A DNA stretch of 44,906 bases from Candidatus Daviesbacteria bacterium RIFCSPHIGHO2_02_FULL_43_12. GTDB lineage: Bacteria; Patescibacteriota; Microgenomatia; Daviesbacterales; UBA10151. This document shows, piece after piece, positions 1 through 44,906 of this stretch. Both the position numbers and the translations under genes were made by a program. The DNA lies in contig MFDD01000013.1 of the NCBI GenBank assembly GCA_001776775.1, forward strand, positions 1 to 44,906, read 5' to 3'. Below the pieces are notes generated by a model, which did no database searches, had not been told where the DNA came from, and worked only from the letters and a program-made list of their open reading frames with translations. Each line of letters starts with the position of its first letter. The stretch's first letter is position 1.

Positions 1-95
1 ACCAATTAAATGGCAGACCCAGAAAAGTCTTAAACTGGTACACTCCATTTGAAGTCTTTGATAGTCTGTTGCACTAGCAACTTGAATCCAGCATC

Positions 96-101
96 TATAA
101 T
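96..101 (+). promoter_or_regulatory. -10 element of the first gene
   Basis: TATAAT lies 11 nt before the ATG at 113. No convincing -35 is seen at 16-18 bp; a TTGCAC at 69-74 is 21 bp away. The short distance to the start suggests a very short or absent 5' leader, the pattern seen at many genes in this window. Confidence 0.45.
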
Positions 102-112
102 TACTCATCTTT

Positions 113-1180
113 ATGGAAAGTGTTCCAGATATTCTTTATAAAACCCCTCCAACCTTCACTCGTCAGGAGAGATTAGTGTGGGAAATGAGTACTTCTACTT
201 ATAGCCCACGGACTCATGAACGAGGAGTCATAAATAGAAGTATTGATTTCAAAAAAGCTAAGGTAGAGGATCCCGTTTTTGCCAGAGTGTTAGTCGGCCT
301 GGCCGAAACAGGTTGTTTCTCTCCGCAGTTTCTTGACGATAAGCTAAAAGTACTCGGTACGCCTAATCAGTTTTTCAATCGACTTTTTCGTAGAAATAAC
401 CATTATATTGGCCCCTTTATTGATACCATGCTGAACAGAGTAGACGCCTATGATTTTAAACAGTATAGGCTAGGAGGGTTGCTCACAGGAGATGCTGTAG
501 GAATCACGATCGGATATCCCCAGAATAGATTAGTTTTATTTTTAGATAACATATGCCGTGCGGCCGATCCTTTGGCAGCTACAACAGCTATAGATGCTTA
601 TGTAAATTTTTATCGGACTTCTAGGCAAGTAATCTCTAGAAAAGCTGAGGGAATCATGGAGACCGGAAAATCCGGATCCAAAAATGATTCTTTATCGATT
701 CCAGATCGAAGAGTGCTAAGCTCTAGGATCGTTGAATTACCGAATACTGATCCGGCCGTGAGTGTCTTTATGGAGAAATTAAGACTATTTGTAGAAGCAT
801 ATAAATATGCCTGTCCCAGGCTTTTATTAAATGAGGGTGTACACATAAACCCGCTTAATCGCCAAGTAGTCTTTTCAACTGAGATAAAGGAAGGTTTATG
901 GATGGTTTGCAAAAGAGAGCTGGAAAGCGGGGCTTATCTCTTAACCGAAATCTTAGAAAGAGGAACCCCGATCTCTCCTTTACCGGAAAGATTCTTTTTT
1001 ATATCTGAAGGAGATCGTATGACGAGCAGCAGGGTAGTTAGATCTATCTCTGATGGTCATAACATTCAAACTAATGGTAGTGATATCCATGTTAGAGATG
1101 ATGGTGTAAGAGATCCACGAAATTGCCCATTTTTTACGACTGGCTTTACAAGTCTAAAGCATGGCTGGGTTCGGGACTAG
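113..1180 (+). CDS. Hypothetical protein, 355 aa
   Basis: I do not recognise the family. The protein is soluble-looking, with no signal peptide or membrane segment. It has a basic, helical N-terminal half (to about residue 190), a Ser/Lys/Asp-rich linker near residues 180-200 and a mixed C-terminal part with several acidic turns. Codon use resembles the neighbours and the frame is open throughout, so it is probably a real gene. The ATG at 113 follows a TATAAT box by 11 nt. It ends 58 bp before the rsmE start and may be co-transcribed with it, although rsmE has its own -10 box. Confidence 0.7.
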   Translation: MESVPDILYKTPPTFTRQERLVWEMSTSTYSPRTHERGVINRSIDFKKAKVEDPVFARVLVGLAETGCFSPQFLDDKLKVLGTPNQFFNRLFRRNNHYIGPFIDTMLNRVDAYDFKQYRLGGLLTGDAVGITIGYPQNRLVLFLDNICRAADPLAATTAIDAYVNFYRTSRQVISRKAEGIMETGKSGSKNDSLSIPDRRVLSSRIVELPNTDPAVSVFMEKLRLFVEAYKYACPRLLLNEGVHINPLNRQVVFSTEIKEGLWMVCKRELESGAYLLTEILERGTPISPLPERFFFISEGDRMTSSRVVRSISDGHNIQTNGSDIHVRDDGVRDPRNCPFFTTGFTSLKHGWVRD

Positions 1181-1225
1181 CTTTTTACTGCAGAAACCGA
1201 TCACCAAAGCCTCGCTAATTAATTG

Positions 1226-1231
1226 TATAAT
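1226..1231 (+). promoter_or_regulatory. -10 box of rsmE, leaderless
   Basis: TATAAT ends 7 nt before the GTG at 1239, which places the expected transcription start on or next to the start codon. There is no Shine-Dalgarno sequence. The box supports the GTG start over longer in-frame starts. Confidence 0.55.
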
Positions 1232-1238
1232 TACCTCC

Positions 1239-1982
1239 GTGACTACTCATCGGTTTTTTATCCCTTCATCTTGTATCGATCAAAACTGGGTGACCATGCC
1301 AAACGAGATCTCTCAGCAGATTTGTAAAGTGCTACGACTAGATGTGGGGGACGCGGTTATTGTATTGGATAATAGTGGTTTTCAGTACACTGTAATTTTA
1401 AGCCAGGTTAATCCAAAAACTGTAGCCGGAAAGATCACTTCTAAACTAGAGAACAGAGCCGAACCCGAGACAAAGATCTCTTTGTACCAGGCCTTAATTC
1501 CTCGAGAAAAATTCGAAACAGTCTTGCAAAAAGGAACCGAGATCGGCATTGACCGATTTGTCCCCCTCGAAACAAAGAGAACCTTAATCAAAAAAAATAC
1601 TTACGGTGAACAAAAGCTGACCAGATGGACTCGGATTGTGCAGGAGTCATCTGAGCAAAGTGAAAGAGGCTTTATCCCAGAGATAGTTTCTCCCACCAGC
1701 TTTAAAGAAGCTATCTTGGAGGCGGTAAAATCAGATGTGGCACTGCTTGCAGCTGAGCGGGAAAGTTCGGGTGGTTCACCTGGATTACTTGCTTTGTTGG
1801 AAAATAGCAAAAAGGTGTCGTTATTTATCGGTCCCGAGGGTGGATTTGAAGATTCGGAGCTTGAGTTTGCTCAAAAAGCCGGAGTCAAACTAATTAATTT
1901 AGGACCGCGAATTTTTAGATCTGAAACTGCCGGACTAGTCCTGGCAACTCTGGTTTTGTTTTCAACAGGCGACTTAGGGTGA
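1239..1982 (+). CDS. rsmE: 16S rRNA (uracil1498-N3)-methyltransferase RsmE
   Basis: RsmE methylates N3 of U1498 in 16S rRNA using SAM. The N-terminus reads VTTHRFFIP, the usual HRFF start of the family's PUA-like domain, so I place the start at the GTG at 1239; an upstream in-frame ATG at 1161 would overlap the previous gene and add a non-family tail. The C-terminal SPOUT methyltransferase domain shows the family signatures LIPREKFETVLQKGTEIGI, IGPEGGF and the knot sequence LGPRIFRSETA. At 247 aa the length is normal. The TGA stop overlaps the next gene's GTG, so the two are likely translationally coupled. Confidence 0.93.
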   Translation: MTTHRFFIPSSCIDQNWVTMPNEISQQICKVLRLDVGDAVIVLDNSGFQYTVILSQVNPKTVAGKITSKLENRAEPETKISLYQALIPREKFETVLQKGTEIGIDRFVPLETKRTLIKKNTYGEQKLTRWTRIVQESSEQSERGFIPEIVSPTSFKEAILEAVKSDVALLAAERESSGGSPGLLALLENSKKVSLFIGPEGGFEDSELEFAQKAGVKLINLGPRIFRSETAGLVLATLVLFSTGDLG

Positions 1983-2908
1983 TAAGCTCTTTTGCTATGC
2001 ATAACCAAAAGTTCTTGTTTCTAATATTTGTGATCATAGTAGGAGTGCTTAGCCTATTTTTGTGGCAACGGTCCCCTTCGATATCTCCCTTGATCAGCCC
2101 TCTTAGCCAATTGGAAGCTTTAGCCAGGGACAATGCAGGTTTACCAAGATTCAAGTCTCTTGATGAAGCAGTTAACAGCTCTCTAAAAGGCGTTGCGGGG
2201 GATTATAGCTTAAGTATAAAAAACCTTAAAACGGGAGAAAGCTATGCTTTAAATGAGCATAAATCCTACCAAACAGCCAGTCTTTATAAATTATGGGTGA
2301 TGGCGACAGTTTTTGACCAAATCCAAAAAGGAGCTCTAACTGAGTCGCAAGTGCTAAGTCAAAGTGCAGATATTTTAAATAGTAAATTTAATATTGACTC
2401 GGTTGACGCAGAGATTAAGGGAGGGCAAATTACCTATACGGTCAAAGATGCCCTGGAGTTGATGATTACTATTTCTCATAATTATGCGGCCTTGCTTTTG
2501 AGTGAAAAAGTCAGGCTTTCTCAGGTTGCTTCCTTTTTAGAAAGTAATGGTTTTAATGAATCTAAAGTAGGAACTGACGGAAGTGTTCCGGAGACAACAG
2601 CCGCAGATATGGCGCTTTTTCTGGAAAAGCTATATACCGGTAAGTTAGCTAATACAGAAAACACCGATAAAATGATCGAACTGCTCAACAGACAAAGGCT
2701 GAATAACAAAATCCCCAAAGGTTTACCAGCAGGAGTAGTCGTAGCCCATAAGACCGGGGAGATCGGTACCTTTACTCATGATGCCGGAATTATCTTTACT
2801 CCTAAAGGAGACTATATCGAAGTAGTTTTAACAGATAGTCAACAGCCATCTATTGCTGAGGACAGAATTGGAGCACTTTCTCGTCAGGTCTATGATTACT
2901 TTAAATGA
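1979..2908 (+). CDS. Membrane-anchored serine beta-lactamase-like protein
   Basis: This is a class A beta-lactamase-fold serine hydrolase (Beta-lactamase2 type) held outside the membrane by an N-terminal segment (about residues 11-29). Catalytic motifs are visible: SLYK (Ser101, Lys104), SHN (166-168, equivalent of SDN) and KTG (258-260). The class A ExxLN motif is not evident; the matching stretch reads PETTAADMA. The protein may therefore be a peptidoglycan DD-peptidase or other hydrolase and not a penicillinase. GTG at 1979 overlaps the rsmE stop (GTGA); ATG at 1997 is an alternative start and also leaves a complete anchor. It overlaps the next gene by ATGA. Confidence 0.82.
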   Translation: MISSFAMHNQKFLFLIFVIIVGVLSLFLWQRSPSISPLISPLSQLEALARDNAGLPRFKSLDEAVNSSLKGVAGDYSLSIKNLKTGESYALNEHKSYQTASLYKLWVMATVFDQIQKGALTESQVLSQSADILNSKFNIDSVDAEIKGGQITYTVKDALELMITISHNYAALLLSEKVRLSQVASFLESNGFNESKVGTDGSVPETTAADMALFLEKLYTGKLANTENTDKMIELLNRQRLNNKIPKGLPAGVVVAHKTGEIGTFTHDAGIIFTPKGDYIEVVLTDSQQPSIAEDRIGALSRQVYDYFK

Positions 2909-3942
2909 ATAAATATTTAGTATCTTTTGCCTCTCTTAGTCTGATTATATTAGTCCTCTTGTTAATTCAGAGACTAGCATTCGAAACTAAACCTCTTGGT
3001 ACTTCTTTTAGTTACCCTGCAAGTTCTGCTAGTCTATCCCATCCTTTGTCCATCGAAGTGATGCGTAGCACGGATTATCCGGGAAGTGATATTACTATTG
3101 AACAAACTCTTGAGAGTGGTTTCGGTTTTAATCAATATGTTGTTTCCTACAAGTCTGAAGGTCTAAAGATTAATGCACTTTTAACAGTACCAATAGGAGT
3201 ACAGCCTGATGAGGGTTGGCCGGTAATTATTTTTGACCATGGATATATCTCACCGTCTATTTATCGGACAACCGAACGATACATAGCTTATATCGAAGCA
3301 TTTGCCAGCAGCGGATATATCGTTTTTAAGCCAGATTATCGTGGTCATGGTAGCTCCGAGGGTCAGCCGGAAGGGGCGTATTATTCTCCGGCCTATGCTA
3401 ATGATGTATTAAATGCCCTAGCGAGCATTAAAAAATATCCAGGCGTTAACCCTGCAAAAATCGGGATGTGGGGCCATTCGATGGGGGGCAATATAACCTT
3501 ACGCAGTTTAGTGGTCCGTCCGGATGATATAAAAGCGGCAGTGATTTGGGGTGGGGTTGTTGGTACCTATGATGATCTGATGAATAATTGGCAAAGACGA
3601 GTTGCCTACTCTCCGACACCTCAGGAATTAACTCTGCGCCATCGCAGTCGGTCGCAGCTGATTGAGCAATTTGGTACACCCCAAGCTAATCCCGACTTTT
3701 GGCATTCGATCGACCCTAATTTTTATCTCTCTGACATTAAAGCTCCAATCCAGCTGCATGCTGGTTTGTTAGACGAAGAGGTTCCCTGGCAATTTTCAGA
3801 GGGTTTAGACCGGAGGTTGAAGGAAGCGGGAAAAAGTAGTGAATTTTTTAGTTACGAAAATGGAGATCATAATATTTCAGACCCAAATTTTTCCATGGCG
3901 ATGCAGCGGTCGGTAGATTTTTTTGATAAATATCTTAAATAA
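2905..3942 (+). CDS. Secreted alpha/beta hydrolase, S9/dienelactone-hydrolase type
   Basis: An extracytoplasmic hydrolase with an N-terminal membrane anchor (residues 5-22) and an alpha/beta hydrolase domain. The nucleophile elbow is GHSMGG (Ser192), with a probable acid in LLDEEVP (Asp290) and a catalytic His in NGDHN (His322). FDHGY (about residue 110) matches the oxyanion-hole HG of the acyl-aminoacyl-peptidase and dienelactone-hydrolase group. Substrate cannot be told; a peptidase or esterase acting on scavenged material is plausible. The start overlaps the stop of the beta-lactamase-like gene (ATGA), making rsmE, this pair and probably nothing further one unit. Confidence 0.82.
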   Translation: MNKYLVSFASLSLIILVLLLIQRLAFETKPLGTSFSYPASSASLSHPLSIEVMRSTDYPGSDITIEQTLESGFGFNQYVVSYKSEGLKINALLTVPIGVQPDEGWPVIIFDHGYISPSIYRTTERYIAYIEAFASSGYIVFKPDYRGHGSSEGQPEGAYYSPAYANDVLNALASIKKYPGVNPAKIGMWGHSMGGNITLRSLVVRPDDIKAAVIWGGVVGTYDDLMNNWQRRVAYSPTPQELTLRHRSRSQLIEQFGTPQANPDFWHSIDPNFYLSDIKAPIQLHAGLLDEEVPWQFSEGLDRRLKEAGKSSEFFSYENGDHNISDPNFSMAMQRSVDFFDKYLK

Positions 3943-3982
3943 GTGAGGTTAGATTCAGCAGCTAATTTCACTCCTATTCTGA

Positions 3983-3988
3983 TATACT
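3983..3988 (+). promoter_or_regulatory. Extended -10 of the GT2 gene, leaderless
   Basis: TGA-TATACT (3980-3988) is an extended -10 (TGN) box that ends 6 nt before the ATG at 3995. No Shine-Dalgarno sequence fits in that gap. Confidence 0.55.
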
Positions 3989-3994
3989 AGGTTA

Positions 3995-4921
3995 ATGAAG
4001 CAGTTAGTTTCGGTTGTTATCCCAATCTTTAACGAAGCCCAAAGTCTACCAGAACTGACCGCTCAGCTCGACCAAGTTTTTATGGGTCTCCCCAATGTTG
4101 AAAGTGAAATAATTTACATTAATGACGGATCAACTGATAATTCGCGACAGGTCCTAAGAGAGATTAAAAAGCATAATTCCAAGATAAAGATTATTAACTT
4201 GCGTCGGAACATCGGAAAAGCCACTGCTTTAAACCTCGGGTTTAAAAAGGCCGCAGGGTCAGTGATTGTAACCATGGACGGAGATTTACAGGATGGACCG
4301 GAGAATTTACCAGTAATGCTAGCTAAACTTTCGGAAGGTTTTGATCTGGTGGTGGGCTGGAAAAAGAGACGGTTCGATCCTTGGGGGAAAACAATTCCAT
4401 CTAAGGCCTTTAATTTTTTTGTCAGTAAAGTGGCTCGCGTCTCGTTGCATGATGTTAACTCTGGGTTTAAAGTCATGCGCCAAGAAGCAATCAAAGAGTT
4501 ACATTTATACGGTGAGCTGCATCGTTTTATTCCAATTTTGATTGCCAAAAGAGGCTACTCTGTGACAGAGATAGAGGTCCTGCATCATCCGCGTAAATAC
4601 GGCAGAAGTAAGTACGGTTGGGACAGGCTGATAAAGGGTTTTTTTGATTTTCTGACTGTAATGTTTTTAGATACATATGGACAAAAACCATTGCATTTTT
4701 TTGGAATTATTGGTGGGTTGAGTATTCTAATTGGTTTAATTTTTTCGATTTATCTTTCCATACTGCATTTTCAAGGAGAGAGCATTGGCCAAAGACCGCT
4801 CCTGATCTTTGCTGTGCTGCTAATTCTGGCGGGGTTACAACTGCTGTCAACAGGTTTGGTAGCAGAGATGTTAATTAGTAAAACCCGAGATGATAAACTG
4901 CCGATAGATGACGAGGATTAA
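3995..4921 (+). CDS. Family 2 glycosyltransferase, polyprenyl-phosphate type
   Basis: A GT2 glycosyltransferase of the DPM1/GtrB/ArnC kind, which moves a sugar from a nucleotide donor to polyprenyl phosphate at the inner face of the membrane. The GT-A domain starts SVVIPIFNEA; NDGSTDNS (43-50) binds the nucleotide; MDGDLQDGP (94-102) holds the DxD-type metal site. Two C-terminal membrane helices (about 235-258 and 272-294) match the membrane-bound GtrB/DPM1-like branch. The 308-aa length is normal. It has its own leaderless promoter and is followed 11 bp later by the glycerate-kinase-like gene. Confidence 0.9.
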   Translation: MKQLVSVVIPIFNEAQSLPELTAQLDQVFMGLPNVESEIIYINDGSTDNSRQVLREIKKHNSKIKIINLRRNIGKATALNLGFKKAAGSVIVTMDGDLQDGPENLPVMLAKLSEGFDLVVGWKKRRFDPWGKTIPSKAFNFFVSKVARVSLHDVNSGFKVMRQEAIKELHLYGELHRFIPILIAKRGYSVTEIEVLHHPRKYGRSKYGWDRLIKGFFDFLTVMFLDTYGQKPLHFFGIIGGLSILIGLIFSIYLSILHFQGESIGQRPLLIFAVLLILAGLQLLSTGLVAEMLISKTRDDKLPIDDED

Positions 4922-4932
4922 CCAATTAGCAG

Positions 4933-6150
4933 ATGGATTTTAATTTAGAAAAGGATTTCGCTATTTTTGATAAAATCCTGAGCTTACGCCCAGAGATATC
5001 TCCGGATGGTCTAAAGGATGACTTGCAAAAGTTTTTCCTGCCTTACCTGGAAAAATTAATCACCATCAAGAAAAACAAAAATAGTAATCAAGGTTTGATT
5101 GTCGGTGTTTCGGCTATCCAAGGGGCAGGAAAAACTACCCAGGGAGAGATTGTGGAAACCCTGCTGGCCCATTTTAACTACACCTCTGTGAGCAGGTCGA
5201 TTGATGATGATTATATAACCCACCTGGAACTATGCCGGCTTCGAGACATAGACGCTCGGTTTATACGCCGGGGGGTCACCCACGATATCCCGTTGGCTAT
5301 CTTGGGACTTCGGGATTTGAGGGAGATGGGGGAGGAGCCTGTTCTAGTTTCAGGGTACGACAAGGGTGCCAACACAGGAGATGGCGAAAGATTTCGGTTT
5401 ATTAATCCAATAGCTGGACTAGTGCAGAAGCTAAAAGTTATCGAAGAAGAATTAATAGTTGATCAGACCAAACAGATATTACCTGTCCTAAAATTAACTG
5501 ATGCCGTGTATGAAAATAGAGAGCTTATTTTACCAACTAGAATGGGCTCGGACATACCGATCATAGAACCGCTCCTTTCTAAAGAGCTAGTCGATTTTTT
5601 GCAACCTCTGGTTGGTCAAGAGATTAGCGTTTCCAGTAACGGCGAAAAAATTGTCTTTACAGGACAGACCTCAACTTGCCTGCTAGATCATGGTCTTCCA
5701 AATGGTTGGCGACTAGTTACCAAAAAGCCCGATTTTATTTTTTATGACGGCTGGATGTTAGGAGCCAGGCAGATTCAAGATGAATCAGTTTTTGATGCTG
5801 ACCTACCCGCACTAGAGTCGCCAAAGGCGAAACAATTTGCTAAAGATATTAATAAGAGGTTATTTGACTATGAACCGCTGTGGCAGATGATTGAATTTAT
5901 GAATGTTTTATTAGTTCCAAATTATCAGATTTCGATAAAATGGCGGGATCAAGCAGAAGAAGTGTTGCGAGCTAAAGGCGAGGGCATGACACATCAACAG
6001 ATTGTCGATTTTGTACATTATTTTTGGAGGTCGGTTCATCCGGCAATTCACATTAAAAGGTTAGCTGAAGATGAAACTCGTACTCAACAGGTGGTGGTAA
6101 TCAATGACGATCACTCAATTAGTGAAGTCTTAAGAGTCTATAAAGGTTAA
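4933..6150 (+). CDS. P-loop kinase resembling D-glycerate 3-kinase
   Basis: A P-loop kinase of the GLYK/phosphoribulokinase-uridine kinase group. Walker A is SAIQGAGKTTQ (60-70), close to the family's SAPQGCGKTT, and SIDDDYIT is the equivalent of the substrate-side SIDDFYLT. A stretch around FIFYDGWMLGARQ and a C-terminal WRSVHPAIHI also look like glycerate-kinase signatures. If correct, it makes 3-phosphoglycerate from D-glycerate and feeds the mutase and enolase encoded downstream. At 405 aa it is longer than bacterial homologues of about 320 aa; an insertion of roughly 80 aa (about residues 165-250) lies between the two signature regions. Its 3' end overlaps the convergent helicase gene. 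Confidence 0.72.
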   Translation: MDFNLEKDFAIFDKILSLRPEISPDGLKDDLQKFFLPYLEKLITIKKNKNSNQGLIVGVSAIQGAGKTTQGEIVETLLAHFNYTSVSRSIDDDYITHLELCRLRDIDARFIRRGVTHDIPLAILGLRDLREMGEEPVLVSGYDKGANTGDGERFRFINPIAGLVQKLKVIEEELIVDQTKQILPVLKLTDAVYENRELILPTRMGSDIPIIEPLLSKELVDFLQPLVGQEISVSSNGEKIVFTGQTSTCLLDHGLPNGWRLVTKKPDFIFYDGWMLGARQIQDESVFDADLPALESPKAKQFAKDINKRLFDYEPLWQMIEFMNVLLVPNYQISIKWRDQAEEVLRAKGEGMTHQQIVDFVHYFWRSVHPAIHIKRLAEDETRTQQVVVINDDHSISEVLRVYKG

Positions 6151-7368
6151 AGCAGTACCCTTATTTCCCGCTCGGCCAGTTCGACCTATCCGGTGAATAT
6201 AATCATCATAAGTTTCCGGAAGATCGTAATTTATAACGTGAGTAACATTTTCAATATCCAGTCCTCTGGAGGCGACGTCGGTAGCTAGTAAGATTTGGAT
6301 AGCGCTTTGTTTAAAACTCTGTAAAATACGCTGTCTGTGTCCTTGGGTTTTATTGCCATGGATAGCCCCGGTTTTAAATCCACGAATTTCCAATTCTTTG
6401 TGTAATTTTTCAACCTCATGTTTGGTGCGGCCAAAGATGAGTACTTTTTTAAAGTCATCTTTGATCAGCAAGTCATGCAGTTGGTCAATCTTTTTGGATT
6501 TATCAATGACCCGAACGACATCCTGATCAATGTTTGCATCTGACTCAGCTTTTTTGATAGAAACAGTGACCGGATCTTTAACAAAACTTTGTAAAATCTC
6601 GCGGATCTTGGGAGAGATAGTAGCCGAGAAAAATAAGGATTGGCGAACTTTTGGTAACAACCCTAAAAAGAATTTAATATCGGCAATAAAACCAATATCC
6701 ACCATTAAATCCACTTCGTCTAGTACAAAAGTATCGTAGTCTGCGACATAGATACATTTTTGTTGTACCAGATCCTTAAGTCTACCAGGGGTCCCAATGA
6801 CCACATGTGGGTTTCGCCTTAAATCCCAAATCTGCCTATTCATATTTGCGCCGCCAATGACCAGGGTGGAATAGATCTTCATTCCCTCTGTTAGCTTATA
6901 AAATTCTTCGCGAATCTGTTGCGCCAACTCCCTAGTTGGAGCAATGATCAGAGCTTTATGGGTTCTTTCAATAAAGATCTTGTTTATAATTGGAATTAAA
7001 AAAGCGCCAGTTTTACCGGTTCCGGTACCAGCCAGACCGATTAAATCACGGCCTTCGATGATTGGGCCAATGGCTTGATCCTGGATCGGAGTGGGTTGAA
7101 TATAGCCACGAGCAAGGATATTTTCCTTGACTAGCCGATGCAGATTAAAATCAGTGAATGAGTTGACTGGAGTGAACTCTTCATTAGGGTGGGTTAGATC
7201 AGCCTTTTTGATGAAAATCCCGGTATTATGAGTTAATTTACTGACTGGCCGTCTTTGGTTACCGAATCTATAGCCGCCTCGATTACTGGAAAATCTAGAG
7301 TTGCTAAATCCACCGCTACGATAGGGGCGAGACGCTCGTGATGAATAATTATTTGATTTTTGATACAT
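6130..7368 (-). CDS. DEAD-box ATP-dependent RNA helicase
   Basis: All superfamily 2 helicase motifs are in order: F and Q motifs (FTDFNLHRLV, PTPIQDQAI), motif I AGTGTGKT, Ia PTRELAQQ, Ib TPGR, motif II DEVD (in place of DEAD), motif III SAT, then the second RecA domain with RGLD and HRIGRTGR. About 65 residues precede the core and are rich in Arg, Gly, Ser and Tyr, a likely RNA-binding tail placed N-terminally and not C-terminally as in most DEAD proteins. The chain stops shortly after motif VI, so no C-terminal extension exists. It remodels RNA during ribosome assembly or decay. The mRNA has a long structured leader. Confidence 0.93.
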   Translation of the reverse strand: MYQKSNNYSSRASRPYRSGGFSNSRFSSNRGGYRFGNQRRPVSKLTHNTGIFIKKADLTHPNEEFTPVNSFTDFNLHRLVKENILARGYIQPTPIQDQAIGPIIEGRDLIGLAGTGTGKTGAFLIPIINKIFIERTHKALIIAPTRELAQQIREEFYKLTEGMKIYSTLVIGGANMNRQIWDLRRNPHVVIGTPGRLKDLVQQKCIYVADYDTFVLDEVDLMVDIGFIADIKFFLGLLPKVRQSLFFSATISPKIREILQSFVKDPVTVSIKKAESDANIDQDVVRVIDKSKKIDQLHDLLIKDDFKKVLIFGRTKHEVEKLHKELEIRGFKTGAIHGNKTQGHRQRILQSFKQSAIQILLATDVASRGLDIENVTHVINYDLPETYDDYIHRIGRTGRAGNKGTALTFIDS

Positions 7369-7381
7369 ATATTGATCTTTC

Positions 7382-7404
7382 TAGTCCCGCAAAAATGGGG
7401 ACTA
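7382..7404 (-). promoter_or_regulatory. Hairpin just upstream of the helicase start codon
   Basis: TAGTCCC pairs perfectly with GGGACTA around a 9-nt loop, 13 nt before the AUG. It sits where it could hinder ribosome loading and so lies well placed for control of a helicase by its own substrate structure. That function is inference. Confidence 0.45.
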
Positions 7405-7444
7405 AGAAAGAAATTAAAATTAGTGAGAAAAGAAAATATGGATT

Positions 7445-7478
7445 GCTCCAAATTTACCCCGATAAATCGGGAAGGAGC
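7445..7478 (-). promoter_or_regulatory. Two-tier hairpin in the helicase leader
   Basis: An outer GCTCC/GGAGC stem encloses an inner CCCGAT/ATCGGG stem (7458-7471). Because the element is symmetric it could form in either strand's RNA, but only the minus strand has a promoter reading through it. Confidence 0.4.
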
Positions 7479-7592
7479 TACAATCAAGAAGTAATCCCGC
7501 TACCTAATGTAGCTAATACTGCGAAAAAATAAATGCAGATGAGGGATATGAATCGTCTTATGAAGCTCGGATTCTTAAATCAACTAGACGCT

Positions 7593-7621
7593 AGTATACC
7601 ACATCTCTTCTAATAAAGCAA
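7593..7621 (-). promoter_or_regulatory. Promoter of the DEAD-box helicase gene
   Basis: On the minus strand TTGCTT (7616-7621), a 17-bp spacer and TATACT (7593-7598) form a sigma70-type promoter. Transcription would start near 7586 and give a 5' leader of about 218 nt before the start codon at 7368. This is the exception in a window where most promoters are leaderless. Confidence 0.65.
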
Positions 7622-7711
7622 CTTAAGTTGAGCAACAAGAAGATACCACGGACATGAGTGCGTGGAGATTCATTTAAATTCCTGATACACTAATATTAAG
7701 ATTGGAGGTGA
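7622..7711 (+). promoter_or_regulatory. Upstream region and ribosome binding site of the DUF1761 gene
   Basis: TGA-TACACT (7684-7692) is an extended -10 box. A strong Shine-Dalgarno sequence GGAGGTGA (7704-7711) lies 5 nt before ATG 7717. A weak CCACG/CGTGG hairpin lies near 7650-7670. This is one of the few plus-strand genes here with a classical ribosome binding site, and it settles the start at 7717. Confidence 0.6.
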
Positions 7712-7716
7712 ATCAA

Positions 7717-8136
7717 ATGAATATAAATTATATAGCAGTTTTGGCGGCTGCAGTAGTCAGTATGGGTGTTGGGTTTTTGTGGTACTCACCAACTTTATTT
7801 GGTAAAGCCTGGATGAAGCTGATGGGATATACCCAAGAAGATTTGGCTAAGGCTAAAAAAGAGATGGGCAAGTTATATGCTTTAAGCTTTGTGGCAACAC
7901 TGGTTATGGCCTATGTATTAACTCATGTCATGATTCTTTCCAAAAACTTTTATGGTTATAGCCCTGTCACCACCGGACTAACAACCGCTTTTTGGAGCTG
8001 GCTCGGGTTTGTAGCCCCTGTTCAATTAGCAGATGAGCTTTTTGGTGGAAAGCGTTGGAAACTTTTCTGTTTAAACACCGGCTACCAACTAGCCTCCCTG
8101 CTAGCGATGGGTGTAGTCATTGGGATGATCGGCTAA
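7717..8136 (+). CDS. DUF1761-family four-helix membrane protein
   Basis: A 139-aa integral membrane protein matching DUF1761: helix 1 ends in GFLWYSPTLFGKAWMKLMG, a hallmark of the family, followed by helices near 52-72, 88-104 and 118-138. Function is unknown; no enzyme motif is visible. The start is taken at ATG 7717 because GGAGGTGA precedes it; a TTG at 7702 would place the ribosome binding site inside the gene. Its stop overlaps the stop of the convergent PEP-synthase-like gene by 4 bp. Confidence 0.85.
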   Translation: MNINYIAVLAAAVVSMGVGFLWYSPTLFGKAWMKLMGYTQEDLAKAKKEMGKLYALSFVATLVMAYVLTHVMILSKNFYGYSPVTTGLTTAFWSWLGFVAPVQLADELFGGKRWKLFCLNTGYQLASLLAMGVVIGMIG

Positions 8137-8960
8137 AGAGTGGTTATAGGTCGGGATTGTACAATGTATAAGCGACCCTTTTCTAAAGCCCATTCTATAT
8201 CCTGAGGGGAGTGATAATGGTCTTCTATTCTTATACCTAATTGAGCAAGCTCTTTAACTTGGGCCTCGGTAAGAGTTGGTTCTTTTTTCTTTTCTTCTGG
8301 GACTAAAACCTCTTTGTTTTCTCCATCTTGAAAAACCAGCATCGTTTCTTGAGTGCTGATCTCTTTATTTCTTATCTCTAATGTATCCTTGGCAACTACG
8401 AAATTGTCTGGGGTGATCATTCCCTGAACTAACATTTCACCTAAGCCAAAGCCTGCCTCAATCATCAGCTCCTGCGTATTTTTTGTAACTGGGTTAATAG
8501 TAAACATCACTCCTGACGATTCACTCTCCACCATCTTTTGAATTACTACCGCCACAAATAATTGATCCTCGGCTATATTTTGCAAAGCTGCATAGGCTAA
8601 ACCCCGCTCAGACTTATTTGAATTCCAGCATTCCCTAACTTTATCGAACAACTCCTGTTTAGAAACATTTAAATAACTTTCCATCTGTCCAGCCCATGAA
8701 GCGTTTGAGGAGTCTTCGGCTACAGCTGAGGATCTAACAGCGACTCTCTCGGCGCCCAGCTGATCAAAGGCAGCTAGAATCTCTTGTTGTACATCGATCG
8801 GTAGTTCCTGTTTATAAAAATTTTTGTAAGTATCAGTTGTAATAACAAAACCAGGGGGCACCGGGATCCCGGCATTTGTCATCTCTCCGAGTGATGCTCC
8901 TTTGCCGCCAGCATCCTTAACATTGTCTTTGGAAAGATCTTTGAAGAATTTTATAAACAT
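8133..8960 (-). CDS. Stand-alone ATP-grasp domain of PEP synthase
   Basis: This is the N-terminal nucleotide-binding part (PPDK_N) of phosphoenolpyruvate synthase / PPDK / rifampin phosphotransferase. The start GGKGASLGEMTNAGIPVPPGFVITTD is the family signature; AVRSSAVAEDSSNASWAGQ is the ATP-binding loop; IEWALEKGRLYIVQSRPIT closes the domain. The protein stops there, at 275 aa against about 800 for PEP synthase. It lacks the swivelling phosphohistidine domain and the PEP/pyruvate barrel. No second part is encoded nearby and the ORF is not interrupted, so it is either a partner of a separately encoded half or a different ATP-dependent phosphotransferase. A promoter with TTAACA and TAATAC precedes it. 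Confidence 0.85.
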   Translation of the reverse strand: MFIKFFKDLSKDNVKDAGGKGASLGEMTNAGIPVPPGFVITTDTYKNFYKQELPIDVQQEILAAFDQLGAERVAVRSSAVAEDSSNASWAGQMESYLNVSKQELFDKVRECWNSNKSERGLAYAALQNIAEDQLFVAVVIQKMVESESSGVMFTINPVTKNTQELMIEAGFGLGEMLVQGMITPDNFVVAKDTLEIRNKEISTQETMLVFQDGENKEVLVPEEKKKEPTLTEAQVKELAQLGIRIEDHYHSPQDIEWALEKGRLYIVQSRPITTL

Positions 8961-8965
8961 GGTTA

Positions 8966-8993
8966 GTATTAAGACAGGGGATCTAATTGTTAA
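8966..8993 (-). promoter_or_regulatory. Promoter of the PEP-synthase-like gene, leaderless
   Basis: TTAACA (8988-8993), a 16-bp spacer and TAATAC (8966-8971) lie on the minus strand, ending 5 nt before the ATG at 8960. Confidence 0.5.
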
Positions 8994-9067
8994 TTATCTA
9001 GTACTATAGTAATGAACGCAATCCCTGATATAATGAAAATTATACCAGCCAAGCTTTAATTTTGATT

Positions 9068-10066
9068 ATGAAGATTGCATTTTTTGGGCTTAAAGAGCAA
9101 GAAAAACAAGAATATTTTTTAAATTCCCTGATTGAGCATCAAGTCATATTTTTCGACCAAGATTTAAACGAAGAAACTCTTCCCAAAGATAGCAGTGTGG
9201 AGATTATCTCTGTTTTTGTTCAATCAAAGATAACGGCAAGGGTAATAGATGCATTTCCCAATCTAAAAATGATTGCCGTTAGAGCAACAGGATTTGATAA
9301 TATCGATATTAAATACGCTCAGAAAAAAAATATTATAGTTTCCAATGTTCCAACTTATGGCTCACATACCGTAGCGGAGTTTACTTTTGGATTAATTCTG
9401 TCTTTATCGCGAAAAATTCCTCAGGCCCTGACAAAAGTTAAAACCAAGTTGAAGTTCGAGCGAGGAGGATTAAGGGGGTTTGATTTATATGGTAAAACTT
9501 TAGGTATCCTTGGCACGGGTAAAATAGGGGCAAATGTCGCTAAAATTGCCAAGGGGTTTGGCATGATTATTTTAGCTTATGACCTTTATCCGAGTAAGCA
9601 GTTAGCTAAAACCTTTGAGTTCCAATATGTCTCCTTAATGCAGTTATTAAAAGAATCCGATATCGTAACAATTCATGTTCCAGCTACCAAACAAACACGT
9701 CACTTAATCAATAAAAGCAACATCTTCCAGCTTAAAAAGGGAGCCTTTATCATAAACACGGCCAGGGGAGATGTAGTTGAGGGAGAGGCTCTTCATCAAG
9801 CTATTGCTAGTGGTCATCTTGGGGGAGCTGGCCTAGACGTTTTAGAAGCAGAAACTAACTTGCAGGGTGATCATAAAAAACAGAAACCGGATCCATCTAT
9901 AAAGAAAACAGTCTTGGCGGATAATCTGCTAATTAAAGACCCAAAGGTGATAGTTACACCTCATATTGCTTTTTATACAACCGAAGCGGAACAGGCGATT
10001 ATCCAAACGACTGTCGAAAATATTCAAGGATTTATAGAGGGATCATCGAAAAATGTTGTCAGTTAA
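9068..10066 (+). CDS. D-2-hydroxyacid dehydrogenase (D-lactate dehydrogenase type)
   Basis: An NAD-dependent D-isomer-specific 2-hydroxyacid dehydrogenase. RATGFDNID, the Rossmann motif GTGKIGANVAKIAKGFGM, the substrate Arg in NTARGDVV, and the catalytic Glu/His region ending in TPHIAFYTTEA are all present; the layout and the 332-aa length fit D-lactate dehydrogenase. It would regenerate NAD+ by reducing pyruvate to D-lactate at the end of fermentation. The start is ATG 9068 (MKIAFFG); a TTG two codons upstream is less likely. TGA-TATAAT near 9021-9032 is a probable extended -10. The mutase gene follows after 13 bp. Confidence 0.88.
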   Translation: MKIAFFGLKEQEKQEYFLNSLIEHQVIFFDQDLNEETLPKDSSVEIISVFVQSKITARVIDAFPNLKMIAVRATGFDNIDIKYAQKKNIIVSNVPTYGSHTVAEFTFGLILSLSRKIPQALTKVKTKLKFERGGLRGFDLYGKTLGILGTGKIGANVAKIAKGFGMIILAYDLYPSKQLAKTFEFQYVSLMQLLKESDIVTIHVPATKQTRHLINKSNIFQLKKGAFIINTARGDVVEGEALHQAIASGHLGGAGLDVLEAETNLQGDHKKQKPDPSIKKTVLADNLLIKDPKVIVTPHIAFYTTEAEQAIIQTTVENIQGFIEGSSKNVVS

Positions 10067-10079
10067 TGAACTAAAGTAA

Positions 10080-10712
10080 ATGGCATATCTTGTATTAGTA
10101 CGACACGGCTTAACCGAATGGAATAAAGAGGGTCGTTGGCAGGGTTTTACGGATATTTCGATTACCGCAGCTGGTAAGGCAGAAATTAAACAAGCGGCTC
10201 AGTCGATTAAAGATATTAGAATAGATATAGCTTATACATCAAATTTAACTCGCACAAAGCAAAGTTACCAGGAAATTGTAAAGTCTTTAGGTCTAAGTTG
10301 CCCGGTACTGCATGAAGCCGCTTTAAATGAAAGAGACTATGGTATTTATAATGGTAAAAATAAGTGGGAAGTGGAAAAAGAGCTCGGCAAGGCAGAATTT
10401 GAAAAACTAAGAAGGAGTTTTGACTATCCGGTGCCTGCTGGAGAGACCCTTAAAAATGTTTACGAAAGAGTAGTGCCTTTTTATAAATCTAAAATTTTAA
10501 ATGATCTTAAATCTGGAAAAAACGTATTATTGGTTTCATCCGGTAATACCTTCCGGGCATTGATAAAATATTTAGAAAATATCTCTGATGTAGATATCTC
10601 CAAATTTGATTTAGGATTCGCTGCTGTTTTTGTCTATAAAGTAGATAGTCAGGGAATAATCTTTGGTAAAGAAATAAGAGTAAATGACCTATATCAAGGA
10701 AAACATTACTGA
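10080..10712 (+). CDS. Histidine phosphatase family protein, phosphoglycerate-mutase-like
   Basis: A member of the histidine phosphatase superfamily with the catalytic loop LVRHGLTEWN near the N-terminus, ERDYG (Glu proton donor region), and a second catalytic His position in LLVSSGNTFRAL, where the usual SHG is SSG. The loss of that His is notable. The rest matches cofactor-dependent phosphoglycerate mutase and its phosphatase relatives (210 aa). Its position directly before enolase, with a 1-bp overlap (TGATG), argues for 3-PG to 2-PG mutase activity, but the missing second His argues for caution. A phosphatase role cannot be excluded. Confidence 0.75.
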   Translation: MAYLVLVRHGLTEWNKEGRWQGFTDISITAAGKAEIKQAAQSIKDIRIDIAYTSNLTRTKQSYQEIVKSLGLSCPVLHEAALNERDYGIYNGKNKWEVEKELGKAEFEKLRRSFDYPVPAGETLKNVYERVVPFYKSKILNDLKSGKNVLLVSSGNTFRALIKYLENISDVDISKFDLGFAAVFVYKVDSQGIIFGKEIRVNDLYQGKHY

Positions 10713-11980
10713 TGAAAATACTTAACATTCAGGCCAGACAAATACTAGATTCGTTGGGGATTCCCACACTTGAAGTGAAGCTAACCCTAGCAAATGGATT
10801 AGCTGCCCTTTCCTCAGTTCCTTCTGGTGCTTCAACCGGACGAAATGAAGCGGTTGAATTAAGAGATGGTGAGAAGACATGGGGCGGTAAATCAGTCTTG
10901 CAAGCTGTTAAAAACGTCAATGAAGAAATATTTTCAAAATTAGCAGGTGAAGATGTGACGGACCAAAGAAAAATTGATCAATTAATGATAGATTTAGACG
11001 GAACTAAAAATAAACAAAGACTTGGAGCAAATGCCATTTTAGGAGTTTCCATGGCCGTTTGCAAAGCTGCGGCTACTTTTGGAAATATCCCCCTTTTTAC
11101 CTATATTGGCAGTTTGATGAATAATCAGCAATTTATAACCCCACTTCCGCTGATCTTAATGCTTGAGGGTGGTAAGCATGGTAACTTTGTGACCGACATC
11201 CAGGAATTTATGATTATCCCCACAGAAAATAGATTTGATAGCTTTGCCAGCACCCTAGAAGCGGGAATAAAAATATTTTATTGTCTCCAAGAAATTTTAA
11301 AAGAAAAAGGTTACTCAACTGGTTTGGGTTTTGAAGGAGCCTTTTGTCCACAAGAGCTCTCGTCTAATGAGGAGGCCTTACAACTCTTAACCCAAGGTAT
11401 CGAGAAGGCCGGTTTGATACCAGGTCAAGATTTTTCGATCGCCCTGGATTTTGCCTCTTCTCAGTTTTATCAATCCGGAAAATACATTTTAAAAAGTGAG
11501 GATGGTAAAACTTACCAGCCAAAAGATTGGACGGACAAAATCGCCTCTTGGGTAAATGATTACCCAATCTTTTCCTTAGAGGATGCTCATCAAGAGGATC
11601 TTTGGCAGGAGTGGACCGATCTTACTGATCAATTGGGACAAACTCACCAAGTTGTAGGTGATGATTTAGTGACCACGAATATTCAAAGAATCAAACAGGC
11701 CATCGATACCAAAGCTATCAATGCTGTTTTAATCAAACCAAACCAAATAGGTACGGTGACAGAAACCCTAGAGGCCATCACTCTCACAAAGCAAGCAGGT
11801 TGGCCATCGATTATTTCCCACAGGGCCGGAGAAACTAATGACGATTTTATCGCAGATCTTTGTGTAGGAACTGGCAGTGAGCAGTGTAAATTTGGAGGCT
11901 TAAACAGAGGTGAACGGATTGCAAAATATAACCGCTTACTAGAAATCGAAGAACAATTGCGCTCAAGCTCCGTGTTTTAA
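10712..11980 (+). CDS. eno: Enolase
   Basis: Enolase converts 2-phosphoglycerate to PEP. Catalytic and metal ligands are all recognisable: the SGAST loop, His in GGKHG, Glu in IQEFM, Glu in GFEGAF, Asp in ALDFAS, Glu in SLEDAH, Asp in VGDDLVTTN, the base Lys in LIKPNQIGT, SHRAGET and the Lys before GGLNRGERIAKYN. Several normally invariant surroundings differ: the family's NIINGGxHADN reads LMLEGGKHGNF, and GDEGGFAP reads GFEGAFCP. At 422 aa the length is normal. It overlaps the mutase-like gene by 1 bp, so the two are coupled. It should be active although divergent. Confidence 0.95.
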   Translation: MKILNIQARQILDSLGIPTLEVKLTLANGLAALSSVPSGASTGRNEAVELRDGEKTWGGKSVLQAVKNVNEEIFSKLAGEDVTDQRKIDQLMIDLDGTKNKQRLGANAILGVSMAVCKAAATFGNIPLFTYIGSLMNNQQFITPLPLILMLEGGKHGNFVTDIQEFMIIPTENRFDSFASTLEAGIKIFYCLQEILKEKGYSTGLGFEGAFCPQELSSNEEALQLLTQGIEKAGLIPGQDFSIALDFASSQFYQSGKYILKSEDGKTYQPKDWTDKIASWVNDYPIFSLEDAHQEDLWQEWTDLTDQLGQTHQVVGDDLVTTNIQRIKQAIDTKAINAVLIKPNQIGTVTETLEAITLTKQAGWPSIISHRAGETNDDFIADLCVGTGSEQCKFGGLNRGERIAKYNRLLEIEEQLRSSSVF

Positions 11981-12072
11981 TGTATGTATCAAAAGATCTA
12001 CCAAGGTTTTAATTAGCAAAAATATAAACAAAGTTGATTGCCTAAAATTGGCCCAATAACAATCTTAACCTT

Positions 12073-12101
12073 TTGACTTAGTAATTTTTTAGTGCTAATC
12101 T
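12073..12101 (+). promoter_or_regulatory. Promoter of the anchored protein gene at 12111
   Basis: TTGACT (12073-12078), a 17-bp spacer and TAATCT (12096-12101), the latter in a TGC-TAATCT extended form. GTG 12111 follows 9 nt later. The minus-strand gene starting at 13873 has the same TGCTAATCT -10. Confidence 0.65.
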
Positions 12102-12110
12102 GATATTAGA

Positions 12111-13544
12111 GTGAAAAAATTCTCTGCCCAGACAGGCATAGTCCATGTTATTCCACTTCTTATAGTGTTGGTAATTGCTGGTGTGGTTATTTGGTTTTTT
12201 ATTAATAAAGGTGGTTTAGAGCCAAAGGGGACTACGGTACCAATCACCCCTTCTCGGCTGATGCCCTCTGTATCTGCTACCCAAGCTCGAGGAACCATCT
12301 GTAATATGAAGAAAGAAGGATTATTTACCGAAGCCTGCCAGGAGAAATTTAATATTGTCGGTAAAGATGACAAAGAAAAATTAGCTGAGCTATTTGGTCT
12401 TATTAAAAAAATCAAAAACGACAAAAGTCTATCAGATTATGACAGATTATTGCTATCTCAAGCAGTGTTTGCAGCACTTCCCAACAAAGATAGTCCACAG
12501 GAAAGTCCACAACGAGTTAATTTTTATCGTTTGCCCTCTTTAATTAAAACTGTGTTTGCTCAGGATGGGCTTATCAATGAGGAAGAGCTTAAAAAGTTAA
12601 TGAAAGAAGACCTGCAAAATGTGCTAAACATTCCAAAGGGAGACAATGCTTGGGTAATTTCTGTGACAGTGGCAAGATATTCCTGGAAGGATGGGGTGCG
12701 TCAACCAGCCTATTTTGATGATTATGGTGAATCACGGAACCCTTATCCCAACAACCCGAATGTAGATGAAGGGACTCTACCTTATAATGTACGCTCAGTA
12801 GTTGGTGAACTATCTTTAAATGAGGGCGGTGATTCTATTCAGGTTGCCTGGTCGTTCCAGATTCAATCGTGGAAAAGCGAAAAGTTCGCAGGCTATGTCG
12901 AAAAAGAATTTATTACCTCAAGAAGTGATAAGTCCGATGCAAACTACCGTAATACCGGAAACCCTTTTTACCTGACTACTTTGCTTGAGGAAGTCAAATT
13001 CCCCACAGAATCAGATGAACCAGATGCAGAGCCAACTAATCAAACTCAGGGAGTAAAAGTTGATTGTTCCAAAATTAGCTCCACGCTAAAGTTTGAGGGG
13101 GAGGGTAAGGTTGATGGTTCTGGGCCTAATTCACTTTGTAAATCCATAGACAAAGAAAAGATATCCAGGACAACGCATGTGACATATTGGGGCGGTATCA
13201 GCTTAGGTTTATCTAAACTAGATTACGATCCAGCTAAACCTATTTCAACAAGAGGTGCTCCTACGAGAAGTCAAGATTTGGATGTAGGAGATGAGGCAAA
13301 AATTCATTTTTGGGAAGAACCGTGGGATCCAATAAGTGGCAAAGATTTTAAAGTTTTCTATATGATCCGCTTGGGCAATTGTGCGATTGATTTAGAAGCT
13401 AGTGCCGTAGGAAATGTCGATGAATTTTATACCACAGGAGCCAAACCAGATTGGAAAATTGCCGGGGAATATATTACCCAAAAACTAACCTCTGTCGCAA
13501 AGGAGATTGAAGAAAATATTAGCACAGAATGCGGTGCTCTCTAG
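12111..13544 (+). CDS. Membrane-anchored hypothetical protein, 477 aa
   Basis: Not recognised. The N-terminus (residues 6-30, QTGIVHVIPLLIVLVIAGVV) is a membrane anchor of a form common in Microgenomates-type secreted proteins, and the rest would be outside the cell. A helical part follows to about residue 180 (with Cys in TICNMKKEG and EACQEKF), then a beta-rich part with an Asn/Pro-rich loop near 210, a Pro/Asp/Glu linker near 305, and a C-terminal domain with Cys in VDCSKI, SLCKSI, GNCAID and TECGAL that may form disulfides. GTG start fixed by the promoter 9 nt upstream. Confidence 0.75.
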   Translation: MKKFSAQTGIVHVIPLLIVLVIAGVVIWFFINKGGLEPKGTTVPITPSRLMPSVSATQARGTICNMKKEGLFTEACQEKFNIVGKDDKEKLAELFGLIKKIKNDKSLSDYDRLLLSQAVFAALPNKDSPQESPQRVNFYRLPSLIKTVFAQDGLINEEELKKLMKEDLQNVLNIPKGDNAWVISVTVARYSWKDGVRQPAYFDDYGESRNPYPNNPNVDEGTLPYNVRSVVGELSLNEGGDSIQVAWSFQIQSWKSEKFAGYVEKEFITSRSDKSDANYRNTGNPFYLTTLLEEVKFPTESDEPDAEPTNQTQGVKVDCSKISSTLKFEGEGKVDGSGPNSLCKSIDKEKISRTTHVTYWGGISLGLSKLDYDPAKPISTRGAPTRSQDLDVGDEAKIHFWEEPWDPISGKDFKVFYMIRLGNCAIDLEASAVGNVDEFYTTGAKPDWKIAGEYITQKLTSVAKEIEENISTECGAL

Positions 13545-13558
13545 CCCTTTAAATAATC

Positions 13559-13873
13559 TTAGAATTCTTGCCTGACCTCTCCGCTTTTGAGGCTAACTCT
13601 ATACCAGTTAAAAGTAGCAGTATGGCCATTTATCACCTCATAAATATGAATATTGTACTCACCCTCTAATTCGTTATCCACCTCTACTTTGCCACTCGGA
13701 ACCCTTTTAAGATATTGCTGTACTTCTGGCAGCTTTTTGACATTTTCTATCGCCTGTTCACTGCTGATCGTTGTTGGTAAGGTCCAAACAGGGGCCTTTC
13801 CTGGAACTCCGCTTTTAGACATAAAGTAACTGACGCTGGCTAAAATGATAATCATTACTACAATAATTTTCAT
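13559..13873 (-). CDS. Small secreted or anchored protein, 104 aa
   Basis: An N-terminal hydrophobic segment (residues 3-18) is followed by about 80 residues with alternating beta-like pattern and Glu/Lys-rich surface. The segment VEVDNELEGEYNIHIYEV...HTATFNWYRVSLKSGEV resembles a small PepSY-like or cystatin-like fold, but I would not assign one. It is convergent with the 477-aa gene (14 bp apart) and diverges from the next. A TGC-TAATCT box on the minus strand about 25 nt upstream is a likely -10. Confidence 0.6.
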   Translation of the reverse strand: MKIIVVMIIILASVSYFMSKSGVPGKAPVWTLPTTISSEQAIENVKKLPEVQQYLKRVPSGKVEVDNELEGEYNIHIYEVINGHTATFNWYRVSLKSGEVRQEF

Positions 13874-13920
13874 GGTCTCAAATATTTTTTCTTTTTAAGA
13901 TTAGCATAGTCAGAGGTAGC

Positions 13921-13949
13921 TTGACTTGTCAAATAGTAAATGTTACGGT
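13921..13949 (+). promoter_or_regulatory. Promoter of the duplicated-Cys protein gene
   Basis: TTGACT (13921-13926), a 17-bp spacer and TACGGT (13944-13949), 7 nt before ATG 13957. An overlapping alternative is TTGTCA (13926-13931) with TCTATT (13949-13954). Both give a leaderless transcript. Confidence 0.5.
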
Positions 13950-13956
13950 CTATTAA

Positions 13957-15066
13957 ATGCCCATTTTTTTAAATCAGAAAGGGATAGCACCTCTGGTAGT
14001 TGTTATTATTATAGGAGTAGTTGTTCTTGGCTGGGTTGGTCTCACAAGAGGAAGTTTTAATTTTGGAGGTAAAAAGGGAGATTCCTCAACTGTAGTCTCA
14101 GCTGAACTTGACTGCCTACAAGTGATGAATGAGGTTGGTAAAGGTAAACTAACAGAATTGGAATGGAATGGAGAAAAGAAAACAGTAACTTATCAAGATA
14201 AAGATTACTGCCAGCTTCAACGAGAACAGATTGGTAAAGCTGCTAAGATAGCAGAAGTGGTTAAGATTACATACTACCAGATTATTTCTGATGCTGAGGA
14301 AAAATTAAAGGATCTCACCACAAAAGGAGATAGTGCTGTCAAACTATCAGGTTACTGTTTAATTGAGTACTCACCTGCTGAAGGAGAAAAATCCCAAAAT
14401 ATTTTAGATAACATTGATAAAAATGAAAAATTTGCAGGATTTTGTAAAGATTCAGCTAGATTAAAATCTGGAGATAGCAGATCACCAGTTCAGGCATTGA
14501 ACCAAACAGGAAAAGGTGGTCAATTTGATTGTTTAGCTACTTTATCAGAAGCTGAGTCTTCTTCTTGGAATACTGTTGGTAAAGTAACTGCCGGAAAACA
14601 AACTGTATCCCAAACAGATAAGGATTACTGCCTTTTGAAACATCAAAGTCAGGTAAGTGATTATGGAGCAGGTTTTGGAGAGGTTGAAGATCCGGTCATT
14701 GATTGGACTGTTAAAATAACCTATTTCGGAAATAAGATAGGCCCTAATGAAGCATTTCCAATATTAGATAAGTTAAAAAATTCTGAAAAAAATGGTTTTA
14801 AAGCCAATGAAGGTAGTTTTTATGGCTATGATGGCCAAACAGTTGACCTTTCAGGTCCAAGTTATCTTAGAAATGTAATGTTTCAGGAGCACTGTTTAAT
14901 TGAGCAAACTGTAGAAAGTAATTTTGGGCCACTTTTTAAGGGAAACGGGGTATTTAAATGGAGTGTTAGCGATGCTGAATCTCAGATGGGTATGATTGGG
15001 GCTTCAGTGGCCAGCTTACTCTATAATTTACAAAATAACCAAAAGTTTAGTAGTTTCTGCAACTAA
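13957..15066 (+). CDS. Anchored protein with a tandem-duplicated four-Cys domain
   Basis: No known family. The N-terminal anchor QKGIAPLVVVIIIGVVVLGW (7-26) is followed by two copies of one domain, about residues 50-155 and 185-369. Each copy has the same order of signatures: DCL, then DKDYC, then VKITY(Y/F), then xCLIE, then F(C) near the end, giving four equivalent cysteines per copy and probably two disulfides each. The second copy is longer. The protein should sit outside the membrane. A leaderless promoter precedes it. The neighbouring 477-aa gene has the same anchor type but no clear copy of this domain. Confidence 0.75.
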   Translation: MPIFLNQKGIAPLVVVIIIGVVVLGWVGLTRGSFNFGGKKGDSSTVVSAELDCLQVMNEVGKGKLTELEWNGEKKTVTYQDKDYCQLQREQIGKAAKIAEVVKITYYQIISDAEEKLKDLTTKGDSAVKLSGYCLIEYSPAEGEKSQNILDNIDKNEKFAGFCKDSARLKSGDSRSPVQALNQTGKGGQFDCLATLSEAESSSWNTVGKVTAGKQTVSQTDKDYCLLKHQSQVSDYGAGFGEVEDPVIDWTVKITYFGNKIGPNEAFPILDKLKNSEKNGFKANEGSFYGYDGQTVDLSGPSYLRNVMFQEHCLIEQTVESNFGPLFKGNGVFKWSVSDAESQMGMIGASVASLLYNLQNNQKFSSFCN

Positions 15067-15126
15067 AAAAGACCGAAATTTACTTCAGAAGGATAACAAT
15101 TGAGTGCATTAAGGTAGTGTTCCTGA

Positions 15127-15186
15127 TACAATTCACCCATGAAAGTAGGGAAGCACACTCCACAACTCCAATTAATGATTCTATAG
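15127..15186 (+). pseudogene. Truncated copy of the ychF promoter and first codons
   Basis: A 20-bp stretch (15127-15146) is identical to 17353-17372, which is the extended -10 box, start codon and first codons of ychF. Read in frame from ATG 15139 it gives MKVGKHTPQL and stops at 15186. Against ychF (MKVGIVGLPNVGKST) this is an in-frame 24-bp deletion between MKVG and the K of the P-loop, followed by decay. It is best explained as the remnant of a duplicated ychF 5' end. It could still drive a 15-codon leaderless microORF. Confidence 0.65.
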
Positions 15187-15320
15187 ACTTTCCATTCCAA
15201 TTTAGCTTCAAATTGCCACTTCCCAATAAAACTAGAATTATTTTAGTAAGGGATCACTTAGGAAAAATAATTCATTCGAAAGTTGCAGAAAGATAAACTC
15301 CAGTATATAGTAGTTTAAAT

Positions 15321-15872
15321 ATGACAGGAATTCACTCAGGTTCTCTAGATTTTAAACTTCCATTAATGTTTTCTGATGGAACAAAAGTTTATGAAGAGTT
15401 TGCTAAAAAGTATATAACTCACAAGCATGGTTTCTTTATTTTAGCTCCTTCGGGGGTAGGAAAAACTCACTTTATTAAAAATCAGAAAGAACCACACTGG
15501 ATGGATGGAGATGCTTTATGGGAATCTACCAATGCTCATCCAGCGGGTGAGTGGTGGACCTGGGGAGAGTTAATTGATGAAGTTGATCAAAGAAGTGACA
15601 TCATTACTATGATGGCAAAAAAGATGGGATTTTGGATAATGGGTGCTTCAAATAATTGGTTAAAACCTGATGCTATAGTCCTCCCCAATTGGAATACTCA
15701 TAAAAAATATATCAAAATACGCGAGCAAACTAATTATGATGGGGGCGCTACCTCAGATCGCCTTGGGCAAGTCTTAGGACATCGTAAATGGATTCGTCAA
15801 TGGGTTAAAAAATGTGTACCGTGCTTTAGATCTGTTCAAGAAGCAGCGGATTATTTAGCCAAATTAACCTGA
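15321..15872 (+). CDS. P-loop protein of unknown role, 183 aa
   Basis: A small P-loop NTPase or kinase-like protein. Walker A is LAPSGVGKTHFI (about residues 46-57) and is followed by HWMDGDALWE, where the Asp pair is placed like the substrate site of nucleoside- and nucleotide-kinase-like proteins. A hydrophobic strand near MGFWIMGASNN is followed by a Trp-rich, basic C-terminal half with RQW and a CVPC pair. I do not know a named family. It converges on the next gene, overlapping it by 22 bp. It lies inside the module bounded by the ychF direct repeat. Confidence 0.65.
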   Translation: MTGIHSGSLDFKLPLMFSDGTKVYEEFAKKYITHKHGFFILAPSGVGKTHFIKNQKEPHWMDGDALWESTNAHPAGEWWTWGELIDEVDQRSDIITMMAKKMGFWIMGASNNWLKPDAIVLPNWNTHKKYIKIREQTNYDGGATSDRLGQVLGHRKWIRQWVKKCVPCFRSVQEAADYLAKLT

Positions 15873-16738
15873 TAGCTTTGCCCTTGAACTTGGGTAGAAG
15901 ATTCTCCTGAAGGTTTGATATTGAAAACAACTCCACCTCGGTTATCAACAGGTAGATAATCTTCAAGAGGTTGTCCAGTTACTTTTTGTTTCAAAAATGG
16001 ACTAATTGAATCATAATGGCTAACAGCCCATACAATTGCTCTTCTGCCTGGATGGGATTGATGATAGAGTTTCATAGCATTATCTAAAGTACCCATATAT
16101 TGTCCAACTCGATCTGCAATCTCAACAGGTCCTTCAGCTTTCATTCTAGTTCTTGTCTCTTTTTCCACATCCGATTCGTAAGCATTCCAGAATTCTTGAC
16201 CAGAACCGTACTTATTTACAAGAAATTGGACAAATTCGGGAGAATCCTCCATCATTTTCAGGTCTTTAAGTCTACCTGATGTTAGTTCAATTGGTTTGCC
16301 TAATTTATTTAGTAATTGTGCTTGTGCAACTGAAAATTCTTTCATAGCATCCTGCACTCCTGTCAATACATGTTCTGCTGTATCAAAACCTCTTTTATGA
16401 GGGCTAGTCCTTCCATCGGGCATATTCAATGTAGTATCAGCGCCAACTATCAGAATATCCACGGTACTTCTTTCTTCAGGAGTTAGTTCCGCAAAAATTT
16501 GATCAAAGAACTCTTTAGATTGAGCTTGAGTTGCTTCAGGTTCACCAGCATCTAGTTTGCCAAAATCTGGAGAATCTTTTGGAAGTTTTCGATTATCTTT
16601 ATCCTTAGCATTTCGTTGAAGAACGAGAACGGATCCTCCTCTTTCTGGAGTTACTGGTCTAAGGTCAGTAATAGTGACACGCTCAACCTTTGGTTGGGAT
16701 TTTTGTGCTTCGAACTTTAAGCCTTCTCCAGATTCCAT
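15851..16738 (-). CDS. Degenerate histidine-phosphatase-like protein
   Basis: The layout fits the histidine phosphatase superfamily: a first strand ending VLVLQRNAKD where the RHG motif should be (here QRN), LDAGEPEATQAQSKEFF like the usual L(T/S)xxGxxQA helix, LIVGADTTL then RGFDTAEHVLTG like the RTRQTAE segment, and VSHYDSISPFL like the second-His SHG(D/G). The first catalytic His is missing, so phosphatase activity is doubtful. At 295 aa it is larger than the core family, with an Arg/Glu-rich helical insert at about residues 150-215. GGAGG lies 9 nt before the ATG at 16738. The fold call is inference from motif order. Confidence 0.55.
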   Translation of the reverse strand: MESGEGLKFEAQKSQPKVERVTITDLRPVTPERGGSVLVLQRNAKDKDNRKLPKDSPDFGKLDAGEPEATQAQSKEFFDQIFAELTPEERSTVDILIVGADTTLNMPDGRTSPHKRGFDTAEHVLTGVQDAMKEFSVAQAQLLNKLGKPIELTSGRLKDLKMMEDSPEFVQFLVNKYGSGQEFWNAYESDVEKETRTRMKAEGPVEIADRVGQYMGTLDNAMKLYHQSHPGRRAIVWAVSHYDSISPFLKQKVTGQPLEDYLPVDNRGGVVFNIKPSGESSTQVQGQSYQVNLAK

Positions 16739-16774
16739 ATTGCTTTCCTCCTACAGTTAATATACAAATATTAC
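16739..16774. promoter_or_regulatory. 36-bp divergent promoter region
   Basis: Only 36 bp separate the divergent starts at 16738 (minus) and 16775 (plus). TATACA 8 nt before the plus start gives a leaderless -10, while the minus side has AGGAGG as a ribosome binding site and TAATAT / TATATT as possible -10 boxes. The two genes are likely switched together. Confidence 0.45.
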
Positions 16775-17341
16775 ATGGATGATAGTACAAAAACAATAGT
16801 AAAATATTTTGGTTATGGGTCTAATGCAGATCGGGATATGATGGTCCATATGGTAGGTAGAGAGGATTTAAAAGGTGAACCAGGAAAGCTGATTGGGTAT
16901 CAACTATGTATTCAAACACTTGACCAAATACGTGATATTGTGCCGGAGGCGAGTCCCGTTAAAACTTCTCCTCGGGAAATGATTAGACAAACGTATGGTG
17001 ATTCTTTTGAGCTATTTATTGCCATTCCTAAACCTGATGCTGTAGCTTATGGAACTATCTGGGATCTCACACCTGAAGAAGTTAATTTGGTCAAAGAATG
17101 GGAGTTAGTGGACTATGGTATGCAAGAAGAGGTGAATGCTATGGCTATGGATTCAGCCGGTAATTTGATTCAGGTTGAGACTCAAGCAGTTTTAGACCCA
17201 CCTGGAGAGTTTGATCGCGTCGTTGAAGGGAATGATTACCCAAGATATATTGCTGATAGAGACGCAATGTTGAGAGAGGCTGACAAAGCCCGCCTTAGTT
17301 ATCAAAAAATGTTGAGTGAACAGAATACTTCTCAAAACTAA
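16775..17341 (+). CDS. Gamma-glutamylcyclotransferase-like protein
   Basis: A GGCT/AIG2-fold protein. KYFGYGSNAD near the N-terminus is the YGSN substrate loop; AYGTIWDLTPEEVNLVKEWEL matches the strand-helix that ends in the catalytic Glu of the family (GxLYxLxxxxxxxLDxxEG); the Glu is present. Such enzymes release 5-oxoproline from gamma-glutamyl peptides or amines, but the substrate here is unknown. At 188 aa the length is usual, with a charged helical C-terminus. It is the last gene of the module between the ychF repeats and ends 23 bp before ychF. Confidence 0.75.
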   Translation: MDDSTKTIVKYFGYGSNADRDMMVHMVGREDLKGEPGKLIGYQLCIQTLDQIRDIVPEASPVKTSPREMIRQTYGDSFELFIAIPKPDAVAYGTIWDLTPEEVNLVKEWELVDYGMQEEVNAMAMDSAGNLIQVETQAVLDPPGEFDRVVEGNDYPRYIADRDAMLREADKARLSYQKMLSEQNTSQN

Positions 17342-17352
17342 TCTCAAGCTGT

Positions 17353-17358
17353 TACAAT
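17353..17358 (+). promoter_or_regulatory. Extended -10 of ychF, leaderless
   Basis: TGT-TACAAT (17350-17358) ends 6 nt before ATG 17365. The same box, spacer and start codon are duplicated at 15127-15146. Confidence 0.55.
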
Positions 17359-17364
17359 TCACCC

Positions 17365-18453
17365 ATGAAAGTTGGAATAGTAGGACTCCCAAATGTAGGG
17401 AAGTCGACACTGTTTAATGCCCTTTTGAAAAAAAGGGTTGCGCTGTCGGCTAACTATCCTTTTGCCACTATTGAACCCAATACAGGGATTGTAGCCGTTC
17501 CAGATTCCAGATTGGAAAAATTAGCAGAGCTGGTCAAATCGGAAGAAAAAATGGAGACGCTACCTCCATTGGTGCCGGCAGTGGTGGAGTTTCTGGATAT
17601 TGCCGGATTAGTTAAGGGTGCATCAAAGGGAGCCGGTTTGGGGAATCAATTTTTATCCCATATCCGTGAAGCAGATGCCATTGTTCATGTTCTACGGGAT
17701 TTTACTGACCCAAATATTATCCGTGAAGGATCGATTTCTCCTGATGAAGATAAAAATACTATCGAAACTGAGCTAGCTTTAGCTGATCTACAAACTATTG
17801 AAAAGTTAGTAGCTGCTCAAGACAAAATAGTTAGAGTTTCAAAAGATGTATTAGAAAATGAGAAGATGGAGATCCTGACCCGAATTCAGGATGACTTAAA
17901 CCAAGGAAAATATCACGGCACTTATCACATCGGTGATGAACGCCTAAAAGAATGGTTTCGTACTTTACCACTTTTAACTCTAAAGCCTGTGTTATATGTC
18001 TTTAATACTGCTGAAGAAGAATACGCTCGCAAATCCGAACATAATGCCAACCCTAGTGAGATAGTCATCTGCGCTCGGCTAGAAGAAGAGCTAGCCGATT
18101 TAACTGGTGACGAAAGGCAAGAGTATCTACAGGAAGCAGGAATCGGGGAGACTGGACTAGAGAGACTAATTAAAAAAGCTTATCAGCTGTTGGGACTGGC
18201 CTCGTTTTTAACTGCCGGAAAAAAAGAAGTTCGAGCTTGGACCATCCATCAGGGCTCGAAAGCCCCAGAAGCAGCCGGAGTGATCCACACTGACTTTGCC
18301 AAAAAGTTTATCCGAGCCGAAGTTATCGAATACGCTAAATTAATAGAAGTTGGATCCTATAAATCTGCCAAAGAAAAAGGGCTAATCAGGACAGAGGGAA
18401 AAGAATATATCATCAAAGACGGCAATGTAGTGGAATTCCTAATCGGAAGTTAA
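17365..18453 (+). CDS. ychF: Redox-regulated ribosome-binding ATPase/GTPase YchF
   Basis: An Obg-family P-loop protein that binds ATP or GTP and the ribosome. The G1 motif GLPNVGKST (7-15), G3 DIAGLVKGASKGAGLGNQFL, FNTAEEE at the G4 position (YchF-type, not NKxD) and a C-terminal TGS domain (EVRAWTIHQG...AAGVIHTDFAKKFIRAEVI) are complete. At 362 aa it is full-length. Leaderless start. The last 4 bp overlap the convergent Fic gene. Confidence 0.96.
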   Translation: MKVGIVGLPNVGKSTLFNALLKKRVALSANYPFATIEPNTGIVAVPDSRLEKLAELVKSEEKMETLPPLVPAVVEFLDIAGLVKGASKGAGLGNQFLSHIREADAIVHVLRDFTDPNIIREGSISPDEDKNTIETELALADLQTIEKLVAAQDKIVRVSKDVLENEKMEILTRIQDDLNQGKYHGTYHIGDERLKEWFRTLPLLTLKPVLYVFNTAEEEYARKSEHNANPSEIVICARLEEELADLTGDERQEYLQEAGIGETGLERLIKKAYQLLGLASFLTAGKKEVRAWTIHQGSKAPEAAGVIHTDFAKKFIRAEVIEYAKLIEVGSYKSAKEKGLIRTEGKEYIIKDGNVVEFLIGS

Positions 18454-19442
18454 AGATTAATTGCTTCGTAGTAAACTCCGTTTGTCGTGCCTAGTTTCTT
18501 GACTAGACCTGCATCAACAAGTTGCTTAAGGTCATAGCGTAAAGTTCTTTCGTTAACTGTCAAGAAGCGTCTACGAATAATGTCAAAATTTATCAATCTT
18601 TGTTCTTGTATAATCCGTAAAATCTCCGCTCTTCGGGGTAACAGATAGTCAGAAGCTTCTAGCTGCCTCTTTTCCAGAACTTGCCTCTTGGCTTCTAGGC
18701 TAGTTTCTGCCAGTGCTTCTAACATAAATTCTATATAGGTACTAAGCTCTTTTTCTGGTTCTTCCAGGCTTAGATAGTAGTCGCTTCGATGGGCATCGAG
18801 AAACTCTTCTAAAGAAACTAAGCCTTTCATGCCGTAGCCACCTTTAGCTAAAACCATTTGGAATAGTAATCGACCGACCCTGCCGTTCCCATCTAAAAAG
18901 GGATGAATTTTTTCGAATACAAAATGAGAGAGACAGGCTCTAATAGGGCCGAATTGCTCCTTTGAAGAATTAATAAAGACTAGCAGTTTATTTATTAGTC
19001 CTTCAATAGCCTGAGGGCGAGGAGGGAGGTAGACTGCAATACCCGCTTTATTATATATAGCGCTCATTTCTTGTCTAAAGTTCCCCAAATTATCTCTATC
19101 AATTAATCCTTCCAGCGCTGTTTTATGCAAGTTTAAGATATCTTTTTTTGTGACATCTTTACTAACCCCTCTGGTATAAATATTATTTGTCGCTTTCAGA
19201 ATATTTAATACCTCTTTGCGTCGCTGGTCTTTTGAGGCCACTTTAGGAAAGTCATTCAGCCGCAGGGTATTTCCTTCTATTCGTGCAGAAAAAAGAGCAC
19301 TTTTTAGAGTTGAGGATCTTCTGAGATTAAGTTCGATCTCATGAGGGATTGACATACTTTCAATAACCTCCTTGTTGGCCTCGATTGTTTGAAGAAGCTG
19401 GGTTATCTTAGAAGTTAATAGGTATTTTGCAGGAATAAGCAT
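18450..19442 (-). CDS. Fic-domain protein with C-terminal winged helix
   Basis: A Fic (AMP/phosphate-transferring) protein. The active-site motif HPFLDGNGRVGR is complete. An N-terminal SARIEGN sequence matches the inhibitory (S/T)xxxE(G/N) helix of class II Fic proteins, so the enzyme is self-inhibited. The N-terminus is a Fic_N-like helical part; the C-terminal 65 residues form a winged helix-turn-helix (ILRIIQEQRLINF...NERTLRYDLKQLVDAGLV). Such proteins often bind their own promoter. A TATAAT box and a 10-bp-period repeat lie directly upstream. It is 330 aa, a normal length. Targets cannot be told from the sequence. Confidence 0.92.
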   Translation of the reverse strand: MLIPAKYLLTSKITQLLQTIEANKEVIESMSIPHEIELNLRRSSTLKSALFSARIEGNTLRLNDFPKVASKDQRRKEVLNILKATNNIYTRGVSKDVTKKDILNLHKTALEGLIDRDNLGNFRQEMSAIYNKAGIAVYLPPRPQAIEGLINKLLVFINSSKEQFGPIRACLSHFVFEKIHPFLDGNGRVGRLLFQMVLAKGGYGMKGLVSLEEFLDAHRSDYYLSLEEPEKELSTYIEFMLEALAETSLEAKRQVLEKRQLEASDYLLPRRAEILRIIQEQRLINFDIIRRRFLTVNERTLRYDLKQLVDAGLVKKLGTTNGVYYEAINL

Positions 19443-19450
19443 AATGAATA

Positions 19451-19456
19451 ATTATA
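19451..19456 (-). promoter_or_regulatory. -10 box of the fic gene, leaderless
   Basis: TATAAT on the minus strand ends 8 nt before the ATG at 19442. The place of the -35 and spacer is taken by the tandem repeat array. Confidence 0.55.
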
Positions 19457-19460
19457 AGTA

Positions 19461-19510
19461 TATTACCTAATATTACCGAATAATGCCAGATATTGCCGAA
19501 TATTGCTAAG
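19461..19510. repeat. Five tandem 10-bp repeats, probable operator array
   Basis: Five imperfect units with consensus TATTRCCNAA follow each other at exactly 10-bp spacing, one helical turn, so that all units face the same side of the DNA. The array covers the -35 and spacer region of the fic promoter and ends 11 bp before the -35 of rpsF. A winged-helix regulator, most simply the Fic protein itself, is the likely ligand; that part is inference. Confidence 0.65.
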
Positions 19511-19521
19511 CAAGAGCTAGC

Positions 19522-19550
19522 TTGAATTAATTTGTTTAAACTAGTACAAT
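19522..19550 (+). promoter_or_regulatory. Promoter of rpsF-ssb-rpsR
   Basis: TTGAAT (19522-19527), a 17-bp spacer and TACAAT (19545-19550), 11 nt before the rpsF ATG at 19562. The expected start near 19557 leaves a leader of about 5 nt, so the ribosomal operon begins leaderless. Confidence 0.7.
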
Positions 19551-19561
19551 TCCAAAGATCT

Positions 19562-19831
19562 ATGAACAGTTACCAGTTAACAGTCGTCGTTAAACCATCA
19601 ATTGAAGATAGTGAGCGCAAGGAACTCCTTGCAGCGATTACCAAACAGTTCGGAAAAGCGACTAAAGAAGAGCTTTGGGGTAACAGGGATCTTGCCTACC
19701 CAATCGAACATCTCTTGAAAGCTTATTATGCTCACTACGAGTTTGAAGGTGATCCCAAAACTATTGCTGCCCTTGACAAGTCTATGAAATTAAATGAAGA
19801 TATTCTCAGATATCTTCTGATACGAAGGTAG
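19562..19831 (+). CDS. rpsF: Ribosomal protein bS6
   Basis: Small-subunit protein that binds 16S rRNA together with bS18. The sequence shows the S6 fold pattern: a first strand NSYQLTVVVKP, helix EDSERKELLAAITKQFG, WGNRDLAYPI (the conserved RxLAYPI strand) and KSMKLNEDILRYLLIRR at the end. At 89 aa it is near the shortest S6 lengths, with no C-terminal tail. The start is ATG 19562 because the promoter lies just upstream; a TTG at 19532 would fall inside the promoter. First gene of rpsF-ssb-rpsR, the common bacterial order. Confidence 0.93.
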   Translation: MNSYQLTVVVKPSIEDSERKELLAAITKQFGKATKEELWGNRDLAYPIEHLLKAYYAHYEFEGDPKTIAALDKSMKLNEDILRYLLIRR

Positions 19832-19875
19832 GGCAGAGTCCATCTTGACTCTAGCGACTAGAAACTCTTTAAGGT

Positions 19876-20373
19876 ATGGCGACAAGATCTTGGAATAAAG
19901 CAGAATTAATCGGTAACGTCACCAGGGATCCGGAGGTCCGTTTCACTCCAAGCGGTGCGGCAGTTTGCACCTTTTCCATTGCTACGAATCGCACCTTTAC
20001 CTCCGATGGCGAAAGAAAAGAAGAAGTCGATTTTCACCGGATTGTAGCCTGGAATAAACTCGCTGAGCTCTGTGGTCAGTTACTCAAAAAAGGCACTCGG
20101 GTATTTGTTTCCGGACGCCTGCAGAATAGGTCTTGGGAAGGTACCGAAGGACAGCAACGCAATGTTACCGAGATAGTCATAGATGACATGATTATCCTGA
20201 CGTCCAAAGCTAGTACAAGTGAAGTTGCCGAAGATTCTTCCCTAAGTGATCTACCTGTAGAGAAAACGGAACCAAAAATTTCTATCAAGAAAGAAAAGCC
20301 CGAAGAAAAAACCACTGCAGCTGATTCAACTACACCCCAAGAGATAGTCAATGACGATGATCTACCTTTTTAG
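19876..20373 (+). CDS. ssb: Single-stranded DNA-binding protein
   Basis: OB-fold SSB that coats single-stranded DNA in replication and repair. WNKAELIGNVTRDPEVRFTPSG, FHRIVAWNKLAE and KGTRVFVSGRLQNRSW are the family's conserved strands (residues 5-95). A charged, disordered linker follows and ends in DDDLPF, the acidic tip that recruits partner proteins. At 165 aa the length is typical. Between rpsF and rpsR as in many bacteria, where SSB shares their promoter. Start ATG 19876. Confidence 0.96.
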   Translation: MATRSWNKAELIGNVTRDPEVRFTPSGAAVCTFSIATNRTFTSDGERKEEVDFHRIVAWNKLAELCGQLLKKGTRVFVSGRLQNRSWEGTEGQQRNVTEIVIDDMIILTSKASTSEVAEDSSLSDLPVEKTEPKISIKKEKPEEKTTAADSTTPQEIVNDDDLPF

Positions 20374-20497
20374 TTATGAGTTATTAGTTCAGAGTTCGTA
20401 GTAGTGCTTGAATCTTTACCCTTAAGCAAGTATAATCTCTCGATGTGTAGTGACGGTTCTTACTCAGAACTCAAACTTCACAACCAATTATAAAATT
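20374..20497 (+). promoter_or_regulatory. ssb-rpsR spacer with an internal promoter
   Basis: TTGAAT (20408-20413), a 17-bp spacer and TATAAT (20431-20436) form a good promoter, so rpsR can be expressed apart from rpsF-ssb with a leader of about 55 nt. The spacer also carries short repeat words: a GAGTTATTAGTTC at 20379-20391, repeated inside prmC, and AACTC/GAGTT inverted copies around 20463-20475. A second TATAAA lies 8 nt before ATG 20498. Confidence 0.6.
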
Positions 20498-20845
20498 ATG
20501 GCTGTTAGACATACACTAATCAAAAAGACCTCTACAACTGCCAAGGTGCAAACTCTGCTTGCATCAACGGAAAAAACTCAACCGATGCGTTCTGAAAAGA
20601 GCGAAAACAGACGCAGGCCCGTTGACGAAAACGGCCTTCCGATAAAGAAAAATTGTCTGTACTGTGAGCTGAAAAAGGAGCCGACCTACACCGATGTAAT
20701 AACTCTACGTAAGTGTCTGTCAGAGCGGGCCCTAATCATGCCAAAACAGAGAACAGGTGCTTGCAGCAAACATCAGCGCCGAATTACCAGACAGCTCAAA
20801 TATGCCCGTCACCTGAGCCTGCTCCCCTTTGTAAACAAGATCTAA
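20498..20845 (+). CDS. rpsR: Ribosomal protein bS18, zinc-binding form
   Basis: Binds 16S rRNA with bS6. Conserved parts: CLYCELKKEPTYTDVITLRKCLSERALIMPKQRTGACSKHQRRITRQLKYARHLSLLPF. Cys pairs CxxC, RKC and GAC form the zinc-ribbon (C+) version of S18. It has an N-terminal extension of about 45 residues (basic, Thr/Ser rich) before the core. Start taken at ATG 20498 (MAVRHTLIKK); the upstream in-frame start at 20450 lies 14 nt after a TATAAT box and adds residues unlike S18. At 115 aa it is longer than most S18 (75-90). Confidence 0.92.
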   Translation: MAVRHTLIKKTSTTAKVQTLLASTEKTQPMRSEKSENRRRPVDENGLPIKKNCLYCELKKEPTYTDVITLRKCLSERALIMPKQRTGACSKHQRRITRQLKYARHLSLLPFVNKI

Positions 20846-20851
20846 TAGAAT

Positions 20852-20925
20852 TCAGAATTGGGAAGGCAGAATGCAGAATTTGCGTTTTCCGTCTGAATTC
20901 TGAACTCTTAATTCTGCATTCACTA
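20852..20925. repeat. Inverted repeat between rpsR and the next gene
   Basis: GAATGCAGAATT (20869-20880) and AATTCTGCATTC (20910-20921) are perfect 12-bp inverted copies; a second pair, CAGAATT near 20853 and AATTCTGAA near 20896, makes the element longer. There is no T-run after it, so it is a poor terminator. It resembles the palindromic intergenic repeats found elsewhere in this window, though with a different word (GAATTCTG). Confidence 0.55.
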
Positions 20926-20940
20926 TGCTATCCTTAAAGT

Positions 20941-21531
20941 ATGCCCGGTACTGTCAGTATTGTCGACTTTTTCTCTAATCTGGATAAAGTACCTTTATCG
21001 AATATTCGTAAATGGTTACGGATTAAAATTGACCCCCATATCCTGGAAAATTTCATCGCCAATAGAATACTCTATCCTTCTACAGTTCCGGTTGATGGTA
21101 ATGAAGTCGAGATCGATTTAGCCTTTTTCCGGGAAGCAGTTTCTCTGGAACCGAAGAAGCTTTATGACAGCTTAGGTAATAAATTAATTATTCCCAGTCA
21201 ATTTTTAGACACCTTCGGATCGCTACAGGAAATAGTCTTTTGTATTTTGGAAGTGGTTAAGACTAGTGGGATTGTTGGGGTTTATACTAAAGACGAAAGA
21301 GGAGTTAACCAGATTGGGACTATTATCTCTCCAAAAATTATTATCCAGCCGGAGACGACTACCGTTATGGTAAACGGGACTACTTATCAACTCAAAAATG
21401 GTTATTTATCTTTAGTCCCAGCAACTAATCGCCATGCTAAAGTTAGAATTTTAGATGACGAGGAAATATTTATTTCTGGCGGTGATTTAGGCATAATTTT
21501 TGATTTCAGGAAAGAAGAGGTCAAGCCATGA
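20941..21531 (+). CDS. Hypothetical protein of a two-gene module, 196 aa
   Basis: Not recognised. No signal peptide or membrane segment. The first 60 residues are helical with DFFSNLDKVPLSNIRKWLRIKIDPHILENFI, possibly a wHTH-like or protein-binding part; the middle has LGNKLIIPSQFLDTFGSLQEIVFCILEVVKTSG; the C-terminal 90 residues are beta-rich. It overlaps the next gene by ATGA, so the two products are made together and probably act together. A TATGCT box lies 11 nt before the start. Confidence 0.7.
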   Translation: MPGTVSIVDFFSNLDKVPLSNIRKWLRIKIDPHILENFIANRILYPSTVPVDGNEVEIDLAFFREAVSLEPKKLYDSLGNKLIIPSQFLDTFGSLQEIVFCILEVVKTSGIVGVYTKDERGVNQIGTIISPKIIIQPETTTVMVNGTTYQLKNGYLSLVPATNRHAKVRILDDEEIFISGGDLGIIFDFRKEEVKP

Positions 21532-22658
21532 ACTTACGCGTCACCGCTCGGATGCGTATTAAATCCAGAAGCATTACTCATGTGCATCGAACAATCGCTG
21601 ATGCATCAAAAATCAAGGTTAAAATTGGACAAGTACTAGAGCCACATGACGTGCTTGGCGAGGATACTATTAATGTCGGCTTTTCTTCTTTGAATATCGC
21701 CAGGGAACTTGGAGTTGCTTCTTCCCAGGTGCTTAAATACTTAGAGCGACCTCTTGGCTCACGGATCTATGAAGGCGAGCTGCTCGCCTCGAAACCTGGC
21801 TTTTGGGGGATGGGGAAAAGAGTGATCACCTCGCCAACCGACTGTATCTTGGAAAATGTTGACCTGGAAACAGGAGAGCTCCGTTTAAAATTCTTGCCCA
21901 AAAAGAACCCACTCTTTTCAGGTGTATATGGAATAGTTGACGAGATTACCTCTACTGGGGATATCGTGATCCGAACTTTAGGCACAGAGATCTTTGGGCT
22001 TTTTGGTTCAGGGAAACAGCGTTTTGGTCCTTTGATTGTACCGAATCGCAAAGACGTCATTTTTAGTAAGGCGGAGATTACAAAGGATAGCAAACAACAG
22101 ATTCTAGTGACAGGAGCGTTGATTTTGGCTGATGCCCTGCGCCAGGCGGTAGCCATGGAGGTTGGTGGAATTGTTGCCGGTGGTATCAATGCCAAAGACG
22201 CCCGGTCGATCTGTGCTAGCGTGGATCCAAAAAAACAAGTTCATTCCGATATTGGCTTGTCACTCATGGTGACAGAAGGATATGGGGCGCTACCGATCGG
22301 CGACGACATCTTTCAGATTCTCAAAGAGCATGAAGGAAAGTATGTATTTTTATCGGGAAATAATCCAAGACTCCTCTTGCCGAGTATTGAGCCGGATAGT
22401 ATAATAAGGATCCGTAAAGTTGCCTTGTCGCCCCATGCATCTTTAGAAAAAAGTCCTAATACCAGAATTATCGAAACGGCAGTTGGAGAGAGTGTTCGTT
22501 TGATATGGCCTCCTTATATGGGTAGCCAGGGACAGATTGTAGCTATTGACGAGCAGCCGACATTACTTCCTTCGGGAATAAACTGCATCATGGCGACGGT
22601 TGAACTGAAGCTTAGAAAGCTTAGGGTACCACTGAATAACCTAGAAGTGATTGTATAG
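21528..22658 (+). CDS. Hypothetical protein with lipoyl-like and KOW-like parts
   Basis: No family I can name. N-terminal sequence KVKIGQVLEPHDVLGEDTI (31-49) and, around residues 85-120, GELLASKPGF...VITSPTDCILENVDLETGELRL are patterned like the two halves of a barrel-sandwich (lipoyl/biotinyl-like) hybrid domain, as in RnfC or HlyD. A Gly/Ala-rich middle part (about 185-245, VTGALILADALRQAVAMEVGGIVAGGI) looks like a compact alpha/beta domain. The C-terminus (about 325-376, GESVRLIWPPYMGSQGQIVAIDE) looks KOW/SH3-like. No signal peptide. It overlaps the 196-aa gene by 4 bp and is followed by ctpA after 2 bp. Confidence 0.65.
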   Translation: MNLRVTARMRIKSRSITHVHRTIADASKIKVKIGQVLEPHDVLGEDTINVGFSSLNIARELGVASSQVLKYLERPLGSRIYEGELLASKPGFWGMGKRVITSPTDCILENVDLETGELRLKFLPKKNPLFSGVYGIVDEITSTGDIVIRTLGTEIFGLFGSGKQRFGPLIVPNRKDVIFSKAEITKDSKQQILVTGALILADALRQAVAMEVGGIVAGGINAKDARSICASVDPKKQVHSDIGLSLMVTEGYGALPIGDDIFQILKEHEGKYVFLSGNNPRLLLPSIEPDSIIRIRKVALSPHASLEKSPNTRIIETAVGESVRLIWPPYMGSQGQIVAIDEQPTLLPSGINCIMATVELKLRKLRVPLNNLEVIV

Positions 22659-22660
22659 TT

Positions 22661-23911
22661 ATGACTGATCTTAAAGGACATCTTAAGCTAAAAATCCAAA
22701 AAACCATTTCTGCACTGAATTCTTTGACCGTTACGCTTGTTTTGATAGCCTTAATCATTGGATGGATGCTTGGGCAAAGAGATCTCCGTTTGCAGCTAGA
22801 TGGATCCCGTCCGCAGATTACCTTTACCCACCAAACACCATCAGGTAGTGCTACGAATATTGACTTTAAGCTTTTTTGGGATACTTGGGATTTGGTCAGC
22901 CGAGAGTATGTCGACAAAAAGGCCATTGACTCGACGAAAATGTTTTATGGAGCGATCAAAGGGATGGTTGAGGCAGTTGGCGATCCTTATACTGTTTTTC
23001 TTCCTCCTGAGTCTCAAAAATCGACCAAGGAAGAGTTGGGGGGCAGTTTTGAAGGAGTCGGCCTGCAACTTGGGTTCAATAAGGAGAAGAGGTTGGCGGT
23101 AATCGCACCTTTATCGGGAACGCCTGCAGACAAGGCAGGTATTAAACCAGGTGATCTGATTCTAAAGATTAATACTACAGACTCGATAAATATGTCCTTG
23201 CCTGATGCTGTAAATATGATCAGGGGAGTGAAAGGCAGTCAGGTCGATCTGGAAATCTATCATGATGGTGATGATAAAACCAGAGTAGTCACCCTGACTC
23301 GGGATACAATAATTGTTAAAAGTGTCGAATACCAGTCCAAAACCACACCTCTGGGCAAGAAAGTGGGTTTGATTAAATTGTCTCGTTTTGGGGAAAAAAC
23401 CAGCGGCGAGTGGGTAGAGGCAGTCTCAATGGCCTTGGCCGGCAATCCTGCAGCCATAGTGCTGGATTTACGGAATAACCCGGGAGGATTCTTGGATGGC
23501 GCAGTATTTATTGGATCGGAATTTATCAGCTCGGGAGATATTGTACTTCAGGAAAACGCTGCAGGTGAAAGGCAAGGCTACAAAGTTAATCGAGTCGGTA
23601 AGCTAACTAATATACCAGTCATTGTACTGATCAATAAAGGTTCGGCCTCGGCTTCGGAGATTGTGGCCGGAGCGCTGCAAGACTTAAAAAAAGCTAAATT
23701 GGTAGGAGATCAGTCTTTTGGCAAAGGGACGATCCAAGAGTCCCAAGAGCTTCCCGGTGGCACAGGTATACATATCACGACTGCTAAATGGCTGACTCCC
23801 TTGGGGCGTTGGATTCATGGAACTGGTCTAACTCCGGATGTAGTGGTTGTCTTGGGGGACGATCAGACCAAAGATGCGCAGCTGGATAAAGCCTTAGAGC
23901 TGCTAGATTAA
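22661..23911 (+). CDS. C-terminal processing peptidase, S41 family
   Basis: A periplasmic-side (extracytoplasmic) tail-specific serine protease. An N-terminal membrane helix (about 20-40) is followed by a PDZ domain (about 125-205; GVGLQLGF...GTPADKAGIKPGDLILKI) and the S41 catalytic domain with the nucleophile in NKGSASASEIVAGAL and the general-base Lys in QSFGKGTIQ. The 416-aa length is typical of CtpA. It cleaves membrane or secreted proteins and may act with the HtrA protease encoded 31 bp downstream. The start is 2 bp after the previous stop, which suggests coupling. Confidence 0.93.
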   Translation: MTDLKGHLKLKIQKTISALNSLTVTLVLIALIIGWMLGQRDLRLQLDGSRPQITFTHQTPSGSATNIDFKLFWDTWDLVSREYVDKKAIDSTKMFYGAIKGMVEAVGDPYTVFLPPESQKSTKEELGGSFEGVGLQLGFNKEKRLAVIAPLSGTPADKAGIKPGDLILKINTTDSINMSLPDAVNMIRGVKGSQVDLEIYHDGDDKTRVVTLTRDTIIVKSVEYQSKTTPLGKKVGLIKLSRFGEKTSGEWVEAVSMALAGNPAAIVLDLRNNPGGFLDGAVFIGSEFISSGDIVLQENAAGERQGYKVNRVGKLTNIPVIVLINKGSASASEIVAGALQDLKKAKLVGDQSFGKGTIQESQELPGGTGIHITTAKWLTPLGRWIHGTGLTPDVVVVLGDDQTKDAQLDKALELLD

Positions 23912-23922
23912 CTTTTTTATGC

Positions 23923-23928
23923 TAAAAT
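23923..23928 (+). promoter_or_regulatory. Extended -10 of the htrA-like gene
   Basis: TGC-TAAAAT (23920-23928) ends 14 nt before ATG 23943 and could give a leader of about 7 nt. No good -35 is seen. Confidence 0.4.
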
Positions 23929-23942
23929 AGGCCCAAAAGATT

Positions 23943-25061
23943 ATGGATCGACTGAGGCAAATTATTTTAATAGTTATATTAGGAAGTTTAGCTGGACTTA
24001 CGACCTTTCGTTTAGCCTCCGAGGGCAAGCTACCCATTAAAATCGGTAATTTAGTCCCCCAAACGATCAATAATCAAACCCAAACAGTAGTGCAAGAGGA
24101 AAATTCCGTTATCAAGGTAGTTGAGCAAAGCTCCCCTTCGGTTGTAGCGATTGGGGTAACTCAAAGAGTTGCGAACCCCTTTGATCCTTACGCTCTACCT
24201 AAACAGCAGCAGAGTACAATCGGAACAGGGTTTATGGTTTCTCAAGATAAAGGGATTATCGTTACCAATCGACATGTGGTCGATAACTTGTCTTTAAAAT
24301 ATACAGTTATTACGAAAGACGGCAAAAAGTTTGATGTTAAAAAAATCTATCGAGATCCGAACCTTGATCTAGCCTTGGTGCAGGTAGATAATATTAATCT
24401 TCCCGCTCTTGAACTGGGAGATTCGTCTAAAATTAGAGTTGGTCAGCTGGCTATTGCTATCGGGAATGCGCTAGGCCGGTTTGACAATACAGTGACCACT
24501 GGAGTCGTTTCAGGCTTGGGTCGAGCGGTGAGTGTCGGAGATCCGTTTGGGGGAATAACCGAACAATTGGATGATTTGATCCAAACAGATGCTGCGATCA
24601 ATCCCGGTAATTCTGGTGGACCACTCCTAAACTCGGCTGGGCAGGTAATCGGAGTGAATGTAGCCACTACCGAAGGTGCTCAAAACATCGGTTTTGCAAT
24701 TCCTATCAATTCGGTAAAAGCTATCGTTGATGAATTTGTTAGCACGGGTAAGATCACCCGGGCCTATATGGGTATCCGTTATCGTTTAGTTACCCGGGAC
24801 ATCGCGATCTTAAACGAAGTACCCCAGGGGGCATATATCCAGGAAGTGATTACAGGCAGCCCTGCCGACAAAGCTGGGATTCTAGCGGGAGATATTTTAA
24901 CCAAAATTGATGGCCAGACGATTAATAACGAAACTAAAATTTCCCAGATAGTGCAGTCTAAAAAGCCCGGAGATTCGATTAGCACCGAGGTATGGACTGA
25001 TGGCAAAACCAGATCTGTCAATGTGACTTTAGCGGAAACTCCAAACCAAGAGCCTTACTAA
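23943..25061 (+). CDS. HtrA/DegP-type trypsin-like serine protease with PDZ domain
   Basis: An extracytoplasmic S1C protease. An N-terminal membrane anchor (about 5-22) is followed by the trypsin-like domain with the triad His in TNRHVVD, Asp in DPNLDLALVQV and Ser in NPGNSGGPL, and one C-terminal PDZ domain (about 275-360; GAYIQEVITGSPADKAGILAGDILTKI). One PDZ makes it DegS/HtrA2-like, not DegP-like (which has two). It handles misfolded envelope proteins. At 372 aa the length is normal. It lies next to ctpA, a protease pair. Confidence 0.94.
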   Translation: MDRLRQIILIVILGSLAGLTTFRLASEGKLPIKIGNLVPQTINNQTQTVVQEENSVIKVVEQSSPSVVAIGVTQRVANPFDPYALPKQQQSTIGTGFMVSQDKGIIVTNRHVVDNLSLKYTVITKDGKKFDVKKIYRDPNLDLALVQVDNINLPALELGDSSKIRVGQLAIAIGNALGRFDNTVTTGVVSGLGRAVSVGDPFGGITEQLDDLIQTDAAINPGNSGGPLLNSAGQVIGVNVATTEGAQNIGFAIPINSVKAIVDEFVSTGKITRAYMGIRYRLVTRDIAILNEVPQGAYIQEVITGSPADKAGILAGDILTKIDGQTINNETKISQIVQSKKPGDSISTEVWTDGKTRSVNVTLAETPNQEPY

Positions 25062-25108
25062 AATCTTACTTCCTCCAAAGGGTACTCTTATGTAACTTTA
25101 GTAAAGTA

Positions 25109-25687
25109 ATGGTCATGGAAGCACTCAATGCATTTTTATCTGTTAGCTTGCTTAGTTGGATGGCCCTCGGACTCCTTGTGGGATATATGGTACATATACT
25201 AGATTACCACTCTGTAAATAGAAGTATTTTGGGTACTCTACTGACAGGAGTGTTGGGAGCCCTAGCCGGTGGAGTATTCGCAAATATTGTGTTGGGTTCT
25301 GGGGTCAGCGGATTTAACCTCTGGTCTCTGGCTATCGCCGCAGTAGGTGCTCTATCTTTGGCTATATTACAGAGATCGATTTTTTCTAACTCCGGTCAAG
25401 AATATCAAAGAGAAGCTGAGGTTTATCATCAGCAAGTGACACCCCTGAGAAATAAAGATCCCAAAAGGATTACCCAAGAAGATGATTTAGGTCTAAATAA
25501 TTTAACTTGGATCCAAAACCTCTTGCAACTAGCGCACTATCCAATCTCTAAAGCGGATCTTATTCGTTCTGCGGAGCAAATGGATTCAAGCAGCCAGGTG
25601 CTATCTATTTTAGAAAACCTACCGGATCATATTTATGATAATGCACAACAGATAGAAAAAGAGCTCGACACCGTAGATAATTATTGA
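25109..25687 (+). CDS. GlsB/YeaQ-like membrane protein fused to a DUF2795-like domain
   Basis: Residues 1-90 form three membrane helices (about 8-28, 38-62, 66-86) in a GlsB/YeaQ/YmgE (transglycosylase-associated) pattern: LLVGYMVHIL...LLTGVLGALAGGVFANIVLG. Residues 125-185 match DUF2795: NLLQLAHYPISKADLIRSAEQMDSSSQVLSILENLPDHIYD, close to the family's YPxSKxxLxxxA...L.xLPDxxY. The combination is unusual. An acidic linker separates the two. Function is unknown. Confidence 0.65.
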   Translation: MVMEALNAFLSVSLLSWMALGLLVGYMVHILDYHSVNRSILGTLLTGVLGALAGGVFANIVLGSGVSGFNLWSLAIAAVGALSLAILQRSIFSNSGQEYQREAEVYHQQVTPLRNKDPKRITQEDDLGLNNLTWIQNLLQLAHYPISKADLIRSAEQMDSSSQVLSILENLPDHIYDNAQQIEKELDTVDNY

Positions 25688-25720
25688 CAAAGACGACAGA
25701 TCTGATTTAAGCTGTAGGCA

Positions 25721-26041
25721 GTGAAGACCTCGTTTACTCAGGCCATTGATTTAGTTTATCCGGATCTTGACTCAAAAATCCGTAACGAAATTAAAGAAAG
25801 AGTAACCGGCAATATGTTGGAATTTTTAAAACATAAGGTTTTTGACGAATCCGAGCAGGCTAGTTTCGATAACGAAATAAATCAAATTCTCGACCCAAAG
25901 CAGAAATCCGAAAATTACGGAAGAAAGATTATGGAAAAGCTGCTTAGCTTACCTGAGGATACTCAAAAACAGATTAATGGTGATTTAGATTTGGAACTGA
26001 TTAGGGTCATGAATAAAATCGACGAGGCGATACAAGGCTAG
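25721..26041 (+). CDS. Small helical protein, 106 aa
   Basis: An acidic, all-helical cytoplasmic protein with no membrane segment. The pattern EIKERVTGNMLEFLKHKVF...EINQILD...GRKIMEKLLSLPEDTQKQINGDLDLELIRVMNKIDE recalls the small helical proteins (DUF5663 type) common in CPR genomes; the 141-aa gene at 39087 has a similar layout. Starts with GTG at 25721. TTGACA at 25684-25689 may be a -35. It ends 2 bp before the next gene. Confidence 0.6.
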   Translation: MKTSFTQAIDLVYPDLDSKIRNEIKERVTGNMLEFLKHKVFDESEQASFDNEINQILDPKQKSENYGRKIMEKLLSLPEDTQKQINGDLDLELIRVMNKIDEAIQG

Positions 26042-26043
26042 AA

Positions 26044-26478
26044 ATGACAGATCAAAGAGAAGGACCAGCGGTTCCAGAAAGACCAAATCTATTCAGCCGG
26101 GTTGGAGCAGCTCTGGAAACTTGTTTACATCCCAATTGTTTAATCGAAGGTGCGGCATCGGCAGCTGGAGCTATCCTTGGGGCGGCATATAATCCGGATA
26201 ATCCACTTTTGGGTGCGGCGGTAGGAATATTTACTGGGGGAGCAGCGGCTTTTATAGGTCGGGAATCTGTTCAGAGTATGATGAATGAAAATAGGGTAAG
26301 AGCGGCCACGGCTTATGATCAAGGAATAGTTGGCTTAGTTGATAGACGTCCCTCTGTTCAATTATTATTTCAGGCGCTTAAAAGTGGTAGAGCCCAAACT
26401 CCATCTGGGGAGACTCAGCCTATTGACGACATAGATCGCTTGAATCAGGTTAGGGAAAACAGTAACTCATCCCGGTAG
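26044..26478 (+). CDS. Glycine-zipper protein, 144 aa
   Basis: Not recognised. The middle (about residues 35-75) is rich in Gly and Ala with small-residue spacing (GAASAAGAILGAAYNPDNPLLGAAVGIFTGGAAAFIGRE), a glycine-zipper that could insert in membranes. The ends are polar. The gene starts 3 bp after the previous stop, and its end overlaps the convergent prmC by 12 bp. Confidence 0.6.
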   Translation: MTDQREGPAVPERPNLFSRVGAALETCLHPNCLIEGAASAAGAILGAAYNPDNPLLGAAVGIFTGGAAAFIGRESVQSMMNENRVRAATAYDQGIVGLVDRRPSVQLLFQALKSGRAQTPSGETQPIDDIDRLNQVRENSNSSR

Positions 26479-27213
26479 TCTGATGGTTAAGATTCTTTGC
26501 ATATAGGCTAAATCCTTTTTAACTTCGATCTCGGCTTCTGGAAAGTACTTTTTGGCGATATCAACAGCCAATTGCCCATGGGTATAGTCGATCTCGCCGA
26601 TTAAAAGTTTTGGGGTCAGCTTTTTTTTGATTAACTGTTGAAAAAGTATCTCATAAAGTCCAAAACCGTTTTCGCCACCGTCTAATGCCAGATGTGGCTC
26701 GAAGTCTTTGACAGATGAATCAAGATAGGGAATCCTGGCAGTGGGGATATAGGGAAGATTGGTAACAATAATGAGCTCAGAGTCGGGAGTTATTAGTTCG
26801 GAGTAAAGACTGGTTAGTAGGTTGCTCTGGATGAATTTAATGTGATCTTCTACGCCGTGGAGTTTAGCATTTTGTTTAGCTACTCTCAAAGCCTGCTTAG
26901 AGATATCTGTGGCTATAATTTTATATCGAACCTCGATGGTTCGATTAGATAAATTCTTGGCTAAAGAAATAGCAATGTTTCCTGAGCCGGTACCGATATC
27001 TATTATCGTATATAGGTTATCAGTTCTCGGTTCACGGTTCTCTGTTTTGCTGTGAACTGACAACTGTGAACTGTGAACGAACTGTAGGATCATTTCTACC
27101 AACAGCTCGGTCTCCGGGCGGGGGATTAAGACATCCGGGGTGACTTTGAATTTGAGTTTGAAAAACTCGACCCAACCTTGAATATATTGCTGAGGTTTAT
27201 CGGAGTTATTCAT
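26467..27213 (-). CDS. prmC: Release factor glutamine methyltransferase PrmC, catalytic domain only
   Basis: PrmC methylates the Gln of the GGQ motif in release factors. LIPRPETELLVE, the SAM loop DIGTGSGNIAISLA, and NLPYIP (the usual NPPY, with the first Pro changed to Leu) are in order. The protein begins at QQYIQG, so the N-terminal helical RF-binding domain (about 70 residues) is missing. Two in-frame inserts are made of repeat DNA: about 22 residues (VHSSQLSVHSKTENRE and onward) just before the SAM loop, and a shorter SELITPDSEL just before NLPY. The start overlaps the prfA stop by 8 bp. Length 248 aa. Confidence 0.88.
   Translation of the reverse strand: MNNSDKPQQYIQGWVEFFKLKFKVTPDVLIPRPETELLVEMILQFVHSSQLSVHSKTENREPRTDNLYTIIDIGTGSGNIAISLAKNLSNRTIEVRYKIIATDISKQALRVAKQNAKLHGVEDHIKFIQSNLLTSLYSELITPDSELIIVTNLPYIPTARIPYLDSSVKDFEPHLALDGGENGFGLYEILFQQLIKKKLTPKLLIGEIDYTHGQLAVDIAKKYFPEAEIEVKKDLAYMQRILTIRLPG
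26778..26806. repeat. Second repeat-derived insert in prmC
   Basis: The words CTCAGAGTC and GAGTTATTAGTTCGGAG encode SELITPDSEL before the NLPY motif. GAGTTATTAGTTC is shared exactly with the ssb-rpsR spacer at 20379. Confidence 0.5.
27014..27082. repeat. In-frame palindromic repeat insert in prmC
   Basis: GGTTCACGGTTC on one side and TGTGAACTGTGAAC on the other form an inverted repeat of GTTCA/TGAAC words around a short spacer. It is read in frame as about 22 extra residues between LVEMILQF and YTIIDIGTGSG. The same words and layout occur at 34326-34393. Confidence 0.7.
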
Positions 27214-28153
27214 CCTCAGGGGACTTGCTGAAATCCGTTGCTTCCTGAAGTGCTTTTATCACCGGCCCTAGGTGGCCCTCCAAAATATCTTCCAGATTAT
27301 GCCAAGATTTGCCGATCCGATGGTCGGTTAATCTGTTTTGAGGGTAGTTATAGGTTCTGATCTTTTCGTTTCTTTCTCCAGTCCCGACCTGTTTGGCCCG
27401 CTCGGCCTCGACATTACCCACATCTTTGCTGCGTTCTAGCTCCCAGATCTTGGCCCGCAGTAAATTCATGGCGTTTTCGCGGTTTTGGAGCTGGGACCTC
27501 TCGGTTTGGGCAGTAACCACCAGCCCTGTCGGAAGATGTTTGACGCGGACTGCGGTATTAACCTTATTAACATTTTGCCCGCCCGCCCCTCCAGAGCGAA
27601 AAGCTTCGAATTCAATCTCGGCTGGGTTGATGTAAACCTCTGTCTCTCTAATCTCAGGTAGTACTGCAACTGTCGCAGTTGAAGTATGGATTCTGCCCGA
27701 GCTTTCGGTTTTAGGCACTCGTTGGACTCTATGAACCCCTGATTCGAACTTTAAGGCAGTGTAGGCGCCTTTGCCTTTGATCTGCAAAGTGACCTGTTTG
27801 ATCTGTCCTAAACCTCCTTCAGAGCGGTCCAGCTCTTCGACCCGCCATTGCTGGGTTTCAGACAAACGTAAATACATCCGCAGCAGGTCTCCGGCAAAGA
27901 GACCAGCTTCATCTCCGCCGGCAGCAGCGCGGATTTCAATATTGGCCACGTTTGGATTTACTTCATCGGCCTGGTCATATTGGCCTTGGTTAGGAGACGA
28001 AGTGGATGCCGATTGCTCCAGCTCTTGTTTTTGTTTTTTTAACTCGGTAATCTCTAGTTCTGCCAAATCTTTTAGTTCCGGATCATCCAAGAGCTTATTG
28101 GCCTCAGCGATCCGCTGATCTATTTCGGCTAGTTGTTGTTGAAGGTAGTCCAT
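27206..28153 (-). CDS. prfA: Peptide chain release factor 1
   Basis: RF1 recognises UAA and UAG. The GGQ peptidyl-hydrolysis motif lies in RSGGAGGQNVNKVNTAVRV; the codon-reading tripeptide is PKT in QRVPKTESSGRIHTS, an RF1-type PxT and not the SPF of RF2. At 315 aa it is about 45 residues shorter than E. coli RF1 because domain 1 is reduced to a short coiled-coil (residues 1-50). A TATAAT box ends 6 nt before the ATG. Middle gene of rpmE-prfA-prmC: substrate and its modifying enzyme are adjacent. Confidence 0.95.
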   Translation of the reverse strand: MDYLQQQLAEIDQRIAEANKLLDDPELKDLAELEITELKKQKQELEQSASTSSPNQGQYDQADEVNPNVANIEIRAAAGGDEAGLFAGDLLRMYLRLSETQQWRVEELDRSEGGLGQIKQVTLQIKGKGAYTALKFESGVHRVQRVPKTESSGRIHTSTATVAVLPEIRETEVYINPAEIEFEAFRSGGAGGQNVNKVNTAVRVKHLPTGLVVTAQTERSQLQNRENAMNLLRAKIWELERSKDVGNVEAERAKQVGTGERNEKIRTYNYPQNRLTDHRIGKSWHNLEDILEGHLGPVIKALQEATDFSKSPEDE

Positions 28154-28159
28154 AAAGAG

Positions 28160-28165
28160 ATTATA
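28160..28165 (-). promoter_or_regulatory. -10 box of prfA, leaderless
   Basis: TATAAT on the minus strand, 6 nt before ATG 28153. Confidence 0.5.
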
Positions 28166-28213
28166 TATTAACGCGCAACGTCATTTCTGGATAAATCGAG
28201 TGAGCTGTACTCA

Positions 28214-28237
28214 TTCGATCCACCTGCGTGGATCGAA
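28214..28237. repeat. Perfect hairpin between rpmE and prfA
   Basis: TTCGATCCAC and GTGGATCGAA form a perfect 10-bp stem with a 4-nt loop, 5 nt after the rpmE stop. It is not followed by a T-run on the minus strand, so it would stabilise the rpmE mRNA end or slow polymerase more than terminate it. Confidence 0.5.
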
Positions 28238-28242
28238 AACAT

Positions 28243-28563
28243 CTAAGAAGCGGACTTGCGGGCTTGCATCAGCAAGTCTTTGAGAGTAGGTTTGTCAGCT
28301 TTAGTCTGCAGCTTAGCAGCTCTACTGGCGATAATTTGTTGTTTTTCGGCTTGTTTGACTTTGGCCACAGCTTGTTTCTTTTGGAACCTGTCAACTTGGC
28401 CCAAGGTATCGACAAATTTTTGTTGACCAGTATAGAAGGGGTGACAAACTGAACAGATCTCTACCCGGATAGTTGGTACAACAGAACCAGTCACGAAAGT
28501 ATTGCCGCAAGCACAAGTAACCTTGGCATCGCTATAATAGGTGGGGTGAATATTAGCCTTCAT
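28243..28563 (-). CDS. rpmE: Ribosomal protein bL31, zinc-binding form
   Basis: Large-subunit protein. [10 protein letters not shown], the CxC pair in VTCACGNTF and CxxC in [29 protein letters not shown] are the C+ form of L31. A basic/Ala-rich helical tail of about 35 residues makes it 106 aa, longer than most (66-90). The -10 TACAAT (28572-28577) ends 8 nt before the start. It precedes prfA on the same strand. Confidence 0.95.
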
Positions 28564-28571
28564 AGGATCGT

Positions 28572-28577
28572 ATTGTA
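28572..28577 (-). promoter_or_regulatory. -10 box of rpmE, leaderless
   Basis: TACAAT on the minus strand ends 8 nt before ATG 28563. The place of the -35 falls in the AAATC-rich tandem repeat. Confidence 0.45.
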
Positions 28578-28587
28578 CTAGATATTA

Positions 28588-28617
28588 GATCAAAAATCAA
28601 AGATCAAAGATTCAAAA
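28588..28617. repeat. Short tandem repeat upstream of rpmE
   Basis: Four units of 7-8 bp, (G/A)AT(T)CAAA, follow each other. It lies in the rpmE promoter region and just beyond the stop of the next gene. Confidence 0.5.
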
Positions 28618-28619
28618 AA

Positions 28620-28904
28620 TTACCTAGAACTTCTTCTTCGGTGAAGCGCATTAGAATGAATTATATAATTGCCCCACGCCAGCCCACCAAGACTAACAAA
28701 TACTCCGGTGAGTCCTAGGTTTATTCTCTCTGATCCACGTTGAGGAGTTTCTAGTGTAGGTATCCCAGCGATTAGACGATCACGATCTTGAATGGCTATT
28801 TCCGCTTGGCGAGTGGATGAAGTCATTAGCATCAGGCAGAGTAGTATTCCGGAGTAAGCCTCCCTATTTCGCCAAACATGGTTTTTTAGGTACTCTAATT
28901 TCAT
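28620..28904 (-). CDS. Small membrane protein, 94 aa
   Basis: Not recognised. Two hydrophobic segments (about 17-33, weakly, and 66-82) flank a polar middle with ERINLGL. It has its own promoter (TTGTTA, 17 bp, TATAAT) and a 7-nt gap to the start. Confidence 0.5.
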   Translation of the reverse strand: MKLEYLKNHVWRNREAYSGILLCLMLMTSSTRQAEIAIQDRDRLIAGIPTLETPQRGSERINLGLTGVFVSLGGLAWGNYIIHSNALHRRRSSR

Positions 28905-28911
28905 ACCAGGT

Positions 28912-28940
28912 ATTATAAGGTATTAGTCCTATAATAACAA
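28912..28940 (-). promoter_or_regulatory. Promoter of the small membrane protein gene
   Basis: TTGTTA (28935-28940), 17-bp spacer, TATAAT (28912-28917) on the minus strand; the ATG at 28904 follows after 7 nt. Confidence 0.6.
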
Positions 28941-28953
28941 ACTCGTCCAACGG

Positions 28954-29907
28954 CTATTTATGGTGTTGTTGGAAGTGTTGATTATGGTGTTGTTCTTTGC
29001 CCAGTGTCCCCCAATATACCCCCAAAATAATCAGACAGGTACCAACCACAAAAGAAAAGGATACCCGCTCTTGCAAAAACGGCACCGCTAAAAGAGTCGC
29101 CACTACCGGATCGATATAGCTAAAAAGACTAGCCTTAGCCAAGCCAATTTTTTCTAAACCCCATTGAAACATAAAAAAGGCGCTGATTGTAGAAAGGATA
29201 GTGATATACAAAAATCCTAATCCGCCTAAAACTGTTACTTTATAGACCCATAGTGGATTTTGCAGATAATCCAAAGTGGCCGGACCGGCAAAAGTCACCA
29301 CGCCAACTAAAAAAGTACCAATAGTGACCACGATAAAATGATAGCGAGCGAGCAAAGGTCTGGCGATAGTGGCTCCGGCAACAAAGACTATGCCGGATAG
29401 AATAATTAACAAATTTCCCAGAGTACTTTCTATATTAAAGCCAGAGGTAAAAAGCAAAGGCAGTCCCAATATGACAACCCCGCCAATTAACCCGAGCACT
29501 GTCCCTAAAATATTTATCCAAAAGACTTTTTCCTTCAGAAACCACCATCCACAAAGCATAGAGAGAATTGGTACAACCAAGGTTAAGGCCGAGGCGTTAA
29601 GAGCAGTGGTCCGGGATAATCCTTCATAGAAAAGATAAATATGAAAGGTGATCATCAGCACCCCGGCCACACATAATCTAGGTAAGTCTTTGAGCTGCAT
29701 TTTAAGCTGACGTCTCTCGATCCATAAAAAGGGAATCAGAAAAATACTCGCCAAGCTAAAGCGTAAAAAGGCTAAACTCATCACCGGGATCTCCTGAAGG
29801 GTGACCTTGGCGACTACAAAATTAGCTCCCCAGATGAGATGAGCTAAAAATAGGGCGATAAAGGCACTCAGAAAAAAACGGCTTTTGGAAAAGTTAGGAA
29901 AAGTCAT
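28954..29907 (-). CDS. EamA/DMT-family transporter
   Basis: A ten-helix drug/metabolite exporter with two EamA repeats. Signatures: LIWGANFVVAKVTLQEIPVMSLAFLRFSLASIF in the first repeat, and LGFLYITILSTISAFFMFQWGLEKIGLAKASLFSYIDPVVATLLAVPFLQERVSF in the second. C-terminus His-rich (HHNQHFQQHH). Substrate unknown, commonly amino acids or other small metabolites. It follows hisS after 10 bp, with AAGGGAAG before the start, and is probably in its transcript. Confidence 0.9.
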   Translation of the reverse strand: MTFPNFSKSRFFLSAFIALFLAHLIWGANFVVAKVTLQEIPVMSLAFLRFSLASIFLIPFLWIERRQLKMQLKDLPRLCVAGVLMITFHIYLFYEGLSRTTALNASALTLVVPILSMLCGWWFLKEKVFWINILGTVLGLIGGVVILGLPLLFTSGFNIESTLGNLLIILSGIVFVAGATIARPLLARYHFIVVTIGTFLVGVVTFAGPATLDYLQNPLWVYKVTVLGGLGFLYITILSTISAFFMFQWGLEKIGLAKASLFSYIDPVVATLLAVPFLQERVSFSFVVGTCLIILGVYWGTLGKEQHHNQHFQQHHK

Positions 29908-29917
29908 CTTCCCTTAA

Positions 29918-31120
29918 TTATGTCAGTTTTTGAAGGAGATCTACAAGGGAGAGAGTTTCTTGAGTGCCACTGCTCAGATCCTTAAGTGTTACCTGATCTT
30001 TGGCGGCTTCATCTGGACCGATAATCACCAGGTAGGGAATACCTTTGGAGTTAGCATATTTAAATTGCTTCTCCAGTTTGCTATTTTCATCCAGCCAAAC
30101 TTCAGTATTGATACCCTCGGAGCGCAGTCGAAGAGTTAGCTCAAGAGATTTAGCTAATAAATCAGTAGAGAACACTGTCACGAGGACTTTGGTTACTGTC
30201 TTTAGCTCGGGAAATAGCCCGACAGCCTCCATCGCCTCTAACGTCCTGTCAAATCCCAGCCCAAAACCAGTTCCGGGAACATCTCGACCAGAGAGTTTTT
30301 TGGTTAAGGAGTCGTATCTTTCTCCACCCAAAACCGAACCCACTGGATATTCAGGAATAACTATCTCCCAGATAGGGCCGTCAGAGTAGGCAAAGGATCT
30401 AGCGATAGTTGGGTCAAACTCATACCAACCTTTCTCCACCCCTAATTTATCCAGCATCTCAAAGATCTGAATGATGGTTTCGTTAGGTTTAAGAGTAGTA
30501 ATGTTCTCCAGATATTGCTTAGCCTGAGTCTGAGAAATACCCTTGCTAACCATCTCAGCAATTACTCCATCAGGTCCGATCTTTTGGAGTTTATCAATAG
30601 CTGAGATCGCTTCGTAGGGATAATCTCTGAGGAGCTTGCGGTCGTTTACTTTGGCGATGGCCTTTTTGAATCCGAGCTGTTTATAAATATCCAGGGATAG
30701 CGCGATCACCTCAGCGTCAGCAGCTGGTCCGGGAATGCCCCAGATATCTGCATCACACTGCAGAAACTCTCGGTAACGCCCCTTTTGAGGCTTTTCAGCC
30801 CTAAAGGCTGGCTGGATCTGATATCTTTTAAAAGGCATCGGGATTTCAGAGACATACTGCCCAACCACCCGAGAAGCAGGGACTGTTTGGTCGTATCTTA
30901 AAGCGACTTTGCGTCCACCAGTGTCTTCAAATTTAAAAAAGAGCTTTTCATCTTCACCAATCACCCCTTCAAATACCTCAGCGTATTCTAGGGTAGGGGT
31001 TTCTAGTGGATCATAACCCCACCTCTCGAAGACTGCCCGGATTTTATCCCGCAAAAAATTACGCTTGATCGCGTCTTGAGGTAGAAAATCTCTAAATCCT
31101 TTTAAAGTCTGTAACTTCAT
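29918..31120 (-). CDS. hisS: Histidyl-tRNA synthetase
   Basis: A class II synthetase that charges tRNA-His. The start is MKLQTLKGFRDFLP; motif 1 surrounds the dimer helix, motif 2 is FRAEKPQKGRYREFLQCDADI, the His-specific loop is present, motif 3 is GTGFGLGFDRTLEAM, and the C-terminal anticodon-binding domain runs from about residue 315 (VLVTVFSTDLLAKS). At 400 aa it is typical. GGAGGGG lies 9 nt before ATG 31120, fixing the start; an in-frame codon at 31186 would extend into a hairpin. It is downstream of the T-box-led genes but also has its own promoter. Confidence 0.95.
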   Translation of the reverse strand: MKLQTLKGFRDFLPQDAIKRNFLRDKIRAVFERWGYDPLETPTLEYAEVFEGVIGEDEKLFFKFEDTGGRKVALRYDQTVPASRVVGQYVSEIPMPFKRYQIQPAFRAEKPQKGRYREFLQCDADIWGIPGPAADAEVIALSLDIYKQLGFKKAIAKVNDRKLLRDYPYEAISAIDKLQKIGPDGVIAEMVSKGISQTQAKQYLENITTLKPNETIIQIFEMLDKLGVEKGWYEFDPTIARSFAYSDGPIWEIVIPEYPVGSVLGGERYDSLTKKLSGRDVPGTGFGLGFDRTLEAMEAVGLFPELKTVTKVLVTVFSTDLLAKSLELTLRLRSEGINTEVWLDENSKLEKQFKYANSKGIPYLVIIGPDEAAKDQVTLKDLSSGTQETLSLVDLLQKLT

Positions 31121-31136
31121 AGGTTCGCCCCTCCTT

Positions 31137-31165
31137 ATATTACTTTCCCTAGATCTAAAAGACAA
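31137..31165 (-). promoter_or_regulatory. Promoter directly before hisS
   Basis: TTGTCT (31160-31165), 17-bp spacer and TAATAT (31137-31142) on the minus strand. The -35 overlaps the base of the hairpin at 31162-31197. Confidence 0.5.
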
Positions 31166-31197
31166 CCCTGCTTGCCGGCCGGACAAGCAAGAGTTGT
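31162..31197 (-). terminator. Long hairpin between the GNAT gene and hisS
   Basis: A stem of about 15 bp (ACAAC...GTTGT outer, GCTTG/CAAGC inner, one bulge) on the minus strand is followed by CTTTTAG. The T-run is short, so it may terminate only partly. It lies between the GNAT stop and the hisS promoter. Confidence 0.45.
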
Positions 31198-31200
31198 GTC

Positions 31201-31968
31201 CTAACGAGGGCTTCTGAACAAAACTCGGTCTTGGTTGATTTGGTCAATGAGTCCATTGACTACCTGACCAGTTTGTCTAATTCCTCGAGTTCCATCTGGA
31301 CTTATAAAAGGTTCTGATCTTGGACCCAGTAGCTGCTCGAAACCTATTTTTCTGGCAGCTATAGTCATGGGCGAGTCCCAACGAGTTCTCTGCAATGCAG
31401 GGATCCCTTGGCTCCGTGCCCAGTCCCATCTCCTTGTCCAAAACTCATTACTCAGACCGTTTCCTCGATAGTCTGGCAGAATGCCACTTTCGCTAAAATA
31501 TCCAAACTTACCAGCGATTCCTTGTTGCTCGAGTAGCTGGATCAATCTTACTTGGAAACGTAGTCCAGTGACATCTCCTCTTGTAACTTGATATTTGTCT
31601 TTGACAAAGTCTTTGACGTCTGGATAGTTATACATCCAAGTAAAGGCGACAATCCTTCCCTGATCTGGCCCACTGTTGGGTCTACCAATTAGAGCCAAAG
31701 ATCCATCTTTGGTTGTTTCCTCTGCAAAATATTCAACCATCTCTTGCTTGGGATACGCCACTTCTAGGGGGGTTCTTTTTGGTTGTGATGCTACTAAGCA
31801 GTCAGGACAGTCTTGACCTGGCTGAGTTTGACTACCAAAGAACCTTCCAGGCATAACTGGGCATCTGGTAACTTCGTTCCATGGTGGACCTGCAAAAACT
31901 GCTGCATATACATCAGCAAGTTCTTCGGCATCCCGACCTGGATCGAAACCTGTAAATTTAATTTCCAT
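31201..31968 (-). CDS. GNAT-family acetyltransferase-like protein
   Basis: The acetyl-CoA motif A is visible as SGILPDYRGNGLSNEFW (R-G-N-G) with a following helix, and motif B-like RTRWDSPMTIAARKIGFEQL. An N-terminal half carries TRCPVMPG and DCPDC, three to four Cys that could hold a metal, which is unusual. Start is ATG 31968 because GGAGGTGA precedes it by 5 nt; a GTG at 31977 lies inside that site. Substrate unknown; the next-upstream M20 peptidase suggests N-acyl or peptide-like compounds. The start overlaps the M20 3' end by 11 bp, so it is coupled. Confidence 0.72.
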   Translation of the reverse strand: MEIKFTGFDPGRDAEELADVYAAVFAGPPWNEVTRCPVMPGRFFGSQTQPGQDCPDCLVASQPKRTPLEVAYPKQEMVEYFAEETTKDGSLALIGRPNSGPDQGRIVAFTWMYNYPDVKDFVKDKYQVTRGDVTGLRFQVRLIQLLEQQGIAGKFGYFSESGILPDYRGNGLSNEFWTRRWDWARSQGIPALQRTRWDSPMTIAARKIGFEQLLGPRSEPFISPDGTRGIRQTGQVVNGLIDQINQDRVLFRSPR

Positions 31969-33139
31969 AATGTTCACCTCCTTTGCTTAAGATTTCCATA
32001 AGCTGCCCAAAGGCCTCTTTAAGGGTGTTAAGCTTGGATATTTCGATGTATTCATTTGGTTTATGAGCCATGACATTTTCGCCTGCTCCAAGCATCAAGC
32101 AGGGTACTTTATCAAAACACGACCATAACATTTGAATATCTATATATCCACCAGATTTAATATCTCTAAATCCTCCAGGTAAATATTTCTTTAGTGAGTT
32201 TTTAATGGGCTTAAGGCTTCTTTTTTCTGTTAACCATGAACCTAGGTCGTGTCGCACAGTAACTTGTCTTAGATTAAGCCCTTCGTTTTTCAGGTAACCT
32301 TCTAATAAACTAATCACTCTTTGAGCGTTTAATTCGGGAGCAGTTGGTCTAATATCTAGGACAAACTCAGCAAAATCAGCTATATTATTGCCTTCTTTAC
32401 CGATTCTTATATTTCCCTGACTATCTTGCCCTAGATTTAAGCCTCCTTGCATGAAAGCTAAATTACAGGTAGAAAAACCTAACTCAGTATTTTTGAATTT
32501 TGATTTTAACTCCTCGGTCAGTTTTTCAATGGCTTTGCTACTTCCAGACAGAGCATTATTGCCAGTCCAGGGTCTGGCAGCGTGACCACTTATTCCTTGA
32601 ACTTTACCCGAAACTTCGATTAACCCCTTACATCCATAACCAATAGAGAGGTCTCCACCATCTGCTGAGATCATTAATTTGGGACGAATTTTATCTTTAT
32701 ATTCTTTAATAAACTTTTTCATACCCAAAAAGTCGTATTCTTCATCAATATAAAAAAGAAAGCCCACTCCTTTGATGGGTGCGGCCTGAGGGATATTAGA
32801 AAGTAAAGCTGCTAAATTACCTTTCATATCAGTTGCACCCAGCCCAAAAAGCTTTCTATTCTTGACTGTCGGCTGAAATGGATTAGTAGTCCAGCCTGCT
32901 CGAGGTTGTACTGTGTCAAGGTGACCACAAAAAAGTATCTTAGTAGGATATCCATCTTTGGCGATAATATTAAATCGCTTTTTAGTAACTCTTTGTTTTG
33001 ATACTTTAAGCCATTTAAATTGCTTTAGGTAATCAAATATAAATTCTCCAATTTTTTGCTCATCACAATCTTCCCCTACATATGAGGGAATAGAGATTAG
33101 TCTTTTCGCTAAATCTAATGTCGCATCTGCTTTTTTCAT
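31958..33139 (-). CDS. M20-family metallopeptidase/deacylase
   Basis: A dinuclear-zinc amidohydrolase of the ArgE/DapE/CPG2 family. The metal ligands are in FCGHLDTVQP (His, Asp), GATDMKG (bridging Asp), YIDEEYDF (catalytic Glu and ligand Glu) and DGG; the dimerisation domain contains GISGHAARPWTGNNAL; the final ligand His is in GENVMAHKPNEYIE. At 393 aa it is normal. It may remove an acyl or terminal amino acid from scavenged peptides. The start is ATG 33139, overlapping the stop of a 4-codon leader ORF. It is led by a T-box riboswitch. Confidence 0.9.
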   Translation of the reverse strand: MKKADATLDLAKRLISIPSYVGEDCDEQKIGEFIFDYLKQFKWLKVSKQRVTKKRFNIIAKDGYPTKILFCGHLDTVQPRAGWTTNPFQPTVKNRKLFGLGATDMKGNLAALLSNIPQAAPIKGVGFLFYIDEEYDFLGMKKFIKEYKDKIRPKLMISADGGDLSIGYGCKGLIEVSGKVQGISGHAARPWTGNNALSGSSKAIEKLTEELKSKFKNTELGFSTCNLAFMQGGLNLGQDSQGNIRIGKEGNNIADFAEFVLDIRPTAPELNAQRVISLLEGYLKNEGLNLRQVTVRHDLGSWLTEKRSLKPIKNSLKKYLPGGFRDIKSGGYIDIQMLWSCFDKVPCLMLGAGENVMAHKPNEYIEISKLNTLKEAFGQLMEILSKGGEHYGN

Positions 33140-33150
33140 AATTTTTCCAT
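33136..33150 (-). CDS. Possible leader minigene MEKL
   Basis: ATG 33150 reads Met-Glu-Lys-Leu and stops at a TGA that shares bases with the M20 start (TTATGA). GGGAG lies 8 nt upstream, inside the 3' arm of the T-box terminator, so it is the only ribosome binding site in reach. Translation could pass from it to the M20 gene by termination-reinitiation. A chance occurrence cannot be excluded. Confidence 0.35.
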   Translation of the reverse strand: MEKL

Positions 33151-33151
33151 T

Positions 33152-33210
33152 AAAAAACTCCCGTTCGCTGCACCCCACAAACTCATATGTGAGATACAAG
33201 GAACGAGAGT
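33152..33210 (-). terminator. T-box terminator before the M20 gene
   Basis: ACTCTCGTTC (33201-33210) pairs with GAACGGGAGT (33157-33166): ten pairs with one U-G, followed by six T. A small CTCA/TGAG hairpin sits in the loop. The 5' arm is the same sequence that forms the antiterminator's 3' arm, so the two structures exclude each other. The 3' arm also hides the GGGAG ribosome binding site. Confidence 0.8.
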
Positions 33211-33293
33211 CTTGTTTTCGGAGTCTGAATGACTTCGACCGAGTACAGAGTTTTCGTTGTATCCGAAATAAACTGTTATCTCAGTTAGGTCTT

Positions 33294-33322
33294 TTTAGTA
33301 AAAAAAAGACCGCTCCCGCGGT
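33294..33322 (-). terminator. Terminator-like hairpin nested in the T-box
   Basis: GACCGCGGGAGCGGTC (stem GACCGC/GCGGTC, loop GGGA) followed by eight T on the minus strand is a strong intrinsic terminator on its own. Its 5' arm overlaps the T-box bulge and helix A2. A second hairpin GGTCTTTTT/AAAAAGACC (33285-33312) competes with it. Confidence 0.6.
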
Positions 33323-33494
33323 CCCATCCTTTGTTCCATATACCATTTCGATATACGGCTCTTAGTCCGGCTCTTATCTTGCGATAGATTGCGGTTGATA
33401 TTCTTTATACAGCTATATCCTTCTGTAGAGTATTTGGCTCTCAGCTCCCAAGTCGTGACTTTGGTACAAACGCTTTTGGCTATTAATAACAAGT

Positions 33495-33523
33495 AGTTTA
33501 CTATAAGTTCAGTCCTCTGTCAA
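33495..33523 (-). promoter_or_regulatory. Promoter of the T-box leader
   Basis: TTGACA (33518-33523), a 17-bp spacer and TAAACT (33495-33500) on the minus strand. Transcription would begin near 33487, just at the base of stem I. Confidence 0.7.
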
Positions 33524-33538
33524 GTACTTTTAGTACAC

Positions 33539-33565
33539 GTCTGTCCACCCCAAGGGTGGACAGAC
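33539..33565. repeat. Perfect 12-bp palindrome, 3-nt loop
   Basis: GTCTGTCCACCC / GGGTGGACAGAC around CAA. No T-run on either side. It lies between the divergent T-box and nucleotidyltransferase promoters. Shorter palindromes (CCTTGACAAGG, GCTTGACAAGC) follow up to 33606 and overlap the promoter. Confidence 0.6.
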
Positions 33566-33584
33566 AAAGGCAGGTCCTTGTTCC

Positions 33585-33613
33585 TTGACAAGGAGAGCTT
33601 GACAAGCAATAAT
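33585..33613 (+). promoter_or_regulatory. Promoter of the nucleotidyltransferase gene, leaderless
   Basis: TTGACA (33585-33590), 17-bp spacer, AATAAT (33608-33613); GTG 33621 follows after 7 nt. Confidence 0.6.
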
Positions 33614-33620
33614 CAAAGAC

Positions 33621-34325
33621 GTGGTAAATACGGCAATTATCTTAGCTGGAGGCAAAGGAGAACGCCTACGCCCCCTCACCAACGATCGGCCTAAAGTAAT
33701 GGTCGAAGTAGCCGATAAACCTATTCTAGTTTGGCAGATTGAATGGCTCAAATCCCAGGGTATCAAAAATTTCATCCTAACTGTCAGCTACCTGCATGAA
33801 GTAATTGAAGAATACATTGGGGATGGTAGTAAGTTAGGGGTTAAGGTGGATTATTCAATCGAAGACAAACCGCTCGGTCGTGGTGGGGCTATCAAACAAG
33901 CTTTTAAAAGCGATATTATCGAAGGAGACAATGTAATTGTTACCAATGGAGATATTATTACCCATTTCGACCTTTCTCCGATGATCGCGAGTCACGAAAG
34001 CAAACAGGCCCTGGTTAGTTTGTTGTTAGTCCCTTATCTTTCCAGGTGGGGAGTGGTTAAAATCAATGATAAAGACGAAGTGATTGGGTTTGAAGAAAAG
34101 CCCAAATTACCTTATTGGATCAATGGCGGCATTTATGTCTTTAACCGCAAAGTCGAACCTATGCTTCCGAATGTTGGGGATCATGAGTCCGAAACTTTTC
34201 CCAAGATCTCTCCGGACAAGTTCTTAGGCTTTAAGTATGACGGATTTTGGCGCGCTGTAGATGTGGTCAAAGACCGCTCCGAAGCCGAACAGTTTTTATT
34301 TTCGGGAAAAACGGATAATAAGTAA
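33621..34325 (+). CDS. Sugar-phosphate nucleotidyltransferase
   Basis: An NTP-transferase (GT-A-like) that couples a sugar 1-phosphate to a nucleotide. The signature AIILAGGKGERLRPLTNDRPKVMVEV is complete; PLGRGGAIKQA and VTNGDIITHFD provide the base and metal sites; FEEKPKLPYWINGGIYVF is typical of mannose-1-phosphate guanylyltransferase and glucose-1-phosphate thymidylyltransferase-like enzymes. At 234 aa it lacks a C-terminal left-handed helix domain, so it is the short, single-domain form. The sugar cannot be told. Start GTG, fixed by a leaderless promoter. Confidence 0.9.
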   Translation: MVNTAIILAGGKGERLRPLTNDRPKVMVEVADKPILVWQIEWLKSQGIKNFILTVSYLHEVIEEYIGDGSKLGVKVDYSIEDKPLGRGGAIKQAFKSDIIEGDNVIVTNGDIITHFDLSPMIASHESKQALVSLLLVPYLSRWGVVKINDKDEVIGFEEKPKLPYWINGGIYVFNRKVEPMLPNVGDHESETFPKISPDKFLGFKYDGFWRAVDVVKDRSEAEQFLFSGKTDNK

Positions 34326-34393
34326 TTGGTTCACAGTTCACGGTTCACGGCAAGACAAGAAGCAATTTCTGTGAACTGAGAACAGAGAACTTA
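34326..34393. repeat. Palindromic GTTCAC/GTGAAC repeat element
   Basis: Three GTTCAC/G words (near 34329-34348) and inverted TGTGAACTGAGAACAGAGAAC (34372-34392 region) flank a 20-nt spacer, able to form a hairpin. It shares words and arrangement with the insert in prmC (27014-27082). Confidence 0.65.
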
Positions 34394-34396
34394 AGA

Positions 34397-34936
34397 ATGT
34401 TACTTGGAATTATCTCAGATACCCATGATGATCTAGCAGCGATTAACGAATTCTTTCAGATTTTTGAGGCCAAGCAAGTAGACCTGATTATTCACTGTGG
34501 GGATTTTGTAACTCCGGAAACTTTTACCTATTTAATAGATAAGGCTCGGGTGGTAGAGATCCCGGTTAAAGCTGTGGTTGGAAATAACGAGTCCGAAGAA
34601 GATATTCGGGAGATTCGGCTAGTTGTGGAGAGTGGAGAATATCCGGTAGATATGTCTCATGACACCTATGACCTGACCTTTGAGGTCGGAGGATTAGAGT
34701 GTGCGATCTGTCATGGTCATGACGGGATTCTGCTAGAATCTTTAATTAAATCCGGAGATTATGATGTGATTTTCCGGGGGCATACTCATCGGCCCCTTGA
34801 GCAAAAAGTCGGGGAGACACAAATTATCAATCCGGGGAGCTGTTGCAGCAAAACTTTAGGGGCTCCGACTAAAGATAGAGGGATAGCTCTTTTTGATACC
34901 GTCACCCGTCAAGTCGATTTTATCTCCTTAGATTAA
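34397..34936 (+). CDS. YfcE/MJ0936-type metallophosphoesterase
   Basis: A calcineurin-like phosphodiesterase. Metal-binding motifs: GIISDTHDD (8 to 10), HCGDFV, VVGNNE (GNxE in place of GNxD/H), CHGHDG and GHTHRPL. INPGSC follows as in the YfcE family. At 179 aa it is typical. Likely a phosphodiesterase on small substrates. The stop overlaps the convergent secreted-protein gene by 4 bp. It begins 3 nt after the palindromic repeat. Confidence 0.9.
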   Translation: MLLGIISDTHDDLAAINEFFQIFEAKQVDLIIHCGDFVTPETFTYLIDKARVVEIPVKAVVGNNESEEDIREIRLVVESGEYPVDMSHDTYDLTFEVGGLECAICHGHDGILLESLIKSGDYDVIFRGHTHRPLEQKVGETQIINPGSCCSKTLGAPTKDRGIALFDTVTRQVDFISLD

Positions 34937-35721
34937 TTCTTAGCCTTTACCGAAGCAGAAGGCGTAGCCGCGTTTGACGCGGGGGAAGCCGTGGGCTTTG
35001 GCTGGCTAATTAGATAAACTAGTCTAGCGATATCTGTTTCATCAGGCTGAGTGCTAACCAGGATCACTAAAGAACCTGGCTGGATATCCGAGACTCCCAG
35101 GTCATTTCTTTTAGCTGACATTAAGGTGGTTTTTTTGCTTAGTTTGGCGCTGGCGGTCGACTCGTCCCGTAATCGAATAGTCAGTAGATTAGCTTCGATT
35201 CTGACTATCGTTCCCCGGACAACTTTTTTATCTACCTCTGGGGAACTGGCGGAAATAAGGACTTTTTTAGCCAGTAAATTGTTTTTATCATCAATTTCTC
35301 CTAAGGCTAAAGCGAAGTTGCCCACGATGTTTTTAGGATCGACTTTTTTAGTGCCATCGGTTCTGACAAAGCTAGTAAATTCGTTTATCAAGATCGCTTT
35401 TTCTGCTTTGTTATCTTCGACCAGAATACTTTTGTCAGTAGACGATTTTATTTGGCCTAAAATAAATTTATTCTGCAAGTGTTTACTGATATCCTCTTTA
35501 ATCTTGGCAGCTTTGGAGGCGATTTCTTTTTTTAGATCATCAATTTTTTGTTTGATTAACTGAGACGAATCTGACGACTCTGCCGCATAAATCGGATAGA
35601 GCGGGTGAAAGAAAGGTAGCTCTATGAATTCAGCATGCAAGATGAAGAATACGGAAATAGCGATATAAAAAATATACCGACTTACTATGAACCATGAATT
35701 ATGAACTATAAACTTCCTCAT
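34933..35721 (-). CDS. Secreted protein, DUF5666-like
   Basis: A signal peptide or anchor (residues 15-32) is followed by a coiled-coil segment (about 55-90, IKQKIDDLKKEIASKAAKIKEDI) and two or three small beta modules with alternating strands: ILGQIKSSTDKSILVEDN...LALGEIDDKNNLLAKKVLI and VVRGTIVRIEANLLTIRLRDES, a pattern seen in DUF5666-like OB-type repeats. The C-terminus is Pro/Ala/Ser-rich. The first 14 residues (MRKFIVHNSWFIVS) are encoded by TTCATAATTCATGGTTCAT repeat words, so the start region is repeat-derived. It overlaps the upstream gene by ATGA. Confidence 0.65.
   Translation of the reverse strand: MRKFIVHNSWFIVSRYIFYIAISVFFILHAEFIELPFFHPLYPIYAAESSDSSQLIKQKIDDLKKEIASKAAKIKEDISKHLQNKFILGQIKSSTDKSILVEDNKAEKAILINEFTSFVRTDGTKKVDPKNIVGNFALALGEIDDKNNLLAKKVLISASSPEVDKKVVRGTIVRIEANLLTIRLRDESTASAKLSKKTTLMSAKRNDLGVSDIQPGSLVILVSTQPDETDIARLVYLISQPKPTASPASNAATPSASVKAKN
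35686..35717. repeat. Repeat words at the 5' end of the secreted-protein gene
   Basis: Read on the minus strand: GTTCATAATTCATGGTTCAT, a diverged cousin of the GTTCA repeat, overlapping the first 14 codons. Confidence 0.5.
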
Positions 35722-36152
35722 AATTGTTCTCCGGAAAGATAGATTCTTTTGAGTGTTTGTTTTATATCGCCTCTATCGTTTAAAACAGTGACAGTAATAG
35801 TATTTAGTCCGGGCACGAGGATCAAATCTTTACTAAAGCTTCCCTTTGCCGAGGCTATCGACACAAAGTCCTCGTCTTCTGTCGATATCACAACCGTCGC
35901 TTTGGCCAAGGTTTGGCCCGCTATAGTCAGCTGTTTATCAAAGACGACACTTAAGTCCTCCGGAGTGTTAACGTTTAGAGTCAGATCTCTTGGACCCGTA
36001 GTTACCGGAGATGAAAAAGCTTCAGGTGGCTTGGGAAATGATTTATTGATATACCAGGACAATCCGACAAAGACGCCGACCGTGACTAAAAAAACCAGTG
36101 TTAAGCTTAGAAATACCGTATGTCCAGGAATATCTCGCCTCTTCTCTTCCAT
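35718..36152 (-). CDS. Single-pass membrane protein with an Ig-like domain
   Basis: A short cytoplasmic N-terminus (MEEKRRDIPGHT), a membrane helix (about 12-33) and an extracellular beta domain of about 90 residues (LTLNVNTPEDLSVVFDKQLTIAGQTLAKATVVI...LVPGLNTITVTVLNDRGDIKQTLKRIYL), matching bacterial Ig-like domains of the Big_9/glucodextranase-B type. ATG 36152 is chosen: GAAGGA lies 3 nt upstream and TTGTCA / TACTAT form a promoter; a TTG at 36212 is upstream of it. Overlaps the next gene by ATGA. Confidence 0.72.
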   Translation of the reverse strand: MEEKRRDIPGHTVFLSLTLVFLVTVGVFVGLSWYINKSFPKPPEAFSSPVTTGPRDLTLNVNTPEDLSVVFDKQLTIAGQTLAKATVVISTEDEDFVSIASAKGSFSKDLILVPGLNTITVTVLNDRGDIKQTLKRIYLSGEQL

Positions 36153-36270
36153 GTATCCTTCATAGTACACCTGAGCTTGGATTGGTGACAAGTCGCTAGA
36201 ATCTAAAATCAAGGAAACTCAGCAGAAAAATCTAGCAACTTGACTCTGGAAACTTATGACTCCTTTGGTT

Positions 36271-36276
36271 TATACT
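36271..36276 (+). promoter_or_regulatory. -10 box of the MBL-fold gene, leaderless
   Basis: TATACT ends 7 nt before ATG 36284. Confidence 0.5.
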
Positions 36277-36283
36277 CGAGACT

Positions 36284-36931
36284 ATGGAGATCTACTATCT
36301 AGGACATGCCTGTTTTAAGCTGAAGGGCAAGACTTCTTCGATTATTATCGATCCTTTTAATACCGAGACCGGCTTAAAGCTTCCGAAAGATATGCAGGCC
36401 GATGCTTGTTTGATCACCCATAATCACTCAGACCATAATAATCAGGCTGCAGTCACAGGTTCGCCGGTAGTTTTAAATGGTCCTGGCGAGTATGAAGTCA
36501 AAGGAGTGGCAGTCACCGGCATCGCTTCTTACCATGACAATGTTGCCGGAGCAGAGAGGGGCGCAAATACGATCTATAACATATATATAGACGGACTTAA
36601 TATCGTGCACCTCGGAGACTTGGGTCAAGACGCTTTAACCGAGGCCCAAGAGAGCGAGATCGGTATCACCGATATTTTATTGATTCCGGTTGGAGGAACT
36701 TATACCATTACTGCCAAGCAGGCAAGCAGCATCGTTGCTCAGTTGGAGCCGAGAATTATTATTCCAATGCACTACGGCGTAGAGGGACTTAAATATCCAT
36801 TGGAGGGGGTAGCCAGCTTCTTAAAAGAGATGGGGGTCGAGAGTCTGGAACCAGTCAGCAAGCTGTCTATTACTAAAGACAAACTGCCTGATGAACCACA
36901 GGTAGTGGTGTTAAGTAAGATAAATGGCTAG
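36284..36931 (+). CDS. MBL-fold metal-dependent hydrolase, UPF0173-like
   Basis: A metallo-beta-lactamase-fold hydrolase of the UlaG/UPF0173 group: MEIYYLGHACFKLKGKTSSIIIDPF at the N-terminus, the metal motif THNHSDHNN (HxHxDH), HLGD as the third ligand region, and PMHYG near the end. 215 aa. Substrate unknown. It overlaps dnaB by 8 bp, so they share a transcript. Confidence 0.88.
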   Translation: MEIYYLGHACFKLKGKTSSIIIDPFNTETGLKLPKDMQADACLITHNHSDHNNQAAVTGSPVVLNGPGEYEVKGVAVTGIASYHDNVAGAERGANTIYNIYIDGLNIVHLGDLGQDALTEAQESEIGITDILLIPVGGTYTITAKQASSIVAQLEPRIIIPMHYGVEGLKYPLEGVASFLKEMGVESLEPVSKLSITKDKLPDEPQVVVLSKING

Positions 36932-38342
36932 ACGAATATCCGATTCTAAGTTTAAAACGCACTCCAGCGATGTAGTTTTAAAAACTTCCAAATTGCCTCC
37001 GCAAAATATCGAAGCGGAGCAGTCTCTGTTAGGCGCCTTGCTAATCGATAAAGATGCCATTGCCAACATCGCCGAAATTTTAACCGACCAAGACTTTTAT
37101 CGCAGCGAGCAACATGGCCAAATCTATAGCGCCATCTTAAAACTTTTTGAAAAAAGAGAGCCCATCGATCTGGTCACGGTAACCGAGGAGCTTCGTCAGG
37201 ACAATGCTTTGGATCGAGTTGGAGGCCCAGCTTATCTGACCGAACTGGTTAACGGAGTGCCAACCGCGGCACATGTAGTGTCTTATGCCCGGATTGTCAA
37301 AGAGCACGCGACCCGTCGCCGTCTGATCTCGGATGCCACCAAATTTGTCGAAGAGGCTTACGATGAAACCATTCCCATTTTTGATGTGATTGAAGAGTGC
37401 GAGCAATCTATTTTTGCCATCTCTCAGCAAAACGTCAAGCGAGATTTTATCCAGATTAAAGATGCCCTGGCACAAAGCTTTGATCGTTTGGATGAACTGC
37501 AAAAAACTTCTGGTAAGCTGCGGGGAGTGCCGACAGGATTTAAAGATCTGGACAAAAAGCTAGCTGGTTTTCAGGATTCTAATTTGATTATCCTGGCCGC
37601 CAGGCCTGGGCAGGGTAAGTCTAGCCTAGCTTTAAACATCGCTCAATACGCAGCGGTCAATGCAGGATTGCCGGTAGGAATTTTTTCTCTGGAGATGTCC
37701 CAGGAAGAGCTGGTGGATCGTCTGCTTGTGGGTCAGGCCAATATTGATGCTTGGAAGCTAAAAACGGGCAATGTCAGTGACGATGAACATAGCAAACTAG
37801 TCGATGCGATGGGGGTTTTGGCCGAGGCGGCCCTGTTTATTGACGATACCCCGGGGATTAGCATGGCGGAGATCCGCACCAAAGCCCGCCGTTTGCAGGC
37901 CGAACATGGTTTGCGGCTAATTGTGGTTGACTATTTACAGTTGATTCGTGGCAATGGCCGGTTCAATGATAATCGGGTTCAGGAAGTTTCCGAGATCTCC
38001 CAATCCCTTAAAAACTTGGCTCGGGAACTTAAAGTTCCAGTGTTAGCACTATCTCAGCTATCTCGATCTGTGGAGTCTCGGGGTACCCGTAAGCCGCAGC
38101 TGGCTGACCTACGGGAATCAGGGGCGATTGAACAAGATGCGGATGTGGTGATGTTTATCTACAGAGAGGATCCGGAAAATATTGAGCAGGTCAAACTGGA
38201 TATTCAGAAACATCGTAATGGGGCGACTGGAGAGATCGACCTGGTCTTCCGGGGTGATAGGACTAAGTTTTATGGAATGGAAAAGACGAGAGTAACTGGT
38301 AAACAAGCTGCCAAGGGGGCAGCTGAAACAGCCTCAGCTTAA
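36924..38342 (+). CDS. dnaB: Replicative DNA helicase DnaB
   Basis: The hexameric replication-fork helicase. N-terminal domain: PPQNIEAEQSLLGALLIDKDAI; RecA-like C-terminal domain: Walker A AARPGQGKSS, LEMSQEELVDRLL, Walker B LRLIVVDYLQLI, then ALSQLSRSVESR and DLRESGAIEQDADVV (arginine-finger region). No intein and no insert. At 472 aa it is typical. Start ATG 36924 overlaps the MBL-fold gene. Confidence 0.97.
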   Translation: MARRISDSKFKTHSSDVVLKTSKLPPQNIEAEQSLLGALLIDKDAIANIAEILTDQDFYRSEQHGQIYSAILKLFEKREPIDLVTVTEELRQDNALDRVGGPAYLTELVNGVPTAAHVVSYARIVKEHATRRRLISDATKFVEEAYDETIPIFDVIEECEQSIFAISQQNVKRDFIQIKDALAQSFDRLDELQKTSGKLRGVPTGFKDLDKKLAGFQDSNLIILAARPGQGKSSLALNIAQYAAVNAGLPVGIFSLEMSQEELVDRLLVGQANIDAWKLKTGNVSDDEHSKLVDAMGVLAEAALFIDDTPGISMAEIRTKARRLQAEHGLRLIVVDYLQLIRGNGRFNDNRVQEVSEISQSLKNLARELKVPVLALSQLSRSVESRGTRKPQLADLRESGAIEQDADVVMFIYREDPENIEQVKLDIQKHRNGATGEIDLVFRGDRTKFYGMEKTRVTGKQAAKGAAETASA

Positions 38343-38977
38343 TGAACTTGAATAATCCGGCGAGTAGCTGGAACTTCAGTCTTATTAGCAGGGTCGGACT
38401 GTACAAGATACAATCGGAGGCCTCGGTGCGCTTCGATCCAGTCATTTAAGGCTCTGCCTAAACGAAGAAGCGGTACAGGTCTGGAAATTGGAAAACGTAA
38501 AGTTGCTCTATGCCAATCTCTTTGGTTGAGACCTCTTTCTCCTAAAACTTCTCTTGCGGTACGGGCTTCGGCAGGAGCTTCTACAAATAGTGGATATCTG
38601 CCTTCGATTGTCTCAGCAAAAGCGAGCCACTTTCGTCCTTTTTCCGGGTCCGTGAGGTCTCTATCTGTCATAAGGGTCAGGTTTCCTTGCCAGAAATCAT
38701 TAACATGAGCTGCACCCTCAAATCGGGTTAATCCTGCGCTTAGGGCTTTCCAGTTTGTGTCGGAAAAAGGGGGTCTCCAAACATAATCTGCTACCGGAGC
38801 GGTTCTAAAATCTCTGGTGATCACTGTATTACGTGTGTCTGGTGCAGTGCGATAAGGTTCAGCGTTAGCTCCGTCAAAAAAACTGGCTTCATGGCATCCA
38901 GCTAAAGCAGCTCCTCCAGCCATAGCCAGCAGTCCGGTTGCACCTCGACGAGTAAGTCCTCTTGAATGAATTTCCAT
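38339..38977 (-). CDS. Tat-type lipoprotein, hypothetical
   Basis: The N-terminus has a twin-arginine sequence (LTRRGATGLLAMAGGAALAGC): RR, a short hydrophobic segment and a lipobox LAGC at residue 28, so the mature protein would be lipid-anchored. The rest is rich in Arg (over 20) and Ala with only about four Lys, unlike neighbouring proteins, and has no family I can name. Fragments such as GRALNDWIEAHRGLRLYLVQSDPAN suggest a small globular domain. The composition hints at transfer from a high-G+C donor. The start is fixed by a leaderless promoter. It overlaps the dnaB 3' end by 4 bp. Confidence 0.65.
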   Translation of the reverse strand: MEIHSRGLTRRGATGLLAMAGGAALAGCHEASFFDGANAEPYRTAPDTRNTVITRDFRTAPVADYVWRPPFSDTNWKALSAGLTRFEGAAHVNDFWQGNLTLMTDRDLTDPEKGRKWLAFAETIEGRYPLFVEAPAEARTAREVLGERGLNQRDWHRATLRFPISRPVPLLRLGRALNDWIEAHRGLRLYLVQSDPANKTEVPATRRIIQVH

Positions 38978-38985
38978 TGGCTAGA

Positions 38986-39014
38986 ATTTTATCAAATCTA
39001 TAGCCTACTGTCAA
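38986..39014 (-). promoter_or_regulatory. Promoter of the Tat-lipoprotein gene, leaderless
   Basis: TTGACA (39009-39014), 17-bp spacer and TAAAAT (38986-38991) on the minus strand; ATG 38977 follows after 8 nt. It is close to the sigma70 consensus. Confidence 0.7.
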
Positions 39015-39051
39015 GAACTATAAGTCTTTGGGTCAAATAATATTTAAAGGG

Positions 39052-39080
39052 TTGAAAAGTAAAGTCTTTAGTGACATACT
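39052..39080 (+). promoter_or_regulatory. Promoter of the small helical protein gene at 39087
   Basis: TTGAAA (39052-39057), 17-bp spacer, CATACT (39075-39080), 6 nt before ATG 39087. Confidence 0.5.
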
Positions 39081-39086
39081 ATTTTT

Positions 39087-39512
39087 ATGGATTCATCCCA
39101 GTCTCCGACCAAACCGCGCTCGTCCCAGGGTCCATCTTTAGCTGCTCAACTTCCTCAGGAAGTTCGGGTATTCTTAGAGTCAATTATTGAAGATGCCGGA
39201 ATCGCCACCCTCGAGGGACAAATGAGGGATGATCTGATCGAGGAGTTATATACCAGGCTGGATACTTTTATTTTATCCCGGATTGTCGAAAAGCTCACCC
39301 CCGATCAGCTAAAAGTCTTTACCAAAATGGCCGAGGATGGCAAATCCCGCCAAGAGTTGGAAGAATACCTCAAAGAGAATATCCCTAATGCCGTGGAAAG
39401 TTTTGCCGAAGCGATGATGGAATTTCGGGAACTTTATTTGGGTAATATTGAAGATTCTCGTGATGAAATAGCAAATCAGGACCAGTCATCTTCAGCTACT
39501 CAGACCTCTTGA
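39087..39512 (+). CDS. Small acidic helical protein, DUF5663-like
   Basis: A 141-aa helical protein with a polar N-terminal tail (1-25) and four predicted helices (about 27-37, 45-66, 70-88, 92-115): RDDLIEELYTRLDTFILSRIVEKLTPDQLKVFTKMAEDGKSRQELEEYLKENIPN. The pattern is that of DUF5663-like proteins in CPR genomes and resembles the 106-aa gene at 25721. No catalytic motif. It lies between divergent and leaderless promoters, just before the giant gene. Confidence 0.65.
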   Translation: MDSSQSPTKPRSSQGPSLAAQLPQEVRVFLESIIEDAGIATLEGQMRDDLIEELYTRLDTFILSRIVEKLTPDQLKVFTKMAEDGKSRQELEEYLKENIPNAVESFAEAMMEFRELYLGNIEDSRDEIANQDQSSSATQTS

Positions 39513-39554
39513 GGCTAAGTTAAGTGAAGCGTGCAACCTATAGCATCTTCTGCA

Positions 39555-39583
39555 TTGACCAGTAGAAAAGCCTCTCCTATACT
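39555..39583 (+). promoter_or_regulatory. Promoter of the giant gene, leaderless
   Basis: TTGACC (39555-39560), a 17-bp spacer and TATACT (39578-39583); ATG 39590 follows after 6 nt. No Shine-Dalgarno sequence. Confidence 0.7.
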
Positions 39584-39589
39584 GGATAT

Positions 39590-42500
39590 ATGGCCACTGA
39601 CCCAACAGAGGGGGATCGTCCAGACCCTACAGAGACTGGTGCTCTAAAAGCACCTCCAAAAACTGATGAAAAATCAGGACCTTCCGAAAAAAGGCTCGGT
39701 TTAGCCTCAGAGGCTATTAAACGCTTCACTGACGTCCAGCAAAAAGCTGAAGATCTACAGGCAAATGACAAAAAGTTAGCCATAGAACCTGATTATGCAG
39801 TAGTTAAAGAATTAGAGGAAAAAGGGACAATTGAGGTTGCTGGTTTAGAAGTTCAGCTGTATGGATCGCGCTTGGCTGTTGAGGCTCTTGACGGAATTCC
39901 TCCTTTGGCCGATAGGGCTCGACTAGCCACAAATATACTAACTGGCGGAGAACTTAATCAGAATCTTCGCTCTACTGCCCAACGCATGTTAGATGAGCTT
40001 GGGCCGGAAGTTCGACAACTCTCTAATTCACTAAACACCCTTGGTGTCTCCCCAGACTATAACATCGCTAGCCAAAGGGCGACTTTAGAACAGCTAATGA
40101 GCCAAGCAGTGAATGCAACAGATGCGACCGAAGCAACTAAAATTGTAACTCAACTTAAAAGTTTATTCGCTGGTGTTGCCCAAGAGTTAAGCACTCATCG
40201 GGCAGGTGTACTTTCTCATGAGGTGAAAATTAGCCAAATTGTCGATGCTGGCGTTGGTCAGGCCAATAGGCTACACGAAGATGCTCGAATTGATGATTCA
40301 GCAGCAGAACAAGCAAAAGCAGTCAACGATCTAGATTACCAAAATGGTGGTTCCTCAGCTCAAAAAGACAGACTAGATAAAACCCCTGCAGGCAAGTTTA
40401 GGCAAAGAGCTCTTCTCCTGCAACATAAAGTTAGAGCTACTCTCGCCCAAAAAGCTGAAGTCTTTCCTGGAAAACCCGATCCCGAGCAGGCTTTTCAAGA
40501 GTTAGTAGCGAGCAAGAATCAAGAATTTAATGATTTAGTCGATCAATTAGCTCAGGTTGAGGAAGTTTCAGACGAACAAGTTTCCCAAGCTGCTGCTAGC
40601 CTGGTAACTCCTTCTGCCAAAGTAACGGACGCTGCTAACGCTGCTGATCAGGGTGCCAAAAGAATGGAAGTCTCTGCAGCTGATAGGGCAGCGGCAGAGC
40701 AGCGACATGCTCAAGCTGTGGGGAAATATAGGGCTGCGCAGGAAGCGAGAAGGGTTGCTATGAATACTGCAAGAGGGCTCTATACGATGGATAGTAGATA
40801 CCAACAGGCTAGAGCTGTCGAACTCAAAGCCGCAGCAGAAGAAGCCGCCGCAGCAACGGAACTGGCTAGATTAACCCCACAACCTCCAGCTGAGCCACCC
40901 CGAGCGGCCGTAACAGGTCCAGTTGCTGCACCTGTTGCTACTCCTGAAGATACTGGTCAAGTTCCTGATCAAGATGGAGCAAAGTTGAGGCAGGAATATA
41001 TCCAAGCACAGGCCAGATCTGCTGAAGCGCAAAAGCGACTCACTGCCGCCCAAGGCAGTATAGACCCTAGCTCTAGTGTTCCGCAGGCAGAGGCTGCCTA
41101 TAGAGAGGCGTTAAGAGCAGAAGATGAGGTGAGGCGACAAGTTGCTGAACCGATTCTGCAAGGTCTTTATCAACAGCTAGAACCTTTTATATTGGGCGAT
41201 GTGGGCATGGGTCGTCAAGCTTTACAATTTGCAGCTCGCAACTTAGGGGTTGCTGATCGAGTCACACGTGATCCCAGGTTTGGAAATTATGAGTACCAAG
41301 TATCTCAGGATTTTAGTGCTCGGGTTATTTCGGAAGCAGTGGCTAAACTATACCCAGAAATAAAAGATAAGACCCTCAAGGCCCAGCTACAGACTGAGGC
41401 TGTTGCCGGCACTCTAGGTGTTCCCTACGAGATGTGGCGTAAAAGCTTAGGACTACCAGAAACCCTACCCGAGCAACCGGAAGCAGCAAGATCTACGGAA
41501 GCTGCTCCTGCCATGACCCCGCAGCAAGCCAGATCAGATTTGGATATGGTGAGGAGGAGGATAAATGATTTAACAGGAGATCTAAGCAGGCCAGCGAGTA
41601 AAGCAGACCTGAACCAAATAGCTAGGCTTTTAGATCTCCCCCCGCTTACGCCAGAAGGAACTCCTCTAACCAGGACCCAGCTTGAAGTGGGAATCCGAGA
41701 TGCTCTCTCGTCCCTTCGAGCGGTGGCTTTATCTAGTGTATCAGAGCCTGGCGGGGAACCGCTCGTTCCCTATCAGGTTGCCTCTATGAATATAGCTATC
41801 AAAGCTTTAAGTGAAGATTATAAGCCAGAGTCCGAAGCTGATAAGAGACAAGCAGAGATACAAGCGGCTTATTCCGGAGCTGCCTCTATTTTGAAACATG
41901 CCCAAGAAGAGGGAGATTTTGATCAATTCGTCAACCCCGACAATCCGGCACACGCTGATATTCCTGCCGAGGCGTGGGACAGGTTTAACGCCGAGGTAGC
42001 CCGCCGGGTGGCAGCTAGAGGGGTGGGTCCCGAAGATCCAAATTATCAGCAGGCAGACAGAGAGGTTCGTCAGGAGCTTTGGCAGCTTGCCAGAGCTGGG
42101 GGACCCCCAGAGCCTCCTGAGCCGCCTACCTCAAAAGGTCAAGAAGTACTAAATCTAGATAACATACTAAAGGGTGAGACTTTGCCAACACCCGAAGCTC
42201 TTCTCCAAAGTGCCAGAGCTTATTATGAAGGGTTGGTCGGGACTGATAACATACTGGCCTATAACCGCGAGTTTCAACAAGCAAATGCTCTATCAGATAC
42301 CGAGAGAGCCCTCTCCCAAGTTGAATTTATGGTCAGGTTCCAGGTCAGGGCCGGTCGGGCTTTTGACCGCTTATCACCAGAAGCCCAGGCTAATATCCAA
42401 ACCGAATGGGGAGAGAGGGCTCCATATTTAGAACAGCTTCAGCAAGCAGCCATTGTATATCCGTTGGTTGAATATACTGAGCGGCATATGGATGCAGGCG

Positions 42501-44906
42501 AAGATGATCAGTCGGAGGCTGAACGGGGTTTCCAAGATGAAAATGCGCGTACTGATGCAGAAAGAGCCATGCCTTTTGAAGAATTTAGAGCCCAGATGGC
42601 CCAAAGATTTGTTAATGTCTATAACTCTTTAGATCAAACTCGAATAGACGCCCTGCTGAAACCTTTAACAGAGAATCGGTCGATTGGACCAATGCTTTTT
42701 GGCTATATCAATGTGATCAATTCATGGGCACCTCGGGCGCCCGCCGCTGCTTCAACTCCGACCCCTGCTGGGGCTCCGGGGACGACCCCTCCCGATGAAG
42801 GAGTTGAGGGTCAAGAAGCAGCAGAATCCACTTTGACACCTGAACAAGTAACGGCAGCAGAAAACCTCCTCTTTGTAGAAAACAGCCGGCGTTATTTGAT
42901 AGCTCAACACGGTGCTATCAGTGAGATTGGAGTCGATATGTTAGCTCAAGATTTGGGTCTTGGGGCTAGCTTAGGTACGGGGCAAAGACGAACAGAGGTA
43001 GAGAATGCCCTGTTGCAGAGAATTCGTCTCCTGCCAGCAACTCACCCTCTACGTCAGCGTTGGACTAATATAAATCATTGGCAAATTTTTGGGCAAGAGG
43101 CAGTAAATAGAGTCATAGCAGAATTTCCAACAGAAGCGAAGTTTAACTATAACCAGCTAACTTCGAGCTTACTTCCGGGAGATGTTCTAGTTGATACTGG
43201 TGGAGGAACCCTGACTATAGTAGATGCCTCAGATCCCCGCAATATCCGAGTCCTTGATAGAAATTTCGGAGAGGCTACCCTTCCCTCCTTTAACCCCTTA
43301 GAATTTACAATGCTTCCTTCCGAAGAACGGCCAATGGGGGTTCGGGTCAATGATATTGTCCGCTTGAATGACGGTTCGGTCGCCAGAGTAGCCCAAGCTA
43401 CCATGGGGAGATTTTCAGTTACTAATCTAGCAGGATCAGAGCCAAGAACTGTGGACCAGATAGCCTTAAATAGCGTGTACCGCGATAGTTTTAACACTGC
43501 TGCTCCGGCTGAGGTGGCAGCTACTGTGCAGGATACCTTGGCTGGAGCACAAAGAAGAGTTCAAGAAGTGCAAGCAAGTGGTCGTGCACTGACCTATGAC
43601 GAAGCTAGAAGCTTGGGTAATTATTTTGGATTAGATATTGTTACTCCAGGTTGGGTCTCTCTAAACCCCGAGTCGGTTCGTGAGGCGGTTGGTGAGCAAA
43701 TTAATCACTGCCTGCGGTTGGTTAAGACAGGAGGAGATAGCACAGCTCAGTATCTTTTAGGTGAAGATAAAAAGTTTTGGCAGCCATTTGCTGAACTTAA
43801 TCCAGGTTTTAAGATCATAACAGTGAGCCCAGGCTCACCGACTGGAGGTACTGGAGCTGTCGAGGCTGTAGCGGGTGCTCCTGAGAATAGAGAAATTCAA
43901 CCTGGAGATACTTTATACACCTTGGGCGTAGCAGAATATCAGGTCAAAGTAGTAGCAGTAGAAGGCCACAACGTCAGAATTACTTTAAATAGCGATCCTT
44001 ATCAGAGAGAGATTGTTTTAGACAGAGATCTTTTTACTCCGGAGCCTTTGCCTCCGCTTGAGCCAGGAGCATCTGTCTTAATCGAGACCTACAAGGCAGA
44101 CAGCCCCATCAAGGCTGGTTATGTCAGTCCTGACGTGTCTCTTCCATCTATTCTTGCGAGAATTATAAATGATCGAGGAGAAGATACCTCTGTTGTCTGG
44201 AGTCAGATATATCGAGTTGGGATTAAACCACTAGCTCCTGCAAGTGTTGTCTATACCAGAGATGGTGCGTTTCCGGTAACTGTCATTGAACTACAAGGCG
44301 ATCGTCTTGTAGGAACAGTAACTAATCCTGATGGAACCACGGAGCAGAAAGTTTTCGAGAGGGTTGACTTATTGCGCATCCCGTCCATAGATATAACTAA
44401 GCCTCCTTTAGAGTGGCTAAATGACCCAGCAAAACTCAAGCCGGTAGGAATACCTCTAGCGCCAGGTCAATCAGTTAAAGTTTTTGCTGACATAGACACT
44501 CCAGCTCAAGTTCAGGTTTCTACTGCTGACAATATAGATCCAGTTAGTAGGCAGGGAAGTGTAGGGATCAGGTGGATGACCAATGGTAGTACTGTGGAAA
44601 TATCTACAGGTACTCTTACTGATACGGGAATGAGAGCACTAAATAATTACTATACACCTAGTGAACTTCAAGAACAACTTAAGCAAGGCCCCATCGAAGT
44701 TCAGCTGAATTCAATTGTAGCTTTTGCTATTACTGAGTTTGACCCTACCAGCGGGAAAGTGGTTATTCAGAGAGTGGTAACTGGAGCCCCCCTTTCTTCT
44801 GCAACTTCTTCTGCCGGCACACCGGGCGCGGTAGCGCCTGGTATAATTCGTGCAGCACCAGCTCCGGCAGCAGCACCAGCTCCGGCAGCAGCACCAGCTC
44901 CGGCAG
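39590..44906 (+). CDS. Giant Ala/Gln-rich protein, incomplete at the window end
   Basis: An open frame from ATG 39590 to the last base: at least 1772 codons with no stop. No family recognised, and no signal peptide or membrane helix in the visible part. Residues 1-450 are Ala/Gln/Glu-rich helices with coiled-coil character (around 365-425 especially). From about 1185 on, short beta modules begin with PG-D/x-hydrophobic: LLPGDVLVDTGGGTLTIVDA, VNDIVRLNDGSVARVAQA, IQPGDTLYTLGVAEYQVKVV, LEPGASVLIETYK, LAPGQSVKVFADI, reminiscent of SH3/KOW-like repeats. The window ends in an Ala-Pro repeat. A near-consensus leaderless promoter precedes it. Confidence 0.85.
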   Translation, partial: MATDPTEGDRPDPTETGALKAPPKTDEKSGPSEKRLGLASEAIKRFTDVQQKAEDLQANDKKLAIEPDYAVVKELEEKGTIEVAGLEVQLYGSRLAVEALDGIPPLADRARLATNILTGGELNQNLRSTAQRMLDELGPEVRQLSNSLNTLGVSPDYNIASQRATLEQLMSQAVNATDATEATKIVTQLKSLFAGVAQELSTHRAGVLSHEVKISQIVDAGVGQANRLHEDARIDDSAAEQAKAVNDLDYQNGGSSAQKDRLDKTPAGKFRQRALLLQHKVRATLAQKAEVFPGKPDPEQAFQELVASKNQEFNDLVDQLAQVEEVSDEQVSQAAASLVTPSAKVTDAANAADQGAKRMEVSAADRAAAEQRHAQAVGKYRAAQEARRVAMNTARGLYTMDSRYQQARAVELKAAAEEAAAATELARLTPQPPAEPPRAAVTGPVAAPVATPEDTGQVPDQDGAKLRQEYIQAQARSAEAQKRLTAAQGSIDPSSSVPQAEAAYREALRAEDEVRRQVAEPILQGLYQQLEPFILGDVGMGRQALQFAARNLGVADRVTRDPRFGNYEYQVSQDFSARVISEAVAKLYPEIKDKTLKAQLQTEAVAGTLGVPYEMWRKSLGLPETLPEQPEAARSTEAAPAMTPQQARSDLDMVRRRINDLTGDLSRPASKADLNQIARLLDLPPLTPEGTPLTRTQLEVGIRDALSSLRAVALSSVSEPGGEPLVPYQVASMNIAIKALSEDYKPESEADKRQAEIQAAYSGAASILKHAQEEGDFDQFVNPDNPAHADIPAEAWDRFNAEVARRVAARGVGPEDPNYQQADREVRQELWQLARAGGPPEPPEPPTSKGQEVLNLDNILKGETLPTPEALLQSARAYYEGLVGTDNILAYNREFQQANALSDTERALSQVEFMVRFQVRAGRAFDRLSPEAQANIQTEWGERAPYLEQLQQAAIVYPLVEYTERHMDAGEDDQSEAERGFQDENARTDAERAMPFEEFRAQMAQRFVNVYNSLDQTRIDALLKPLTENRSIGPMLFGYINVINSWAPRAPAAASTPTPAGAPGTTPPDEGVEGQEAAESTLTPEQVTAAENLLFVENSRRYLIAQHGAISEIGVDMLAQDLGLGASLGTGQRRTEVENALLQRIRLLPATHPLRQRWTNINHWQIFGQEAVNRVIAEFPTEAKFNYNQLTSSLLPGDVLVDTGGGTLTIVDASDPRNIRVLDRNFGEATLPSFNPLEFTMLPSEERPMGVRVNDIVRLNDGSVARVAQATMGRFSVTNLAGSEPRTVDQIALNSVYRDSFNTAAPAEVAATVQDTLAGAQRRVQEVQASGRALTYDEARSLGNYFGLDIVTPGWVSLNPESVREAVGEQINHCLRLVKTGGDSTAQYLLGEDKKFWQPFAELNPGFKIITVSPGSPTGGTGAVEAVAGAPENREIQPGDTLYTLGVAEYQVKVVAVEGHNVRITLNSDPYQREIVLDRDLFTPEPLPPLEPGASVLIETYKADSPIKAGYVSPDVSLPSILARIINDRGEDTSVVWSQIYRVGIKPLAPASVVYTRDGAFPVTVIELQGDRLVGTVTNPDGTTEQKVFERVDLLRIPSIDITKPPLEWLNDPAKLKPVGIPLAPGQSVKVFADIDTPAQVQVSTADNIDPVSRQGSVGIRWMTNGSTVEISTGTLTDTGMRALNNYYTPSELQEQLKQGPIEVQLNSIVAFAITEFDPTSGKVVIQRVVTGAPLSSATSSAGTPGAVAPGIIRAAPAPAAAPAPAAAPAPA
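44852..44906 (+). repeat. 18-bp tandem repeat coding for AAPAPA
   Basis: Three perfect units of GCAGCACCAGCTCCGGCA end at the window edge and may continue beyond. They encode an Ala-Pro linker. Confidence 0.9.

Follow-up and report, generated by a model that had tools for sequence, protein, structure and literature searches.

A predicted tRNA-His-specific T-box riboswitch with an ultrashort Stem I and two terminators ahead of an M20 peptidase and hisS operon in a CPR-type genome

The minus strand of the window, by which we mean the whole 44,906-nucleotide stretch of DNA analysed here, carries a leader that extends for about 340 nt, from a promoter at 33523-33495 to just before a gene of the M20 family (start at 33139). 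The promoter, a sigma-70-type TTGACA-17-TAAACT (33495-33523) that agrees with the consensus at 10 of 12 positions, had been proposed by an earlier sequence-only reading and is indeed found on this strand. The first gene (31958-33139) was assigned by family search to the M20 peptidases/deacylases of the ArgE/DapE-like type, the ArgE/DapE deacylases being its nearest curated families, with every score below the cut-off. It is followed on the same strand by a gene for a GNAT-like protein (31201-31977) and by hisS (29918-31186), encoding histidyl-tRNA synthetase and matching TIGR00442 above the cut-off. Of the M20–GNAT–hisS gene set expected from the sequence-only reading, the M20 and hisS genes stand in the predicted order, and the GNAT member is backed only by a weak Pfam match (E = 0.044). 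The best named relatives of the M20 protein (43-44% identity) belong to Ca. Woesebacteria and Shapirobacteria; these, together with a genome size of 1.12 Mb, lend indirect support to the suggestion of a probable CPR genome. These named relatives are known from metagenome assemblies, and the name of the class is itself inferred from them.

The leader folds more stably than its shuffled counterparts (z = -5.3) and contains an ordered series of structural elements, all on the minus strand. Stem I (33443-33474) is an ultrashort hairpin of about 32 nt, composed of an AGC/GCU base, a CCAA/UUGG apical helix and the loop GUCACGA, and is supported by the sequence, a covariance model and covariation in relatives. 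The specifier CAC (33455-33457), a His codon complementary to the anticodon GUG, lies within this apical loop, which takes the place of the GCUG-containing terminal loop described earlier. Stem II (AGAG/CUCU, 33427-33441), identified by the covariance model and covariation, is followed by a Stem IIA/B pseudoknot (33397-33426), in which ACAG/CUGU is interleaved with GAUAU/AUAUC and for which the sequence is joined by covariation in relatives. Stem III, with an outer CCG/CGG and an inner UAUC-GCAA-GAUA helix (33367-33394), and a linker hairpin leading from it to the T-box (33336-33358) are both supported by sequence, covariance model and covariation.

The T-box core AAGGA-UGGGACC-GCGGGAG (33313-33331) forms the 5′ arm of the antiterminator and, judged from the sequence, its relatives and a comparison of tRNAs, presents a bulge UGGG complementary to the CCCA end of tRNA-His. 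The 3′ arm, CUCUCGU-UCCUU (33198-33209), is conserved in relatives, and the pairing of 33331-33313 with 33209-33198 is exactly that claimed by the sequence-only reading, as is the use of part of this arm in a terminator ending in U6. This distal terminator, T2 (33152-33210), recognized from sequence and fold, consists of ACUCUCGUUC at 33210-33201 and GAACGGGAGU at 33166-33157, followed by the U-run. The antiterminator and the terminator have the arm 33210-33198 in common and are mutually exclusive. We infer that the GGGAG in the 3′ arm of T2 could double as a Shine-Dalgarno sequence for the AUG at 33150.

The amino-acid specificity, which had escaped the earlier reading along with a second terminator (T1), is indicated by two features. 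Besides the specifier codon, the bulge UGGG is complemented by C73, a discriminator carried by tRNA-His only among the 37 distinct tRNAs of the genome. The TBDB authors reject C73 of tRNA-His as a criterion, as C73 may pair with G-1 (PMC7778990). Elsewhere in the genome the Rfam T-box model RF00230 matches at five places, always below its cut-off; they lie before valS, glyS (in tandem), trpB, thrS and proS. Their Stem I is very small, with readable codons GUC for valS, GGC for glyS, UGG for trpB, ACC for thrS and CCU for proS. For every assigned T-box of the genome, the cognate tRNA has a discriminator that matches the base in the bulge (Val U/A73, Gly A/U73, Trp C/G73, Thr A/U73, Pro U/A73 and His G/C73); L043, a further T-box, carries UGGU ahead of an unidentified gene. 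As it obeys the same codon and discriminator rules, the element in the window belongs with the Val, Gly, Trp, Thr and Pro T-boxes of its own genome.

Some of these leaders have features of their own. In the thrS leader (L004, about 1466-1350, minus strand), the Thr T-box is followed by a Thr-rich reading frame, MLKVNRKTTTTTTPFRGRTL, and a further terminator-like hairpin, apparently a leader-peptide attenuator stacked on a T-box. The glyS leader (L002, 1620-1340, minus strand) contains two T-box units in succession, with the segment GAAAGTCTTTGGCAAGCTGGAG repeated. In nine non-His T-boxes of the clade (L003, L005, L043, L200, L202, L205, L210, L211 and L216), an extra hairpin with a U-run lies between Stem III and the T-box, which makes early terminators a common feature of the group.

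A search of the window with RF00230, the check put forward with the original T-box claim, gave no match at either the gathering score or a relaxed E-value. This is probably because the model expects a long Stem I, and the failure is a matter of detection threshold that involves no structural definition. Other Rfam matches in the region (Yfr10, whalefall-1 and others) fell far below the cut-off and were discarded. A covariance model built from 17 relatives, with the window left out, recovered the element with a score of 102.4 bits (E = 5.7e-29), while the second-best match in the window reached only 5.9 bits; most relatives score higher than the window's 102 bits, up to 199. The sources of TBDB are class I models of the Rfam type and a class II search of Actinobacteria (PMC7778990), so ultrashort-Stem-I leaders of this kind would probably be missed there as well.

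Orthologous leaders were collected from regions upstream of hisS and with a 19-mer of the T-box core; a search with the M20 protein yielded few usable cases. The core AAGGAUGGGACCGCGGGAG recurs in the class upstream of tRNA-His, hisG, hisS and M20 genes. With up to two mismatches, the 19-mer AAGGATGGGACCGCGGGAG was found at 50 sites in 47 of the 374 genomes of the class, spread over 12 families, as against a single match for the reversed-pattern control in the same class search. Beyond the class, about 350 other genomes from the phylum yielded 3 that have the element; two further pattern matches, both in genome G590, look unrelated and were set aside. The motif TCACG lies upstream of the core, inside a conserved hairpin loop, in 49 of the 50 leaders, the exception being truncated by the end of its contig. 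The predicted His T-box family is widespread in this class.

Alignments of these leaders display Stem I, Stem II, the IIA/B pseudoknot, Stem III, the linker hairpin and the antiterminator. Double changes occur in 27 of 48 base pairs, a value reached by none of 500 shuffles (mean 17.6), and 92% of the alignment cells in this test pair. The pseudoknot helix is paired in 91% of cases and has double changes at all four of its pairs in relatives. In 35 leaders, hardly any of which had served for training, double changes are seen at 33 of 44 pairs, with the proviso that the model was used to fit this alignment. Of the 48 complete leaders, 46 retain the 3′ arm of the antiterminator; both arms are almost invariant, so the antiterminator is backed by conservation and covariation says little about the switch itself.

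The targets of the 48 complete leaders, established by family searches for a sample and by reading translations for the rest, are tRNA-His (23 cases), hisG, hisS, and M20 or GNAT-like genes, and some of the tRNA-His genes begin right at the U-run of T2. An impression, gained by eye from about seven of eight cases in the own genome, that a start codon tends to follow directly on the terminator U-run was not retained, the class His leaders giving 9 of 43 against a background of 21 of 300. Four leaders (L131, L133, L164 and L165) precede, downstream of T2, a tRNA-His gene in which the GG of the D-loop and the TTCRA of the T-loop are absent. A normal tRNA-His is present elsewhere in the genome of L165 (G242), and genome G083 likewise has a second tRNA-His; the T-box-linked molecules might be dedicated regulatory or non-translational tRNAs. 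Six leaders of hisS or tRNA-His (L197, L198, L209, L199, L128 and L036) have Stem I with CAC, Stem II, IIA/B and Stem III, lack the T-box bulge and antiterminator, and end in a single early terminator after Stem III; they are possibly T-box-less tRNA sensors or relics. Five others (L136, L140, L143, L157 and L176) contain an insertion, similar in all of them and apparently structured, GCAUGAGCCG ... AAGGCGAAAG, which sits either within the antiterminator loop or behind T2 and gave no Rfam match.

The terminator T1 (33300-33323) is built on the T-box itself, as GACCGC-GGGA-GCGGUC-U8. Its hairpin (33323-33308, followed by U8) is made of the T-box bulge and A2 and stands between the two antiterminator arms; it is the sole match of a terminator scan across the leader stretch of the window, and hairpin energies and conservation support it. 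In most relatives it takes the form GGACC-GCGGGA-GGUCC-U6. By a strict test, T1 is present in 44 of 48 leaders compared with 5.7% of shuffled loops. The mean hairpin energy is -10.4 kcal/mol and rises to -3.9 kcal/mol with UGGG unavailable, the loss of stability being seen in all 46 scored leaders. In the window, five strong pairs (ACCGC/GCGGU, -8.2 kcal/mol) survive the blocking of UGGG, so T1 might still form there even when tRNA is bound. L162 and L173 have a weak T1 or none, and L181 and L183, from other classes, lack it; L144 and L152 keep T1 and have neither the antiterminator 3′ arm nor T2, and in L182, from another class, T1 is accompanied by a hairpin in which the Shine-Dalgarno sequence of hisG is sequestered. 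Taken together, the patterns in L144/L152, L182 and L181/L183 mark T1 as a separable module. We lean towards T1 being tRNA-regulated, a response that is itself inferred.

The original identification as a T-box is borne out by the specifier codon, the discriminator match, the domain order, covariation, the downstream genes and 49 further copies, and the element can with great confidence be called a putative His T-box. We further consider it likely that it is a tRNA-His-specific transcriptional T-box with two checkpoints, placed before an M20–GNAT-like–hisS operon, although binding, response to charging and readthrough are inferred in this description. Its basis can be read from the sequence and from comparison: a matching promoter, the specifier, a fitting discriminator, the helices, both terminators, conservation and His-related targets; that tRNA binds, that charging is sensed, that T1 is regulated rather than constitutive and that events follow a given order are inferences. 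According to this proposal, the anticodon of tRNA-His would pair with CAC in the minimal Stem I loop, beside Stem II, the IIA/B pseudoknot and Stem III. Under histidine shortage, with tRNA-His uncharged, its free CCCA would pair with the bulge UGGG once this had been transcribed, taking away the G pairs that close T1 and thereby allowing polymerase to pass. The antiterminator (AAGGA/UCCUU plus GCGGGAG/CUCUCGU) would form next, preventing T2 and leading to expression of the operon. With charged tRNA-His, whose 3′ end cannot pair, T1 would form first and T2 would stop any leak-through. Relief would raise HisRS and the M20 enzyme, the latter perhaps, and speculatively, for peptide-derived histidine.

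The most serious alternative is a canonical T-box with a single decision, in which only the choice between antiterminator and T2 is regulated and T1 acts as a constitutive attenuator or pause site, reducing output, or merely as a hairpin that slows folding. The near-complete retention of the antiterminator 3′ arm and the pairs that T1 keeps in the window when UGGG is blocked are in keeping with it, and some leaders of the GCGGUC form, including that in the window, have a downstream complement of the T1 arm (AAAAAGACC), which would open T1 only once the polymerase is past. Such a scheme does not readily accommodate T1 without T2 in L144 and L152 or alongside a translational switch in L182, nor the consistent weakening of T1 by UGGG sequestration, and we regard it as rather unlikely, without dismissing it. 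Decay into a relic with constitutive termination in this genome could be read into the comparatively low score of the window, the long loop between its arms and the occurrence of T-box-less leaders nearby in the clade, but all expected motifs are intact in the window and its pseudoknot has a compensatory sequence of its own, GAUAU/AUAUC, which makes decay improbable. Hardly credible is a histidine attenuator based on ribosome stalling at a leader peptide: a terminator does precede histidine genes, and the thrS leader of the same genome has a Thr-rich peptide, but the leader showed no His-rich reading frame, the His codon is placed within a covarying hairpin loop, and UGGG and the pseudoknot are conserved. 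Beyond the two-checkpoint T-box preferred here, a more tentative idea, to which we give somewhat less than even weight, is that T1 represents a distinct mode of tRNA sensing, gated directly by the uncharged acceptor end and able to act without a classical antiterminator, that parts of the clade have lost the T-box and keep Stems I-III with one terminator, and that the gene for the sensed tRNA is itself often under the control of the switch.

T-boxes have been described mainly from Firmicutes and Actinobacteria. His T-boxes in particular are documented in both phyla (PMC9413887), and a literature search found no paper linking T-boxes with CPR/Patescibacteria; its coverage was incomplete, and a prior report is not excluded. 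With class I transcriptional T-boxes (RF00230), the element shares a specifier codon, a UGGN bulge, an A1/A2 antiterminator and Stems II, IIA/B and III, and, as in the his operon of Firmicutes, its terminator is exclusive with the antiterminator and its targets are His-related (PMC9413887). It differs from them in its ultrashort Stem I, without a long stem or a distal elbow-binding double T-loop, in the extra terminator on the T-box, in falling below Rfam detection, and in that the leaders of relatives often transcribe tRNA-His itself. Translational T-boxes with an ultrashort Stem I have been reported in Actinobacteria (PMC7583486, citing Sherwood 2015). Their Stem I is likewise minimal and has no interdigitated double T-loop motif, whereas here such a stem goes together with transcription termination and serves six amino acids or more. 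Two terminators in sequence also recall tandem or double T-boxes, but a single T-box and a single Stem I serve both terminators in the window, unlike the glyS leader of the same genome, which looks tandem.

A review assigns ultrashort stems to translational T-boxes and states that transcriptional ones cannot do without the distal elbow-binding motif (PMC7583486), a requirement with which an ultrashort Stem I in transcriptional T-boxes fits badly. Standard Rfam screens overlook CPR-type T-boxes of this kind, and T1 points to a simpler and possibly faster way of reading the tRNA 3′ end. A whole predicted His T-box family, together with T-boxes for no fewer than five further amino acids within a single CPR-type genome of 1.1 Mb, suggests tRNA-based sensing of amino-acid starvation in some of these reduced, probably host-dependent bacteria.
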